A stretch of DNA of 64,000 bases from Clostridia bacterium (GTDB taxonomy: Bacteria > Bacillota > Clostridia > Oscillospirales > Acutalibacteraceae). The notes under the pieces are model-generated. The model had not been told where the DNA came from, ran no database searches, and saw only the letters and a list, made by a program, of their open reading frames with translations. The DNA lies in NCBI GenBank assembly GCA_017429345.1, contig JAFRPB010000173.1:1-64000 (forward strand). The letters are read 5' to 3'. Shown piece after piece: positions 1-64,000 of this stretch. Position numbers and translations under genes: made by a program. Within the stretch, counting starts at the first letter, position 1. Each line of letters starts with the position of its first letter.

Positions 1-74
1 ATAATTTCTCACTCCGTAAAAATTGTTTTATTTCATAGTAATAAACTTCACGGTGAATGTCAAGCGGAAGCGTC

Positions 75-145
75 GTGAGCGGTCGAAATCAGACGGTAAA
101 CGGCATAAAATACGGCGAACGGTAAAAAAACAGCGCCGAACGGTA
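75..145 (+). repeat. Left copy of a two-block inverted motif
   Basis: Two blocks, GTGAGCGGTCGA (75-86) and GCGCCGAACGGTA (133-145), recur exactly in reverse complement at 2390-2401 and 2371-2383. The spacer here is 46 bases and contains two further ACGGTAAA-type words (93-100, 119-126); the right copy has a 6-base spacer. The pair brackets the LRR gene. Nature unknown; a remnant of a small mobile or REP-like element is possible. Confidence 0.5.
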
Positions 146-165
146 GTATTTGTAAAAAAATAGTA

Positions 166-195
166 TTGAAAATAATATTCAAAAAATGATAAAAT
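166..195 (+). promoter_or_regulatory. SigA-type promoter of the LRR gene
   Basis: TTGAAA (166-171) and TAAAAT (190-195) are separated by 18 bases, in an AT-rich stretch 23 bases upstream of the start codon. No other feature is seen in bases 1-165 apart from the inverted motif. Confidence 0.5.
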
Positions 196-217
196 AATAA
201 AAAAACGAGAGGATCGG

Positions 218-2053
218 ATGCTCATTATGAGAAAGTTTTTATTATCGTCGCTGATATGCGTTTGCGGATTGTTTGTCTTTTCCTTCGTCGCGTTTGCGGA
301 AACGACCGAGGACGGGCTGTTTGACTATGAGATCATGACGGACGAGGAAAACGGGGATCTCGTTTTCGCGCAGATCACGAAATACAACGGCGAGGTCGGC
401 GGAGACCTGACGCTGCCGGACGAGCTCGGCGGGTATCCGGTAATGAGTCTTGCAAGCGATTTTCTTTCGTTTCAATTCAACAGCGAACACAACGTTCAGA
501 TATCGGAGCATTTTGATTCGATCAGACTGCCGAAGAACTTAAGCGACTTTACCGTAACGTCATGCTTTAAGTGGACGGAAAAATTTGTCATATCCGAAGA
601 AAACGAGTGGTTTTGTACGGACGAATACGGAGCGTTTTATGATAAAGAAAAAACGTATTTGTATGCTTACCCCGTATTCGGCGCCGCAAAAGAATATTCG
701 ATCCCCGAAACCGTCGTCAGCGACGATTATGTTTACTCAAAATTTATTTACTGCAGATATTTGGAGCGCTTGGTCGTACCCGGGGAAATAAAAAAAATCG
801 GTTCAACCTTTTGTACTTATGCGAACAGCCTGCGCGAACTGATCCTGCGTGAGGGCGTCGAAGAAATAGACGAAAACTGTACCGGCGTCTGCAACGCGAT
901 GGAAAGGGTTGTTATGCCCTCGACGCTGACGAAGATCGGTCATCACGGACTGAGCGGTCTGCGCAAAGTGAAAGAGCTGGTGATCCCGGCAGCGGTCAAC
1001 TATATAGGCTACGCGGGGCTGAGCGATAACAAAATCATGGAGCGCGTCGTATTTCTGGGCGTACCCGATACCGTTGAGTGGATGGGCGGCGTTTTCGGCG
1101 CCAACCCGATGCTGAAGGATATTTACTTCGTCGGTACGCAGGACGAGTGGAACGCGTCGCCGATTGCGCGTTACGTCCCGGAAGGCGTAACGCTGCATTT
1201 CGGCGCGGATTATATAACGGAAAACGACGTGATGATCGACTATAAAGACGCTCTATTATCGCTGAAGGGCGGTTCGGTGAACGGCGGCGCCGCCGGAAGT
1301 CTTTTCCCCTGGGATTTCTATGCGGGCGAATGTGAGATGCTGTCTTGCGCAGCAGATGTGAAACAGATCGGGGCGTACGCGTTCCATGATTTTACCGAAC
1401 TGTCCGAAATCGTTATTTACGGCGACGGCGTGACGGTTGCGAAAAATGCGTTTGCAGGCTGCGAAAAGCTCGATACGGTCGTCGCATTCGGCGATATCGC
1501 GTTTGAGGACGGGGCGCTGCCGGTTGGCGCGGTCGTGTACGCTCCGGCGGGGGCCGAAGTGTCCTGCGGCGGCAGGATCATTCGTTTTTCTTATGAAGAC
1601 GGCGTTCTGTCTCTGAACGGAGAAATCGACACGGACGCCTACGAATTCCTCGACGTCGTCGCTGTGCTTTGCGACCGGCTCGGCACGGTGGAAAGGCTTG
1701 ACGTTTCCTCTCTGCATCTGGACGGCGTGGAGTTTTACTACAAAGACGAAAACGGAAGAAAACGGCGGATCGAGGACGATACGCTCGTTAATGGCACGGT
1801 TATCGTCGGCGTACCGGAAGAGGACGGCGAAGACCGTGAACTGACGTTTAACGAGCTTTGCGAAGGAATTGCGGACGGAACGCTGACCGGTTTTTATTTC
1901 TCGACGGCGACGCAGGAGCACGGCGAAAACATCGATACGCCGGTTGAGCTCAGCTTGGCCGAACGCGTACAGGAATCCATTCAGCGCGTATTGAAGGCGA
2001 TCGTCACGCTGCTGAACAGACTGTTCCGGTTTTTGAAGAATCTGGGGAAATAA
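218..2053 (+). CDS. Secreted leucine-rich-repeat (BspA-like) surface protein
   Basis: A 611-residue exported protein. Residues 1-28 form a signal peptide with a long hydrophobic core ending FAFA-like (VAFAE). The body holds BspA/LRR_5-type repeats, seen as recurring I-P-x2-V and L-x2-I-x-L units such as 'LTLPDELGGYPV', 'VVPGEIKKIGSTF', 'VVMPSTLTKIGHHG' and 'VKQIGAYAFHDFTEL'. Such proteins are cell-surface, often adhesive or of unknown role. The C-terminus (about residues 580-611) is a basic amphipathic helix without an LPxTG motif. GAGAGGA at 207-213 lies close to the ATG at 218; an alternative ATG is at 227. The gene stands alone. Confidence 0.75.
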   Translation: MLIMRKFLLSSLICVCGLFVFSFVAFAETTEDGLFDYEIMTDEENGDLVFAQITKYNGEVGGDLTLPDELGGYPVMSLASDFLSFQFNSEHNVQISEHFDSIRLPKNLSDFTVTSCFKWTEKFVISEENEWFCTDEYGAFYDKEKTYLYAYPVFGAAKEYSIPETVVSDDYVYSKFIYCRYLERLVVPGEIKKIGSTFCTYANSLRELILREGVEEIDENCTGVCNAMERVVMPSTLTKIGHHGLSGLRKVKELVIPAAVNYIGYAGLSDNKIMERVVFLGVPDTVEWMGGVFGANPMLKDIYFVGTQDEWNASPIARYVPEGVTLHFGADYITENDVMIDYKDALLSLKGGSVNGGAAGSLFPWDFYAGECEMLSCAADVKQIGAYAFHDFTELSEIVIYGDGVTVAKNAFAGCEKLDTVVAFGDIAFEDGALPVGAVVYAPAGAEVSCGGRIIRFSYEDGVLSLNGEIDTDAYEFLDVVAVLCDRLGTVERLDVSSLHLDGVEFYYKDENGRKRRIEDDTLVNGTVIVGVPEEDGEDRELTFNELCEGIADGTLTGFYFSTATQEHGENIDTPVELSLAERVQESIQRVLKAIVTLLNRLFRFLKNLGK

Positions 2054-2227
2054 TCGAATGCGTCCGTGAAGACTCGATTGTATATCCTGCGTAGACTGCG
2101 ATCATCCTGCGCGTCGAAGGATCGGTATTTCCGTTTCCCACGGAACACGGAAGTCAGTCAACGAAATAATGCTCAACAAATTATTGACATGTATTGATTC
2201 TATCGTAAATCTATCGATTTTCAGATT

Positions 2228-2256
2228 AAAGCGCTCGTCAGACTGACGGGCGCTTT
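2228..2256 (+). terminator. Likely terminator of the LRR gene
   Basis: A 13-bp stem (AAAGCGCTCGTCA with TGACGGGCGCTTT, one G-U type pair) around a 3-base loop. The following T-run is short, so termination strength is uncertain. Confidence 0.5.
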
Positions 2257-2370
2257 AAAGTGTCAGGAATAGATATGAATTGGTTGACTACAGTAACGTG
2301 ATCTATTTTGGATAAAAGGATGTTTAGGATAATTATAAGCAAAATTGTATCCTTGAATTCTACCTTGATT

Positions 2371-2401
2371 TACCGTTCGGCGCGAAATATCGACCGCTCA
2401 C
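2371..2401 (-). repeat. Right copy of the two-block inverted motif
   Basis: TACCGTTCGGCGC (2371-2383) and TCGACCGCTCAC (2390-2401) are exact reverse complements of blocks at 133-145 and 75-86. It sits where the composition changes to AT-rich. Confidence 0.5.
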
Positions 2402-2488
2402 CATTTATATTAAAAGTAATACTTGTCTTATTAATTTTGTTTTGTTAGTTTTATTTTAATAGATAGTTATTGAAAGGATGTTTTGCGA

Positions 2489-4108
2489 ATGAAAAAAATT
2501 GTTTCTGTTTTAATTGTTTTGTCTGTTTTTGTATCATCGGCTTTTATTTTTTCTTATAAAACTGCCAGTGCTTCATCAATTGATGCTGCATGTGATTGGG
2601 CTGTTGCAGTTGCTAATGACAATTCGCATGGATATTCTCAATCGAAAAGATACGGAAATCCGGATTATGATTGTTCGTCTCTTGTGTGCGGGGCTTTTGC
2701 ACAGGCAGGCTTCGGTGTGGATGCTCAAGGAAATACAAGAACAATGGTAGCAGATTTTCAAAATCACGGTTTTTCATATATTACCAATATAGATCTCTCA
2801 TCTTCTGCTCAGCTTATCCGAGGAGATATATTGTGGAGATCAGGTCACACGGAACTGTATGTAGGGAATAACAAAATATGCGGAGCCCATATGGATTATG
2901 ATGGAAAAGACGGTGATTCGAACGGTAAAGAAATTAACGTTCAAAATTACTATTATAAAAGCTATAGCGGCACCGTATGGCAGGGGATTTTGAGATATAA
3001 CGGTAAACCGATCGAATATGATACTGTAGCGGAAGGAAATTACAGTATTGTTAATGCGGGAAGCGGGAAATATTTGAATGCTTTTGCCAATCCCGGAACT
3101 GCCAAAAAGAATACTGATATTCGTGCCTGTAACGGTGACGGTACGCCTGAACAAAAATTCCGCATCCAATCTGCCGGAGAAAACAAGTATTACATCAGAT
3201 CTCTTTCCAATGATAATCAATTTTGTGTAAATGCAAGCTCCGGAAGCACGGTTAATAATGGCGCGAATGTTCATCTGTGGGAATTTAATGACGTTGCCTC
3301 TAAGTTATGGTATTTCAAACTTGAAAATGGAGCTTATGTTATCTATAACGTAATGAATCCAAGTTTAGTATTGACTGCAGCAAATTATGATCACAGAGCG
3401 AATGTCTGCGTCAGTACATACACAGGAAGTGATTTACAGCGTTGGCAGCTGAACAGCATTAACCCGCATACACACAACTTTTCTTCATCAGTTACCAAAA
3501 ATCCCACCTGTGACGATACCGGAATAAGAACCTTTGTTTGCGACTGCGGCGCATCTTATAATGAGGCTATTCCTATGACGGCGCATACCGTAACTGTCGT
3601 CAGCGGAAAAAATGCAACTTGTACGGAATCCGGTTTAACTGATGGAACAAAATGTGCCGTTTGCGGAATAGTTTTACAGGCAAATCAGGAGATTCCTGCA
3701 TTGGGACATGATTGGGAAAGCGAATTCACCGTTGACAGAGAAGCAACAGAAAGTGAAAGCGGAGAAAAATCGCGTCACTGCACGCGTTGCGATGCGCGTA
3801 AGGATGTTACGGAGATACCTGTCAATAATATAACGCCTCCCAAACCCGATATACAATACGGTGATATCGACGGCAATGGTGAGATTGATATTAAAGATGT
3901 CGTCTTATTGCGAATGTATTTAGTCGAAATTAATAAAGATGAAAGCAGTATTCCAAGTAGCTTCCATTCTGATGAGGCAGATGTGGATTCTGACGGAGAT
4001 ATTACTATAAAAGATTTGGAATTACTCCGTTCATATCTTGAACAAATGTCTATTGAAACCGGTGAATCACCGGTACAACTCGGACCGAAAACTGAGAAAG
4101 GAGAATAA
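2489..4108 (+). CDS. Dockerin-bearing peptidoglycan amidohydrolase with ricin-type lectin domain
   Basis: A 539-residue secreted protein. Order: signal peptide (1-28); NlpC/P60-superfamily amidohydrolase resembling the phage-lysin Amidase_5 group (about 31-170) with nucleophile motif 'YDCSSLV' (Cys62) and 'RGDILWRSGHTELYVG' (His120); ricin B-type beta-trefoil (183-322) with QxW-like ends; two CxxC/CxCG repeat units (328-446); type I dockerin (457-520) with two Ca-loop repeats, D-x-D-G-N-G-x-I-D and D-x-D-S-D-G-D-I-T. The ATG at 2489 is chosen because GAAAGGA (2472-2478) is well spaced; an in-frame TTG two codons earlier is too close. First gene of a cluster with only 6 bases to the next. Role: wall hydrolase plugged into a cohesin scaffold (inference). 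Confidence 0.8.
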   Translation: MKKIVSVLIVLSVFVSSAFIFSYKTASASSIDAACDWAVAVANDNSHGYSQSKRYGNPDYDCSSLVCGAFAQAGFGVDAQGNTRTMVADFQNHGFSYITNIDLSSSAQLIRGDILWRSGHTELYVGNNKICGAHMDYDGKDGDSNGKEINVQNYYYKSYSGTVWQGILRYNGKPIEYDTVAEGNYSIVNAGSGKYLNAFANPGTAKKNTDIRACNGDGTPEQKFRIQSAGENKYYIRSLSNDNQFCVNASSGSTVNNGANVHLWEFNDVASKLWYFKLENGAYVIYNVMNPSLVLTAANYDHRANVCVSTYTGSDLQRWQLNSINPHTHNFSSSVTKNPTCDDTGIRTFVCDCGASYNEAIPMTAHTVTVVSGKNATCTESGLTDGTKCAVCGIVLQANQEIPALGHDWESEFTVDREATESESGEKSRHCTRCDARKDVTEIPVNNITPPKPDIQYGDIDGNGEIDIKDVVLLRMYLVEINKDESSIPSSFHSDEADVDSDGDITIKDLELLRSYLEQMSIETGESPVQLGPKTEKGE

Positions 4109-4114
4109 TTTACA

Positions 4115-7100
4115 ATGAAAAAGAATAAAATCATATCTTTCTTTCTTTCCTTTGTTATGCTATTTACCCTCTTCGGGAGTTCTCTCAGTAAAGTGGTTGT
4201 TTCCAATGCGGCAAATCACTCGCAGGATGAAGCTGTCGCGTGGGCGCGGGCGCAAGCGAGCAATCCTCGTGATTTTGACGGATGTAACGGCGTTCAATGT
4301 GTTGATTTGATATTTTGGTATTATCAGTATCTGGGAGTTCCGGTAGTTTACGGCAACGGCTGTGATTTTGCTTGGAATACGCTCCCGAGCGGATGGACCC
4401 GTATAGCAAATTATAACGGATTTATTCCACAGCCGGGAGATATTGCAGTCTGGACTTATGCCAGCAGTTCTTATGGACATGTAGCGATCGTATTATCTGC
4501 AACAGCGTCAAATATGACCGTCGCTGAGTTTTTAGGCTCTTCTCATACGGGCAGAGTTAATGTATATACATATCGTTATGGTACATTTTACGGTGTCGTC
4601 AGACCCGATTTTACCACTCCGCCTGAGATTACGTTTTCTGATATAAAAGAGGGAGTATATAGCTTTGTCAATAAAAGCAGCGGATTATATTTGAATGCGC
4701 TGGCATATGCTGGACAGGCAAATACTTCAACTAGAATATGCACATCTGTTGCAGACGGTACAGCTGAACAGAAGTTCAGAGTGCAAAGTGCTGGGAATAA
4801 ACAATATTACTTGCGTTGTCAGTCAAACGGAAATGAGTATTGCGTTAACGCATATTCTCCGAATGATGTTGTCAATGCGGGGGCATATACGCATCTTTAT
4901 AATTTTAATTCGAATGCGTCAAAGCTTTGGAAATTCCAGGAGGAAAACGGGTATTACATTATTTATAATGCGTTGAATCCTTCAGTAGTTCTGACTGCGG
5001 CAAGTAACAATGCGCGTGCTTCGGTTACCGTTGAGTATAAAAACGGAAGTGATCTTCAAAAATGGAAAATCGAAGGTTTGCAGACAGTTCCGAAACCGTC
5101 TAATGCAAAAGCGACGGCTGACAAGACACGCGTTCAGGTCGGCTCGAGTATCAATTTCTCTTTTTCTGCGGATAATGTTACCGATTATTGTATCGGGCTT
5201 GACAGAAACGGTTCCAGAATATTTACAAGCGGCGTTAATTCTTCGTATTCCTATAAGTGTGATCAGCCCGGTTTTTATTCTGCTTATGTGACTTGTTCAA
5301 ATGCATCAGGGAGCGTAGACAGCAACCGAGTGTATTGGGTTGTTTATGATAACGCGAAAAGTGATTTTTATGCATATATTATTAAGCAGGATACCTGGAA
5401 GCATGTTGAAAATGCTGTTGCAAACGTTCAGATAGCAAATAAAGGTAATGATTCTTTTGATCCGAAACAGGTTTGGCATTTTGTGAAGCAGCCGGACGGC
5501 AGTTTCAAGATAATCAATGAATACAACGGTAAGCTTTTGGATGTTGAGAATGTCGGAACTGCCAATAATACCAATGTTTCAACCTACTTAGACAACGGAG
5601 GAAAGAATCAACGTTGGTATCTTGTTACTTTCGATAATGCAACATATATTGTGCCGTCGTATGTGGATAAGGTTTTGGATGTATCGAATAATAATAATAA
5701 TCCCGGAGCAAATATTGCAATATATGATTTTAACGGATCTACTGCCCAGAGATTTGCAGTATATGATCTGGTGAATGATAAAACCGATTATAAAAAACCG
5801 GCAGCGCCGGATAAACCGGTAGTTTCGGTAACCCCCGGGAATGCCGGAAAGAGAACTGTGATCACATGGACAGAATCTGCGACAAAGGGTTCTTTTGATG
5901 AAAGAAAGTATAAACTCAATATGAAGCAAGAAGGATCGGATTTATCGCTTTTTGCGTTCATGAGCTTTACCGGTACTCAAGCCGAAGTTCCGATTCCGTT
6001 GGGAAGCGGTCGTTATTATGTATCAGTTTTAGCCTATAACACAAAATATGACAACTACTATACTGAGAGCGATAAGATTTCATTTGAAATCAAGGACTGC
6101 AATCACGTATGGGATAGTGGAGAAGTTACAAAAAACGCGACCTGTACGGAAGCAGGAGAAAAAATCCTTACTTGTACATTGTGCGGAGAAACCAAAAAAG
6201 AGGAAATCCCCGCATCGGGACATTCATGGTCAGATGAATGGGTGATTGATCGTGCCGCAACTGAAATAGAAACAGGCGAAAAGTCGCATCATTGTGTTTA
6301 TTGTGGTGAGAGAAAGGATATTACCGTTATTGATAAAATAAATACAACGGAATATCCCGAGCCGGTGGAATTCAGCGCTTCGGCGTCGCAGATTTCCGAT
6401 GCATTTTTCAATATCGCATGGCAGGTTAATAAAAATGCAGGTCAGGATGTTGAATATATGGATGCCCGCGTTTGGGTTGACGGCGCAGATCGACCGGAAA
6501 ATCCGGATTGCATTGTCGAATCTGCTATGGTCGGCGTAAAAGATGAGACTTGTTTCGGAAGCGCTGTAGCGGTTGGCATTGGCAGTGAAATCGATATCGT
6601 GTTAGAGCGGAACGTCATATACAGATTTGAGATGAATACCGTTATCGATGGTAAAACCTATACTGTCACAGATACTTTCTCATTGGATAACGGAAGTGTT
6701 CAGTTGTCATTGTTCCCGGAAAATGCTTTTTATCTCGGCGCAACTGACAGTTCGGTATACGACAATACGGTATCGGTTGACGTTATTCTGAATAACAATC
6801 CCGGAATTGCCGGTATGGTCGTATCCATGAATTATAATCCTGAGATATTAGAGATTACAGGCTTGAAAAAAGGTGATGTGTTTGATTCTATAACCGGTGC
6901 AGGTGATAAAAATATTGTTCTTGACAATGCGACAAACACAACGGATACCGGTATTCTCTTTACTGTTGATTTCCGCTTAAAAGATGCAGACAGAATTGAT
7001 GATTCTTTTGTCGGCGTCAATATCGACTCTTGTGTCGCGATAAACGGTTCCGGCGAAAATACGAAGATTGTTGACGTTGATTATGTGGCTGTTCCAGGCG

Positions 7101-8134
7101 TAATGATTCCGATTATTATGGTTACACCCAAGTTTACAACGGAAATCTTAATGGAAGCGTTTCTTGAAAATAATTATTTGCTTCATGAATCTCCGTCATT
7201 CTATTCTCTGATTGAAAATACCGATGAAAACGGAATCTTACTGGATGCCGAAGGTGTTTATTCGATTGTATTTTCAGATATTGACGAAGACGCAGAAGAT
7301 GAGCTTATCGCGTTTGTTTTGGTTGATGATGTATCTTCGTTAACCGGTAAACCTGTTCAACAGCTTAGAATTGAAGTCTACGACTTGGATGAAAACGGAC
7401 TTGTTGTAAAGAGTCAGTATTGTCCGGAAGGGTTTAATACAGATTATTTATATGAGTTAGACGGGTCTTATCATCTCTATGTGACATTGGATAACGGAAA
7501 AATAATTCTGCTTAAAATGTTTTCATATGATCAATATGAGTATGATTATCGTGTTTTGTCATATAAAGATGGTTTGTTTGAGAATGAGAATTCATACAAA
7601 TTCTTTTCCTACAGTGTTGAAAATGAGACCGTTTTCAATGTGACGCATGACAATACGGTTCTCGAAGCATCTGTCGGCAGCGAAGAAGCGAAAAAAATAA
7701 TTGCCGATATAAAAACCGACCTAAAAGATTTTGTAACGGATCTTGAATTATTCCCGCTGGATGAAAACGGAGATATTATTGATTATTACGCGTTCTCCGA
7801 AAACAGCATGTTTGAGATGTGTCGAGAGACTGATGTTGAAAATGGCATTGATTCCTTTGTTGTGCTTGATAGCTCGGACTCTATCAGATCGTATTCCGAT
7901 TACATTGATCTTTTAAGAGAACCGAGAAACAAGGTAAGTACACGCGGAGATTTTGACGGAAACGGACAGGTTGACAGCGATGATGCAATCTATTTGCTGT
8001 ATTATACGTTCTTGCCGGAAAAATATCCGATTGATCAGGACGGAGACGTTGACGAAAACGGATATATCGACAGCGACGATGCGATTTATCTGCTTTACTA
8101 TACATTCCTGCCTGATAAATATCCGCTGAAATAA
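4115..8134 (+). CDS. CHAP amidase/ricin protein carrying both a cohesin and a dockerin
   Basis: A 1339-residue modular secreted protein. Order by residue: signal peptide (1-33); CHAP cysteine peptidase (about 36-166) with Cys62 in 'VQCVDLIFWYY' and His122 in 'GHVAIV'; ricin beta-trefoil (178-320); Ig-like domain (326-412); second ricin-like trefoil (417-552); fibronectin III-like domain (562-660); CxxC repeats (662-740); an all-beta domain (745-860); a cohesin-like domain (about 863-995, 'GIAGMVVSMNYNPEILEITG'); an undefined acidic region (1000-1265); dockerin (1277-1339) with two D-x-D/N-G-x-I/V-D-S-D-D-A repeats and identical 'AIYLLYYTFLP' helices. AAAGGAG lies 11 bases before the ATG. Cohesin and dockerin on one polypeptide make it an adaptor as well as an enzyme. 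AT-rich coding unlike the surroundings. Confidence 0.8.
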   Translation: MKKNKIISFFLSFVMLFTLFGSSLSKVVVSNAANHSQDEAVAWARAQASNPRDFDGCNGVQCVDLIFWYYQYLGVPVVYGNGCDFAWNTLPSGWTRIANYNGFIPQPGDIAVWTYASSSYGHVAIVLSATASNMTVAEFLGSSHTGRVNVYTYRYGTFYGVVRPDFTTPPEITFSDIKEGVYSFVNKSSGLYLNALAYAGQANTSTRICTSVADGTAEQKFRVQSAGNKQYYLRCQSNGNEYCVNAYSPNDVVNAGAYTHLYNFNSNASKLWKFQEENGYYIIYNALNPSVVLTAASNNARASVTVEYKNGSDLQKWKIEGLQTVPKPSNAKATADKTRVQVGSSINFSFSADNVTDYCIGLDRNGSRIFTSGVNSSYSYKCDQPGFYSAYVTCSNASGSVDSNRVYWVVYDNAKSDFYAYIIKQDTWKHVENAVANVQIANKGNDSFDPKQVWHFVKQPDGSFKIINEYNGKLLDVENVGTANNTNVSTYLDNGGKNQRWYLVTFDNATYIVPSYVDKVLDVSNNNNNPGANIAIYDFNGSTAQRFAVYDLVNDKTDYKKPAAPDKPVVSVTPGNAGKRTVITWTESATKGSFDERKYKLNMKQEGSDLSLFAFMSFTGTQAEVPIPLGSGRYYVSVLAYNTKYDNYYTESDKISFEIKDCNHVWDSGEVTKNATCTEAGEKILTCTLCGETKKEEIPASGHSWSDEWVIDRAATEIETGEKSHHCVYCGERKDITVIDKINTTEYPEPVEFSASASQISDAFFNIAWQVNKNAGQDVEYMDARVWVDGADRPENPDCIVESAMVGVKDETCFGSAVAVGIGSEIDIVLERNVIYRFEMNTVIDGKTYTVTDTFSLDNGSVQLSLFPENAFYLGATDSSVYDNTVSVDVILNNNPGIAGMVVSMNYNPEILEITGLKKGDVFDSITGAGDKNIVLDNATNTTDTGILFTVDFRLKDADRIDDSFVGVNIDSCVAINGSGENTKIVDVDYVAVPGVMIPIIMVTPKFTTEILMEAFLENNYLLHESPSFYSLIENTDENGILLDAEGVYSIVFSDIDEDAEDELIAFVLVDDVSSLTGKPVQQLRIEVYDLDENGLVVKSQYCPEGFNTDYLYELDGSYHLYVTLDNGKIILLKMFSYDQYEYDYRVLSYKDGLFENENSYKFFSYSVENETVFNVTHDNTVLEASVGSEEAKKIIADIKTDLKDFVTDLELFPLDENGDIIDYYAFSENSMFEMCRETDVENGIDSFVVLDSSDSIRSYSDYIDLLREPRNKVSTRGDFDGNGQVDSDDAIYLLYYTFLPEKYPIDQDGDVDENGYIDSDDAIYLLYYTFLPDKYPLK

Positions 8135-8158
8135 CGAAAGCAAAAAGGAGGCTTGAAA

Positions 8159-9973
8159 ATGTGTAAGAGAATCTTATCTTCAGCATTAGTTATTATTTTT
8201 GTTTTATTAAGCTTCAATTTGACTGTGTTTGCGCATGGTTTTTCCGCGGTTTTTTCAAGTGCTGCCGGAAAGCCGGGTGAAACCGTTGAAATCAAATTAT
8301 CACTGACAAACGATCAGCCTGTAAAGAGTCTTGCATATACCGATTTGGATTTTGACGCCGAAGCGTTAACATTTGTTCAAGGCGATTGGAATGTTGACGG
8401 TGCAATTATCAACAGCGCAAAATCAGAAGAGGGTGTAATGGCAAAAACAGAAAGTTCTGTTATATCGGGCGAAATATTGACTTTGAAGTTCGAAATTAAT
8501 AAAGACGCTTCCGGCGGCGAGTATAAAATAAAAGCTAATATTAACGCGAACGGCAAAGCACTGAGCGCGATTGCTTCCCCCGGAACAATTACCGTCAATG
8601 CGGAAAATAAAAATCCGCAGCCGAGCTTTAAAGGACAATTTGAGAATGTCAGCGGAAAAAGCGGCGATAAAATCGAAATAAAACTGAATTTGATAAATGA
8701 ATCAGCTGTTAAATCAATTGCGTACACTGATTTAAAATTCGACAGCGATGTGCTGACCTTTATTAAAGGCGAGTGGAACGTTGAAAATGCTACAATGTGT
8801 CCGGCAAACGCTTCGGAAGGAGCCGTTGCGATTCAGGAAGCAAAAGTTCTTTCTGGCGAAATTCTTACTCTTGTGTTTAAAATAAATGAAAATGTAAGCA
8901 GCGGCGATTATTATGTAACCGCAAACATTTCCGCCGACGGCAATAAACTGAAGTCGGACGGTGTTACGTGCAAAGTAAATGTTGAAACATCCGTTCCTTG
9001 GGGCGTCTTTTCAGGGGTCTTTCTGAATACAGGCGGATATCCCGGGGATATGGTAAATGTGGTAATGCAATTATCAAATGAAAACTCGATAAAGTCATTG
9101 GCGTATATGAATTTAACATTTGATAAAAATGCATTAACATTTATAAAAGGTTCCTGGAATATTGAAAATGCAGTTATTGAAGCTGCAAATGAATCAGAAG
9201 GAGCAGTAGCGGTTTCCGAGGCTCAGATCCTGTTGGGGAATGTACTGACGCTGACATTCAAGATTAATGATAATGCCAGTGAAGGAGCTTATGAGATCAA
9301 TGCGGATCTTTCAACCGGAGGAAATAAACTGATTGCAAAAATAGATACGGCAACGGTGACAGTTTATCCGGAAATCAAAGAGAGAGGACCGGAGCTGCCG
9401 GATCCCACAGTGGAACTGGACCCCCAGTCGGTGAAAATCGGTTATGACAGCTTCACGTACGTATTTAATATCGAAAAAGACGAGACGCAGAAGATGACCG
9501 GCTATACCCTGACGGTCAATGACAGAAACAACAAGGAGCTCGCAAACGGAACCTTCTCGGCGAATTATACGGATAAAGGCGAAAAGAAAATTACCGTGAC
9601 GATTGATTCGAAGAAGGATATGCCGAAGCTTGTGATCGAGCCCGGGAAATCGTATCATTATACATTCACAGTTACGATTGACGGCAAAGAGTATAAAATG
9701 ATGAGCGTATTCACGACAAATGCGAAACCGGTCGATCCCGGTCCCGGTGATAACAGCGGGAAGGACAATCCGTCGGTATTGTATGGTGATATAACCGGGG
9801 ATGGTGAAATAGATATTTTAGATGTAATTACGTTGCGTCGATATTTGGCAAAGTGGAATGTCAAAATCGTTGATGCTAATGCGGATGTAAACAAAGATGG
9901 TGAGATTGATATCTTAGATGTTATCAAACTTAGAAGATATTTGGCAAATTGGAATGTTGTCCTCGGTGAATAG
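8159..9973 (+). CDS. Scaffoldin: three cohesins and a C-terminal dockerin
   Basis: A 604-residue secreted protein with no catalytic domain. Signal peptide 1-25; three homologous cohesin-type domains (about 27-148, 155-278, 282-410), each with the pattern G-x2-V-x-I-K-L-x-L, 'VKSLAYTDLDFD..ALTF', 'GEILTLKF'; an Ig/FnIII-like spacer (about 420-530); dockerin 542-604 with paired loops 'DGEIDILDV' and helices 'TLRRYLAKWNV'/'KLRRYLANWNV'. Cohesins bind dockerins of partner proteins, and the dockerin should bind a cohesin elsewhere, so this is an adaptor or primary scaffoldin by architecture. AAGGAGG (8145-8151) sets the ATG at 8159. The spacer part (about 9370-9770) is visibly richer in GC than the cohesin parts. 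Confidence 0.82.
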   Translation: MCKRILSSALVIIFVLLSFNLTVFAHGFSAVFSSAAGKPGETVEIKLSLTNDQPVKSLAYTDLDFDAEALTFVQGDWNVDGAIINSAKSEEGVMAKTESSVISGEILTLKFEINKDASGGEYKIKANINANGKALSAIASPGTITVNAENKNPQPSFKGQFENVSGKSGDKIEIKLNLINESAVKSIAYTDLKFDSDVLTFIKGEWNVENATMCPANASEGAVAIQEAKVLSGEILTLVFKINENVSSGDYYVTANISADGNKLKSDGVTCKVNVETSVPWGVFSGVFLNTGGYPGDMVNVVMQLSNENSIKSLAYMNLTFDKNALTFIKGSWNIENAVIEAANESEGAVAVSEAQILLGNVLTLTFKINDNASEGAYEINADLSTGGNKLIAKIDTATVTVYPEIKERGPELPDPTVELDPQSVKIGYDSFTYVFNIEKDETQKMTGYTLTVNDRNNKELANGTFSANYTDKGEKKITVTIDSKKDMPKLVIEPGKSYHYTFTVTIDGKEYKMMSVFTTNAKPVDPGPGDNSGKDNPSVLYGDITGDGEIDILDVITLRRYLAKWNVKIVDANADVNKDGEIDILDVIKLRRYLANWNVVLGE

Positions 9974-10047
9974 GTCATATTAAGTATTTCTTTGTTGTTT
10001 TAAATGCAGCTTAAATATTTCAGTAAAAATGAGAGGTTTATTGTAAA

Positions 10048-11004
10048 ATGAAAAAAACAGTAGTATTTGTTCTTTCGATTCTTTTGCTGTTTTCAATGAG
10101 TGCGTCTTTTTTTGCGATCGCTGCAGACGCACCGAAAATCACAGGTTCAGAAGTTAAAGGCGCCCCCGGAGATACAGTTACCGTTTCTTTCAGTATTTCC
10201 GGCAATACTGGTTTCCTCGGAATGCAGTCTGAATTTGTTTATGATTCAAACGTATTGACGTTGAAGTCGGTGAATTATACAAAACTGTTTGGCAACGGAT
10301 TTGCCGATACGAAGTCGGAAAATATTTCTGATAATCCCTATTCGTTCAATATCGATGGAATGGATGCATCAGATGCGAATGGTCAGCTTGTCGTTCTTGA
10401 TTATGAGATTATTAAGAAAGCTGCTGACGGAACGTATGATGTAACTATGAATATCAGTAAGTTCATTAATGGAGATGCTGAGAAAATAGCTGTTGATAGC
10501 GCTGTTGCCAAAATCACCGTCGAAGCTCCTTCCACTGCTCACGAGCATAAGTGGGACGATGGCAAAGTGACGAAGGAACCCACCTGCGGAGCCGAAGGCG
10601 AAAAGACCTACGAGTGTGAGTGCGGCGAAAAGAAAATTGAAAAAATCCCCGCCACCGGCGAGCACAAGTTTGGCGATTGGGTTGTTGTTCAGGAGGCTTC
10701 TGAGGCTGACGGTCTGAAAGAGCGCGAATGCTCCGTTTGCCACACGAAGGAAACGGAAGTCATCAAAGGCAACGGCGGTCTGCCTCCCACTGAAAGCGGC
10801 ACCACGACCACGAAGCCGACGACGACCACGAAGCCGACGACGACCACCGAAAAAGATACCGGCAAGACCACAACCAAGCCCTCGAAGAGCGGCGGCATCC
10901 CGCGTACCGGCGATGCAGGCGTTTCTCTCGCGGTTGCGGCCGTGGTTGCCGCAATGTCCGTTGCGGGCGTCACGATCGTCATGAAGAAAAGGAACGACGA
11001 CTGA
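10048..11004 (+). CDS. Anchoring scaffoldin: single cohesin with sortase-like anchor
   Basis: A 318-residue surface protein. Signal peptide 1-26; one cohesin-type domain (about 28-160, 'GFLGMQSEFVYDSNVLTLKS'); two CxxC-type repeats (166-240); Thr/Lys/Pro linker (250-282, repeated TTTTKP); IPRTGD (284-289), a hydrophobic segment (291-311) and basic tail KKRNDD. This is the layout of a sortase substrate with an LPxTG variant, and of ScaE-type anchoring scaffoldins of Ruminococcus flavefaciens. It would tether dockerin-bearing proteins (most simply the three-cohesin scaffoldin upstream) to the wall. The first half is AT-rich and the part after about 10540 GC-rich, suggesting a domain join. No sortase gene is in the window. 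Confidence 0.8.
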   Translation: MKKTVVFVLSILLLFSMSASFFAIAADAPKITGSEVKGAPGDTVTVSFSISGNTGFLGMQSEFVYDSNVLTLKSVNYTKLFGNGFADTKSENISDNPYSFNIDGMDASDANGQLVVLDYEIIKKAADGTYDVTMNISKFINGDAEKIAVDSAVAKITVEAPSTAHEHKWDDGKVTKEPTCGAEGEKTYECECGEKKIEKIPATGEHKFGDWVVVQEASEADGLKERECSVCHTKETEVIKGNGGLPPTESGTTTTKPTTTTKPTTTTEKDTGKTTTKPSKSGGIPRTGDAGVSLAVAAVVAAMSVAGVTIVMKKRNDD

Positions 11005-11068
11005 TTTCAGTCGCTGTCCGAACAAAGATCTGTCTGAATTCACATAAGCTGCATTTGATTCATATGTG

Positions 11069-11096
11069 CCGCGCCTTCTTCGGAAGGCGCGGTTTT
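11069..11096 (+). terminator. Terminator of the cohesin/dockerin cluster
   Basis: Perfect 10-bp stem CCGCGCCTTC/GAAGGCGCGG with a TTCG tetraloop, followed by TTTT. Confidence 0.85.
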
Positions 11097-11176
11097 CTCG
11101 TGTAACATATTTCCAATATGGCAACAAGAAGGTGCCATTGTGGAAAATCAAGCGTTCTTATACATGAAAATCTCAG

Positions 11177-11207
11177 TTTCGTTCCCGATTTCGGCGATTT
11201 CGTTCCC
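11177..11207 (+). promoter_or_regulatory. Candidate LytTR-regulator binding site (direct repeat)
   Basis: TTTCGTTCCC occurs at 11177-11186 and again at 11198-11207, a 21-bp period (two helical turns), ending 6 bases before the -35 box of the promoter that precedes a LytTR response regulator. LytTR proteins (AgrA, ComE, VirR) bind paired direct repeats of about 9 bp with this period, often containing GTT. The match in spacing and position is seen; the binding is inferred. The rest of 11097-11314 holds no supported gene. Confidence 0.5.
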
Positions 11208-11213
11208 CGGCGC

Positions 11214-11242
11214 TTGATTTGAGAGTGATTGTGCTTTAAAAT
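11214..11242 (+). promoter_or_regulatory. Promoter of the LytTR two-component pair
   Basis: TTGATT (11214-11219) and TAAAAT (11237-11242) with 17-base spacing, directly downstream of the paired TTTCGTTCCC repeats. Confidence 0.5.
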
Positions 11243-11314
11243 TATACAATAAGAAAATAGTTCTTGAAACCGGGATATTTTTGTTATGCAATTGAGAAAG
11301 GGTTGGGATGCACA

Positions 11315-12013
11315 ATGAGAATTGCGATTTGCGACGACGAAGAGCTTTTCAGAAAAAAGTTTCGGGAAAAGATCACGGAGTATTTTATACAAAATAATAT
11401 CGTCTGCGAGATTCGCGAGTTCTCTTCCGGCAGCGAATTCGCTGCTGTAAACAGGGAGTTCGATCTTGTTTTTATGGATTGTCAGCTGACGGACGGGAAC
11501 GGGATCGATTACATCCGTCAGGTCCGGCAGGTCAATCCGAATCTGCTTGTTATTTTTCTGACTGTGTACAGCGAATATGCGATCGAGTCGATCCGTCTCG
11601 ATACATTCCGGTATCTTGTGAAGCCTGTGCCGGACGAGCTTCTGGCGGAGGCGCTCGACAGCTTTGTCAGGCTCTATCAATACAACAGAAAGATCATTGT
11701 GCCCACGGGCGGTAAGACCTATTATATCAACGCCGACGACGTAATGTATATCGAGGCAGATAAAAAATACACGATCGTGCGCACCGTAACGGGGCAGCAC
11801 CATTCCACAAAATCGATATCCGATTTTTATGCGGAAATCAATAACGCACATTTTTTCAGAACGCACCGTACATATATTTTGAACATGAAATATGTTTCCA
11901 GTATTGAAAAGAAAACGATCGTGCTCACGAATGGTGAAAAAGTGCTCTGCAGCTCGATGCATTACGATGAATTTCTGAAAAACTATATGAGCTATTTGAA
12001 ATACGAGTCCTGA
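11315..12013 (+). CDS. LytTR-family response regulator (AgrA-like)
   Basis: A 232-residue cytoplasmic transcription regulator. Receiver domain (1-115): acidic pocket 'ICDDEE' at 5-10, phospho-acceptor Asp in 'LVFMDCQ', switch Thr in 'FLTVYSEYA', and 'LVKPV' Lys. LytTR DNA-binding domain (about 130-232): 'VMYIEADKKYTIV', 'FFRTHRTYILNMKYV'. The ATG at 11315 starts the domain directly; an in-frame ATG at 11264 would add an unconserved leader. It is followed 12 bases later by the matching kinase gene. Candidate targets are its own promoter and, by position, the cohesin cluster just upstream; the second is speculation. Confidence 0.85.
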   Translation: MRIAICDDEELFRKKFREKITEYFIQNNIVCEIREFSSGSEFAAVNREFDLVFMDCQLTDGNGIDYIRQVRQVNPNLLVIFLTVYSEYAIESIRLDTFRYLVKPVPDELLAEALDSFVRLYQYNRKIIVPTGGKTYYINADDVMYIEADKKYTIVRTVTGQHHSTKSISDFYAEINNAHFFRTHRTYILNMKYVSSIEKKTIVLTNGEKVLCSSMHYDEFLKNYMSYLKYES

Positions 12014-12025
12014 AGGTGCCTGTTT

Positions 12026-13357
12026 ATGTATCATGTCTGGCAGTATCCGGTCTTCGTGCTGCACGATCTTGCGGCGATGACCTGCATGACGGTCGTGCTC
12101 GCCGCGGTGCGTGGATTTGAGGAAAGGAAAAGAGCCGTTTCCGTCGGCGTTTTTATTGCCGCGTTTTGTGTCTCAGCATTAAATATCGCGTTGCTTCCCA
12201 CCTGGGTCGCCCGTACGGATTTCGATACCGGCTTTACGATCTACGGCGGAATCGCCCTTTTGCCGATCATCATATTCCCGCAGATTATCCTTCATTCGTC
12301 GCGGCATTTCAGCTCCGCGCTGATCTGCTTTGCGCTGAACGTAGGCGCGGAAGGGCTCTTCAGCGTGTTCGGATATGTTTTCGACGATCTGGACGGCTGG
12401 GCGTATCATTTTTACGAAACGGTCTTCTGTCTTGCTGTCTATACGATCGTGATTCTGTTTTTCGTTTACACAACGAAAAATAAGGATCTGAAGATCATCA
12501 GGAGTACTGTGGATCTGATTCCGAAATGGCTTTACGCCGTGATCATCGTTTGTTCCTTTTCCTCGTTCTTCAGCGTGATGGGCGGTAATTCGCCGGAGCT
12601 ATACAGCTTTGAAAAAATGACCGCCGTTCTGCGGGCGCTTTCCGTTTTCGGCGTGATCCTGTTCTCAGGGTATTTTGTGTTTAAAGTGTTTTCTTTGATG
12701 GCGAAGCAGAACCGCATCCTGTTGCAGATGAGTATGCAGCAGACGAATTATGAGCAGCTGCTGAAAAACGACGAGCAGCTGCGACGCTTTCGGCACGATT
12801 ACAAAAATCATATGCTTGTGGTCACCTCGCTTCTGAACGCCGGTCTGATGAACGAGGCGAAGGAATATCTTAAGACCATAAAAATCTCTTCGGGTATGTC
12901 AGAAAAAAAGTTTCTGACCGGTAATTTTGTTGTCGACGCGATCCTCAATAACAAATGTGCGCTTGCCGAAGAACTGAAAGTTGATCTTCAGTTTCACGGG
13001 GTCGTTCCCGAGAGCGGGATTGAGAACGCAGATCTTTGCACTGTCGTCGGCAATTTGATCGATAACGCGATCGACGGCGCGGCACGGTATCCCGGCGAAC
13101 GGTATGTAAAGGTCGGCGCGGCAGTGCGGAACGGTTTTCTGAGCATATCTGTGATAAATCCCGTATCGCAGCGCGTTCCGATCAAAAATAACCGGATCAA
13201 AACCACAAAAAGCGATGCGGGCAATCACGGCATCGGGCTGAAAAATGTCGCCGCCGCCTTAAAAAAATACCACGGAACGCTTTCTCTCTCGTGCGACGAC
13301 CGACAGTTCACCGCCGACGCTGCGCTGCGTCTTCGGCATGATTTGAAAAACTCTTAA
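12026..13357 (+). CDS. GHKL sensor histidine kinase (AgrC-like)
   Basis: A 443-residue membrane kinase. About six hydrophobic segments fill residues 5-230. A coiled linker leads to the H-box 'RRFRHDYKNHMLVV' (HPK10 type, H-x2-YKN), then an ATPase domain with N-box 'VVGNLIDNAIDGA' and G-box 'NHGIGLKNV'. Partner of the LytTR regulator 12 bases upstream. No AgrB-type peptidase or peptide precursor gene is seen nearby, so the input signal is unknown. Confidence 0.85.
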   Translation: MYHVWQYPVFVLHDLAAMTCMTVVLAAVRGFEERKRAVSVGVFIAAFCVSALNIALLPTWVARTDFDTGFTIYGGIALLPIIIFPQIILHSSRHFSSALICFALNVGAEGLFSVFGYVFDDLDGWAYHFYETVFCLAVYTIVILFFVYTTKNKDLKIIRSTVDLIPKWLYAVIIVCSFSSFFSVMGGNSPELYSFEKMTAVLRALSVFGVILFSGYFVFKVFSLMAKQNRILLQMSMQQTNYEQLLKNDEQLRRFRHDYKNHMLVVTSLLNAGLMNEAKEYLKTIKISSGMSEKKFLTGNFVVDAILNNKCALAEELKVDLQFHGVVPESGIENADLCTVVGNLIDNAIDGAARYPGERYVKVGAAVRNGFLSISVINPVSQRVPIKNNRIKTTKSDAGNHGIGLKNVAAALKKYHGTLSLSCDDRQFTADAALRLRHDLKNS

Positions 13358-13399
13358 GGCGAGACATATACGGGATCTGACATCCTGAAATAAGAAAAC

Positions 13400-13438
13400 A
13401 AGATTCCCCGGGAGCCGATGCGGTTCCCGGGGAATCTT
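13400..13438. terminator. Bidirectional terminator between convergent genes
   Basis: A perfect 14-bp stem (AAGATTCCCCGGGA with TCCCGGGGAATCTT) whose loop adds CCG/CGG pairs. It lies between the kinase gene and the convergent phosphoesterase gene and has A/T runs on both sides. Confidence 0.85.
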
Positions 13439-13468
13439 AAGTTAATTACGGTCAATTGCCTGTGCTTG

Positions 13469-14821
13469 TCAGGAAAGCTTCAGCGTCGCGTTATAATCAT
13501 CAATACCGTAATTGCCGACCGTGTTTTTCATGGTCTCATAGAAATCAAGCGTCTCGCCCTGTGCGCCCTTGAGCGTTTTGACAAAAGGCCTGATGCGTTT
13601 GAATACCTTCAAAAGCGTATCTCCGCCGGGCGTACCTTCAACATAAGGTTGATTCCCTTCAAAAACGGAACGAACCATTTTGATCGCAAACCCCACCAGA
13701 GGCTCGTTCTTGATCTGCGGATCCGCGTGGATCATAAGCAGCCGGGCAAATCCGCCGACGGTCATTTTCGACAGTTTTTTCCCGAGCTTCGGGAATGCCT
13801 TGAGAAGAACGGGCTTTTGTTTGATGCGCAGCTTGTTCATCAGACGGACTGGATCGTCCCGCATGCAATCGATATATGTATGAATCATGCGGTCAAACTG
13901 TGCCTGAAGGTATTCTTCTCCGCTGAGACCGTTTTTCTCCCATTTGAAATCGGGTATGGGAATGCTCTCGATCTGCGCGGTATGCTCATCCGGAAGCGTT
14001 ACAAGACGCAAGAACGCCGGGCAGCCGATCGTCGAGCCGGTGCATACGTCGTAAAAACGGTTGCCTTTCTCGGTCTCGACTGTGTTAATGCTCTGATTGT
14101 GCATATGTCCGGTGAAAATCAGATGAACGCCGTTGTCTGCGAGCGTGTCGATCAGTTTTTTGCTTTCGGGCTGACGCGCGTCGGGAATCAGAGCGAGAAG
14201 CGGCTGGCCGGCGAGCACGGGGTAGTGCTCCATGGCGATCATCATTTTGCCGTCGTCTTGCGCTTTTTTTGCCTGCGCGGCGATCCAGGCGAGAAATTCG
14301 TCGTCATATGCGATGTGCTTTGCATCGGGAGAGTCGTTGCAGAGCGCGAGCAGACGCACGTCGTCGGAAAGCTCAGCGACATATGAAAAATGCTGTTCGT
14401 TCACCGCGATCGCATCGGCAAATCCGAAATTTTTATAATATGCAAAAAGCTCTTCAAACTTTGTGCCTTCTGGCGTGAAGCGCCCCGATTCGTTAAAGCC
14501 GAACGGGGAATCATTGTAATCATGTCCGGCGGTAATGACATAAACGCGCTTGCCGCTCTTTTCGCGAAATTCACTCAACAACTTTGAAAAAGCCTCGTTA
14601 CTCTCTTTTTCGCCGTTGAACGAAAGATCCCCTGCGATCAGAACGATATCCGCTTCGTCAGCGTCGGTAAGCCAATCAAAAACAGCCTCGTTGATCGCCT
14701 GCGTCTCGGCATAGCATTTTTGTTCGAAATCCATAAATTTCTCATATTCCTCGCCGAACGCGCCGATGGAGTTCTTAAAAAAGTGGGTGTCGGTGATCAG
14801 ATAGAATTTCAATGGCTGCAT
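13469..14821 (-). CDS. Calcineurin-like metallophosphoesterase
   Basis: A 450-residue protein without signal peptide. Metal-binding motifs of the calcineurin-like fold occur in order: 'ITDTHFF' (D-x-H), 'IAGDLSFNGE' (G-D-x2), 'TAGHDYN' (G-[NH]-[HD]), 'AMEHYPV' and 'FTGHMHNQ' (G-H-x-H). The substrate is unknown; the family cleaves phosphomonoesters or diesters. The C-terminal 150 residues have no recognised domain. It is divergent to a second, related phosphoesterase at 15085, sharing the 263-base regulatory gap. Confidence 0.8.
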   Translation of the reverse strand: MQPLKFYLITDTHFFKNSIGAFGEEYEKFMDFEQKCYAETQAINEAVFDWLTDADEADIVLIAGDLSFNGEKESNEAFSKLLSEFREKSGKRVYVITAGHDYNDSPFGFNESGRFTPEGTKFEELFAYYKNFGFADAIAVNEQHFSYVAELSDDVRLLALCNDSPDAKHIAYDDEFLAWIAAQAKKAQDDGKMMIAMEHYPVLAGQPLLALIPDARQPESKKLIDTLADNGVHLIFTGHMHNQSINTVETEKGNRFYDVCTGSTIGCPAFLRLVTLPDEHTAQIESIPIPDFKWEKNGLSGEEYLQAQFDRMIHTYIDCMRDDPVRLMNKLRIKQKPVLLKAFPKLGKKLSKMTVGGFARLLMIHADPQIKNEPLVGFAIKMVRSVFEGNQPYVEGTPGGDTLLKVFKRIRPFVKTLKGAQGETLDFYETMKNTVGNYGIDDYNATLKLS

Positions 14822-14853
14822 AAAACAGTCTCCTTTTCTCAGAATATGTTTTA

Positions 14854-14882
14854 ATTATAACCGAAAAAAACGGAAGGTTCAA
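14854..14882 (-). promoter_or_regulatory. Promoter of the minus-strand phosphoesterase
   Basis: On the minus strand TTGAAC (14882-14877) and TATAAT (14859-14854) with a 17-base spacer. An AAGGAG ribosome-binding site follows before the ATG. Confidence 0.65.
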
Positions 14883-15015
14883 TAAAAAAATACGCCTTTT
14901 GTAAAATTTTTTCGGTAGGAATATAAAAATCGATTAAAATACGCAGAAATGAATGCGAAAGATTTTCAGTCGCAGATTTTTGTATTCATAATTTACCGCG
15001 TGGGCGAACTGATAC

Positions 15016-15044
15016 TTGAATTTGCGGTTTCATTCTGATAAAAT
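15016..15044 (+). promoter_or_regulatory. Promoter of the 15085 operon
   Basis: TTGAAT (15016-15021) and TAAAAT (15039-15044), 17-base spacer; CGGAGGG ribosome-binding site follows. Divergent to the promoter at 14854-14882. Confidence 0.6.
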
Positions 15045-15084
15045 GTATTATGTAGAATAAAAATCCGAACCGGAGGGAAAACAG

Positions 15085-16695
15085 ATGCGATTTGCCGTTT
15101 TATCCGATACCCATTATATCTCAGAAAAGGTTCTGTACGACGAAGGAAGCGTGAGCCCGCGGGCTATTCTTCGACGAGACGTCAATAAACAGGTTTTCAA
15201 CGATCTAACAAAGCGTACGGATCTTGACACGATCCTCATCACGGGCGACCTGACCGACGCGGGCGACCTCGACAGCCACCGGGAATTCATTGAGATCCTG
15301 CGCGAGGTCAAGGCGAGCGGCAAAAAGGTTTACGTACTGACCGCAACGCACGATTTCCATTTCAGCCGTGCTTACGTCAGCGTTTACGAACAACCTGTAA
15401 GATATAAAGACCGCCCCTGGGAAAAGCCCTGGTGCGACCTTGAGAATACGGATTATAAAAGTCTCGTCGCCGATGAATTCGCGGGACTTTCCGCTGAGGA
15501 ATGCCGCCCGCTTGTCAGACCCGTCGCTTTTCCCGATGATCTTTGGGAAATGTACCGCGAGTTCGGCCGCGATCAGGCGTTTTCGGTCTGCGAATCGGCG
15601 TATTCCTATGCGGTGAAGCTTGAGGACAAGCTTTGGTGCATGATGCTCAACAACAATTTCAGGGACGTAGACGCGATGTATGACGCAAGCCCGACCTATT
15701 CGCCCGCCTGCTACCGTTGGATCGAGCGGATCGTGCGCGAGGCAAAAAAAGAAGGCGCGTTCGTGTTCGCCTGCACGCATCATCCGCTCGTGCCGCCCGT
15801 GCCCGCATATAAGCTTGGCGGAACGCCGCGGAATATGCGCAATTCCTACGTTTGCCATACCCTCGCGGATATCGGCATTTCTCTTGTTTTCAGCGGGCAT
15901 ACGCATTTTTCGAACATTGCGTTCGGCAGCTCGGACCGCGGTAAAATTCTTTGTAACGTCACAACGCCGTCGATCTGCTTTTTGCCGCCCGCGTGGCGGC
16001 TCGCCGAGCTCGAGCCGGAAACGCACCGTCTGCGCCTTACGAATATCGAAAGCGAGAAAACAGAAGAGATGAACGTGGCGGAGAATACGCTGCGCGAGCA
16101 TTATATCAGGGAGTTTATCGACGATCAGCGAAGAAAGATCGTCGCGCTGCCGCACGGTCTCGGTTCGATCGCGCTCGGCGCGCGCGTAAAGCATTTCTAT
16201 CCGCTGTGCAAAAGCGCGTCCGGACTGACGAAAGATGAATATATGCAGATCTGCGACAAAAAGATTTTCGATATCATGATGGACGCGACGGTCAATATGC
16301 AGGTCGGTGACGGGAAATATACGCCCGATACGCCGGTATATAAATTCATGATGGGACTTTCCGCCGTGGCCGACAGCGTGCTTGCTGCGCAGCCGTTTAT
16401 CCCGATCGAGAAAAAGCTGCAGGGCTACTCGATCTCGCAGATCGTTGAACCGATGCTCTATAAAAAAGGCGTGCCGGACGGCGACGCTGACTTTATCTTC
16501 GACCGTCTGCCGGACGAAGAGACCGCGACGGCGTTTTCAAGCCGCGCCGGAGACGCTGTTATGATCGTTCTGAGCGCGGCAGCGATCCTGCTCTCACCGC
16601 TCTCTCCGGTCGTCTCTTCTCTTGCGATCCCGGTGATGACCCTGCGCAAAAAGAAAAAACTCCGCATGTCGCCGCCTCGCCCGGAGCGCTATTGA
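15085..16695 (+). CDS. Second calcineurin-like metallophosphoesterase
   Basis: A 536-residue phosphoesterase: 'VLSDTHYIS' (D-x-H), 'ITGDLTDAGD', 'TATHDFHFS', 'ACTHHPLVPP', 'FSGHTHFSN' at about residues 5, 52, 87, 228 and 270. A hydrophobic stretch near 490-530 followed by RKKKKLRM suggests a C-terminal membrane anchor with the enzyme domain on an undecided side; there is no N-terminal signal peptide. Related to but diverged from the 13469 protein. Leads an operon with a membrane LRR protein and a polytopic membrane protein. Substrate unknown. Confidence 0.78.
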   Translation: MRFAVLSDTHYISEKVLYDEGSVSPRAILRRDVNKQVFNDLTKRTDLDTILITGDLTDAGDLDSHREFIEILREVKASGKKVYVLTATHDFHFSRAYVSVYEQPVRYKDRPWEKPWCDLENTDYKSLVADEFAGLSAEECRPLVRPVAFPDDLWEMYREFGRDQAFSVCESAYSYAVKLEDKLWCMMLNNNFRDVDAMYDASPTYSPACYRWIERIVREAKKEGAFVFACTHHPLVPPVPAYKLGGTPRNMRNSYVCHTLADIGISLVFSGHTHFSNIAFGSSDRGKILCNVTTPSICFLPPAWRLAELEPETHRLRLTNIESEKTEEMNVAENTLREHYIREFIDDQRRKIVALPHGLGSIALGARVKHFYPLCKSASGLTKDEYMQICDKKIFDIMMDATVNMQVGDGKYTPDTPVYKFMMGLSAVADSVLAAQPFIPIEKKLQGYSISQIVEPMLYKKGVPDGDADFIFDRLPDEETATAFSSRAGDAVMIVLSAAAILLSPLSPVVSSLAIPVMTLRKKKKLRMSPPRPERY

Positions 16696-16726
16696 CCGAT
16701 AATTTACCATATAAGGAGGTAAACGC

Positions 16727-17968
16727 ATGGCGGATGAGGAAAAACGCGCTGAAGAGAATCTTTCTGCAGACAATGAAAAACGCGCCGAGGAAAATCTTTC
16801 GACAATCGACGAAGTCCTTTCGGCAGACGGTGAAGAACGCGCCGACGGGCCGCTTTTATACGACCCGTTATTTGAAACGCCGCCCGATACCGTGATCCGC
16901 GACACGCCCGGCAAGGGCTTTTTCGGCAAGGCTCCCGTAAAGAAAGCGGTATTCATCATCATACTCTCCATTTTTGTCGGCGTATCGATTTCGCTTAGTT
17001 TCGGCTCGCTGACAAAAGATCGTTTCAAGTATGAGGAAACTGACGACGGATATATGCTCTCGGAGTTCAACGCCTCCAAAACGGACGACGTGCTGACGGT
17101 CGATTTCGTGCTCTCCGAGGATGGGACGCCGCAAAAGGACAAAACCGTAACGGCTGTTCGTGAGTGGGCGCTCTGCTGCAATGATTACACCTCGTTTATT
17201 CTGATCGGCAAAGACGTGCGCGAGATATCGAACACATCGTTCTATACCTGCACCGCGCTGCAGGCGGTGCTCGTAGACCCCGAAAATCCGTATTTCCTTT
17301 CCGATAAAGGCGTGCTCTACCGGCAGGAGAACGGCGAAGCGACCGAGCTGATGCTTTATCCTGCGCGAAACGATCTTTACCGCGCAACGCTCGCGCTCGG
17401 CGCGGCGGAACCGGCGGATGAAAAGGCGGCGAGGGAATTTGTTTCCCGCGCGCAGAAACTCGATGAAAAGAGCGGGGAATGGCGCGAGGCGCAGCAGAAG
17501 GAATATCCCGCGGAAGGTTCGTTCGACCTGAAGGGTGAAGAGCGCGACGCGCTGCTCTCGGCGCTGAAATACGAGATCCTGCCGGGCGTTACGCGCGTCG
17601 GCGAGACGGCGTTTGCAGAAAACAGGAACATATATGAAATTACGATCCCCGAGGGCGTGCGGGAGTTTGCTTCAATGGCGTTCTATAAATGCGGGAACCT
17701 GCGTTCCCTGCGGATCCCTGACTCGACCGAAACGATCGGTTCCGACGCGTTCTCCTATTGCTCCGAAATAAAATCGCTCTTCATCCCGAAATCGGTCAAA
17801 ACGATTGGGCACCACGCCTTTTTCGGCTGCGACGGCGTCGACGAGGTGCGGATGGAATGCGCCGAGGCGGACGCGCCAGAAACGGGGGAGGACTGGATGC
17901 CGCAGAAACGGAAATTCTTCCTGCACGACGTGCCGATCGTTTTCTCCTCGGAAAGGGGGAGTGACTGA
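16727..17968 (+). CDS. Membrane-anchored leucine-rich-repeat protein
   Basis: A 413-residue protein. An acidic, repetitive N-terminus (about 1-45, recurring 'EKRAEENLS') precedes one transmembrane helix (about 73-92, 'VFIIILSIFVGVSISLSF'), so most of the chain is probably extracellular. Residues 100-400 carry BspA/LRR_5 repeats, for example 'VREISNTSFYTCTALQAV', 'VREFASMAFYKCGNLRSL' and 'VKTIGHHAFFGCDGVDEV'. AAGGAGG precedes the ATG. The stop codon overlaps the next start by one base, so the two are translationally coupled. Confidence 0.7.
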   Translation: MADEEKRAEENLSADNEKRAEENLSTIDEVLSADGEERADGPLLYDPLFETPPDTVIRDTPGKGFFGKAPVKKAVFIIILSIFVGVSISLSFGSLTKDRFKYEETDDGYMLSEFNASKTDDVLTVDFVLSEDGTPQKDKTVTAVREWALCCNDYTSFILIGKDVREISNTSFYTCTALQAVLVDPENPYFLSDKGVLYRQENGEATELMLYPARNDLYRATLALGAAEPADEKAAREFVSRAQKLDEKSGEWREAQQKEYPAEGSFDLKGEERDALLSALKYEILPGVTRVGETAFAENRNIYEITIPEGVREFASMAFYKCGNLRSLRIPDSTETIGSDAFSYCSEIKSLFIPKSVKTIGHHAFFGCDGVDEVRMECAEADAPETGEDWMPQKRKFFLHDVPIVFSSERGSD

Positions 17969-19773
17969 TGGCCTCCAAGGTGAAAGACGCGTTTGCATAC
18001 GTAAAAAGGTATTGGAATATTCCCGACGCCGAACACGGCAAATACGTCTCGGGCAAGGAATATCTCTATGTTTTCCTCGGCGTCGCCGCCAACTACGCGG
18101 CGCAGGCGCCTTTCAAATACATCGGTTTCGCGGCGTCGTGCTACCTGATCATGTATCACTACGCCCTGCCGTATCTCTCCTTTGCGGTGATATCACTGAT
18201 CGGTCTGCCGCTGTCGTTTCTGTGGAGCCTGCTGGACTGGTTCATCACGGACAACCTCGGCATCCTGCCGAAGAATACCGAAAAAAAAATGAATATCCTG
18301 TATATTTCCGTCGCCGCCGCTGGGATATTGCTGCTGATCTTCGACGGCTCGAAGTTATTCCCGCAGGACGGCCGCCTGATCACCGCGCTGAACGGCCTGA
18401 GCGGCATTAACGCCCACGCCTTTTTTAAGATCTTCGGCGTGCAGCTGCTGACCAACGGCTGGGGCGGCGCGCGCAACATTTTCTGGCGCAAGAAGCTGAT
18501 CCCGAAGCACGGGCGGTATAAATTCAGTCTTTACGCCAACGTGATCCAGAAATCGGTCATGATCGTCCTGCTCGGATGGCTTCCCGCCTACCGCATCGCG
18601 GACGTCTACGAGCGGCTCTGGATCGCCTACCTGTTGTTTATGATGTTCTCGATGTTCGATTTCACCAACAAGCTCGAAAAGTGCTCCGAGATCATCAGTC
18701 CGAACTCGCAGGAGCGCATCTTCATGCGCACCTACCCGATCAAGATCTGCCATCTTCTGAACTCGGTGGTCACGGCGGTCGTGCCGATGCTCGGCTCGTT
18801 CGACGATATCAATTTCTACCGCTTCGTGCTGCCCGGCTTCTTCCTGCCCTGCGCCGCGCTGACGATGGTCTTCGCGGGCAAATTCAAGGAGCGCATCCCG
18901 CAGCCGCCGCTTGAGAAAAAGCAGCAGATCCCGTTCTGGTACGGCATCTTTCAGGTCATGCGAAACAAATACCGGTGGCTCAACATGTTCTCGACACTGT
19001 TCGACACCCTCGGCAACGGCATGCTGGATATCACCACGGTCATCATGCTATACACGATGCGTCTTTCGGGCGCGGAATACAGCGCGGTCATGGCGTTTCT
19101 GATGTTCCGCACGACGATCCCCACGTTTTTCGCGCCGTGGGTGCTCAAGCGCTTTTCATTTAAAAAGCTGCGCATTTTTCGCGAGGTCATTGAGTGCCTG
19201 CACTGCATCATCTGTATTCTCGCGCTGCTGTTCCTGAAAGACAACATCCGCCTGTGCGGCATCGTGATGTTCTCGACCTACTGGATGCGCGACTTCCTCG
19301 GCGAGCTGCCGAAGGTCGCGGAGCGCGATATGAACATCCGCCTGTTCGATTATCAGATGTATCTCTCGGGCGAGCGGCTCGAGGGCTTCACTAACATTTT
19401 CGGCTGGTTCGTCTCGCCCATCGCCACGCTCGTGGGACTCATTATCCCGCTGCTGATCCTTCGCGGCGGCTTCAACTCCAACTGGAGCGTGCTGTTCCTC
19501 GACTCGGCGCGGTTCAATATTCTCGCCGTGCCGCTGGCGTTCGACCTGGTCGGACATGTGCTGATGATGATCCCGTATTTCTTCTGGGATTACAACCTCG
19601 GGCAGCACGAATATGTCATCCGCGTGCTCAAGCAGCGGGAAAAGCTCGCGAACGAGGGGTATTTCCCCGACGAGTACGACGGGTCGCTCACGTTTGAGGA
19701 ACCCGGCAGACTGCACGCGCATATCCCCGAGGAACACGCCGTTCAGCCGTCCGTCTCGGCAAACAGTCCGTGA
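17968..19773 (+). CDS. Polytopic membrane protein, MFS-transporter-like
   Basis: A 601-residue protein with roughly eleven to twelve hydrophobic segments between residues 30 and 555, and an acidic, soluble C-terminal tail. The overall organisation suggests a major-facilitator-type carrier, but I see no diagnostic MFS signature and cannot name a substrate. It overlaps the upstream LRR gene by one base and is the last gene of the 15085-19773 operon. It may move a product of, or a ligand for, the phosphoesterase; this is a guess from context. Confidence 0.5.
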   Translation: MASKVKDAFAYVKRYWNIPDAEHGKYVSGKEYLYVFLGVAANYAAQAPFKYIGFAASCYLIMYHYALPYLSFAVISLIGLPLSFLWSLLDWFITDNLGILPKNTEKKMNILYISVAAAGILLLIFDGSKLFPQDGRLITALNGLSGINAHAFFKIFGVQLLTNGWGGARNIFWRKKLIPKHGRYKFSLYANVIQKSVMIVLLGWLPAYRIADVYERLWIAYLLFMMFSMFDFTNKLEKCSEIISPNSQERIFMRTYPIKICHLLNSVVTAVVPMLGSFDDINFYRFVLPGFFLPCAALTMVFAGKFKERIPQPPLEKKQQIPFWYGIFQVMRNKYRWLNMFSTLFDTLGNGMLDITTVIMLYTMRLSGAEYSAVMAFLMFRTTIPTFFAPWVLKRFSFKKLRIFREVIECLHCIICILALLFLKDNIRLCGIVMFSTYWMRDFLGELPKVAERDMNIRLFDYQMYLSGERLEGFTNIFGWFVSPIATLVGLIIPLLILRGGFNSNWSVLFLDSARFNILAVPLAFDLVGHVLMMIPYFFWDYNLGQHEYVIRVLKQREKLANEGYFPDEYDGSLTFEEPGRLHAHIPEEHAVQPSVSANSP

Positions 19774-19788
19774 CAGATTAAGTAAATA

Positions 19789-19817
19789 TTGACAAAACAA
19801 ATAAAAATACATATAAT
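19789..19817 (+). promoter_or_regulatory. Consensus promoter of the 1562-residue surface protein
   Basis: TTGACA (19789-19794), 17 bases, TATAAT (19812-19817): a perfect SigA consensus. Confidence 0.85.
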
Positions 19818-19891
19818 TAATTTGTATATTAATCTTCGGACGGGAAAGAATATTATTTTGCGTCCGACAGAAAAGAATCAGGAGGATTTGT

Positions 19892-22800
19892 ATGAAACAC
19901 ATCCCGAAAAAGTTGTTGGCGGTTTTGCTTTCACTGGTCTTACTGATCGGCTGTGTGCCGATGGCGGCGATGCCGGCGGCGTTTGCGGGCGTAGAAGCAT
20001 CCGGCGACCTGCCGACGGTCATATTCTATGTGCCGGAGACGATCTATCTGAAGGCGTCGGACAACAAGACGTTTCAGTATTTCATCAACCGCGAGCAGAC
20101 CGACGCTGGCGCCCTGCGCACTTCGCAGGACACGACCGGTCTTGTCTACTTCAAATGCAGCGGCGCGACCGCGGTCACGAACCTGACCTGCGGCGGCGCG
20201 AGCGTGAACTTAAGCACGACCACGCCCTCCGCCACGACGCTGAAGGCCACGGTCAATTCCGGCGCGCTTACAAGCGCGATCTCGATGAACGGCACGGCGC
20301 TTCTGCCCTGGACGGTCACCTTCACCCTGGGCGGCAAATCCCGCACCGCGACCGCTTATTCCGTCGCCTACGCGCCGAACCGCAACGTGACGGCGAACGG
20401 AATTTACGGCAGCGCCTTTCATGATGACGTACGGGCATACACATCCGGCCTGATTTTTATTCAGGGTGCGCAAGTCACGAATACTGCGACGTATAACAAT
20501 CAGGTCGGTACAAGTTACCGTGATTTAAACTATCAGAATATCGATGCGAACGGGAAAACGCTTGACCCGCTTGTGAACGGCATCGGAACGCCGACCAACA
20601 ACAGGCCCGCGGCATTTTCTTCAACGAGTTCACCGTTCACCGGCGCGACAAAATCGTTTACCGCCTGCAACTGTATTATTGAGATAGCAGACGGAAAATA
20701 CGCAAATAACGATCAGTGGATCCTGCACACGGATTTCAACGCGACCAGCGCGGAGATCACGGTGGATAAATCGAGATATTCGAATACAAATCAGATCCCG
20801 AACCTGAAACTCGGCTATATGGTCACGGACTATGATTATACCAATGAACGTAAAAACTGGTATGTCTCCGATGCGACGAGCGCCGTAACCTGGAGCGGTA
20901 CGACGCCGAGGATTATGACGTCGACAAATAACGGTTATGGTGAGGCATATAACCTTCTGGCGCACGATTATTATCAGAAGGACGCTATGGCTTACGAGGC
21001 ATTCGACAGAAACTACGGTACGCTTCTGCGTCACAGCGGCGGTTTGAACGCTCCCTCTCTCGGAGGCGCTACAGAGAGCGGCGGCTGCGGATTGAAATAT
21101 CAGGAACCGATCGGCTATGCGCTTTCTTCCCTTGCAAGCGGCAGCTCAACGACGCGTTTCTTCAGAGGCGTAAGTTCCGGTAAAAACGGAGGGGCTTATG
21201 CGGTGTCCGCGTGCGCGGTCAGCCTGAAGATCACCGCGGTCGACAAGGGTGCGCTGCGTACGCTCGTGAATTCCTGCGTCGGAAGTTATCTGCAGCAGCA
21301 TTACACCGCCGCTTCGTGGAGCGCGTACAAGACCGCGCTCGAGAGCGCGGAGACCGTGCTGGGCAACCCGACGGCTTCCGCCTCGGCGATCTCCTCAGCA
21401 GTCACGAGCCTGACCTCTGCGAAGAACGGCCTTGTGCGCGGCAGCGGTACGGCGACCGTGACGCACAAGACCGCCTCCGATATCGTGTTCGATACCGAAA
21501 CGGCGGACTACGATTACGGCCAGACCGTGACCGTCACCTCGAAGAGCTATACCGGCTATAACTACACCGGCTCCGACCCCGCGTCTCTCACCGAGGGCGA
21601 TGTGTCCTCCGCGGAAGCGAACTGGACGCTGACTTATACACCCATAAGTTACGGCCTGTCCTACGAGCTGAACGGCGGTGACGCGGAGAACCCGGCGACC
21701 TACAATATCGAGACGCCCGACTTTACCCTCGCGCAGCCGACGAAGACGGCGTATACCTTCCTCGGCTGGACCGGCACGGACGTTTCAGAAGCGACAAAAG
21801 AGGTGACGATCGCGCAGGGCAGCACCGGCGACAGAAGCTTTGAAGCGAACTGGGAGCCCACCGCCTACACCCTTACGCTGGACGCGCAGGGCGGCGATTG
21901 CGCCGACGCGATCGAATACAATATCGAAAGCACAGACACGATCCCCGAGCCGACCAGAGCCGGTTACGACTTCGCCGGCTGGACCGTGACGGGCGCCGAG
22001 GGCACATGGACTGTCGGCGATACGCCCGCAGTCGGCACGGCGCTGACCGACAGCTGGGGAGACGCGACGCTGACCGCCGCGTGGACGGTCCGCCACGACA
22101 CCGCCTACACGGTGAACAACTACTATATGAACGCGGACGGGACCTATCCCGCGACGCCCCAGGCGCAGGTCTTCATCGGCACGACCGAGAATACCGTGAC
22201 CGCCGCGAACGCGGCGAGCGCGCCCGCGCACTATACGCTCGACGAGGAACTGAGCGACGAATCCGTCGCGATCGCGGGCGACGGCAATGCGGCGCTGAAC
22301 TTCTATTATAAGCTCGACAGCCATACGGTCACCTTCAGTGTGGACGGCACGGATACGGACGCCGATTATTATTACGGCGCGGTCCCGGCGTACGACGGTG
22401 AGACCCCTGAGCTTGCGGGTACCGACCAGTATACCTATACTTTCCTCGGCTGGACGGCGGATGCGGAAGCTGAGCCCGGCAGCGGCGCGGCGTATTACAC
22501 CGTTCTGCCCGCGGTGACCGGCGACGTCACGTATTATCCGTACTTCGGCGCGGCGGTCAACAGCTACGATATCACCTTCAGTGTGGACGGCGTGGATACG
22601 ACCGTTTCCTTCCCCTACGGCGCGACGCCCGTCTACGACGGCGTCCCCGCGAAGGAGGCCGACGCGCAGTATTCTTACACATTCACCGGCTGGGACAGCG
22701 AGATCGTCCCCGTCACGGGCGAGGCGACCTATACCGCGGTGTTTGACAGCACGGTCAATCAGTATCCCGTGTTCGTCACGGGCGGCGTCGGATCCGAGAT

Positions 22801-24580
22801 CAGCATCTCTTCCGGCATGCGCGACTATGGCACAGAGCTCGACTTCACCGTGACCGTGAACGAGGCGTATTCCGACGCGGAGCCGGTCGTGAGCGTGAAC
22901 GGCGAAGCGCTTGACACGCCCGAAGGCGACGGCGGCGTTTACAGCTATACAGTGACCGTGACCGGCAATACGGAGATCTCTGTCGGCGACCTTGAGAAGA
23001 ACACCTACACGGTCACCTTCATCGTGGACGGGACCGAGACTGAAGCGACCGTCGCCTACGGCGATCCCCCGGCTTACGGCGGTACCCCCGCGAAGGATGC
23101 GACGGCGCAGTATACCTATACTTTCACCGGTTGGGATCCCGAGATCGTTCCCGCGACCGAAGACGCGGAATATACCGCACAGTTCAGTGAGACGACAAGA
23201 CAGTATCCCGTGTTCGTCAACGGCGGCGTCGGTTCCGCGATCGATATTGCCTCCGGTATGCGCGATTACGGTACGGTGCTTGACTTCACCGTGACCGTCG
23301 GCGAGGCGTATTCCGATTCGGAGCCCGTCGTGACCGTCGGCGATACCGTGCTTGCGAAGACCGGCAAAACGGGGCTTGTATTCTCCTATACCGTGACCGT
23401 GACGGGCGATACGGAGATCGGCGTCGGCGACCTTGAAAAGAACACTTATACGATCACCTTCATCGTGGAGGGGACCGAGACCGAAGAGACTGTTGCTTAC
23501 GGTGAGACGCCGGTTTACGACGGCATACCGACAAAAGCGTCGGATGATGAGAATTACTACACGTTCTCAGGCTGGGATCCCGAGATCGTTCCCGCGACCG
23601 AAGACGCGGAATATACCGCGCAGTTTACCGCAACCCCGTTTCCGGCGCATGAGCACGACTTCTCGACCTTCGTGCGCACCGTCGAAGCGACCTGCGCCGC
23701 GGGCGGTTATGACGAATACGTCTGCGAATGCGGCATGATCGAGCAGCGCAATCCCACCGCGATCAACGCGGCGAACCACGCGAGATCGGCGATCACCGTC
23801 GGCGCGCGCGCCGCGACCGCGGAAGCGGACGGCTACACCGGCGACCAGATCTGTCCCGCCTGCGGCGTGACGATCGTCGAGGGCGAGGTCATCCCGAAGG
23901 ACGGCGACCACGTCCACGCGTATGATACGCTCGTCCGTCACGTCGACGCGACCTGCATTGCGAAGGCGTTCGACGAATACGTCTGCTCCTGCGGCCTTGT
24001 GAAGATCGTCGAGAGCGGCGAAGTCGATCCTGACAACCACGCCGTGGCTCCGATCACCGTCGGCGCGCGCGAGGCGACCGAGACCGAGTTCGGCTACACC
24101 GGCGACGTGATCTGCACCGCCTGCGGTGCGGTCCTCACGACCGGCACTGTCATTCCGAAGACCGAGACCCCACATACGCACTCTTTCGATACCGTGATCG
24201 AATCCGGTGAGGCGACCTGCATCGCGAAAGCGTATGAAGTCCGCAAGTGCTCCTGCGGCGAGACGCAGCGGATCGAGACCGGCGACGTCGACCCGAACAA
24301 CCACGTCGGCGAGATCCGCCTGCTCGGTCACCGCGACGCGACCGCCGACGCGGAAGGCTATTCCGGCGACGAATACTGCCTTGCCTGCGGCAAGCTCGTC
24401 ACGGCGGGCGAGACAATTGAGCCTCTCGGCGATCCAGACGAACCGGTCGTCTATGAGCACGGCTGCCCTTACTGCGGCGAGACCCACGACGGGAACTTTA
24501 TCGACAGACTGCTCGGGCTGATCCACACCTTCCTGCATATGGTTAGAATGTTTTTCAACAGCGTCAAAACAGTAAAATAA
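19892..24580 (+). CDS. Large surface protein with InlB-type (Listeria-Bacteroides) repeats
   Basis: A 1562-residue secreted protein. Signal peptide 1-31; a beta-rich region of unknown family (about 32-445); a FIVAR-like helical unit (about 450-515, 'ALESAETVLGNPTASASAI'); InlB B/Flg_new-type repeats (about 520-1245) recognisable by 'YTFLGWTG', 'YDFAGWTV', 'YTFTGWDPEIVP', interleaved with a repeated 'PVFVNGGVGS' unit; four CxxCG repeats (about 1250-1510); and a C-terminal 'CPYCGETHDGNFID' followed by a hydrophobic helix 'LLGLIHTFLHMVRMFF'. AGGAGG precedes the ATG. Probable adhesin or cell-surface structural protein, monocistronic. Confidence 0.75.
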   Translation: MKHIPKKLLAVLLSLVLLIGCVPMAAMPAAFAGVEASGDLPTVIFYVPETIYLKASDNKTFQYFINREQTDAGALRTSQDTTGLVYFKCSGATAVTNLTCGGASVNLSTTTPSATTLKATVNSGALTSAISMNGTALLPWTVTFTLGGKSRTATAYSVAYAPNRNVTANGIYGSAFHDDVRAYTSGLIFIQGAQVTNTATYNNQVGTSYRDLNYQNIDANGKTLDPLVNGIGTPTNNRPAAFSSTSSPFTGATKSFTACNCIIEIADGKYANNDQWILHTDFNATSAEITVDKSRYSNTNQIPNLKLGYMVTDYDYTNERKNWYVSDATSAVTWSGTTPRIMTSTNNGYGEAYNLLAHDYYQKDAMAYEAFDRNYGTLLRHSGGLNAPSLGGATESGGCGLKYQEPIGYALSSLASGSSTTRFFRGVSSGKNGGAYAVSACAVSLKITAVDKGALRTLVNSCVGSYLQQHYTAASWSAYKTALESAETVLGNPTASASAISSAVTSLTSAKNGLVRGSGTATVTHKTASDIVFDTETADYDYGQTVTVTSKSYTGYNYTGSDPASLTEGDVSSAEANWTLTYTPISYGLSYELNGGDAENPATYNIETPDFTLAQPTKTAYTFLGWTGTDVSEATKEVTIAQGSTGDRSFEANWEPTAYTLTLDAQGGDCADAIEYNIESTDTIPEPTRAGYDFAGWTVTGAEGTWTVGDTPAVGTALTDSWGDATLTAAWTVRHDTAYTVNNYYMNADGTYPATPQAQVFIGTTENTVTAANAASAPAHYTLDEELSDESVAIAGDGNAALNFYYKLDSHTVTFSVDGTDTDADYYYGAVPAYDGETPELAGTDQYTYTFLGWTADAEAEPGSGAAYYTVLPAVTGDVTYYPYFGAAVNSYDITFSVDGVDTTVSFPYGATPVYDGVPAKEADAQYSYTFTGWDSEIVPVTGEATYTAVFDSTVNQYPVFVTGGVGSEISISSGMRDYGTELDFTVTVNEAYSDAEPVVSVNGEALDTPEGDGGVYSYTVTVTGNTEISVGDLEKNTYTVTFIVDGTETEATVAYGDPPAYGGTPAKDATAQYTYTFTGWDPEIVPATEDAEYTAQFSETTRQYPVFVNGGVGSAIDIASGMRDYGTVLDFTVTVGEAYSDSEPVVTVGDTVLAKTGKTGLVFSYTVTVTGDTEIGVGDLEKNTYTITFIVEGTETEETVAYGETPVYDGIPTKASDDENYYTFSGWDPEIVPATEDAEYTAQFTATPFPAHEHDFSTFVRTVEATCAAGGYDEYVCECGMIEQRNPTAINAANHARSAITVGARAATAEADGYTGDQICPACGVTIVEGEVIPKDGDHVHAYDTLVRHVDATCIAKAFDEYVCSCGLVKIVESGEVDPDNHAVAPITVGAREATETEFGYTGDVICTACGAVLTTGTVIPKTETPHTHSFDTVIESGEATCIAKAYEVRKCSCGETQRIETGDVDPNNHVGEIRLLGHRDATADAEGYSGDEYCLACGKLVTAGETIEPLGDPDEPVVYEHGCPYCGETHDGNFIDRLLGLIHTFLHMVRMFFNSVKTVK

Positions 24581-24595
24581 AGACAGGTTAAAGGC

Positions 24596-24632
24596 AAAAA
24601 AACCGCGGTCCGAAAGGATCACGGTTTTTTAT
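24596..24632. terminator. Terminator between the surface-protein gene and dapL
   Basis: AAAAAACCG...CGGTTTTTT outer stem closed by TCC/GGA around a GAAA loop; the A-run and T-run suit both strands of this convergent pair. Confidence 0.8.
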
Positions 24633-24663
24633 CTGTTTTGTTATATCGGTCTGCCGCGACGGT

Positions 24664-25854
24664 TCATCGATTGCTCAGAAGTTTTACGAGTCTTTCAGCT
24701 GCTTCGGCGGTATCCTCGGGACTGCCGAATGTGGAGAAACGGAAATAGCCCTCGCCGCATTTGCCGAAGCCCTCGCCGGGGGTGCCGACGACCTGGATCT
24801 CATTCAGAAGAAGGTCGAAAAACTCCCAGCTCCCCATGCCGTTCGGGCAGCGAAGCCAAACGTAAGGGGAGTTTTTGCCGCCGGTATACCACACGCCGCA
24901 GCGATCGAGCGCGTCGGTGAGTGTTTTTGCGTTTTGTTTATACAGCGCGATCTGCTCATGGATCTGCTTTTGTCCCTCCGGCGTGAATACCGCCGCGCCG
25001 CCGCGCTGCAGGATATAGGAAACACCGTTCGTTTTCGTCGTGCGGTTGCGCACCCACATCGCGTTCAGATCCATTCCGTCGCGCTCAAGTTCTTTCGGGA
25101 TCACGGTATAGCCGAGGCGCGTGCCCGTAAAGCCTGCGGATTTCGAGAGCGAACAGATCTCGATCGCGCAGGTGCGCGCACCGTCGATCTCGTAAATACT
25201 GTGGGGGAGCGCATCGTCCGAGATATACGCTTCATACGCGGCGTCGAAGAGGATCACCGCGCCGGTACGGTTCGCATAATCGACCCAAGCCTTAAGCTGT
25301 GCGCGGTTAAACACCGCGCCGGTCGGGTTGTTCGGCGAGCAGAGATAGATCAGCGCCGCGTCCGCGTCTTCGGGCGGCGACGGCAGAAAACCGTTTTCCG
25401 CCCCCGAGGGCAGATGGATGATCCTGCGTCCGGCGATCACGCTTGCGTCGACGTAGGCGGGATAGGCGGGCTCGATCATGAGAGCCGCGTTTGCGCGGTC
25501 GAACAGGTCGAGAATATCGCCGAGCTCGTCGCTCGCGCCGGAGGATACAAATACTTCGTCTGAAGAAAGCTTTACGCCGCGCGCCGCATAATGCTCCGCG
25601 ATCGCCTCGCGCAGAAACGGCACGCCGCACTCCGGCTGATAGCCGTGAAACGTTTCACGCGCGCTCTGCTCGTCCACCGCCTGATGCAGCGCTTCGATCA
25701 CGGCGGGGCAGAGCGGCTGCGTCACGTCGCCGATACCGAGGCGGTAAAGCCGCTGTTCCGGATGCGCCGCAAGATACGCTTTTGTTTTTTCTGCGATCCG
25801 CGCGAAAAGATAGGAATCTTTCAGCTCGGCGTAATGTACGTTCGGCTTCATCAT
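24664..25854 (-). CDS. dapL: LL-diaminopimelate aminotransferase
   Basis: A 396-residue class I/II PLP aminotransferase that converts tetrahydrodipicolinate and glutamate to LL-diaminopimelate in lysine and peptidoglycan synthesis. Seen: 'YRLGIGDVTQPLCPAV' near residue 40, 'GYQPECGVPFLREAIA', 'LCSPNNPTGA', and the PLP-lysine motif 'SLSKSAGFTGTRLGY', all characteristic of the DapL group. Length fits the family. The start ATG overlaps the dapF stop (ATGA), and a second ATG follows at once; GGAG lies 11 bases upstream. Last gene of pyrG-dapF-dapL. Confidence 0.88.
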   Translation of the reverse strand: MMKPNVHYAELKDSYLFARIAEKTKAYLAAHPEQRLYRLGIGDVTQPLCPAVIEALHQAVDEQSARETFHGYQPECGVPFLREAIAEHYAARGVKLSSDEVFVSSGASDELGDILDLFDRANAALMIEPAYPAYVDASVIAGRRIIHLPSGAENGFLPSPPEDADAALIYLCSPNNPTGAVFNRAQLKAWVDYANRTGAVILFDAAYEAYISDDALPHSIYEIDGARTCAIEICSLSKSAGFTGTRLGYTVIPKELERDGMDLNAMWVRNRTTKTNGVSYILQRGGAAVFTPEGQKQIHEQIALYKQNAKTLTDALDRCGVWYTGGKNSPYVWLRCPNGMGSWEFFDLLLNEIQVVGTPGEGFGKCGEGYFRFSTFGSPEDTAEAAERLVKLLSNR

Positions 25855-26642
25855 AGTATTACTTCTCCTTCATATACGGTGCAGGCGGGGCCGGTCATGA
25901 GCAGCTGCCTGTCCTTTCCGACGAAGATCTCAAGGATCCCGCCGTCGAGCACGACAGAGATCTTTGCGCCTTCCCTGCAGATCCCCTTCGCGACCGCCGC
26001 CGCGGCGACGGCGCAGGAGCCTGTGCCGCACGCCATCGTCACGCCGCTGCCGCGTTCCCATACGCGCATGCGCAGCCGCGTTTCGGAAAGGACCTGTACG
26101 AATTCCACGTTGACCCCGTCCGGAAAATCCGGATGCTTTTCGATCGCGGGACCGCGCGTTTCGAGCGGCACGTGTTCCGCGTCGTCGACGAACAGGACGG
26201 CGTGCGGGTTGCCGACGCTGACGAACGTATAATCAAGTTCCTCATCGCCGAGAGTCAGAACGCGGCCGGTCTCTACCTCGGCAAATCCCATATCGACCGT
26301 CACGTCCGTAACCTTGCCTTCCGACGTGCGCAGATAAAGCGTTTTGATCCCCGAAAGGGTCTCGATCTTCAGCTCTGTTTTGCGGGTATATCCTTTGTCG
26401 TAGACGTATTTGCCGACGCAGCGGATGCCGTTGCCGCACATTTTCGCCTCGCTGCCGTCGGCGTTGAAAATGCGCATTTTAAAATCGGCGATCTCGGAAG
26501 GGGTGATATAGATCATTCCGTCCGAGCCCGCGCCGAAATGGCGGTCGGAAAGGGTCTGTGACAAAAAGGCGACGTTTTCGGGCGCCTCGCCGTAAACGTA
26601 AAGATAATCGTTGCCGAGGCCCTGCATTTTCGTAAAACGCAT
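25851..26642 (-). CDS. dapF: Diaminopimelate epimerase
   Basis: A 263-residue enzyme interconverting LL- and meso-diaminopimelate. 'MQGLGNDYLYV' at the N-terminus, the first catalytic cysteine in 'GNGIRCVGKY', and the second in 'MACGTGSCA' define DapF. It follows pyrG after 3 bases with AAAGGAG inside the pyrG end, and its stop overlaps the dapL start, so the two steps from tetrahydrodipicolinate to meso-DAP are co-translated. Confidence 0.92.
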   Translation of the reverse strand: MRFTKMQGLGNDYLYVYGEAPENVAFLSQTLSDRHFGAGSDGMIYITPSEIADFKMRIFNADGSEAKMCGNGIRCVGKYVYDKGYTRKTELKIETLSGIKTLYLRTSEGKVTDVTVDMGFAEVETGRVLTLGDEELDYTFVSVGNPHAVLFVDDAEHVPLETRGPAIEKHPDFPDGVNVEFVQVLSETRLRMRVWERGSGVTMACGTGSCAVAAAAVAKGICREGAKISVVLDGGILEIFVGKDRQLLMTGPACTVYEGEVIL

Positions 26643-26645
26643 CGT

Positions 26646-28262
<1,617 letters not shown>

Positions 28263-28279
28263 TCATTCCTCCCGATTTA

Positions 28280-28328
28280 TTGCGTTTTGCGTTTTGCGTG
28301 TTGCGTGTTGCGTGTTGCGTGTTGCGTG
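28280..28328. repeat. Heptad array A: seven TTGCGTK units
   Basis: Seven uninterrupted 7-bp units, TTGCGTT twice then TTGCGTG five times, end 21 bases from the pyrG start codon, probably in its 5' untranslated region. The 380 bases between pyrG and asnB (28260-28639) contain no supported gene. Confidence 0.85.
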
Positions 28329-28535
28329 TTGAGAAGCACTGATCGTGCGCCGGACCGGGCTGCGCGGTAAAGCCGCAGCAGTTGCCGATGAAAACAGTCC
28401 CGCGGAGTGTTTCCTTCACGCATCAATTGTGTTCTGAATGTTGCGTAGCAGTGTATACGGTCAACGGCAGACGAAAAATGTCTGAGTCAAATACACGCTG
28501 AGAAACGGGGAGAAGCAGAGCGTATATTGACACGG

Positions 28536-28563
28536 CTCGGGACTCGGAACTCGTGACTCGGGA
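28536..28563. repeat. Heptad array B1: four CTCGGGA-type units
   Basis: CTCGGGA, CTCGGAA, CTCGTGA, CTCGGGA in tandem. The unit is the reverse complement of AGTCCCG repeats at 51995-52035. Confidence 0.8.
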
Positions 28564-28570
28564 CTTACGC

Positions 28571-28622
28571 CCGAAATCACGATCTCACGATATCGCAAAA
28601 CGCAACACGCAAAACGCAACAC
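28571..28622. repeat. Heptad array B2: ATCACG block joined to AAAACGC/AACACGC units
   Basis: An ATCACGAT/CTCACGAT block runs into AAAACGC, AACACGC, AAAACGC, AACAC (28597-28622). Reverse complemented, the units equal those of array A, and the junction with ATCGTGA words mirrors the array at 57608-57649. It lies just downstream of the asnB stop. Confidence 0.75.
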
Positions 28623-28639
28623 TTTTACAAATTCCCCGT

Positions 28640-30223
28640 TCAAACTCCGCTGTCCCCGTAGTTCGACAGGACGCGCGCCGAGGGGTCGTTCACGTTGCAG
28701 CCTTCCCATTCCTTATTCGGCATCCAGAAGTCCGCGATCATCTCCGCCTGCCCCGGATAATACTTTTCGAAAATATCGCGGTACAGAAGAGATTCTTTCG
28801 TGAACGGACGGGCGTGATCATACTTTTTGCAGCCCTCGGCGAACGCTTCGTCGGTATACTGCGTTTCGGCGTATTCCTTCAGATAATCGACCATCGAATG
28901 CCCGACCGCGTCGGAAAACGCCGCCTTTTCGCGCCACAGGATCTCGTCGGGCAGATACCCGAGCCCCTCGAAGGCGTGGCGCAGAAGATATTTTCCTTTG
29001 TTGTATTTGTTCATCTTCATCTCGGGATCGAGCGACATCACGTAATCCACGAAATCAAGATCGCCGAACGGAACGCGCGCCTCGAGGGAGTTGACGGAAA
29101 TGCAGCGGTCCGCGCGCAGCACGTCGTACATATGCAGCTCGCGGATGCGTTTCTGCGCCTCTTTCTGAAACGCCTCGGCGCTCGGCGCGAAATCGGTATA
29201 TTTATAACCGAACAGCTCGTCGGAGATCTCGCCGGTCAGCAGCACGCGCACGTCCGTCTGCTCGTGGATCGCCTTACAGACGAGGTACATGCCCATGCTC
29301 GCGCGGATCGTGGTGATATCCCAGGTGCCGAGAAGATGAATCACGTCCTCAAGCGAGGAGATCACCTCGTCGGGCGTCATAAATACTTCGGTATGATCGC
29401 TGCCGATGAAGTCGGCGACCTGCCCCGCGTATTTGAGGTCGATCGCGTCCTCGGTCATGCCGATCGCGAAAGTGCGGATCGGTTCCTTGCTCTCTTTCGC
29501 GGCGATGGCGCAGACGAGCGAGGAATCAAGGCCGCCCGAAAGCAGGAATCCGACCTTCGCGTCGGAGACGAGGCGTTTCGCGACGCCCGCGACCAGTTTT
29601 TCGCGGATCTTGCCGCAAGCGGTTTCAAGGTCGTCCTTGCAAACCGCCTCGACCTTCGCCGGGTCGGCGTACCGGATAAATTCGCCGCTTTTATAATAAT
29701 GTCCGGGCGGGAACGGCATGATCTTTTTTGTTATTCCGACGAGGTTTTTCGCTTCGCTCGCGAACACGACCGTGCCGTTAACGTCGTAACCGTAATACAG
29801 CGGACGGATGCCGATCGGATCGCGCGCCGCGATATATTCGTCCGAGCGAGCGTCGTAGATCACGCAGGCGAACTCCGCGTCGAGCATCGGGAACATATCG
29901 GTGCCGTACTCAAAATAAAGAGGCAGCAGGATCTCGCAGTCGCTGTCGCTCCGGAATGTATAACCCTTTTCTTTGAGCTCTTCGCGCGTTTTTTCAAAGC
30001 CGTAAAGCTCGCCGTTGCAGATCGCGAGGCATCCGTCAAGCTCGAAGGGCTGCATCCCCTCCGGGTGCAGACCCATGATCGACAGACGGTGAAAGCCAAA
30101 CAGACCTTTACCCGCGTCAAGAAGGCGCGTATCGTCCGGTCCTCTCGATTTCGTCCGGGCGAAGCCCCGATCAAAAGCGGCACGGTCTTCGCATGCGCCG
30201 CAGTATCCGATAACAGAACACAT
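28640..30223 (-). CDS. asnB: Asparagine synthase (glutamine-hydrolysing)
   Basis: A 527-residue enzyme making asparagine from aspartate, ATP and glutamine. Class II amidotransferase domain begins at Cys2 ('MCSVIGYCG') and continues 'RGPDDTRLLD', 'GFHRLSIMGL', 'AICNGELYGF'; the synthetase domain has the PP-loop 'LLSGGLDSSLV' near residue 235. The ATG at 30223 is chosen because Cys2 must become N-terminal and GAAAGAGG lies 7 bases upstream; in-frame codons further up are not credible. It follows the ammonium channel gene after a terminator-like hairpin, so expression probably depends on readthrough. Confidence 0.9.
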   Translation of the reverse strand: MCSVIGYCGACEDRAAFDRGFARTKSRGPDDTRLLDAGKGLFGFHRLSIMGLHPEGMQPFELDGCLAICNGELYGFEKTREELKEKGYTFRSDSDCEILLPLYFEYGTDMFPMLDAEFACVIYDARSDEYIAARDPIGIRPLYYGYDVNGTVVFASEAKNLVGITKKIMPFPPGHYYKSGEFIRYADPAKVEAVCKDDLETACGKIREKLVAGVAKRLVSDAKVGFLLSGGLDSSLVCAIAAKESKEPIRTFAIGMTEDAIDLKYAGQVADFIGSDHTEVFMTPDEVISSLEDVIHLLGTWDITTIRASMGMYLVCKAIHEQTDVRVLLTGEISDELFGYKYTDFAPSAEAFQKEAQKRIRELHMYDVLRADRCISVNSLEARVPFGDLDFVDYVMSLDPEMKMNKYNKGKYLLRHAFEGLGYLPDEILWREKAAFSDAVGHSMVDYLKEYAETQYTDEAFAEGCKKYDHARPFTKESLLYRDIFEKYYPGQAEMIADFWMPNKEWEGCNVNDPSARVLSNYGDSGV

Positions 30224-30230
30224 AAAAAAA

Positions 30231-30282
30231 CCTCTTTCAAAAAAATCCAAACTGCCGACGCCGCAAAATACGGCGCCGACAG
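30231..30282 (-). terminator. Terminator/attenuator between amt-PII and asnB
   Basis: On the minus strand a 12-bp stem (CTGTCGGCGCCG with CGGCGTCGGCAG, two G-U pairs) is followed by TTTGGATTTTTTT and ends 8 bases before the asnB start codon. No promoter is seen between it and the amt stop, so it likely reduces readthrough into asnB. Confidence 0.75.
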
Positions 30283-30299
30283 AAATATATTACGGTTGA

Positions 30300-32060
30300 T
30301 TATTCCACGTCCTGCAGGGCGTCGTAGCCTTCCTCGCCGGTACGCACCTTCACGACGTTTTCAACGTCATAGACGAAGATCTTGCCGTCGCCGATGTGCC
30401 CTGTATAGAGCACCTTTTTCGCCGTCTCGATCACCGTGCGTACGGGCACCTTGCTGACGACGATATCCATCTGCACCTTCGGCAGCAGCGTCGCCTCGAC
30501 CTGAACGCCGCGGTAATACTCGGGCGTGCCCTTTTGGGCGCCGCAGCCCATCACGTGGGATACGGTCATACCGGTGATGCCGATGCCGAGCATCGCGGTC
30601 TTGAGCGCTTCAAGACGCGCCTCTTTGCAGACGATCTCGATTTTGGTGAACTTCGGCGTGCCTTCCTCGAAAGAGGGCACTTTCCTGACCGGTATCGCTT
30701 CAGCGACCGGCGCGTCCCCGCTGACGATGATCGGCGAAGCGCCCTCGTCGATCGCCTCGGGCAGCATCGAGAAGCCTGCGTAAGCGGAGGGAAGTCCGTG
30801 CTCGGTCTTATCGAGGCCGACCAGTTCCTCTTCTCTCGAGGCGCGCAGACCGACAAGCTTCTTGATCAGCAGGAAGGTCAGCGTGATCGTGACAGCGGTC
30901 CACGCGGCGACAGAAGCAAAGCCGAGAAGCTGAAGACCGAGAAGCTTGAATCCGCCGCCGTAGAACAGACCTGTAAGGGTGTTGCCCGCGCTGTCTGCGA
31001 TCGAGTAGCCGGGCGCTTTATCTGTCGCAAACAGACCGACCGAGAGCGTGCCCCAGATGCCGTTTATGCAGTGTACCGCGACCGCGCCGACGGGGTCGTC
31101 GATGTGCAGCTTATAGTCGAGCAGCCATACGCCGAAAACGACGAGCACGCCGGAGACGGCGCCGATGCAGACCGCGCCGACGCAGTCCGTCACGTCGCAG
31201 GGGGCGGTGATCGCCACCAGGCCCGCCAGCGAAGCGTTCAGGCACATCGAGACGTCGGGTTTGCCGTATTTGATCCACGTGAAGATCATGCAGACGACTG
31301 TCGCGACCGCCGGGGAGATCGTGGTGGTCAGAAAGATCGAGCCGAGCTGCGGCACGGTCGTCGCGGCGGCGCCGTTGAAACCGTACCAGCCGAGCCAGAG
31401 GATGAACACGCCCAGCGCGCCCAGCGCGATGCTGTGGCCGGGGAAGGCGTTGACCTTCGTCACTTTTCCGTCTTTGTCCTTATTGAATTTGCCGATGCGG
31501 GGCCCCAGGAGCTTCGCACCGATCAGCGCGGAGATGCCGCCGACCATGTGGATCGCGCAGGAGCCGGCGAAATCGTGGAAGCCGAGCTGGCTCAGCCACC
31601 CGCCGCCCCAGATCCAGTGTGCCTCGATCGGATAGATCAGCGCCGAGATCACGCCGGAATAGATGCAGTAGGATAAGAATTTCGTGCGTTCCGCCATCGC
31701 GCCGGAGACGATCGTCGCGGTCGTGGCGCAGAACACGAGGTTGAATACGAAGCTTGAGAAATCAAAGCTCTCGTATGCGGTGAATAAGTCGAAGCCCGGC
31801 TTTCCGATCAGACCGACCAGATCCTCGCCCATCAGAAGACCGAAGCCGATCACGATGAACACGACCGTGCCGATGCAGAAATCCATCAGGTTCTTCATGA
31901 TGATGTTGCCGGTGTTTTTCGCTCTTGTAAAACCGGCTTCCACCATCGCGAAGCCCGCCTGCATCCAAAAAACCAGCGCCGCGCCGATCAGAAACCACAC
32001 GGCGAAGACCTCGGAGCCCACAGCTTCTTTGACAAGTTCCATGATACTGTCCGCATTCAT
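30300..32060 (-). CDS. amt: Ammonium channel fused to a PII signalling domain
   Basis: A 586-residue fusion. Residues 1-410 are an Amt/Mep channel of about eleven membrane helices with 'FWMQAGFAMVEAGFTRAKN' and 'DFAGSCAIHMVGG'. After a linker, residues about 475-586 are a complete PII (GlnB/GlnK) domain: 'GIGITGMTVSHVMGCGAQKG', T-loop 'YYRGVQVEATLLPKV', B-loop 'GHIGDGKIFV', C-loop 'RTGEEG'. PII proteins plug Amt channels under nitrogen sufficiency, so the fusion puts the gate on the same chain. The T-loop position of the uridylylated Tyr51 is valine here. GGAG lies 8 bases before the ATG. Downstream of glnN and its terminator, upstream of asnB. Confidence 0.9.
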   Translation of the reverse strand: MNADSIMELVKEAVGSEVFAVWFLIGAALVFWMQAGFAMVEAGFTRAKNTGNIIMKNLMDFCIGTVVFIVIGFGLLMGEDLVGLIGKPGFDLFTAYESFDFSSFVFNLVFCATTATIVSGAMAERTKFLSYCIYSGVISALIYPIEAHWIWGGGWLSQLGFHDFAGSCAIHMVGGISALIGAKLLGPRIGKFNKDKDGKVTKVNAFPGHSIALGALGVFILWLGWYGFNGAAATTVPQLGSIFLTTTISPAVATVVCMIFTWIKYGKPDVSMCLNASLAGLVAITAPCDVTDCVGAVCIGAVSGVLVVFGVWLLDYKLHIDDPVGAVAVHCINGIWGTLSVGLFATDKAPGYSIADSAGNTLTGLFYGGGFKLLGLQLLGFASVAAWTAVTITLTFLLIKKLVGLRASREEELVGLDKTEHGLPSAYAGFSMLPEAIDEGASPIIVSGDAPVAEAIPVRKVPSFEEGTPKFTKIEIVCKEARLEALKTAMLGIGITGMTVSHVMGCGAQKGTPEYYRGVQVEATLLPKVQMDIVVSKVPVRTVIETAKKVLYTGHIGDGKIFVYDVENVVKVRTGEEGYDALQDVE

Positions 32061-32103
32061 ATCTTTTTCTCCTTTTCTCTTTATATTTTATTCTCTCTTC
32101 TTA

Positions 32104-32138
32104 AATCTCGTATCTCGATTCTAGACTCTCGAATCTAT
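32104..32138. repeat. Heptad array F: five units of WATCTCG type
   Basis: AATCTCG, TATCTCG, ATTCTAG, ACTCTCG, AATCTAT between the glnN terminator and the amt start. Reverse complements match the AGATWCG units at 47687-47742. Confidence 0.7.
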
Positions 32139-32201
32139 AAAACAACCGCCGACGGAACGCATGTTGATGAAGCTTTGGAGGACGCCCCGCCGACGGTCGT
32201 T
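32138..32201 (-). terminator. Terminator of glnN
   Basis: Minus strand: a 16-bp stem pairing 32201-32186 with 32156-32141, containing several G-U pairs that exist only on this strand's RNA, then TTTTAT. The loop is about 28 bases. Because no promoter is clear between here and amt, it may be a partial terminator within a glnN-amt-asnB transcript. Confidence 0.7.
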
Positions 32202-32209
32202 ACCGGGAA

Positions 32210-34306
<2,097 letters not shown>

Positions 34307-34341
34307 GGAATAAAACCTCTTTCCTTCTGAAATTAAAGAGA

Positions 34342-34382
34342 AAGACGCCTTTGCGCCGGGAACGGCACATAAGACGCCTTTG
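34342..34382 (-). promoter_or_regulatory. glnN leader: paired AAAGGCGTCTT elements
   Basis: On the minus strand CAAAGGCGTCTT occurs twice (34382-34371 and 34353-34342), 29 bases apart. The first sits in a hairpin AAGAC-[AAAGGC]-GTCTT whose six-base loop has A first and G fourth; between the copies is a hairpin TGTGCCG/CGGCGCA. A/G-patterned hexaloops are what ANTAR antiterminators bind; the second copy has a poor stem, so the match is incomplete. Confidence 0.4.
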
Positions 34383-34412
34383 TCTTCTGAAAAAAAATTA
34401 TGAAAAGCAACG

Positions 34413-34450
34413 AAAAAGAGGGGTCTTCGAGCGCTTTGCCCGAAGACCCC
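34413..34450 (-). terminator. Leader terminator (attenuator) of glnN
   Basis: Minus strand: GGGGTCTTCG pairs with CGAAGACCCC (34450-34420) and is followed by TCTTTTTCG. It begins about 18 bases after the -10 box of the glnN promoter, hence inside the glnN leader. An outer GCAACG/CGTTGC pairing is also possible. Confidence 0.75.
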
Positions 34451-34467
34451 GTTGCCTTACGTTTGGC

Positions 34468-34496
34468 ATTATACAACCGTTTGCGCCGTTTGTCAA
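34468..34496 (-). promoter_or_regulatory. Consensus promoter of glnN
   Basis: Minus strand TTGACA (34496-34491), 17 bases, TATAAT (34473-34468): exact consensus. Confidence 0.85.
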
Positions 34497-34555
34497 GCCC
34501 CGATTTTAAAAAACTTTTTCACCGGGTGAAAAAATGAAAAACACGGTTGCACGAT

Positions 34556-35692
34556 TTATTCAAGATACAGCCAATCGTCGGCTTTTTGCAGGTTTGCGGA
34601 GAAATGCTTTTCGATAAATTTCATAAACGGTTTCTGCAGTACAAGATCCCTGAAGAATTCGACGCCGATGCCGAGAAGGAATACCAGCAAAACGACGGCG
34701 GCGTACTGCAGCGGGAAAAGGATCCCGTCCGTGATAAAGCCCATCCAGGTGAACTTTTTGAAAATGTATTCCTGAATACCGTAATAATCAAGCACATAGA
34801 GCTCAGTCAGTAAATACACGCCGAACGTAAGGGCGGCAACACGGTTGACCGCGCCGGAGTAAAACGGCTTTTGCGAAAACACGGAAAAGCAGATCGGCAG
34901 CGCGAGCGCGAGAAGGATAACGGCGTGCCGGTCCGTCGCCCCGATCGTATAATAACAAATTTTATTCAGCGAGTCCGGAAAATCGGGGATCTGAAGGATC
35001 AATCTTCCGACCAGCGCCGCAGAGAACAGAAGAACAATGTTGCGCGTATTTGCGATACGATTTGCGAAATCCGAAAAATGCAGTTTCAACGCGCCGGTAA
35101 GCAGATAAATATAGCAGAGCACCGCCGAATCGATCACAGCGTTTTTCTGAAATTGAGAATAGACGGGAATGATCGAGGCGACGATCAGGATCTTTCCGAT
35201 CAGACGTCGGTCCGCATGATGCAGAAGATAGTTCATAAAAGGAGAGGCAAGCAGCATAAAGAAATACGCGGTAACGAACCAATAGGTCCTGTTCCAGAAG
35301 GGGTCGAACGCACCGTTGAAGATCTTTACGGCGACTGCCTTCAGCGCTTCGGCAAAGCTGTGCGTATCGAAATACTTATAAGCGACGGAGAGAATGAGCC
35401 AAAGAACAAAATATGTAAACACCTGAAAAACAAGACTTACGAGGCGTTTGCTCCTGCATTTCTGATCTGTGAGAAAATATGCGCTGATTATTACAAAGAT
35501 ATTCACGCCGAGAATTCCCCATGTGCCGAGGAGGACGGCGGCGGCGCGGACGATGATCGGCCGGTCCGTTTCGAGATACCCCATCGACGTCGCGTGAAAG
35601 GCCACGATCAGAAGCATCGATATGATGCGCAGCAGTTCGATTCGCGAATTGCGCGCGCCGGCGGAAGGTACGGATAAACTTTTTTCTTTCAT
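34556..35692 (-). CDS. Acyltransferase-3 family membrane protein
   Basis: A 378-residue protein with about ten membrane helices. The N-terminal 'RIELLRIISMLLIVAFHA' is the acyltransferase-3 (OafA/YrhL-like) signature with its conserved R and H. These enzymes O-acylate extracytoplasmic sugars of surface polysaccharides or wall. Residue 'FWNRTYWFVTAYFFMLLASPF' also fits the family. It is monocistronic, divergent from the glutamate synthase operon, and upstream of but not obviously co-transcribed with glnN. Confidence 0.82.
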   Translation of the reverse strand: MKEKSLSVPSAGARNSRIELLRIISMLLIVAFHATSMGYLETDRPIIVRAAAVLLGTWGILGVNIFVIISAYFLTDQKCRSKRLVSLVFQVFTYFVLWLILSVAYKYFDTHSFAEALKAVAVKIFNGAFDPFWNRTYWFVTAYFFMLLASPFMNYLLHHADRRLIGKILIVASIIPVYSQFQKNAVIDSAVLCYIYLLTGALKLHFSDFANRIANTRNIVLLFSAALVGRLILQIPDFPDSLNKICYYTIGATDRHAVILLALALPICFSVFSQKPFYSGAVNRVAALTFGVYLLTELYVLDYYGIQEYIFKKFTWMGFITDGILFPLQYAAVVLLVFLLGIGVEFFRDLVLQKPFMKFIEKHFSANLQKADDWLYLE

Positions 35693-35733
35693 GCAAAGCG
35701 CCCCTTTTTATTCTCGGATCCGTCTTTTCTTTC

Positions 35734-35762
35734 AGGATATATGAATTTGCGCCGCTTGTCAA
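35734..35762 (-). promoter_or_regulatory. Promoter of the acyltransferase gene
   Basis: Minus strand TTGACA (35762-35757), 17 bases, TATCCT (35739-35734). Confidence 0.55.
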
Positions 35763-35799
35763 TGCTTTTGCGGATTCTGAAAACGATCATATTTTTTTC

Positions 35800-35828
35800 T
35801 TGACAAATCGGAATGATTGGGCTATAAT
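35800..35828 (+). promoter_or_regulatory. Consensus promoter of the glutamate synthase operon
   Basis: TTGACA (35800-35805), 17 bases, TATAAT (35823-35828): exact consensus, 77 bases before the start codon. Confidence 0.88.
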
Positions 35829-35836
35829 GCTATCGA

Positions 35837-35886
35837 ATGAGCAAGGGCGTTCATCCGTTACCGGATGGGCGCTTTCTCTTTTTTTG
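35837..35886 (+). terminator. Leader attenuator of the glutamate synthase operon
   Basis: An intrinsic terminator (AGGGCGTTCATCCG, 35844-35857, with CGGATGGGCGCTTT, 35862-35875, TTAC loop, then CTC and seven T) lies between the promoter and the ATG. Its left arm overlaps an alternative hairpin, ATGAGC-[AAGGGC]-GTTCAT (35837-35854), with a hexaloop having A first and G fourth. The two are mutually exclusive, the layout of an attenuator. The regulator is not identified. Confidence 0.7.
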
Positions 35887-35905
35887 TTGAAAGGACCGAT
35901 CGCAA

Positions 35906-37003
35906 ATGAAAAAGGAAGGTCAAGTCAGGATCCCGTCGGGCTGCGCGATCGCCGCGGTCATTTCCACCGAGGGAGACCGCATCCCCGGCGATCTGATCGC
36001 CCGCTCGATGGAGCCGATGCACGAGCGCTCCAACGGCCTGGGCGGCGGCTTTGCCGGCTACGGGATCTATCCGGAATATAAGGATTTTTACGCGCTGCAC
36101 TTCTTCTTCGACTCCCGCCCGACGCGCAAGGACTGCGAGGCGTTCCTCAAGGAGCGCTTTGAGATCGTGCAGTCGGAGATCGTGCCGACGCGCAAGATTC
36201 CCGCGATCACCGACGAGCCGATCGTCTGGCGTTATTTTGTCGCGCCGCTGCAGTCCGAGCTTCGCAGGATGCAGCTCGACGAGAAGGAATTCGTCGCCCG
36301 AACGGTCATGAAGATCAACACCGAGACCGAGGGCGCGTACGTCTTTTCGAGCGGGAAAAATATGGGCGCGTTCAAAGCGGTCGGCTTCCCCGAGGACGTC
36401 GGCGTATTCTATAGATTGGAAGAGTACGCGGGCTATTCGTGGACCGCGCACGGGCGCTATCCGACCAACACGCCAGGCTGGTGGGGCGGCGCGCATCCGT
36501 TCACGCTGCTGGATTTCTCGGTCGTGCACAACGGCGAGATCTCATCCTACGATGCGAACCGCAGATTTATAGAAATGTACGGCTACAAATGCTCCCTGCA
36601 GACCGACACCGAGGTCATCACCTATATGATGGATTATCTCGTGCGCGTGCAGGGTCTGACGCTGACCGAGGCGGCAAACGTGATCGCCGCGCCGTTCTGG
36701 AGCACGATCGAGGCGCAGAAAGACCCCGAGGTCAGGACGCGCTGCGCGTTCCTGCGCACGGTGTTCCCGAGCATGCTGATCACGGGTCCCTTCTCGATCG
36801 TGCTGGGCTTTACCGGCGGACTGATGGCGCTGAACGACCGGCTCAAGCTGCGTTCTATGGTCGTCGGCGAGAAGGACGATAAAGTATTCGTCGCGAGCGA
36901 GGAGGCCGCCATCCGCGTGATGGAACCGGACGCGGAGAACATCCGCTATCCGGCGGGCGGCGAGCCGGTCGTGATCCGGGTGAAGGAGGGCGTTGAAATA
37001 TGA
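35906..37003 (+). CDS. Glutamate synthase, glutamine amidotransferase subunit (split GltB domain 1)
   Basis: A 365-residue class II amidotransferase corresponding to the N-terminal domain of GltB; it hydrolyses glutamine and passes ammonia to the FMN subunit. The likely nucleophile is Cys13 in 'IPSGCAI', preceded by a short leader that would need processing. Later motifs: 'SWTAHGRYPTNTPGWWGGAHPF' region, 'VVHNGEISSYDANRRF', 'QTDTEVITY'. First of five overlapping genes; the next start overlaps its stop by four bases. Expression is likely set by the leader attenuator. Confidence 0.85.
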   Translation: MKKEGQVRIPSGCAIAAVISTEGDRIPGDLIARSMEPMHERSNGLGGGFAGYGIYPEYKDFYALHFFFDSRPTRKDCEAFLKERFEIVQSEIVPTRKIPAITDEPIVWRYFVAPLQSELRRMQLDEKEFVARTVMKINTETEGAYVFSSGKNMGAFKAVGFPEDVGVFYRLEEYAGYSWTAHGRYPTNTPGWWGGAHPFTLLDFSVVHNGEISSYDANRRFIEMYGYKCSLQTDTEVITYMMDYLVRVQGLTLTEAANVIAAPFWSTIEAQKDPEVRTRCAFLRTVFPSMLITGPFSIVLGFTGGLMALNDRLKLRSMVVGEKDDKVFVASEEAAIRVMEPDAENIRYPAGGEPVVIRVKEGVEI

Positions 37004-38505
37004 CCGTCGAATATATCAGCCCCGAGTTTGAGGTCGTGCGAAATCAGGACCGCTGCATCGCCTGCCGCGTCTGTGAACGGCAATGCGCAAACGAAGTGCA
37101 TTTTTATAATGAGGAACGCGGCTTGATGCTCTCCGATGAGACCAAATGCGTCGACTGTCAGCGCTGCGTCTCCCTGTGTCCGACGCGCGCGCTCAAGATC
37201 GTGAAAAATGAATGCGCTCTGCGCGAGAACGCCAACTGGCAGAGCGATACCATTAAAGAAATTTATAAACAGGCGAACAGCGGCGGCGTGCTGCTGTCCT
37301 CCATGGGCAACCCGAAGCCCCTGCCGGTGTATTGGGATAAGATCCTCATCAACGCCTCGCAGGTGACGAACCCGCCGATCGATCCGCTGCGCGAGCCGAT
37401 GGAGACGCGCGTTTTCCTCGGCAAAAAGCCCGACCGGCTCGAGCGGGACGCTGACGGGAAACTCAAAACAGACCTTCCGCCGCAGGTCACGCTCTCGATG
37501 CCGGTGATGTTCTCCGCCATGAGCTACGGCTCGATCAGCTACAACGCCCACGCGTCGCTTGCGCGGGCGGCGAAGGAAGTCGGCATTCTTTACAATACCG
37601 GCGAGGGCGGACTGCACGAGGATTTCTACGCCTACGGCGAAAATACGGTCGTGCAGGTCGCGAGCGGACGTTTCGGCGTACACGAAAAGTATCTTGAGGC
37701 GGGCGCCGCCATCGAGATCAAAATGGGACAGGGCGCGAAGCCCGGCATCGGCGGGCATCTGCCCGGCGCGAAGATCGTCGGCGACGTTTCGCGCACGCGC
37801 ATGATCCCCGAGGGGTCGGACGCGATCTCGCCCGCGCCGCACCACGATATCTATTCGATCGAGGATCTGCGGCAGCTCGTTTATTCGTTAAAAGAGGCGA
37901 CCCAGTATAAAAAGCCTATTATCGTCAAGGTCGCGGCGGTGCACAATATCGCCGCCATCGCCAGCGGTATCGCGCGCAGCGGCGCGGACGTGATCGCGAT
38001 CGACGGTTTCCGCGGCGGTACCGGCGCGGCGCCCACACGCATCCGCGACAACGTGGGCATCCCGATCGAGCTGGCGCTCGCTGCGGTGGATCAGCGTCTG
38101 CGGGACGAAGGGATCCGCAATAATGTGTCGCTGGTCGTCGGCGGTTCGATCCGCAGCGCGGCGGACGTCGTCAAGGCCATCGCCCTCGGCGCGGACGCGT
38201 GCTACATCGCGACGGCGGCGCTGCTGGCGCTTGGCTGTCATCTCTGCCGCACCTGCCAGAGCGGCAAATGCAACTGGGGCATCGCGACCCAGCGCCCGGA
38301 GCTGGTCAAGCGGCTGAATCCCGATATCGGCAGCGAACGGCTCGTGAACCTGATGACCGCCTGGCGGCATGAGATCATGGAGCTGATGGGCGGCATGGGC
38401 ATTAACTCGATCGAAGCGCTGAGGGGCAACCGGCTGATGCTGCGCGGCGTAGGCCTTACGGAAAAAGAGCTGGAGATCCTCGGGATCTCCCACGCGGGGG
38501 AATAA
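37000..38505 (+). CDS. Glutamate synthase, FMN/iron-sulfur subunit (archaeal-type GltB domain 2)
   Basis: A 501-residue catalytic subunit that makes glutamate from 2-oxoglutarate and ammonia. Two ferredoxin-type 4Fe-4S motifs lie at the N-terminus ('CIACRVCERQC', 'CVDCQRCVSLCP', about residues 13-65); the FMN-binding barrel follows with 'NTGEGGLHEDF', 'KMGQGAKPGIGGHLPG', 'DGFRGGTGAAPT', and the 3Fe-4S motif 'CHLCRTCQSGKCNWG'. This is the short archaeal or clostridial type rather than the 1500-residue bacterial GltB. ATGA overlap with domain 1; 3 bases before the ferredoxin gene. Confidence 0.9.
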   Translation: MTVEYISPEFEVVRNQDRCIACRVCERQCANEVHFYNEERGLMLSDETKCVDCQRCVSLCPTRALKIVKNECALRENANWQSDTIKEIYKQANSGGVLLSSMGNPKPLPVYWDKILINASQVTNPPIDPLREPMETRVFLGKKPDRLERDADGKLKTDLPPQVTLSMPVMFSAMSYGSISYNAHASLARAAKEVGILYNTGEGGLHEDFYAYGENTVVQVASGRFGVHEKYLEAGAAIEIKMGQGAKPGIGGHLPGAKIVGDVSRTRMIPEGSDAISPAPHHDIYSIEDLRQLVYSLKEATQYKKPIIVKVAAVHNIAAIASGIARSGADVIAIDGFRGGTGAAPTRIRDNVGIPIELALAAVDQRLRDEGIRNNVSLVVGGSIRSAADVVKAIALGADACYIATAALLALGCHLCRTCQSGKCNWGIATQRPELVKRLNPDIGSERLVNLMTAWRHEIMELMGGMGINSIEALRGNRLMLRGVGLTEKELEILGISHAGE

Positions 38506-38508
38506 ACG

Positions 38509-38949
38509 ATGAAACGGGTATACGTCAACGAGGAATGGTGCCTCGGGTGCCATCTCTGCGAATACAACTGCGCCTTCGCCAACTCCGGCAAGACCGATAT
38601 GGCGACGGCGCTGAAGGGAAAGCGGATCTATCCGCGCATCCACGTGGAGGGCGCGGACAGGATCACCTACGCGGTCTCCTGTCGCCATTGCGAGGATCCG
38701 ATCTGCGTCAAAAGCTGCATCGCCGGGGCGATCTCGAAGAAGGACGGCGTGGTGTGCATCGACCGCAATAAATGCGTCGGGTGCCTTACCTGCGTACTGG
38801 TCTGTCCGTTCGGCGCCCTCGCGCCGGGCGAGGACGGCGTGATGCAGAAATGCGAGCTCTGCCTGCAGAACGGCGCCGGCGCGCCGGCCTGCGTAACGGG
38901 CTGCCCGAACCGGGCGATCGTATATGAGGAAAGGGGCGAAGACGAATGA
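38509..38949 (+). CDS. 4Fe-4S ferredoxin subunit of the glutamate synthase operon
   Basis: A 146-residue polyferredoxin with cysteine clusters 'CLGCHLCEYNC', 'CRHCEDPICVKSC', 'CVGCLTCVLVCP' and 'CELCLQNGAGAPACVTGCP', the CooF/DmsB arrangement of four clusters. It probably carries electrons from the adjacent flavoprotein to the FMN subunit. Its stop overlaps the flavoprotein start. Confidence 0.85.
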   Translation: MKRVYVNEEWCLGCHLCEYNCAFANSGKTDMATALKGKRIYPRIHVEGADRITYAVSCRHCEDPICVKSCIAGAISKKDGVVCIDRNKCVGCLTCVLVCPFGALAPGEDGVMQKCELCLQNGAGAPACVTGCPNRAIVYEERGEDE

Positions 38950-40181
38950 AACGCTGCGTCATCATCGGCAACGGCGCCGCGGCGGCGGGCTGCATCGAGG
39001 GGATCCGCTCGGTCGACGCCGAAGCGGAGATCACGGTCGTCTCCGCCGAAAACCACGCCGTTTACGGAAGGCCACTGATCTCTTATTTTCTTGAAGGCAA
39101 AACCGATCCCGCGCATATGAATTACCGGGACGCGGACTTTTATGAAAAAAACGGCTGCCGTGTTCTTTATGGCAGAACGGCGGTCGGGCTTGACCCCGAA
39201 AAAAAGGAAGTCACGCTCGACGGCGGGGAGAAGCTTCCCTTCGACGCGGTCTGCGTCGCGACGGGATCGTCGCCCTTTGTGCCGCCCTTTGAAGGACTTG
39301 ATACGGTCGAGAAGAAATTTTCGTTCATGACGCTCGACGACGCCGAGGCGCTCGCAGAGGCGGTAAATCAGGATTCCCGCGTGCTGATCGTCGGCGCGGG
39401 GCTGATCGGGCTCAAGTGCGCCGAAGGGCTGCACGGCAGAGTCGGTTCAATCGTCGTCTGCGATCTTGCCGACCGGGTGCTCTCGAGCATCCTCGACGCG
39501 GAATGCGCGGGGCGTATGCAAAAACGTCTTGAGGAGAACGGGATCGGATTTCTGCTTGCCGACAGCGCCGTGCGGTTTGATAAAAACACCGCGTATATGC
39601 GCAGCGGGAAAGAAGTCGGCTTCGATATCCTCGTCCTTTGCGTCGGCGTGCGGGCGAATACCGCGCTTGTGAAGGACGCAGGCGGCGAGGTGGGCAGAGG
39701 GATCGCCGTGGATGAAACGATGCGCACTTCTCTGTCGGACGTATACGCCTCGGGCGACTGCACCGAGAGCGTCGACTGCTCCAGCGGCGTGCGCAAGGTC
39801 ATGGCGCTGATGCCCAACGCCTATATGCAGGGCTTTGCCGCGGGCGTCAATATGGCGGGGGGCGAGACACGTTTCGACAACGCGATCCCGATGAACTCCG
39901 TGGGCTTCTTCGGGCTGCACGCGATGACCGCCGGCACCTACGAAGGCGAGTTATACGAAGAAAAAACCGAGGATACCCTCAAACGGTTTTACGTAAAAGA
40001 CGATCTGCTGAAGGGATTTATCCTGATCGGTGACACGACGCGGACGGGGATCTATACCTCTCTGATCCGCGAACGGACGAAGCTTTCATCCATTGATTTT
40101 TCGCTTCTTCTACAGAGCGCGACCACCGCCGCGTTCTCCGAGAAAGAGCGCAGGATCAAATTCGGAGGTGCGAAAAAATGA
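38946..40181 (+). CDS. NAD(P)/FAD-dependent oxidoreductase of the glutamate synthase operon
   Basis: A 411-residue flavoprotein of the pyridine-nucleotide-disulfide oxidoreductase superfamily: FAD motif 'IIGNGAAAAGCIEG', ATG motif 'VCVATGSSPFVPP', NAD(P) motif 'VLIVGAGLIGLKCAEGL', and 'DVYASGDC'. It resembles NADH oxidase or ferredoxin reductases, not the usual GltD. By position it feeds electrons from NAD(P)H through the ferredoxin to glutamate synthase. Four-base overlaps at both ends. Confidence 0.82.
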   Translation: MKRCVIIGNGAAAAGCIEGIRSVDAEAEITVVSAENHAVYGRPLISYFLEGKTDPAHMNYRDADFYEKNGCRVLYGRTAVGLDPEKKEVTLDGGEKLPFDAVCVATGSSPFVPPFEGLDTVEKKFSFMTLDDAEALAEAVNQDSRVLIVGAGLIGLKCAEGLHGRVGSIVVCDLADRVLSSILDAECAGRMQKRLEENGIGFLLADSAVRFDKNTAYMRSGKEVGFDILVLCVGVRANTALVKDAGGEVGRGIAVDETMRTSLSDVYASGDCTESVDCSSGVRKVMALMPNAYMQGFAAGVNMAGGETRFDNAIPMNSVGFFGLHAMTAGTYEGELYEEKTEDTLKRFYVKDDLLKGFILIGDTTRTGIYTSLIRERTKLSSIDFSLLLQSATTAAFSEKERRIKFGGAKK

Positions 40182-40900
40182 CGCGGATCGAAGCGAACGG
40201 ACTTGACCACAAAGCGCTGAATGAGGCGCTGCGTGCGGGGGAACGCGAATGCGCCCTCGTCGGCTGCGGCGGACAGCGTTTCCTCGGCGCGGGCATGGCG
40301 GATAAGGAGATAACGATTGACGGCGTGCCGGGCAACGCGCTCGGGGCGTATCTCAACGGCGCGCGCATCACCGTGCGCGGCAACGCGCAGGACGCGGTCG
40401 GCGACACGATGAACGAGGGTCTGATCGCCGTCTTCGGCAACATCGGCGACGCGGCGGGCTACGCGATGCGCGGTGGGCGGATCTACGTTAAGGGCGACGC
40501 GGGCTACCGCGCGGGGATCCATATGAAAGAATATCACGAGAAAAAGCCGGTCATGGTGATCGGCGGCTCGGCGGGCAGCTTTCTGGGCGAATATCAGGCC
40601 GGCGGCGTGATCGTCGTGCTCGGGCTCGGCGGTGAAACGAAGCGGATCGTCGGCAATTTCCCCTGCACGGGCATGCACGGCGGCAAGATGTTCCTGCGCT
40701 CGGACTGCAAAGACGTGCGCTTCCCGAAGCAGGTCACCGCGCGTCCCGCCGTGGCGCAGGATCTGACGGAGCTCAGACCGATCCTTGAGGACTACTGCAA
40801 AGTTTTCGGGTATGATCCCGACAAAATGATCGACGTGCCGTTCACCGTGATCGTACCGGATACGGCGAACCCCTATCAGCAGATGTACGTCGCGAACTGA
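40178..40900 (+). CDS. Glutamate synthase GXGXG subunit (split GltB domain 3)
   Basis: A 240-residue right-handed beta-helix matching the C-terminal GltB domain, which has a structural role in the ammonia channel. The glycine repeats read as 'GCGGQRFLGAGMADKEI', 'GNALGAYLNGARITVRGNAQDAVGDTM', 'GNIGDAAGYAMRGG', 'GDAGYRAGIHM', 'GGSAGSFLGEYQAGG'. Last gene of the operon, ahead of a strong terminator. Confidence 0.88.
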   Translation: MTRIEANGLDHKALNEALRAGERECALVGCGGQRFLGAGMADKEITIDGVPGNALGAYLNGARITVRGNAQDAVGDTMNEGLIAVFGNIGDAAGYAMRGGRIYVKGDAGYRAGIHMKEYHEKKPVMVIGGSAGSFLGEYQAGGVIVVLGLGGETKRIVGNFPCTGMHGGKMFLRSDCKDVRFPKQVTARPAVAQDLTELRPILEDYCKVFGYDPDKMIDVPFTVIVPDTANPYQQMYVAN

Positions 40901-40915
40901 TCAAAGATAAAACAA

Positions 40916-40953
40916 ATCCCGCTGTCGGAGCGCTCCGGCAGCGGGATCGTTTT
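40916..40953 (+). terminator. Terminator of the glutamate synthase operon
   Basis: A 15-bp stem (ATCCCGCTGTCGGAG with CTCCGGCAGCGGGAT), two-base loop, then CGTTTTATT. Confidence 0.9.
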
Positions 40954-41087
40954 ATTCTGTTTTATAATTCGGATGTTTGTTATTTTCCGCTCGCGAACGG
41001 GATGCCCTCCGCGGCGGCGTAACTCTCAGCAAATTCGGAACAATACCGAAGCTCCGCTCTTTGGCACCGTTGTTTTTATTGCATATA

Positions 41088-41116
41088 TTGACAATGATGC
41101 AAATATGACTTATCAT
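41088..41116 (+). promoter_or_regulatory. Promoter of the esterase/GH106-like pair
   Basis: TTGACA (41088-41093), 17 bases, TATCAT (41111-41116). Its position excludes start codons further upstream for the following gene. Nothing else is seen in 40954-41188. Confidence 0.65.
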
Positions 41117-41188
41117 AATATAGGAAACCAAGAACAGTCCAGCGCTGCGGACGGCGCAGCCGCAATAACAAAGAATGAGGCGATCAAC

Positions 41189-42103
41189 GTGAAAGACAGA
41201 TATTTTCCGGTACATCTTTATCTGAAGAACGTGCGCAGAAAACAGCATAACCGCGGACCGTATGAGGGAAAGATCTTTATCGTGCCGCGCGGGAAGGAAA
41301 AGGGCGTGCGGGTGCGGCTTTACCGTCCCGTTAGCGATTCGGGGCGGACTCTGCCCGTACTGTTCAATGTGCACGGCGGCGGGTGGATCTTCGGCGACGC
41401 GGAGGGCGTCGACCTGCAGTCGCAGTATCTTGCGAACCACCTCGACTGCTTTGTCGTCAATATCGATTATCTGATGGCCGACGAAAAGCCGTTTCCGTAT
41501 CAGCAGACGGAGATCGCGGATACCGTGGAATATTTCATTTCTCACTGCCGTACATATCATATCGATCCCGACAGGATCGCGCTCATGGGCTATTCTGCGG
41601 GCGGGCATCTGTGCGCCGGCGCGGCGATCCTTCTTCGCGAGAGGGGCGTGAGGCTCTGCACGCAGGTGCTCTGTTACCCGTTTTTGAATTTCATCGGCTT
41701 TGATTACGCGAAATACGGCGGGTATTCTGAAAAGATCGCTCCGGCGTTCAACCGTGCGATCGACCGCATCTTCTTCGAAAACGAGCCAAAGGACAGTCTG
41801 CTCGTCTCTCCGGGCAATGCGGAAGCATACGAACTCCGGGGGCTTGCCCCTGCCGTGATCATTACCTGCGGGGCGGGCGATCCGCTGCTGCCGCAGGGGG
41901 AGGAATACGCCTGGAAGCTCACCGGGGCAGGCGTGAAGAATGTTTATAAAGAATATGAAAAGGCGGTCCACGGCTTTATGGAGCACAATTTTCCCGACGA
42001 CCCGGCTGTCTTCGAGCATGAGGACGAGCAGGATCGTCTGATGCGCGAGGCGGTCGAATTCGTGCGAGATCAGGATATTTTCGCAATTCCGGAAGAAGCA
42101 TGA
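41189..42103 (+). CDS. Alpha/beta hydrolase (HSL-type esterase)
   Basis: A 304-residue esterase/acetyl-hydrolase. Oxyanion motif 'HGGGWIFGD', nucleophile elbow 'GYSAGGHLC', acid 'CGAGDPLLPQ' and 'AVHGFMEH' histidine give the complete HSL/GDSAG-like set. The GTG at 41189 is chosen: GAGG lies 8 bases upstream, and the reading frame further up contains the promoter. Its stop overlaps the start of a glycosidase-like gene by four bases, suggesting removal of acyl groups from the same glycan. Confidence 0.75.
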   Translation: MKDRYFPVHLYLKNVRRKQHNRGPYEGKIFIVPRGKEKGVRVRLYRPVSDSGRTLPVLFNVHGGGWIFGDAEGVDLQSQYLANHLDCFVVNIDYLMADEKPFPYQQTEIADTVEYFISHCRTYHIDPDRIALMGYSAGGHLCAGAAILLRERGVRLCTQVLCYPFLNFIGFDYAKYGGYSEKIAPAFNRAIDRIFFENEPKDSLLVSPGNAEAYELRGLAPAVIITCGAGDPLLPQGEEYAWKLTGAGVKNVYKEYEKAVHGFMEHNFPDDPAVFEHEDEQDRLMREAVEFVRDQDIFAIPEEA

Positions 42104-44388
42104 ATACGCTCAAAGACTATCTGGAGCATCAGGTTGACTTTTCTGCGGAGTTGTTTCAAAGCGGGGATAAAGTTCTCGCACCCGTGATGACATGGGCGTG
42201 GTTCCGCGGACCTGAGAGGGACGAAATGAAACGGGAGCTCGACGCGGCGAAACGCGCCGGGTTCGGCACGGTATATATTTTACCGATGCCGAAGGAATTC
42301 CGTCCCGGGACGATGCCGACGGAACTTGAGGGCTATCTCACGCCGGCGTATTTTGATAAGGTACACGAAGCGCTGGAATACGCGGACGGGATCGGTCTTT
42401 CGATCTGGCTGTACGACGAGGGCGGCTGGCCCTCCGGCGGCGCGTGCGGCAGGGTGCTCGCGCAGAAGCCGGAGCTGCGCGCCCGCCGCGTGCGGCAGGA
42501 TGAGGACGGAGCGTTTTCTATTGCGGAGCAGGGCGGCCTTTGTCCCGATCTCTATTCCGCAGAAGCCGCCGAATGCTTTACGCGGATCACGCACGACGCT
42601 TATGCGCGAGAGCTGTGCGGACTTTCGGAAAAGGTCGCGGCGATCTTTACCGACGAGCCCGCAGGGTATGCCGACGCGGCGGGACCTGACATTCTCCGTA
42701 CATTTGAAGAAACGTACGGATACCGGCTTGAAGAGCATTTCGACGCGATCGTCTCACCCGACGGCGGAGCGGAACATGCGCGTGTGCGCCGCGATTATTT
42801 CACTGTGCTCGGGCGGTTGTTTCAGAAAACAGCGGAGATTTATCGCCGCGCGGCGAATTCGCAAGGCTGGCTCCTCATCGGGCATCTCGATCGGGATCAT
42901 ACCGCGGACGCGGGCGTGACAAAGGGTTACGGCAATTTTCTCCGCGCGCTCAAAAGTCTGGATATCCCGGGCGTTGACGCGATCGGCGGGCAGATCCTGT
43001 CCGACGGCAGCCGCATGGACGGACACGCGCTCGCCTTTTTCCCGCGCTTCGCTTCTTCTGCAGCCGTGCAGAAGAACAGTCCGCTGGCGCTTTCGGAATC
43101 CTTCGCGGTTTACGGCAATGCGCTTTCGGGCGACGCGATGCGGTATGTGCTGAATTATCAGCTCGTGCGCGGGATCGATCTTTTTAACTTTATGCTGACG
43201 CCGGACACGGTACGGGGCAGATACGCGTTCAGCGAGCGCCCGTATTTCCATCCGGATTTTCCCGGATATTATGCGCTTGACAGCCTCTGCGCCGAGATCG
43301 GGCGCGAATGCGTCTATATGGCGGCGGGACTGCACGCGGCTGAGACTGCGCTTTTGTACCCTTGGGAAGAGATCGCAGCCGGAGGAAAGGCGGGACTTTC
43401 CGCGATCGAAGCCTTCCGCGCGGCGGGCGACCGGCTTGAGGCGCAAGGGGCCGATTTTGACCTGATCGACGTCGAAACGATCCTGTCTTCTCCCATTGAA
43501 AACATGACGCTTCTCTGCGGCGGCGCGGTATATACGCGCGTCGTGATCCCCGCGGGGATATCTTTGTCATCTGAAATGCGCCGGAAGCTGTCTATGCTGC
43601 GGGGAGAAGCAAAGGAATTCGTGAAAACGGACGAACCGTGCTTTCTGCACCGCACCGTCCGATGCAAAGACGGCGAGCTGCATATCTGTGTTTTCAATCA
43701 GAGCAATGAAGAAAAGACCGCCCGCGTGTTCGTCAAAACGGACCGTCCGCTTCTGCGCGCCGATCCGAAAACGGGGGAGTTCCTGCCGTTTCGCAGCGGG
43801 GACGCCCTGACGCTGTCTTCCGGGCAGTGCGCGCTGCTGACGACCGCAAAAGATAACGCCGTTCTCGCCGGAACAAAAAAGTGCGGAGAAGCGCTTCCCC
43901 TGATTCCGGTCTCCGCCGCCGCGGTATCGGAATTTCGTTTGAGCGGCAGCGGCGCCGTGCTTGAGACGTCGTGCAAAGAGCTTTTGCCGCCGGATCCCGG
44001 TGGGGCGGAATTCCCGCCGGAATTCTGCGGGGAGATCTCGTACAGCTTTTCGTTTGAAGCCGACCGGGCGCACGATCTGACGCTCGATATTACCGAGCTG
44101 CGATATTTCGCTGAAGTCTTTGTCAACGGGGCGCGCGTCGGTTCGATCTGTACATCCCCGTATCGGTTGTCGATCAAAAAGCGTTATTTGCTGCAGGGAA
44201 CGAATGAACTTATCGTAAAGGTCGCCGACCTTGCAGGTTCGGCGTACGCGCGATATCCCGCGGAGCGGTTTTTCGACCGGAAGGACCTTGGGCCCTATCA
44301 TGAACGCACGCTCCGTTTTGAAAAACAGGTGCGGCCGGGCGGTTTTGCGGGCCTGAGATTATATCAAACGGAATATGCCGACAGCTGA
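42100..44388 (+). CDS. Glycoside hydrolase, GH106 alpha-L-rhamnosidase-like
   Basis: A 762-residue protein without a signal peptide, so cytoplasmic. Barrel features 'WAWFRGPERDEM', 'YDEGGWPSGGACG' and 'IFTDEPAGY' are typical of GH106-type rhamnosidase-like proteins; the C-terminal 150 residues look like a jelly-roll sugar-binding module ('FVNGARVGSICTSPYRL'). The family assignment is by motif resemblance and other uncharacterised GH groups are possible. Coupled to the esterase by ATGA overlap. Confidence 0.62.
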   Translation: MNTLKDYLEHQVDFSAELFQSGDKVLAPVMTWAWFRGPERDEMKRELDAAKRAGFGTVYILPMPKEFRPGTMPTELEGYLTPAYFDKVHEALEYADGIGLSIWLYDEGGWPSGGACGRVLAQKPELRARRVRQDEDGAFSIAEQGGLCPDLYSAEAAECFTRITHDAYARELCGLSEKVAAIFTDEPAGYADAAGPDILRTFEETYGYRLEEHFDAIVSPDGGAEHARVRRDYFTVLGRLFQKTAEIYRRAANSQGWLLIGHLDRDHTADAGVTKGYGNFLRALKSLDIPGVDAIGGQILSDGSRMDGHALAFFPRFASSAAVQKNSPLALSESFAVYGNALSGDAMRYVLNYQLVRGIDLFNFMLTPDTVRGRYAFSERPYFHPDFPGYYALDSLCAEIGRECVYMAAGLHAAETALLYPWEEIAAGGKAGLSAIEAFRAAGDRLEAQGADFDLIDVETILSSPIENMTLLCGGAVYTRVVIPAGISLSSEMRRKLSMLRGEAKEFVKTDEPCFLHRTVRCKDGELHICVFNQSNEEKTARVFVKTDRPLLRADPKTGEFLPFRSGDALTLSSGQCALLTTAKDNAVLAGTKKCGEALPLIPVSAAAVSEFRLSGSGAVLETSCKELLPPDPGGAEFPPEFCGEISYSFSFEADRAHDLTLDITELRYFAEVFVNGARVGSICTSPYRLSIKKRYLLQGTNELIVKVADLAGSAYARYPAERFFDRKDLGPYHERTLRFEKQVRPGGFAGLRLYQTEYADS

Positions 44389-44457
44389 TTTTAAGATAAT
44401 TGCCTGAATCTTTTCGTTCGGTGATATTTTTGAAAATATAAAAAAGGAGAGATTTTT

Positions 44458-44874
44458 ATGTTGGGAACAGTGTTAATTGCGATCGGTGTGATCTTTCTTA
44501 TTTCCGGTCTTGTCTATCTGATCGTGAAAGTCCCGAAGTCGCGCCGCGAGCAGGAACGCCGCACCGCCGAGGTCCCCGGTACGATCATGCACGAGCGTGA
44601 AGTGCGCCGGCGCAAAAAATCCACAAAGCTCTATTACGATATGCTTTATACCGTGAACGGTCAGCAGTTTCAGCTGAAAGACGTGCGGTCGATGACGCGG
44701 CACACGGTCGGGGAGAAGGTCCGTATCGCCTACAACCCGGAAGACCCGGAGGACGCGCACGCGAACGAGCTGCATTCCTCCCCCGAAGAAACAAAAAAAT
44801 CCGGGATCGTTTTGCTGATCGTCGGCGCGGTCGTCGTGGTAATCGGCGTGATCTGTATGTTCATGGCGAAATGA
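44458..44874 (+). CDS. Small DUF3592-like membrane protein
   Basis: A 138-residue protein with two membrane helices (about 4-24 and 115-135) flanking a beta-rich loop (30-100), containing 'GTIMHEREVRRRKKSTKLYY' and 'VGEKVRIAYNPEDPED', the DUF3592 pattern. Function unknown. AAGGAGAG precedes the ATG; its stop overlaps the next start. Confidence 0.65.
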   Translation: MLGTVLIAIGVIFLISGLVYLIVKVPKSRREQERRTAEVPGTIMHEREVRRRKKSTKLYYDMLYTVNGQQFQLKDVRSMTRHTVGEKVRIAYNPEDPEDAHANELHSSPEETKKSGIVLLIVGAVVVVIGVICMFMAK

Positions 44875-46025
44875 TCGATCCTGTTATGAAAAAGCTCGAT
44901 ATCGAAAAACTCTCCGTGCTGCTTCGCGAGCATGCCGAAACGGAACTGAACGACCGGAAGATCCGCGGCAAGGAGATCGTAATTCACCAAAACGGCGCGC
45001 CGGTATATCACGAGACCTTCGGCTCATCGTGCGCGGATGGGAACCTCCTTGAAAAGAACCGCATTTACCGCCTTGCCTCTATGACGAAGCCGATCACGGC
45101 GACTGCGGTACTGCAGCTTGCCGACCGCGGGCTGCTCGATATCGACGGGCCAGCGTCGAAGTATTTCCCGCAGATGAAAGAGCTGAAAGCGGCGACGGTG
45201 AAGGACGGAAAGATCGTAAAGCTCGTTCCTGCGAAGAATGAGATCAGGATCTGCGATCTGCTGTCGCACACGAGCGGGATCGGCTGTTCTCCCGTCTTTG
45301 AGCTGATGTCTTCCACGTCAAAGCTGCCGCTTGACGAAGCGATCCGTGAGATCCTGCGGCAGCCGCTTTCGTTTGAGCCGCGCACGAGCCAGATGTACAG
45401 CCCGACCGACGCGTTCGACGTCGCCGCCGGGATCGTCGAGCTCGTCTCCGGCATGTCCTTTGACGAATATCTGAAAAAGAATATCTTCGAGCCTCTTGAA
45501 ATGCCGGATACGACCTTCGATCCGACTGCAGAGCAGCGACGGCGCACGGTCGCGCTGTTCGGTTGTACGCCGGAGGGAGAGTGCTTCGATGCGCCTATGT
45601 CGGAGGAATTCGTTTTTGCCGATTATTTGCCGCGGCGCATGGCCGCCGGCGCGGGGCTCATATCGACCGCCCGTGATTATATGCACTTTGCCGATATGCT
45701 CTGCAGCGGCGGGACCGCGTTCAACGGCGCGCGGATCTTATCTCCCGAGGCGGTAAAACGCATGTCCTCGTCGAATATCCCCGAAAACATCGATATGGGC
45801 TATGAGCGCTGGGGACTCGGCGTGCGGGTCATTTTTTCGCCTAAGTATCCTTACGGGCTCGGCGTCGGCTGCTTCGGCTGGAGCGGCGCTTACGGCACGC
45901 ATTTCTGGGTCGATCCGGCGAACTGCCTTGCGGTCGTGATGATGAAAAACGGGATCTACGACGGCGGCGCGGGGAACAACAGCGCGACCGCGCTCGAACG
46001 GGACGTCAGCGCCTGCCTTATATAA
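44871..46025 (+). CDS. Serine hydrolase, class C beta-lactamase family
   Basis: A 384-residue beta-lactamase/D-alanyl carboxypeptidase-type esterase. Catalytic S-x-x-K is 'LASMTKPITATAVLQ' (about residue 68); 'MYSPTDAFDVAAGIVE' supplies the Y-x-N-like motif; a C-terminal 'GWSGAYGTHFWVDP' corresponds to the H/K-x-G box region. No signal peptide, so probably a cytoplasmic esterase rather than a resistance enzyme. Translationally coupled to the upstream small membrane protein. Confidence 0.8.
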   Translation: MIDPVMKKLDIEKLSVLLREHAETELNDRKIRGKEIVIHQNGAPVYHETFGSSCADGNLLEKNRIYRLASMTKPITATAVLQLADRGLLDIDGPASKYFPQMKELKAATVKDGKIVKLVPAKNEIRICDLLSHTSGIGCSPVFELMSSTSKLPLDEAIREILRQPLSFEPRTSQMYSPTDAFDVAAGIVELVSGMSFDEYLKKNIFEPLEMPDTTFDPTAEQRRRTVALFGCTPEGECFDAPMSEEFVFADYLPRRMAAGAGLISTARDYMHFADMLCSGGTAFNGARILSPEAVKRMSSSNIPENIDMGYERWGLGVRVIFSPKYPYGLGVGCFGWSGAYGTHFWVDPANCLAVVMMKNGIYDGGAGNNSATALERDVSACLI

Positions 46026-46044
46026 ACAGAAGGGAAAAGACCGT

Positions 46045-46530
46045 ATGAAAAGGAAAACAGCCTTTTGTGTGATTCTATGCGTCGCAGGCGTCGTTTTGCT
46101 TGCCGCGGTCGGTCTTTGGAGGTGTCTCGAAATGAAGAAAGATAAGCAAATAATCTCGTTTGTAAAAATCACGCTTGACGAGTCCGGAATGCGTTTTCGT
46201 CATGAATACGAAATCGTCTTTTCGGACGGACAGGCAGAGGTGAAATACTATACCTTCTCTTATTCGGACGGCGAAGAACAAAGGATCCCCGAAAAAAGCG
46301 CGGAATGCGGTGCTGACGAAGTCCTTGCGCTTCTGAACGACTGCAGGGTCTTCGGGTGGGACGGCTTTGTCGGCAAGCATCCGCGCGGCGTTCTTGACGG
46401 GATCATGTTCACTTTCAACGCGACCGTAAATGGCGGCGAAACAATATACGCGCACGGATCTCAGAACTTTCCGAAAAAGTACAGAGAATTCCGTGACGGT
46501 CTGTATGAAATGCTGAATAGACAGGATTGA
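46045..46530 (+). CDS. Hypothetical membrane-tethered protein
   Basis: A 161-residue protein with one N-terminal hydrophobic segment (about 5-25) followed by a soluble, probably extracellular domain of no family I recognise. A short gap of 19 bases to the hydrolase suggests co-transcription. A strong terminator follows. Confidence 0.6.
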   Translation: MKRKTAFCVILCVAGVVLLAAVGLWRCLEMKKDKQIISFVKITLDESGMRFRHEYEIVFSDGQAEVKYYTFSYSDGEEQRIPEKSAECGADEVLALLNDCRVFGWDGFVGKHPRGVLDGIMFTFNATVNGGETIYAHGSQNFPKKYREFRDGLYEMLNRQD

Positions 46531-46536
46531 AAAAGA

Positions 46537-46572
46537 AAAGCTCCGCGGTTTCAAGGTCAGCCGCGGAGCTTT
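46537..46572. terminator. Bidirectional terminator between convergent genes
   Basis: Perfect 12-bp stem AAAGCTCCGCGG/CCGCGGAGCTTT with a 12-base loop and A/T tails on both sides. Confidence 0.88.
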
Positions 46573-46589
46573 GTTATTATACTGCAGAA

Positions 46590-47522
46590 TCAAAAACCGA
46601 CGCTGTTTAAAAACGCCTCAAAAGCGGCGATTGACTCGTCGGTACGGGTCGTAGTCCAACCGCTTTTGCCGTTGTTGCGGATCTCGTAAACGTCGTCGCC
46701 GTGCTGCGTATAATACTCATAAGGCGTGTCGTCGTCCGTCTTGAGAACTGTGTATTCGAGCTCGCTGACTGTTTTTTGCTCGTATTCCTTCTCTTCACTG
46801 AGTACGCTTGCCATAGTTGCGTTTTTAAACACGCGGACCATGAGCGTGAAATCAACGGAGTCGTCGCTCTCGCCGTAGTTCCAGAAGACGCTCTTTTTTG
46901 TGACCGTGCCGTCGGGCGTCGAGAGCAGTTTGATCGAGGTCCCGGCAATGTGCAGATTCTCGTCGATCGTATACCGGATATCGTAAAGATCGATATCGTC
47001 GATGCTCGTTTCGGTCGCGTCTGTAAAGCTGACCTGTGCGAGCAGCGTATCGAGCAGCGAGCCGTCGCCGCCTTCGCCGGGAGCGTACGACACGGCGTAA
47101 AGATCTTCAGCTTTCTGCGCGAAAGCGAGATAGTTGCCGGATCTTTCGGTGATCATAAAGCTCTGACCGCCCGCTTCTCTGGTCTCAAGCTCGGAGGTAT
47201 CCATGATCGTCGACAGATCCTGTCCTTTCATATAGGCGTAAGTGATGCTTCCGCCGTCTGCAAGGGAATAAACAAGATCCTTTTCGAGCAGACCGCCGTT
47301 CGCGTCCAGATCGGTGTAACGCTCGACGGTCTCGTATTCCTGCGGCGCAGTAAAGCAAAGATCCATGACCTGCGTATCGTCCGCCGCTGTCAGCACGACG
47401 GGCTCGGTGGGTTCTTCCGTCGTCGTGATCCCGTTGTCCGTCTTTTTGCCGGAGCCGCCGGAACATGCGGCGAGAGAGAGCAGCAGAAGCGCTGCGAGCA
47501 ACAATGCGATCGTTTTCTTCAT
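46590..47522 (-). CDS. Lipoprotein of unknown function
   Basis: A 310-residue lipoprotein: hydrophobic signal then lipobox 'LLSLAACSGG', with acylated Cys about 21. The mature part begins with a Gly/Ser/Thr-rich linker and has no recognised domain. The ATG at 47522 is chosen because AGGAG sits 9 bases upstream; an earlier in-frame ATG at 47540 has no site. It has its own consensus promoter. Confidence 0.75.
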   Translation of the reverse strand: MKKTIALLLAALLLLSLAACSGGSGKKTDNGITTTEEPTEPVVLTAADDTQVMDLCFTAPQEYETVERYTDLDANGGLLEKDLVYSLADGGSITYAYMKGQDLSTIMDTSELETREAGGQSFMITERSGNYLAFAQKAEDLYAVSYAPGEGGDGSLLDTLLAQVSFTDATETSIDDIDLYDIRYTIDENLHIAGTSIKLLSTPDGTVTKKSVFWNYGESDDSVDFTLMVRVFKNATMASVLSEEKEYEQKTVSELEYTVLKTDDDTPYEYYTQHGDDVYEIRNNGKSGWTTTRTDESIAAFEAFLNSVGF

Positions 47523-47556
47523 AACAATATCTCCTATCATGTATTTTTGTGCTTAC

Positions 47557-47585
47557 ATTATAAGAAATCCCCGGCGGAATGTCAA
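47557..47585 (-). promoter_or_regulatory. Consensus promoter of the lipoprotein gene
   Basis: Minus strand TTGACA (47585-47580), 17 bases, TATAAT (47562-47557). Confidence 0.85.
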
Positions 47586-47647
47586 CTGCATATCCGGGTC
47601 CTGTCCGAAAAAAGCGCAGAAAAACCGTATTCGGGCAAAGCGGACGG

Positions 47648-47676
47648 TTGCATTCCGTGGGGAGGCGTGGTATACT
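47648..47676 (+). promoter_or_regulatory. Promoter of the 47817-51949 operon
   Basis: TTGCAT (47648-47653), 17 bases, TATACT (47671-47676). Transcription would start near 47683, placing two heptad arrays in a 5' leader of about 130 bases. Confidence 0.6.
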
Positions 47677-47686
47677 GCGGGTAGGG

Positions 47687-47742
47687 AGATACGAGATTCG
47701 AGAAACAAGATACGAGATAAGAGATATGAGATTCGAGAGTTG
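47687..47742. repeat. Heptad array D1: eight AGATWCG-type units
   Basis: AGATACG, AGATTCG, AGAAACA, AGATACG, AGATAAG, AGATATG, AGATTCG, AGAGTTG in exact 7-bp phase. Confidence 0.85.
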
Positions 47743-47757
47743 CGTCTTATGGCTCCA

Positions 47758-47799
47758 GTCTTTGATCTTTGGTCTTTGGTCTTCAGTCTTCAGTCTTAA
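47758..47799. repeat. Heptad array D2: six GTCTTYR-type units
   Basis: GTCTTTG, ATCTTTG, GTCTTTG, GTCTTCA, GTCTTCA, GTCTTAA, ending 17 bases before the start codon of the next gene. Confidence 0.85.
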
Positions 47800-47816
47800 G
47801 AAAGAGAGAGTTGCCC

Positions 47817-48758
47817 ATGGAGATCGATTATAACGCTGGATCAAAAATGCTTCGGGGCTTCCCGAAAATCAAAAAGCTCGGCGCGGTCAGCCCCTGCGGG
47901 GAGTCGACGCCCTTCGTCTTCGGCGGCAGACTTTACCGTCTGGAGCTTGCGGACCCGACGCGCGGGCTTGACGCGGGAGCGCCGATCTGCGCGCTGATCC
48001 GCGACCGCGAGACAGGCCGGATCCTCTCGCGCTTCGGGGAGGGCTGCTATTATTATTCGCTGTATACGGAGAACGACACGGTTTACGTGATCGGCGTAAG
48101 ATCCCAGCCGCGCGCCTTGAGCGGCGATACGCTGATGCTGTTCGAGAGCCGCGACCTGCGGCATTGGTCCGCGCGGGAACTGCTCACGAACCCCGGCTGG
48201 CAATACTATAACACCTCACTTACCAAAGGTCCGGACGGATACGTTCTCTGCATGGAAGCCGGATCGCCCGCGGAATACGTCGGCGCGCATCCGTTCACCT
48301 GTTTTTTTGCAACGTCGCCCGATCTTGTACACTGGGAGCTGACGGATTACGGGAAAGCGTTCTCAAAGGACAGGTACAACGGCGGTCCGTGGATGCGCTA
48401 TTCGGACGGGTGGTATTATCTGATCTCCGTGACGGAGCTGCCGTGTCGTCGCTATACGAATTATATCTTCCGCACGCGGGACTTTACCGACTGGGAGGTC
48501 GGCAAATATAACCCGATCCTCATGCCCGACGAAGAGGACAGAAAGCTCTCGCCCTATTGTTATGATCTTACGCCGACGCTGATCGAGAAGATCCGCACGG
48601 GCTTTATCTCAAGCAACGCAGACGTGGATATGTGCGATTGGCAGGGGAAGACGGTCATCACCTATAACGTCGGCGATCAGCTCGGCTTTTATTATCTCGC
48701 GGAGGCGGAATACGACGGTCCGGTCGACCGCTTCCTCGCAGCTTATTTTGACGAATAA
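47817..48758 (+). CDS. Five-bladed beta-propeller protein, GH43/GH32-like
   Basis: A 313-residue cytoplasmic protein. Sequence rhythm of a glycosidase-type beta-propeller: 'YYYSLYTENDTVYVIGV', 'LFESRDLRHWSARELL', 'FFATSPDLVHWELTDYG', 'WMRYSDGWYYLISV', 'FRTRDFTDWEVGKYNP'. The repeated S-x-D-L-x-H-W unit is typical of GH43/GH32/GH130-type folds; catalytic acids cannot be assigned by eye. The ATG at 47817 follows the heptad array; in-frame ATGs within the array are not credible. First gene of a four-gene operon. Confidence 0.65.
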   Translation: MEIDYNAGSKMLRGFPKIKKLGAVSPCGESTPFVFGGRLYRLELADPTRGLDAGAPICALIRDRETGRILSRFGEGCYYYSLYTENDTVYVIGVRSQPRALSGDTLMLFESRDLRHWSARELLTNPGWQYYNTSLTKGPDGYVLCMEAGSPAEYVGAHPFTCFFATSPDLVHWELTDYGKAFSKDRYNGGPWMRYSDGWYYLISVTELPCRRYTNYIFRTRDFTDWEVGKYNPILMPDEEDRKLSPYCYDLTPTLIEKIRTGFISSNADVDMCDWQGKTVITYNVGDQLGFYYLAEAEYDGPVDRFLAAYFDE

Positions 48759-48807
48759 ATCATCTGTAAAAAACGGTCGCGAACGACCGGGGAAGGACGG
48801 ATTTTTA

Positions 48808-49818
48808 ATGAAACCGAAAGCCATTTTTGCGGCGGCGGAAAAAGCGATCGCCGACGCCTACGGCGAAAACACGAAGGCGCTTCTTGCCGAAAAGCTTGAT
48901 TTTCTGCCCGCGTATTATACCGAAGACGTGATGCTCGACGGCGGCGCGCACCCGGAGCTGGAGGAGGTCGAATATATCTTCTCTACCTGGGGCATGCCCG
49001 CGCCGGATGAGGCGCAGGTCGCTTCGCTCTTTCCGAAGCTGAAAGCGATATTTTACGCCGCCGGTACGGTACAGGCGTTCGCGCGGCCGTTTCTTGCGCG
49101 CGGGATAAAGATCTTTTCCGCATGGGGCGCGAACGCGGTCCCCGTGGCGGAGGTGACCGTCGCCGAGATCGTGCTCGCAAATAAGGGCTGTTTCCGCACG
49201 ATGCACCGCGGCGGCTCGCCGAAATGGACGGAGCACAACGCGGCAAGACCTCATCCCGGCAATTTCGATACGGACGTCGGGATCATCGGCGCGGGCATGA
49301 TCGGCTCCATGGTGATTGAAAAGCTGCGGGATTACCGCCTGAACGTAAAAGTATTCGACCCGTTCCTCTCAGAAGAACGCGCAGCGGCGCTCGGCGCGGA
49401 AAAGCTCGAGGACCTTACGGAGCTGTTCGCGCAGTGTCACGTGATCTCGAATCACCTTGCGAACAACCCGCAGACGGTCGGCATGATCGACCGCCGGTGC
49501 TTCGAGCGCATGGAGGATAACGCCGTGTTCATCAACACCGGGCGCGGTCAGCAGATCGTTGAGGCGGATATGATCGCCGCGCTCAAGGAAAAGCCCGGCA
49601 GGACCGCGATCCTCGACGTGACTTGGCCCGAGCCGCCGGCGCCGGGCAGCGAGCTTTACACGATGAATAACGTGATCCTCACCCCGCACAACGCCGGGTC
49701 CATCGGCAGAGAGGTCGCGCGGATGGGCGAGTATATGTGCGCGGAATTTGAGGCGTATTTCTCCGGAGGTCCCACGAAATACGAGGTCACCGAAGAAATG
49801 CTCAAAACCATGGCGTAA
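48808..49818 (+). CDS. D-isomer-specific 2-hydroxyacid dehydrogenase
   Basis: A 336-residue NAD-dependent dehydrogenase. Rossmann motif 'VGIIGAGMIGSMVIEKL', catalytic Arg region 'INTGRGQQIVEADMIAAL', Glu region 'LDVTWPEPP' and His in 'LTPHNAGSIGRE'. Start at 48808, after GGGGAAGGA; a more upstream ATG overlaps the previous gene. In this setting it probably reduces or oxidises a sugar-derived 2-keto or 2-hydroxy acid (inference). Confidence 0.85.
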   Translation: MKPKAIFAAAEKAIADAYGENTKALLAEKLDFLPAYYTEDVMLDGGAHPELEEVEYIFSTWGMPAPDEAQVASLFPKLKAIFYAAGTVQAFARPFLARGIKIFSAWGANAVPVAEVTVAEIVLANKGCFRTMHRGGSPKWTEHNAARPHPGNFDTDVGIIGAGMIGSMVIEKLRDYRLNVKVFDPFLSEERAAALGAEKLEDLTELFAQCHVISNHLANNPQTVGMIDRRCFERMEDNAVFINTGRGQQIVEADMIAALKEKPGRTAILDVTWPEPPAPGSELYTMNNVILTPHNAGSIGREVARMGEYMCAEFEAYFSGGPTKYEVTEEMLKTMA

Positions 49819-49830
49819 GGGGGGAAAGCT

Positions 49831-50571
49831 TTGATCCGGGTCACGGTATGGAACGAATATATCCACGAGGTCGAAGAGCCGTTCGTCGCTCAGGTTTATC
49901 CCGGCGGGATCCACGAGGTCTTGCGCCGGCTGCTCGAGGACGTCGACTTTGAGATCACGACCTCTTATCTTCGCAAAGACGAATATCAGGGCCTCTCGCC
50001 CGAACTGCTGAAAAATACCGACGTATTGCTCTGGTGGAGCCACTGCGCGAACGACGAGCTTTCCGATGACACCGCAGCGCGCGTCGCCGAGCGCGTGCGC
50101 TCGGGGATGGGCTATATCGTACTGCACGCGGGACGCAATTCCAAGCCCTTCAAATTGATGATGGGCACGCGCTGCAGCGCGGTCTGGCGCGACTGGAACG
50201 AGCGGACCTTCGTGTGGAACACCTGCCCCTCTCACCCGATCGCCGCAGGCGTGCCCGAGGTGTTCGAGCTCGAGGGGGAAGAGATGTACGGCGAGTATTT
50301 CGATATCCCGCGCCCGGACGACGTGGTTTTCGTCAGCTGGTTCGCGGGCGGAAACGTATTCCGCGGCGGCGTGACGTTCACCTACGGGCAGGGAAAGATC
50401 TTTTATTTCCACCCCGGGCACGAGCGGTGCCGCAGCCTGTATCACGAGAACGTCATAAAAATACTCAAAAACGCGGTGTGCTGGGCGAAGCCCGTTCCCG
50501 CAAAAAATATCGACGGCGGCGTATTCGCGCCGCCCCTGACGGAGATCGCGGACCACGAGAACAGAACGTGA
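49831..50571 (+). CDS. ThuA-like domain protein
   Basis: A 246-residue ThuA/class I amidotransferase-like protein: 'VTVWNEYIHE', 'VYPGGIHEVL', 'DVLLWWSHCANDEL', 'YIVLHAGRNSKPF', 'YGQGKIFYFHPGHE'. ThuA-like proteins accompany sugar catabolic oxidoreductases and may isomerise keto-disaccharides. It starts with TTG behind GGGGGGAAA, 12 bases after the dehydrogenase. Confidence 0.8.
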   Translation: MIRVTVWNEYIHEVEEPFVAQVYPGGIHEVLRRLLEDVDFEITTSYLRKDEYQGLSPELLKNTDVLLWWSHCANDELSDDTAARVAERVRSGMGYIVLHAGRNSKPFKLMMGTRCSAVWRDWNERTFVWNTCPSHPIAAGVPEVFELEGEEMYGEYFDIPRPDDVVFVSWFAGGNVFRGGVTFTYGQGKIFYFHPGHERCRSLYHENVIKILKNAVCWAKPVPAKNIDGGVFAPPLTEIADHENRT

Positions 50572-50587
50572 AACGGGGGAGCGAAAG

Positions 50588-51949
50588 ATGAATTTTCAAA
50601 AGGTGCGGGAATTTGATATTCCCGGAAACCGTTACAGCTATTCCGCCAACGTCGATCTCGGCGGCGGCAGGCGCGGCTTCGTGTTTTCCTCGTCCGCGAG
50701 CTGGCAGGACCCCGGCGAGGAGCTGTTCCACCTGCCCAAAGACGGGCTTGAGATTCTGTGCTACGACGATTCCGGCGCGCTGCTCTGGTCGAAAAAGCTC
50801 GGCGTCGGCGTGCTGCCGGGCATCTGGTTCTGTCCGTTGGCGGCGGTCGATATGGACGGCGACGGCAGGGACGAGATCTATTTCGTCAATAATCTGAGCG
50901 ACGCGCCGTTTTCGCTGTTCCAGCGCCGTCTTGAGGCGCTGGACTCGCTGACGGGCGAAACCCTCGGCTCGTGGCAGTGGCCCGACCGCACGCGCGAGCT
51001 CTCCATGTCGAAGTGCTACCGCTTTTATCTCACCGCGGGTTACGCGCACGGCAGTCCGGTGCTGATCACCTCGCAGGGCTGCTATACCGATATGTATCTG
51101 CAAGGGTGGGGCAGGGGCATGGTGAAGCTCTGGGAGAAGACGATCCCGGAGTCCGATCCCGGTCCGCGGGCGAGCCATCTGACGCCCGTGCTCGATCTCA
51201 ACGGCGACGGCGTCGACGAGATCTTCTGGGGCGAGCGCGTGCTCAGCGTGCTCACGGGCGAAGAGGTCTTTAATTTCGCGCCGGATTTCCACGGGCATTC
51301 CGATATCCTCGTGCCGTTCCTCGATTACGCCGAAGATAAAATGTACGTCTATACCTGCCGCGAGGATCACGAGACGCCCGGACAGAAGCGCATCAACGTC
51401 TTCAATGCCGACGGCTCGCTCAAATGGGGCGCCGTGGACACCGGACACATGCATACCGGCTGGGTCGCGACCGTATTTGACGGCTTCGGCAAGCTCGCGA
51501 TGGCGGAGCACCACGAGTGGCGCCCGAATACGGAAGTCGGGAGCGATTCCGGCATGACGATGCACACGCTCGAGCACTATCTGTTCCGCGCCGTCACGGG
51601 GGAGCGCGCGGCGTTCTCGCTGCCCGTGCCCCTCGGCGACGTCGCCCCGGCGGATATCGACGGCGACGGATATTCCGAATTTATCGGCGGCGGCAAGATC
51701 TTCGACCGCTTCGGTGATCTCCTTGCCCAATATCCGGGCTCCCGCGTCCGCTCGGGCAGGATCCTCGAGGAATACGCGGGCGAGCAGCTGATGACCAACG
51801 AGAACGGAAAAATATATATCTGGGCGGATCTGGACGCGCGCGACGGGGAAATTATGAAAAAACGGCTCTCCTACCGTTTTCCGCTGCTGCTGCAGAAGCT
51901 CACCGCGTCCGGGTATAACAGCAATAACGCGCTGGCGTCGTGTCTGTAA
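50588..51949 (+). CDS. FG-GAP/PL11-like beta-propeller protein
   Basis: A 453-residue protein without signal peptide. Three Ca-loop-like units, 'DMDGDGRDEIYF', 'DLNGDGVDEIFW', 'DIDGDGYSEFIG', resemble FG-GAP repeats and the propeller of rhamnogalacturonan lyases (PL11). The fold call is moderate; being cytoplasmic it may act on imported oligosaccharides. Last gene of the operon; a strong terminator overlaps its stop. Confidence 0.6.
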   Translation: MNFQKVREFDIPGNRYSYSANVDLGGGRRGFVFSSSASWQDPGEELFHLPKDGLEILCYDDSGALLWSKKLGVGVLPGIWFCPLAAVDMDGDGRDEIYFVNNLSDAPFSLFQRRLEALDSLTGETLGSWQWPDRTRELSMSKCYRFYLTAGYAHGSPVLITSQGCYTDMYLQGWGRGMVKLWEKTIPESDPGPRASHLTPVLDLNGDGVDEIFWGERVLSVLTGEEVFNFAPDFHGHSDILVPFLDYAEDKMYVYTCREDHETPGQKRINVFNADGSLKWGAVDTGHMHTGWVATVFDGFGKLAMAEHHEWRPNTEVGSDSGMTMHTLEHYLFRAVTGERAAFSLPVPLGDVAPADIDGDGYSEFIGGGKIFDRFGDLLAQYPGSRVRSGRILEEYAGEQLMTNENGKIYIWADLDARDGEIMKKRLSYRFPLLLQKLTASGYNSNNALASCL

Positions 51950-51993
51950 AAACAGACCGGGCGGTACGAACGAAGTACCGCCCGGTCTGTTTT
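51950..51993 (+). terminator. Terminator of the 47817-51949 operon
   Basis: An 18-bp stem (AAACAGACCGGGCGGTAC with GTACCGCCCGGTCTGTTT), 7-base loop, T-tail. Confidence 0.92.
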
Positions 51994-51994
51994 C

Positions 51995-52035
51995 AGTCTC
52001 GAGTCCCGAGTCCCGAGCTCCGAGTCCCGAGGCTC
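51995..52035. repeat. Heptad array E: AGTCCCG units
   Basis: AGTCTCG, AGTCCCG, AGTCCCG, AGCTCCG, AGTCCCG, AGGCTC directly after the terminator. Same unit, inverted, as array B1 at 28536-28563. Confidence 0.8.
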
Positions 52036-52067
52036 TTTTATTTTTGAAGCGATTTCGATCACGGCAA

Positions 52068-52096
52068 TTATGATGATCGTCCTTTTCGGGTATACT
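52068..52096 (+). promoter_or_regulatory. Weak promoter candidate of a small transcript
   Basis: TTATGA (52068-52073), 17 bases, TATACT (52091-52096), followed by a mini-ORF and a terminator-like hairpin. The -35 match is poor. Confidence 0.35.
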
Positions 52097-52127
52097 ATGA
52101 TTGCAGAATGACTCGGAGGTAGATTTG

Positions 52128-52157
52128 ATGGAAGAACGAATTGTAACGGATTTATAG
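52128..52157 (+). CDS. Candidate 9-codon mini-ORF (MEERIVTDL)
   Basis: ATG behind a strong GGAGG site (52115-52119, 8-base spacing) opens a 9-codon frame ending TAG. It could be a small peptide, a translated leader, or the remains of a deleted gene. Coding is not shown. Confidence 0.3.
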   Translation: MEERIVTDL

Positions 52158-52189
52158 AGTATAATCATTTTAACCAAAAAAGGAAAGAG

Positions 52190-52215
52190 AAACGGCTGAT
52201 TTCGGCAGTTTTTTT
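52190..52215 (+). terminator. Weak terminator after the mini-ORF
   Basis: AAACGGCTG-ATTT-CGGCAGTTT with one G-A mismatch, then a run of T. Confidence 0.45.
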
Positions 52216-52237
52216 GTGCGATATGGAAAAGTTTTCG

Positions 52238-52281
52238 CGCGAATCTTACAATTCTGTAAGATTCGCGGTTTCTGATATAAT
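52238..52281 (+). promoter_or_regulatory. Extended -10 promoter with overlapping palindromic operator
   Basis: A perfect inverted repeat, CGCGAATCTTACA/TGTAAGATTCGCG with 4-base centre (52238-52267), covers the -35 region of a TGaTATAAT extended -10 element (52273-52281). There is no T-run, so it is more likely a protein-binding operator than a terminator. It should control the giant surface protein downstream. Confidence 0.7.
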
Positions 52282-52378
52282 ATAGGCTATGATATATACA
52301 GGAGAATTTTTCCGTAAACTCCGAAAGGAATCTCTTTCATCGGAGCAAAATCTGCATATCATTCAGGAGGAAAACACA

Positions 52379-55300
52379 ATGAAACAAAGGATGAAAAAAA
52401 CACTTGCCCTGCTTTTGGGCGTCATGCTGGCGCTCACGGTCTTTGCCCCCACGGCGTTCGCCGACCTCTATGACGACTATGAGCCTCTCACCTTCGTTAC
52501 CGAAGCGCCCACCTTGCCCGGTTACTACATCGATCAGCCCGTTTTTGTTAATCTCGTCAGAGGGGAGATAAATGAATCCAATCTCCTCAGCATGATCGCT
52601 ACGAGCCGCTTTTACATCGATCCAGCCACCAGAATCATCTATCAGGTGAATCCTCAGGGGACGACCGTATACGATAAACAAGCGATCGAACAAACTCTTG
52701 CAGATATTGAAGCGGAGATGTTCCTTGGGGTAGATAGGGAGCGTGAGCTTGTAGCTGCGAATAGAGAGTTGAAGATTGCGTCTGCGTTTCACGAAGCTCT
52801 TATCAAGATCGACCCCGTCAATCCGAACGGAGCATGGCGGGTCGGCGACCTGATCGAATTCGGCGGCTATCCGCAAGCACAAGTCACGGACGCGGATACC
52901 GTCGCCGCGCTGGACGCGCTGGACAAGACCTGGGTCAGCTACGGTTATTACAGCGGGACAGACAATGAATATGACGGCAATATGGTTCCGGGCGACTGGA
53001 TGCGCTATGCCGACGTGTTGTATAACGGCGCGCGGTACCGCGCAGTCACCTTTGACAGTTATCGTTCGTATTGCACAGGCTATGCTTCCTACGCCGCCTA
53101 CAGCTATCAGGATAATTACGGCTATGAGCCGGGTAATACCTACTACTTTCAGTTTGAATCGCTGCAATGGCGGGTGCTGGATCCTGCCGCGGGGCTGGTA
53201 TTGTGTGAGAGGATCATAGATTCGCAGGCGTACCAGAACGTGATATATAAAAACGGTTCCGAATATTATCAGGGGATCGGCAGCTCCGTTTACGCAAACG
53301 ACTACGCGACCAGCTCGATCCGCAGCTGGCTGAACGACGATTTTTACAACACCGCGTTTTCCGAAGCGGAGAAGGCTCTGATCGCCGGGACCGTTCTGGA
53401 CAACAGCGCTTTTGCGACCTGGTGTTCACAGTACGACAGCGCGTCCACGACCGATAAGATTTTCCTGCTGTCGTACGGCGACGCGCGGAACACGGCGTAC
53501 GGGTTCAGCTCAAATGGCGCGCGGTACGCGAAGGGGACGGATTACGCGAAGTGCCAGGGCTTGTATGTGACGACTTCTTCCTCTTACCGGGACAACTCTA
53601 ATTGGCGGCTGCGCTCGCCGGGGTCCCTCTCCCGCGGCGCGGCGATCGTCAGCCACGGCGGCGACGTCGAATACTTAGATCACGTCGACTACGTCTACGA
53701 AGGCGTGCGGCCCGCTTTTCAATTCAAATCGGGGATCACGGAGTCCGTCAATCCGAACGGATCCTGGCGGCAGGTCGGCGACCTGATCGAATTCGGCGGT
53801 TATCCTCAGAGCAGGGTCACGGACGCGGATACCGTCGCCGCGCTGGACGCGCTGGATAAGACCTGGGTCAGCTACGACTATTACAGCGGCACGGGCGACA
53901 GATATGACGGAAAGATGATCCCGGGCGACTGGATGCGCTATGCCGACGTGCTGTACGACGGCGCGCGGTACCGCGCCGTCACCTTTGACGCTTATCGTCC
54001 GTATCTCACAGATTATAGTATTTCTAACGCCTGGAAAAGCTATCAGGACGAGAACGGCTACGAGCCGGGCAATACCTACTACTTTCAGTTTGAATCGCTG
54101 CAATGGCGGGTGCTGGATCCTGCCGCGGGGCTGGTCCTGTGTGAGAGTATTATAGACGCTCAGGCGTATCAGAATACGGTTTACAAAAACGGTTCCGCGT
54201 ATTATCAGGGGATCGGCAGCGACGTTTACGCGAACGACTACACGACGAGCTCGATCCGCAGCTGGCTGAACGAAGATTTTTACAACACCGCGTTTTCCGA
54301 AGCGGAGAAGGCGCTGATCGCCGAGACCGTGCTGGACAACAGCGCTGTTTCGACCGAGTATTCACAGTACGACAGCGCGTCCACGACCGATAAGATCTTT
54401 CTGCTGTCGTACGGCGACGCGATGAACACGGCTTACAGGTTCAATTCCGATCGCAATGTATTCGATACCGCGAAATGCGCGCAGGGGACGGATTACGCGA
54501 AGTGTCAGGGACTGTATGTATCAACATCCAGTTCTTCCTACGGCAACTCTTATTGGTGGCTGCGCTCGCCGGGGTACAACTCCAGCGCCGCTACGTGCGT
54601 CGAAAGCGGCGGCAACGTCAACGTCAGCTACATCGTCCACGGCACAGACAATGGCGTGCGGCCCGCTTTTCATTTCCGATCGGGTATCACGGAGTCCGTC
54701 AATCCGAACGGATCCTGGCGGCAGGTCGGCGAGCTGATCGAATTCGGCGGCTATCCCCAAAGCAGGGTCACGGACGCGGATACCGTCGCCGCGCTGGACG
54801 CGCTGGAAAAGACCTGGGTCAGCTACGGCTATTACAGCGGCACGGGCAGTCAGTATGACGGCAAGATGCTTCCGGGTGACTGGATGCGCTACGCCGACTT
54901 GCTGTACAACGGCGCGCGGTACCGCGCGGTCACCTTTGACGGTTATCGTCCGAGTTTCACAGGCAATTTTTCCGACGCCTCGAACAGCTTTCAGGATGAT
55001 AACGGCTATGAGCCGGGCAATACCTATTACTTCAAGTTCGAATCGCTGCAATGGCGGGTGCTGGATCCTGCCGCGGGGCTGGTCTTGTGTGAAAGCATCA
55101 TAGATTCTCAGGCGTACCAGAACGTGATATACAAAAACGGTTCCGAGTATTATCAGGGGATCGGCAGCTCCGTTTACGCGAACAACTACGCAAAAAGCTC
55201 GATCCGCAGCTGGCTGAACGATGATTTTTACAACACCGCGTTTTCCGAAGCGGAGAAGGCGTTGATCGCCGAGACCGTGCTGGACAACAGCGCTTACGAA

Positions 55301-57508
55301 CACCGGTACGACAGTGCGTCTACGACCGATAAAATCTTTCTGCTGTCGTGCTCCGACGCGCTGAACACGGCGTACGGATTCAGCTCCGACAACAGTGAAA
55401 AAGATACCGCGCGGTGCGCGCAGGGGACGGATTACGCGAAGTGTCAGGGACTGTGGGTATCAACAAACAGTTCTTCCTACGGCAACTCATATTGGAGGTT
55501 GCGTTCGCCGGGGTCCTATTCGAACTGTGCATCTTATGTCTACTACAACGGCAGCTTCAGCTACAACTATAATGTCAACTACACACATAGAGGCGTACGT
55601 CCTGCTTTTCAATTCAAATCGGGGATCACGGAATCCGTCAATCCGAACGGATCCTGGCGGCAGGTCGGCGAGCTGATCGAATTCGGCGGCTATCCGCAAA
55701 CCCAGGTCACGGACGCGGATACCGTCGCCGCGCTGGACGCGCTGGAAAAGAACTGGGTCAGCTACGGCTATTACAGCGGGACAGGCAGTATGTATGACGG
55801 AAATATGGTCCCGGGCGACTGGATGCGCTATGCCGACGTACTATACGACGGCGCGCGGTACCGCGCCGTCACCTTTGACGCTTATCGTCCGTATTACACA
55901 GGCTATATAGCTAACACTTCGAACAACTATCAGGATAATAACGGCTATGAGCCGGGCAATACCTATTACTTCAAGTTTGAGTCGCTGCAATGGCGGGTGC
56001 TGGATCCCGGCGCGGGGCTGGTCCTATGTGAGAAAATCATAGATTCTCAGGCGTATCAGAACGTGGTATACCGGATCGGTCCCGCATATTATCAGGGGCA
56101 CGGCAGCGACGTTTATGCGAACGACTACGCGACGAGCTCGATCCGCAGCTGGCTGAACGACGATTTTTACAACACCGCGTTTTCGGAAGCGGAGAAGACG
56201 CTGATCGCCGGGACCGCGCTGGACAACAGCGCGTATTCGACCTCGTATTCGCAGTACGACAGCGCGTCCACGACCGATAAGATCTTTCTGCTGTCATACG
56301 GCGACGCGGTGAACACGGCTTACGGCTTCAGTTCCGATAGCTATGAAGAAGATACCGCGAGATGCGCGCAAGGGACGGATTACGCGAAGTGTCAGGGACT
56401 GTGGGTATCAACAAGTAGTTCTACCTACGGCAACTCTTATTGGTGGCTGCGCTCGCCGGGGTCCTACTCCAACTACGCTACGGACGTCTACGGCGGCGGC
56501 GACGTCAGCGGCGGCTACGACGTCGGCAACACCTACGAAGGCGTGCGGCCCGCTTTTCGATTCCAATCGGAAATCACGGAATCTGTGAACCCGAACGGGT
56601 ACTGCGAAGCCGGCGCCCCAGAGGAAACGGTGATCACGCCCGCCGGCTGCGGCAGCGCGGGCGAGAAAAAGATCACAGTGACCTGCGCGCTCCACGGTGA
56701 AACGCTCAGCGAAACGACCGAACCCATCCCCGCCACCGGAGAGCACGTCTGGAAATGGGTCGTCGATACCCCGGCGACCTGCGGCGCGGCGGGCAAGAAG
56801 CATCAGGAATGCGAGAACTGCGACGCGACGCAGAATGAGAATACCGAGATCGAAGCCACCGGCGAGCACGTCTGGAAGTGGGTCGTCGACGAAGCGGCGA
56901 CCTGCGGAAAAGCGGGCGTCAAGCATCAGGCGTGCGAGAACTGCGACGCAGTACAGGCTGAAAACACGGCGATCGATCTGACCGGCGCGCACGTCTGGAA
57001 ATGGGTCGTCGACGTCGAGCCGACCTGCGGCGTTGCGGGCAAAAAGCATCAGGAGTGCGAGAACTGCGACGCGGTACAGGCAGAAAATACTGAGATCGAA
57101 GCCACCGGCGAACACGTCTGGAAGTGGGTCGTTGACAAGGCGGCGACCTGCGGAAAAGCCGGCGTCAAGCATCAGGAGTGTGAGAACTGCGACGCGACGC
57201 AGGCGGAAGGGACCGCGATCCCCGCGACCGGGGACCACGTGACGAAGCGTCAGGGCGCGAAAGCAGCCACCGAGACCGAGGACGGCTACACCGGCGACCT
57301 TGTATGCACCGTCTGCGGCAAGCTGATCAAAAAAGGAACGGTAATCCCCGCCACCGGCGCGGATACGACCGTCGTTTCCGGCAAGCCTCACGGCGAGAGG
57401 TGCGTGTGCTACGACATCACCGGCGACAGCCTGTTCGCAAACATCATGCGCTTCATCTGCGCGACCCTGTGCTTCATCTGGGCGATGCAGGAAGCGCTGG
57501 GCGTGTAA
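52379..57508 (+). CDS. Giant surface protein with four DUF6273-like repeats and CxxC repeats
   Basis: A 1709-residue secreted protein. Signal peptide 1-29; spacer 30-145; four long repeats of 310-317 residues (about 147-1402), each with 'GDLIEFGGYPQ', 'LQWRVLDPAAGLVLCE', 'SSIRSWLNDDFYNTAFSEAEK', 'STTDKIFLLSYGDA', 'YWWLRSPG', 'GVRPAFQF', the DUF6273 pattern; a Cys-rich unit; four 41-residue repeats ('GEHVWKWVVD..ATCGKAG.KHQ.CENCDA', about 1455-1618); a further CxxC unit; and a C-terminal hydrophobic helix after 'GERCVCYDITGDSLF'. The ATG at 52379 is chosen because AGGAGG (52365-52370) precedes it and the signal peptide starts there. Likely surface ligand-binding or display protein; function unknown. 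Confidence 0.78.
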   Translation: MKQRMKKTLALLLGVMLALTVFAPTAFADLYDDYEPLTFVTEAPTLPGYYIDQPVFVNLVRGEINESNLLSMIATSRFYIDPATRIIYQVNPQGTTVYDKQAIEQTLADIEAEMFLGVDRERELVAANRELKIASAFHEALIKIDPVNPNGAWRVGDLIEFGGYPQAQVTDADTVAALDALDKTWVSYGYYSGTDNEYDGNMVPGDWMRYADVLYNGARYRAVTFDSYRSYCTGYASYAAYSYQDNYGYEPGNTYYFQFESLQWRVLDPAAGLVLCERIIDSQAYQNVIYKNGSEYYQGIGSSVYANDYATSSIRSWLNDDFYNTAFSEAEKALIAGTVLDNSAFATWCSQYDSASTTDKIFLLSYGDARNTAYGFSSNGARYAKGTDYAKCQGLYVTTSSSYRDNSNWRLRSPGSLSRGAAIVSHGGDVEYLDHVDYVYEGVRPAFQFKSGITESVNPNGSWRQVGDLIEFGGYPQSRVTDADTVAALDALDKTWVSYDYYSGTGDRYDGKMIPGDWMRYADVLYDGARYRAVTFDAYRPYLTDYSISNAWKSYQDENGYEPGNTYYFQFESLQWRVLDPAAGLVLCESIIDAQAYQNTVYKNGSAYYQGIGSDVYANDYTTSSIRSWLNEDFYNTAFSEAEKALIAETVLDNSAVSTEYSQYDSASTTDKIFLLSYGDAMNTAYRFNSDRNVFDTAKCAQGTDYAKCQGLYVSTSSSSYGNSYWWLRSPGYNSSAATCVESGGNVNVSYIVHGTDNGVRPAFHFRSGITESVNPNGSWRQVGELIEFGGYPQSRVTDADTVAALDALEKTWVSYGYYSGTGSQYDGKMLPGDWMRYADLLYNGARYRAVTFDGYRPSFTGNFSDASNSFQDDNGYEPGNTYYFKFESLQWRVLDPAAGLVLCESIIDSQAYQNVIYKNGSEYYQGIGSSVYANNYAKSSIRSWLNDDFYNTAFSEAEKALIAETVLDNSAYEHRYDSASTTDKIFLLSCSDALNTAYGFSSDNSEKDTARCAQGTDYAKCQGLWVSTNSSSYGNSYWRLRSPGSYSNCASYVYYNGSFSYNYNVNYTHRGVRPAFQFKSGITESVNPNGSWRQVGELIEFGGYPQTQVTDADTVAALDALEKNWVSYGYYSGTGSMYDGNMVPGDWMRYADVLYDGARYRAVTFDAYRPYYTGYIANTSNNYQDNNGYEPGNTYYFKFESLQWRVLDPGAGLVLCEKIIDSQAYQNVVYRIGPAYYQGHGSDVYANDYATSSIRSWLNDDFYNTAFSEAEKTLIAGTALDNSAYSTSYSQYDSASTTDKIFLLSYGDAVNTAYGFSSDSYEEDTARCAQGTDYAKCQGLWVSTSSSTYGNSYWWLRSPGSYSNYATDVYGGGDVSGGYDVGNTYEGVRPAFRFQSEITESVNPNGYCEAGAPEETVITPAGCGSAGEKKITVTCALHGETLSETTEPIPATGEHVWKWVVDTPATCGAAGKKHQECENCDATQNENTEIEATGEHVWKWVVDEAATCGKAGVKHQACENCDAVQAENTAIDLTGAHVWKWVVDVEPTCGVAGKKHQECENCDAVQAENTEIEATGEHVWKWVVDKAATCGKAGVKHQECENCDATQAEGTAIPATGDHVTKRQGAKAATETEDGYTGDLVCTVCGKLIKKGTVIPATGADTTVVSGKPHGERCVCYDITGDSLFANIMRFICATLCFIWAMQEALGV
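52817..56584 (+). repeat. Four in-frame long tandem repeats in the giant surface protein
   Basis: Units start at the same 'VNPNG' codons: 52817-53746 (930 bp), 53747-54697 (951), 54698-55636 (939), 55637-56584 (948). All are multiples of three. Long DNA stretches are near identical between units, while the segment before each 'GVRPAF' motif varies. Confidence 0.9.
56741..57232 (+). repeat. Four 123-bp coding repeats (CxxC units)
   Basis: Copies start at 56741, 56864, 56987 and 57110, exactly 123 bp apart, each encoding H-V-W-K-W-V-V-D, T-C-G and C-E-N-C-D-A. Confidence 0.9.
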
Positions 57509-57510
57509 AT

Positions 57511-57552
57511 GCAAAAAATTATGCGGGGCGTGAGCCCCGCTTAATTTTTTGC
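57511..57552. terminator. Terminator after the giant surface protein gene
   Basis: GCAAAAAATTA and TAATTTTTTGC flank a GCGGGGC/GCCCCGC core with a GTGA loop; works in both directions. Confidence 0.88.
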
Positions 57553-57572
57553 AGTGAAATGTGAAAAGTGAG

Positions 57573-57649
57573 AAGAGATAAGAGATAAGAGTTAAGAGAT
57601 AAGAGATGAGATCGTGAAATCGTGAGATCGTTTTGCGTTTTGCGTTTGA
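57573..57649. repeat. Heptad array C: AAGAGAT units, ATCGTGA words, TTTGCGT units
   Basis: Five AAGAGAT-type heptads (57573-57607) are followed by GAGATCGT/GAAATCGT/GAGATCGT words (57608-57630) and TTTGCGT repeats (to 57649). The last two blocks recur in inverted order at 28571-28622. Confidence 0.8.
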
Positions 57650-57750
57650 CGACAGCCAACTGCCCGAAGCCGGAAACCGTAGGGAACGACATCCCGGCGT
57701 TCCGCTTGCGTTCCGAATGCGCCCCTTGCGGGTGCGTGAGGAATGCAATT

Positions 57751-60261
57751 TTATACCTGTAATACTTCAAAGCTCTCGATCGGGCGGTCCCCGCGTTCGA
57801 CGGCGTATTCGTGTTCCTTCACCGTATCGAAGCAGAGAACGCCGTTCTCATCCGTATGATCAACGGTCTCGCCGGTCTCAAGGTCTCGGATGCGCGTTTT
57901 CCCGTCGAAAGGATCCGCGATCCGGCAGACGTTTCCTGCAAGGCTTCTGACGATGCCGTAAGCGATTTCTCCGCCGCGGGTCTCCGCGCTCACAAGGAAC
58001 GCGCCGCATGCGCGAAGGGAAAAGAACGCCGCGTCGCCGAGGGAGAAGTCCCACGCGGGGAAGAGGCGCAGCACGCCGCCCTGGCTTTGCAGCAGCATCT
58101 CGCTGATCACCTGCGCGGTCGCCGCGGTGCCCTTGCCGACGGAATAGTCGCAGTCGAAGGCGACGGGCTCGTCGAGGTTCCCGCCGATCTCGTACTGCTC
58201 CGGGATCAGCTTGAGGATGCGTCCCGCGTAGGCTCTGTCGCCCATGCGCAGACGGGCGATGATGCCGAAGGAGCGGTCCCAGGGGATCTCGTCGTCGGGG
58301 ATGTGCTTCATCACGGTCCTGCGCGCCGCTTCCATCAGTTCGGGGCTGTCGCCGTGCCACGCGTCGACTTCGCCGGTGTAGCAGACGGGCGAAACGTCCG
58401 TCACGCCGGGCGGGCCGTAATCGAAGGCACGGTCGTTGGTATCGGCGGCGGTCTTCCACGTGCCGTCCGGCCACAGGGCGTAATCCCGGGGCAGAGCGGC
58501 GATATCCGCGCGCCACGCGGCGGCGTATTCCGCGTCGACGCCGAGCAGTTCGGCTGCACGGGCCGCTTTGTCGAGCGTATTGCGGAACATGCACAGATCG
58601 ATGATCGAATCGGTCATAAACTCGTTTGTAAAGCCGACCGTATTTGCGAATTCCTGACTGCGGGAGGGAAAAATGTATTTTTCACCGGTCGCCTCGTCCG
58701 TCAGAAGATACTCGTGATAAAAGATCGCGGCGTCGCGCAGGATCGGATAGCCGACCTCCCGCAGATAGTCGAGATCTCCGGTGCAGTCGTAATAATCCCA
58801 GCAGTATTTGACGCTCTCGCCCGCGGTCGACAGGTTCATCTCCGTCGCGTTCAGATTGATCGCCGAGGCGGTCACGGTGCCGATGTTGGAGATCGCGTGG
58901 GGATACGCGGTGCCGTTCATATGATAAAAACCGCGGGTGAACGCCCGAAGCTTCCCGTTCGCGTCGCGCAGCATGCGGAACCAGGGCTCGAGCAGCTCCG
59001 CGTGGTTCGTGGGCAGAATGCCGAGATTCGTCTTGACCTGCTCGTAGGTCAGAATATGGTGCCCCCAGTTCGCGAGCGAGGACTGATACCAGGGCGCGAG
59101 ATACCCGGCGGGCTGTCTGCCCGGCTTGCGGGACGCCATCGCCTGATATACGCCCCAGTACCACGGGCGGGAATATTTTACGTCCGGCAGGCGGATCCAC
59201 GAGCGTCGCCAGAGATGCCGGTACCACTCGCTGCAGCTGCACGCCGCCATGGGCATGGACGACGCCTCAAGCCCGTCGAGTTTTCGTTTGGATTCCGCCG
59301 TCGTGTCTGCCGCGTCGTAAGTGGAAACGACGGTCAGAATGAAATATACTTCGCGCCCCTTCGGCCTGCCCTCGGCGACGATCTTCGATCCGGCGATATA
59401 TGCGCGAAAATCGGGATCGCTGGAACGCATCCGCACGGTATAGTGCACGTCGGGGGAGTTCTCCGGGTCGTGCCCGGCGCGCAGACGCATGGTGAAGCCG
59501 AAGTCCCGGCCGTCGGTAAACGGCGCGGGCGTATAGTATTTTTCGATCTCTTCCTCGAGCCGCGCGATCTCTCCGGCGGTCAGCGGGCCGCAGTTGGCTG
59601 AGACCTCCATCGGGTCTTTTGTCAGCTCAAGAGACATTTTTCCGAGGTGCCCGGCTTTTTCGGAAGCGCGGCAGGCGATGAACATCACGTCTTCGACCGG
59701 AGAAAAACAGCTTAAGGTGGAAAAACCGCGTCCTTTGATTACGCCGTTCTGATCGCCGCAGCCGTAGGTCTGTATCACGCAGCCGCTGTGCAGCTCCATG
59801 CGCTCCTCGATATTCGACTGTACGCCCCCCGAGATCAGGTGCAGCGTCAGCCGCGCAGCGGAGGTCTGGCAGGGAGAGTTCGTGCGGCGGTTCGCCGCGG
59901 CGTTGATATCCTGCTTGAGCATCGGGTCGCCTTCGCAGGCGCGGCGGCGTACCTCTTCGATCCCGCCGTCGAGATAACAGGGCGGATCCGAATCGAAATC
60001 GTCCCACCAGAGGTCGTTCTTGCAGATGTGATAGGTGTAATTGTCGGGGGTGCCGTGGATCGCTGCGCCGATATCCCCGCTGCCGATGATATAGGCGCGG
60101 CGGAAATCGGGGACGGTGCCGCGGCGCGCGTATGCGTGCTTCGCCGCTTCCGTATCGCCGTTCGCGGCGATACGCATCCTGCCGGGCGTCATGGTCTCGT
60201 TCGGCAGGTGGGGCAGGATCCCCGCGCCGGGGTCCTTTCTGTGCATTCGTTCGTTTGCCAT
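57751..60261 (-). CDS. Glycoside hydrolase, GH95-like
   Basis: An 836-residue protein without signal peptide. The N-terminal beta-domain contains 'IGSGDIGAAIHGTPDNYTYHICKNDLWWDD', read here as the GH95-type 'GNG.lGa..' block; the middle (about 390-700) has an (alpha/alpha)6-barrel pattern, 'WFRMLRDANGKLRAFTRGFY', 'YCWDYYDCTGDLDYLREVGYPILRDAAIFY'; the end is a beta-sandwich. Possible alpha-L-fucosidase or related exo-enzyme; substrate unproven. GGAAAG precedes the ATG at 60261, 5 bases after the stop of the upstream gene, so it is its operon partner. Confidence 0.6.
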   Translation of the reverse strand: MANERMHRKDPGAGILPHLPNETMTPGRMRIAANGDTEAAKHAYARRGTVPDFRRAYIIGSGDIGAAIHGTPDNYTYHICKNDLWWDDFDSDPPCYLDGGIEEVRRRACEGDPMLKQDINAAANRRTNSPCQTSAARLTLHLISGGVQSNIEERMELHSGCVIQTYGCGDQNGVIKGRGFSTLSCFSPVEDVMFIACRASEKAGHLGKMSLELTKDPMEVSANCGPLTAGEIARLEEEIEKYYTPAPFTDGRDFGFTMRLRAGHDPENSPDVHYTVRMRSSDPDFRAYIAGSKIVAEGRPKGREVYFILTVVSTYDAADTTAESKRKLDGLEASSMPMAACSCSEWYRHLWRRSWIRLPDVKYSRPWYWGVYQAMASRKPGRQPAGYLAPWYQSSLANWGHHILTYEQVKTNLGILPTNHAELLEPWFRMLRDANGKLRAFTRGFYHMNGTAYPHAISNIGTVTASAINLNATEMNLSTAGESVKYCWDYYDCTGDLDYLREVGYPILRDAAIFYHEYLLTDEATGEKYIFPSRSQEFANTVGFTNEFMTDSIIDLCMFRNTLDKAARAAELLGVDAEYAAAWRADIAALPRDYALWPDGTWKTAADTNDRAFDYGPPGVTDVSPVCYTGEVDAWHGDSPELMEAARRTVMKHIPDDEIPWDRSFGIIARLRMGDRAYAGRILKLIPEQYEIGGNLDEPVAFDCDYSVGKGTAATAQVISEMLLQSQGGVLRLFPAWDFSLGDAAFFSLRACGAFLVSAETRGGEIAYGIVRSLAGNVCRIADPFDGKTRIRDLETGETVDHTDENGVLCFDTVKEHEYAVERGDRPIESFEVLQV

Positions 60262-60266
60262 CGTAA

Positions 60267-62213
60267 TCACTTTCCGAGGATCAGTCTGAGCGGGGCGCAG
60301 AGCACCCAAAGGATCTTATGGACGATCACGCGGAAGTTCGTTTCGGTCTTTATATCGTTCCCCAGAGAATCCTCTTCCGCGTACCAGAAGGTCGGCAGGC
60401 GTTCTGCGTTCACGGCCTCGTCCCGGATGCTCAGAGCGCCGTTTTCGCTCAGGGATACGATACCGTAGGCCTTCATATCCTCAATGAGCTGCGCAGTTGC
60501 AGCCTCGGGATCGGTAAGGCCCGAATACCAGTTGAATTCGCCCGCGAAGGTCGCGTTCTTGAAGAACCGCCAGCTCAGAGACAGTCCCTCGAGATGCCGC
60601 GCCGCGTCTTCGGTGAGTTCTTTTGCCTTTGCGCTGGCCATGATCGCGTCGAGCTTTTTGACGTTGATACCTGACAGAGAGGTGTTGTTCACAAGGCTCA
60701 CGCCGCCGTCAAAGCAGCTGTTGTGACACTTGCGGAAGGTCTTCGGGTTAAAGCCCCCCACGTTCTTCTCAAAATAGTGAATGAATTCAACGACGTCCTC
60801 GCCCGCGGCGCCGTAGTACGAGGCGCAGAACTCTTTCATATGCCGTTCGATATCGGTATCGGGATCCCACAGGAGCTTGAGCACGAGATACGTGCGAAGC
60901 TCGTGGAACTCGCCCGGATCGATGATATCGCCGCAGCCGTGATCAAAGATTGCGGTCACGCTGCGGTCGCGGTAATACCGATAGCGCCCCTGCATCGCGG
61001 TGAGGTTGGGATAGAGCGCGTAGAAATACTGAAAATCGGTGCTGTATTCCCAGATGTAGATATTGTCGGTCAGCTCCGCCCAGCCGGAGAGCGCCTTATT
61101 GAACTTGCTGTTTGCGGGGCAGCTCGCATCGTCGAGGGCGTGCAGCGTGCAGGTCGAGATCGGGCACAGACGGATCACGATATCCTCGCCGACTTCAAGT
61201 CCCGTCGGGGGCATCAGCGAATTCTGATAGGCAAGCGTCTCAAAGCGCGCGTCGGGGTAGTCTTTTCTGACTTCGTCGGCGACACGGTTGACGAAATCAA
61301 GCATCGAGGCGGAATCCGTGCCGCCGTGCGCCTTGTTGAACGCGCGGCATTCGCCGCATTGGCAGAAATCCTGATTGTCGTTCTGCGAGACGCTTAAGAT
61401 CGCGTTGTACTGCGAGAAATAATTCTTCGCCCAAGCGACGGCCAGCGCGAAAACGTCGGCGTTGTGCAGGCAGGGCTGGCGATTGATCTTGTGCTCGCCG
61501 TTTTCGTCGCAGCCGAAATACTCGGGGTGCGTCTCAAAAAGAGAAGCGGGAACGAACTGCTGCAGCGTGTGGACGGAGCTGATCGACAGATCGTAGCGGC
61601 CGCCGCCGAGCTCTTCGGACAGGCCCGCCATCACGCCGTGCAGCTTGTGCGCGGCGCAGTAGTCCGCATATATCGTCGAGAACGACCAGTAGGTCGTGCG
61701 CTGCTTGAAGCAGGGCTCATAGAAATAGTCGATCGCGGGGATCTCGATCGTCTCTGCCTCGGGGACCACGGTCAGCTTGTGGGTGAACCAGCGGCAGCCG
61801 AGCCAATCTTCAAGGAAGGTATATACCGCGTAAAGCGCGCCGCGCACGGTGCCGCCGGTGAGATACAGCTTGTCGCCGTTTGTGACGATGCGCACCGCGT
61901 CTTCGTCCATCTTGCCGCGGTCGATGGCGATATCCGCGTCGCGGTTCGTTCTGCCGACGACGATCTCTTTTGCGGCGGGCGAAGCGTTGTCCGTCACAAG
62001 ATCGAACCGGGCGCCGCAGATTTGCTCAAGGTAATCCGCGAGCGTATTCGCGGCGGTCTGCTCGGCGGGAGATGCGTCCGCGCCGACGACGATGCGGTAA
62101 TCCGTCGCGCCGTCCGAGGCGAGAATGAGTCCCGCGTCCGCCGCGCCGACGGGAATGATGCAGGCGGTGAAGAGGAGCAGAAGAGAGAGAACGATACAGA
62201 TCTGTTTTTTCAT
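60267..62213 (-). CDS. Exported DUF4838 protein
   Basis: A 648-residue secreted protein: signal peptide 1-25 ending GAADA; an N-terminal alpha/beta domain ('AANTLADYLEQICGARFDLV', 'EIVVGRTNRD', 'GALYAVYTFLEDWLGCRWF') like the glucuronidase-type N-domain, then a DUF4838 barrel ('SVSQNDNQDFCQCGECRAFNK', 'IRLCPISTCTLHAL', 'IWEYSTDFQYF'). DUF4838 proteins occur beside polysaccharide-degrading enzymes. AAAAGGTGG sets the ATG at 62213 rather than the GTG three codons earlier. Confidence 0.75.
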   Translation of the reverse strand: MKKQICIVLSLLLLFTACIIPVGAADAGLILASDGATDYRIVVGADASPAEQTAANTLADYLEQICGARFDLVTDNASPAAKEIVVGRTNRDADIAIDRGKMDEDAVRIVTNGDKLYLTGGTVRGALYAVYTFLEDWLGCRWFTHKLTVVPEAETIEIPAIDYFYEPCFKQRTTYWSFSTIYADYCAAHKLHGVMAGLSEELGGGRYDLSISSVHTLQQFVPASLFETHPEYFGCDENGEHKINRQPCLHNADVFALAVAWAKNYFSQYNAILSVSQNDNQDFCQCGECRAFNKAHGGTDSASMLDFVNRVADEVRKDYPDARFETLAYQNSLMPPTGLEVGEDIVIRLCPISTCTLHALDDASCPANSKFNKALSGWAELTDNIYIWEYSTDFQYFYALYPNLTAMQGRYRYYRDRSVTAIFDHGCGDIIDPGEFHELRTYLVLKLLWDPDTDIERHMKEFCASYYGAAGEDVVEFIHYFEKNVGGFNPKTFRKCHNSCFDGGVSLVNNTSLSGINVKKLDAIMASAKAKELTEDAARHLEGLSLSWRFFKNATFAGEFNWYSGLTDPEAATAQLIEDMKAYGIVSLSENGALSIRDEAVNAERLPTFWYAEEDSLGNDIKTETNFRVIVHKILWVLCAPLRLILGK

Positions 62214-62254
62214 ACGGTCCACCTTTTCTCTTTTTATATTTTTTCCGTAACTTC

Positions 62255-62283
62255 ATTATAACAGGTCCGCGCCGGGAATGCAA
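62255..62283 (-). promoter_or_regulatory. Promoter of the DUF4838/GH95-like operon
   Basis: Minus strand TTGCAT (62283-62278), 17 bases, TATAAT (62260-62255). Confidence 0.75.
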
Positions 62284-62324
62284 GCATATTCCCTTGAAAA
62301 CGCGAAGAACGGACGGATTTCTCG

Positions 62325-62353
62325 TTGACATCCAGAATAAATAATATTATAAT
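62325..62353 (+). promoter_or_regulatory. Consensus promoter of the beta-helix protein gene
   Basis: TTGACA (62325-62330), 17 bases, TATAAT (62348-62353): exact consensus, divergent to the promoter at 62255-62283. Confidence 0.85.
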
Positions 62354-62389
62354 AATAATGACTAATTATACGAAAAGGTCGGTGTTCTT

Positions 62390-64000
62390 ATGAAAAAACG
62401 GACTATTTGCACAAAACTGACGCTCGTTTCCGCATTGGCGGCGGTGCTGTTTCTTCTGCTGCCCGCGGTGACGGCATTCGCTGCGGACGCGGCGGAAAAA
62501 ACGCTCGACGCCTCCTCCGCCAAAGCGGCGCAGGCGGCGCTGTGGGCGTTCCTCTGCGGCGGCTTTATCAAGCTGATCTTCGACGCGATCCGCGCGCGCT
62601 CCTTCGGCGGCATCCGCGCGGCGTTCGGCGTGCTTCTCTCGCTGATGACCGCGGCGTTCCCGCTTCTGAATGCGGGCGCGGGACTCGGCGAAAAGATCAA
62701 AGCATATCAGGCAAAGGAGCCGGCATATATGAGCGAATATGAATACGAGAGCGCGGGGCTTGTGACCGACGCGGACTTTTACGTCTCGCCCGACGGCGAC
62801 GACGGTGCGGACGGTTCGTTCGCGCATCCTTTCGCGACGGTCGAAAAAGCGCGGGACGCGGTGCGCGCGCTCGATAAATCGGGCAGAAACGGCGTGACGG
62901 TCGCGCTCAAAGCGGGAGATTACCGTGTGAGCCACATTGATTTTTCCTATGAAGACGGCGGCACGGAAGATTGTCCCGTGACATGGTGCGCCTACGGCGA
63001 CGGCGAGGTCGTGCTCAACGGCGGGCTTTCGATCGATCCGGCGGCATTTTCTTCCGTTCCGGAAGAAGTGCGCGCGCGTCTGCACGGCGACGCGAAGGAA
63101 AAGGTCCTCGCGATCAGCCTGTTCGATCTCGGTCTGACTGCCGCCGACTACGGCAAGGTCTACGCGATCGGCGCATACAACACCGCCTCGAAGTACACAG
63201 GCGACTATACCGGTCCGATCTACAGCGAGCTGTTTGTGAACGATCAGCGCTGTAAACTCGCGCGCTATCCCGACGAAGGATACCTGAAGACCGAAGAGGT
63301 CGTCTCCACGGGACAGGGCTACGAGAGCAACGGTTCGCTGACCGTGAACCCCGACTGGGCTACGCTCGTCGATCCCGAAAGCGACGTTTACCGCGTGGAT
63401 AAGGATCTCGCTTCGCGTATCGCCTCGTGGCAGACGCTCGACGGCGTGTGGATCTTCGGCTTCCCGAAATACGACTGGGCGGACGCGTCCTCGCCGATCG
63501 GGTATTTCAACGCCGAAACGCGCGAGCTCTCGCCGAAATTCGTCAGCCTCTTCGGCACGAAGACCGGCGCGCCGTATTATTTCTTCAACGTGCTTGAGGA
63601 GCTCGACGCGCCCGGCGAATTCTACATCGACCGTGAAAACGGGATGCTCTATCTGTATCCGCCGGAGAACTTCTCTTCCTCAAGCGTTGATCTCTCCCTA
63701 AGCACTGCGACGGTCCTTTCCGCGAACGTGAATTACGTGACGTTCCGCGACCTGACCTTTAAGGGCACGCGATCGACCGCGATGACGCTGAACGGCAATC
63801 ACAACACCGTGAAGCACTGCACCTTCAAGAACGTTGCGGGGCACGCGATGGTCGTTTACGGCACGGAAAACCTCATTACCGATAACGAGGTCACCCGCAC
63901 CGGGCAGGGCGGCTTCATGGTCTCGGGCGGCGACACGACGACCCTGACGCCCGGCAATAACCGCGTTGTGAATAACCTCATTCACGATTGGTCAGAGATC
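62390..64000 (+). CDS. Secreted right-handed beta-helix protein (3' truncated by window)
   Basis: 537 codons are visible and the frame is open to the window end. Signal peptide 1-31 (ending TAFAAD); an alanine-rich hydrophobic stretch (about 45-95); then 'DFYVSPDGDDGADGSFAHPFATVEKARDAV' at about 127, the usual opening of parallel beta-helix carbohydrate-active proteins (pectate-lyase or DUF1565-like), and beta-helix rungs later ('NHNTVKHCTFKNVAGHAMVV', 'NLITDNEVTRTGQGGFMV'). Probably a polysaccharide lyase or glycosidase; the family cannot be fixed without the missing end. AAAGGT precedes the ATG weakly. Confidence 0.75.
   Translation, partial: MKKRTICTKLTLVSALAAVLFLLLPAVTAFAADAAEKTLDASSAKAAQAALWAFLCGGFIKLIFDAIRARSFGGIRAAFGVLLSLMTAAFPLLNAGAGLGEKIKAYQAKEPAYMSEYEYESAGLVTDADFYVSPDGDDGADGSFAHPFATVEKARDAVRALDKSGRNGVTVALKAGDYRVSHIDFSYEDGGTEDCPVTWCAYGDGEVVLNGGLSIDPAAFSSVPEEVRARLHGDAKEKVLAISLFDLGLTAADYGKVYAIGAYNTASKYTGDYTGPIYSELFVNDQRCKLARYPDEGYLKTEEVVSTGQGYESNGSLTVNPDWATLVDPESDVYRVDKDLASRIASWQTLDGVWIFGFPKYDWADASSPIGYFNAETRELSPKFVSLFGTKTGAPYYFFNVLEELDAPGEFYIDRENGMLYLYPPENFSSSSVDLSLSTATVLSANVNYVTFRDLTFKGTRSTAMTLNGNHNTVKHCTFKNVAGHAMVVYGTENLITDNEVTRTGQGGFMVSGGDTTTLTPGNNRVVNNLIHDWSEI

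Follow-up and report, generated by a model that had tools for sequence, protein, structure and literature searches.

The window, by which we mean the whole stretch of 64,000 nucleotides analysed here, comes from a Clostridia bacterium of the family Acutalibacteraceae and carries on its forward strand a glt operon, in which the genes for a split glutamate synthase are joined by those for a ferredoxin-like protein and an oxidoreductase. Divergent from it lies glnN, which encodes a type III glutamine synthetase and is followed by a fusion of an ammonium transporter with a P-II domain (Table 1). Between 28640 and 34306 on the reverse strand glnN, the amt-PII fusion and an asparagine synthase-like gene (named by reading) are co-directional, and these may form one operon behind the glnN leader.

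Table 1. Features of the glt-glnN region, in coordinates of the window.
Feature	Position	Strand	Basis or detail
amt-PII fusion (ammonium transporter + P-II domain), 3' of glnN	30300-32060	-	PF00909, PF00543
glnN, type III glutamine synthetase	32210-34306	-	PF12437, PF18318, PF00120
glnN leader, terminator-like hairpin 2, overlaps hexaloop 2	34341-34381	-	whole-stretch fold -30.4 kcal/mol
glnN leader, hexaloop 2 AAGAC[AAAGGC]GTCTT, tandem attenuator	34371-34386	-	sequence, fold
glnN leader, terminator 1, overlaps hexaloop 1	34420-34450	-	fold
glnN leader, hexaloop 1 AAGGC[AACGGG]GTCTT	34443-34458	-	model R2 match, E 0.02
Divergent glnN promoter TTGACA-17-TATAAT	34468-34496	-	
Sigma-70-type promoter TTGACA-17-TATAAT of the glt operon	35800-35828	+	12/12 consensus matches; -35 35800-35805, spacer 17 nt, -10 35823-35828
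Antiterminator, putative single ANTAR site: 5'-terminal hexaloop hairpin ATGAGC[AAGGGC]GTTCAT	35837-35854	+	arms 35837-35842 / 35849-35854, loop 35843-35848
Intrinsic terminator, overlaps hexaloop and hairpin 3' arm	35844-35885	+	hairpin 35844-35875, T run 35879-35885
gltB1, glutamine amidotransferase domain of split glutamate synthase	35906-37003	+	PF00310
gltB2, FMN/glutamate synthase domain with 4Fe-4S	37000-38505	+	PF01645
Ferredoxin-like 4Fe-4S protein of the glt operon	38509-38949	+	PF13247
Pyridine nucleotide-disulphide oxidoreductase of the glt operon	38946-40181	+	PF07992
gltB3, GXGXG domain of glutamate synthase	40178-40900	+	PF01493

In the gltB1 leader 8 nt separate the -10 element from a stem of six pairs, one of them G-U, which closes the hexaloop AAGGGC; a terminator hairpin of 14 pairs and a run of seven T follow before the ATG. 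Since the terminator begins within the hexaloop, the two structures are mutually exclusive on paper. A preliminary description of this DNA had read the region as an attenuator of glutamate synthase, composed of a perfect promoter, a nearby hairpin with the six-base loop AAGGGC and an exclusive terminator ending in seven T ahead of the start codon, with only one clear loop bearing A at its first and G at its fourth position (A1/G4). Each of these parts is present as described, and the leader has just the one such loop. Folding the leader gives -23.3 kcal/mol, where its shuffles average -13.2 (z -3.88) and none of 200 does as well. At about -22.6 kcal/mol the terminator outweighs the hexaloop hairpin alone (about -5.0 kcal/mol), so that the ground state should be off. 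The significance of the leader comes from its conservation across relatives rather than from a bare terminator scan, which found 2 in the leader region where 2.0 were expected, no excess over chance. The window has no match in Rfam at the gathering threshold, and a below-threshold match to snoU13 was judged to be chance.

Similar leaders recur in the same genome. That of glnN in the window (34341-34496, reverse strand) contains two tandem attenuator-like units, the second hexaloop lying about 70 nt further on. The gdhA leader, on another contig, reads TAAGAC[AAAGGC]GTCTTA behind a -10 element poorer than in the other leaders, and a second glnN, a GSIII paralogue (L065), is headed by GCGGC[AAAGGC]GTCGC. 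The leader of the amt-PII fusion in the window, read as sequence, shows no hexaloop. A further locus (L087:890-2403) has a promoter, the hexaloop GAGC[AACGGC]GCTC and a T run, and then a 485-aa frame reaching the end of the locus. Pattern matches in this genome were kept by eye if they had a stem and a T run, which left L065, L087 and the gltB1 and glnN leaders of the window; the promoter-plus-AAGG and TATAAT-plus-CAANGNNG patterns gave mostly chance matches.

Relatives were represented by 150 genomes of the family and 80 named loci of a genome collection. Across the Clostridia the same predicted 5'-terminal hairpin, with the loop AAnGRY and a closing C-G pair, heads gltB1, glnN and gdhA: the hexaloop motif occurs in 101 of 133 gltB1, 63 of 89 glnN and 26 of 29 gdhA leaders, against a single case among 49 amt leaders searched identically as a control, in which the bases next to the loop are unpaired. 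When any promoter-proximal hexaloop with a stem of at least 6 was accepted, whatever its sequence, 90 of 134 gltB1 leaders had one, and the identity of the loop, which was not imposed, was A1 in 85/90, A2 in 85/90 and G4 in 84/90. In the same scan loops of 3, 5, 7 and 9 nt were found in 2 to 5 leaders each and tetraloops in 24, and most of those of 8 and 10 nt were this hairpin again, its uppermost pairs having been taken as loop. With only the loop sequence as anchor and nothing asked of the stem, pairs 1-4 each form in at least 97 of 99 gltB1 leaders. In 98/101 gltB1, 60/63 glnN and 21/26 gdhA leaders the loop and 3' arm also pair with a downstream segment that a T run follows; the overlap of hairpin and terminator is retained in 179 of 190. 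The named gltB1 loci conform in 75 of 80 leaders (an AA..G.. hexaloop, a closing C and at least 4 pairs), among them those of Agathobaculum desmolans ATCC 43058, Lachnospiraceae bacterium 28-4, Massiliimalia timonensis and Clostridium sp. AT4; among the five others, one closes with T-G (L195) and one is without upstream sequence (L188). An earlier alignment of 57 of 58 sequences (a duplicate was dropped), from a scan preset to A1/G4 loops closed by C-G with 4 pairs, gave biased pair counts on which nothing here relies, and one alignment set used 109 of 111 sequences, two glnN rows being left out as apparently mis-anchored. A family-wide promoter pattern matched 127 of 150 genomes and was set aside, as many of its hits resemble ribosome-binding sites.

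Covariation within the gltB1 leaders alone is uninformative because their stem hardly varies. Between genes the stems vary yet pair (ATGAGC/GTTCAT, AAAGGC/GTCTTT, CAGC/GCTG); with pairing not imposed, 93.0% of cells across genes are paired and five of the six pairs have changed on both sides. The covariation search of the leader in relatives that the preliminary description had proposed finds the paired stems kept, with a value of 0.568 against 0.259 for shuffles (0 of 500 as high), a comparison inflated by kinship, and at most 0.179 for slid controls, which preserve relatedness. It covered 150 of 164 distinct 24-mers (70 of 84 from gltB1 at random, all 57 from glnN and all 23 from gdhA) and retained mis-anchored rows. 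Conservation and pairing in relatives thus bear out the reading of the leader as an attenuator of glutamate synthase.

The hairpin also has a fixed place. The loop starts 13-16 nt past the -10 element in 92/101 gltB1, 55/63 glnN and 23/26 gdhA leaders; transcription usually starts about 7 nt after the -10 element, and from this position of the loop at most a few nucleotides should be transcribed ahead of the stem. A transcribed upstream A1/G4 hexaloop was found in 0 of 190 leaders, and a downstream one at 0-14 nt in 7 of 190. Additional strict hexaloops are present in 34/63 glnN and 12/26 gdhA leaders, mostly 50-160 nt further on, a spacing that makes them look like tandem attenuators and not dual sites; folding as tandem attenuators covers the glnN pair of the window only. 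Judged from these sequences, the leaders most likely carry a single-hexaloop antiterminator and not the published dual motif. An A1/G4 hexaloop, exclusivity with a terminator and a genome-encoded ANTAR protein, all sequence-level marks of ANTAR-target RNAs, are found here, and two hairpins joined by a short linker are not. The gltB1 hairpin would work like a dual ANTAR-target RNA; it is not filed as one because a second loop was looked for and is absent. An apparent exception to the 5'-terminal rule is the gltB1 leader of one locus (L028), where a good promoter stands some 80 nt ahead of the hexaloop.

A search of the genome for an ANTAR protein, also proposed in the preliminary description, found one gene, encoding 193 aa, directly 3' of a type I glnA (GSI) and divergent from the gdhA that has the hexaloop leader. 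The clustering of an ANTAR gene with GS/GOGAT genes that marks NitR-type systems is hence seen in this genome beside GSI and gdhA. Of the 58 named loci whose sequence runs on for 7.4 kb or more past the gltB1 start, 48 have an ANTAR gene downstream of gltB1 on its strand and 10 have none; in all 53 named loci with the gene it lies 4.4-6.8 kb from the gltB1 start, with a GSI gene between the two in 52.

Across genomes the hairpin tracks the ANTAR gene. Among the 150 family genomes the gene is found in 34 of the 35 with a hexaloop in the gltB1 leader and in 57 of the remaining 115 (p 6e-8, in Fisher tests which here and below compare genomes, not independent evolutionary events, and carry no correction for phylogeny); the sole exception, G147, is 75% complete. 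We regard as the fairest test one on glnN leaders from genomes of this family that contributed nothing to the motif. A hexaloop with a T run is present in 23 of 30 glnN leaders from ANTAR-bearing genomes and 2 of 27 from genomes lacking the gene (p about 1e-7), and with a -10 element at the right spacing the counts are 21 and 1 (p about 2e-7); 7 of the 30 are without the motif. This test drew on 39 of 59 ANTAR-lacking genomes, the more complete ones, with one leader (L300) dropped as too short, and on 31 of 91 ANTAR-bearing genomes, chosen for having no full gltB1 match, from which 30 leaders were read. Of two models, R1 (22 nt) and R2, the searches rest on R2, whose matches at E<=0.001 fall class-wide in 16 of 291 genomes, 15 of the 16 with an ANTAR gene against a background of 145/291, and at E<=0.01 within the family in 38 genomes, 33 of them with the gene (exceptions G004, G005, G118, G147 and G148); these counts come from a model that is insensitive under Infernal's strict filters and was trained on sequences from some of the genomes tested.

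Individual relatives show further arrangements. Hexaloop leaders stand before amt in two loci (L238, L263) and before an asparagine synthase-like gene in another (L248), these genes being named by eye. In a relative of the class (L270, near 1521) one precedes a gene that by eye resembles purC, which suggests that the regulon may extend to purine synthesis. In four loci (L036, L038, L042, L045) the gltB1 leader is without a hexaloop though the genome has an ANTAR gene; a hexaloop leader lies on the opposite strand in L036, L042 and L045, and precedes glnN in L036 and L045.

The ANTAR protein of this genome matches PF03861 at 56-58 bits (cut-off 27.3) and the PDB chains 1s8n (a putative antiterminator), 1qo0 (AmiR), 6wsh (a EutV structure) and 4akk (a nitrate regulatory protein). 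The phospho-acceptor aspartate of phosphorylation-controlled regulators of the EutV type is replaced in its receiver by Asn. The aligned relatives have N in 72/83 and D in 5/83, so that EutV-like control is unlikely for most of them. The residues by which EutV contacts RNA include Arg168, Met172, Arg175/Arg177 and basic positions 143/147 (PMC8934654). Mapped by hand from an alignment of 83 proteins, Met172 (the Met plug) is retained in 82 and positions 143 and 147 are Arg or Lys in 80 each; Arg168 is Glu in 74, and neither it nor Arg175/Arg177 is retained, which counts against an ANTAR reading of the leader.

Taken together, we consider that the gltB1 leader is a minimal form of ANTAR-dependent transcription antiterminator, with a probability of about 0.8. 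From the sequences we infer ANTAR binding, antitermination, a nitrogen signal and the sufficiency of one loop, which would combine as follows. Without active ANTAR protein the nascent leader would fold into the terminator and transcription would stop after about 50 nt. Active ANTAR protein, presumably under nitrogen limitation, would bind the single AAnGRY hexaloop, which should form at the RNA 5' end before the 3' arm of the terminator is made; with the 3' arm of the bound hairpin held, RNA polymerase would continue into gltB1. One ANTAR protein could in this way co-ordinate gltB1, glnN and gdhA, and in some relatives amt and asparagine synthase genes also, and where its gene stands at the end of the glt operon it would control its own synthesis too. 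The receiver has lost its phospho-acceptor, so that a partner protein or ligand, as in AmiR, is a more probable source of the signal than phosphorylation. The adjacent glutamine synthetase (GS) is a candidate sensor, suggested by its constant place beside the ANTAR gene; this is a guess by analogy with Bacillus subtilis, where GS interacts with TnrA (PMC6316151). We would give even odds to a broader proposal, of a large clostridial regulon in which one 5'-terminal hexaloop per terminator is a complete site and a pseudo-receiver ANTAR protein has its activity set by the neighbouring GS or its feedback state. If so, a sole loop at the first nucleotides of the transcript would make the P1 'recruitment' loop of the present model unnecessary.

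The requirement for P1 in Enterococcus faecalis eutP, where its deletion abolished induction (PMC3369931), is a counterpoint to this reading, and equally invites the view that the leader is a dual-hexaloop site whose P1 was missed, either because transcription starts upstream of the predicted promoter or because the P1 loop differs. One named locus (L185) does have a second A1/G4 hexaloop a few nucleotides downstream. The fixed distance from the -10 element nevertheless leaves little to be transcribed before the stem in most leaders, and with no upstream and so few downstream second loops a missed P1 is very improbable. Faced with a single loop, the preliminary description had leaned away from ANTAR and allowed for another factor or a small ligand. 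The evidence points the other way: one loop is the rule in the group, an ANTAR gene is present and the hairpin goes with it. A consensus tighter than A1/G4 and the want of a matching Rfam family would suit some other reader of the hairpin, but the hairpin follows the ANTAR gene, which is linked to the leader's own operon, and for an RNA that binds a ligand 18-20 nt and a single invariant loop would be very little. A small-ligand riboswitch was rejected on size and ANTAR co-occurrence, and the idea of another factor or ligand is, as a whole, just as improbable as a missed P1; the evidence supports the view that neither is needed to explain the leader.

A 5' hairpin can in general slow decay, and the leader could thus be a stabilising hairpin, or else a fixed weak terminator, without regulated read-through. 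This is the least probable alternative, given that hairpin and terminator overlap in nearly all leaders, that the sequence of the loop is conserved and that the hairpin follows ANTAR presence.

Among known ANTAR proteins, AmiR matches that of this genome in sequence, and both have a receiver apparently not controlled by phosphorylation, as is the case for AmiR. The AmiR gene is encoded beside amiC, whereas the ANTAR gene here sits beside GSI glnA. A complete site made of one 5'-terminal hexaloop, recurring before gltB1, glnN and gdhA in Clostridia and combined with a lost phospho-acceptor, appears to be new. No report of single-hexaloop antiterminators was found in the open-licence literature searched, a scope outside which lies Stutz et al. 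2007, reportedly the original study of NitR. NitR of Clostridium saccharobutylicum is described as an ANTAR protein that induces genes of the GS/GOGAT cycle by antitermination when nitrogen is limiting (PMC6316151, PMC4676874). The regulon described here resembles that of NitR in its ANTAR protein and GS/GOGAT genes, a likeness drawn from description, leader anatomy aside, and covers gltB1, glnN and gdhA of gut Clostridia; as NitR is described for clostridial GS/GOGAT genes, it is probably a relative of a known system. The leaders point to a way in which ammonia assimilation is co-ordinated in gut and rumen Clostridia.

Dual ANTAR-target RNAs, as described for EutV/eutP, NasR/nasF and AmiR/amiE (PMC3369931), share with these leaders an A1/G4 hexaloop, a fold exclusive with an intrinsic terminator and an association with nitrogen metabolism genes. 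They differ in that there is here one hexaloop, at the RNA 5' end, with A2 and the closing C-G nearly invariant, and in that the extra copies before glnN and gdhA are mostly too distant for a linker. In the E. faecalis eut genes 5-12 nt link the two loops, and induction suffers when the linker is 3 or 14 nt long (PMC3369931, Ramesh et al. 2012); NasR is reported to bind a single hairpin poorly, at about 12 uM (PMC7496416), which also tells against the one-loop reading. In the current model an ANTAR dimer visits two loops in turn, and the 2022 structure paper redefines the minimal EutV binding site as one hexaloop, holds both loops necessary for antitermination and leaves single loops open, as sites that deserve analysis (PMC8934654). 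Compared with that suggestion, one-loop antiterminators appear here to be widespread. The single-loop pattern widens the search for ANTAR sites, since searches for dual hairpins would miss such sites, and with more than 100 natural one-loop leaders at a fixed place in the transcript, tied to ANTAR, the single-loop question becomes directly testable. Nature thus offers in these leaders a means of asking why two loops are needed in other ANTAR systems.
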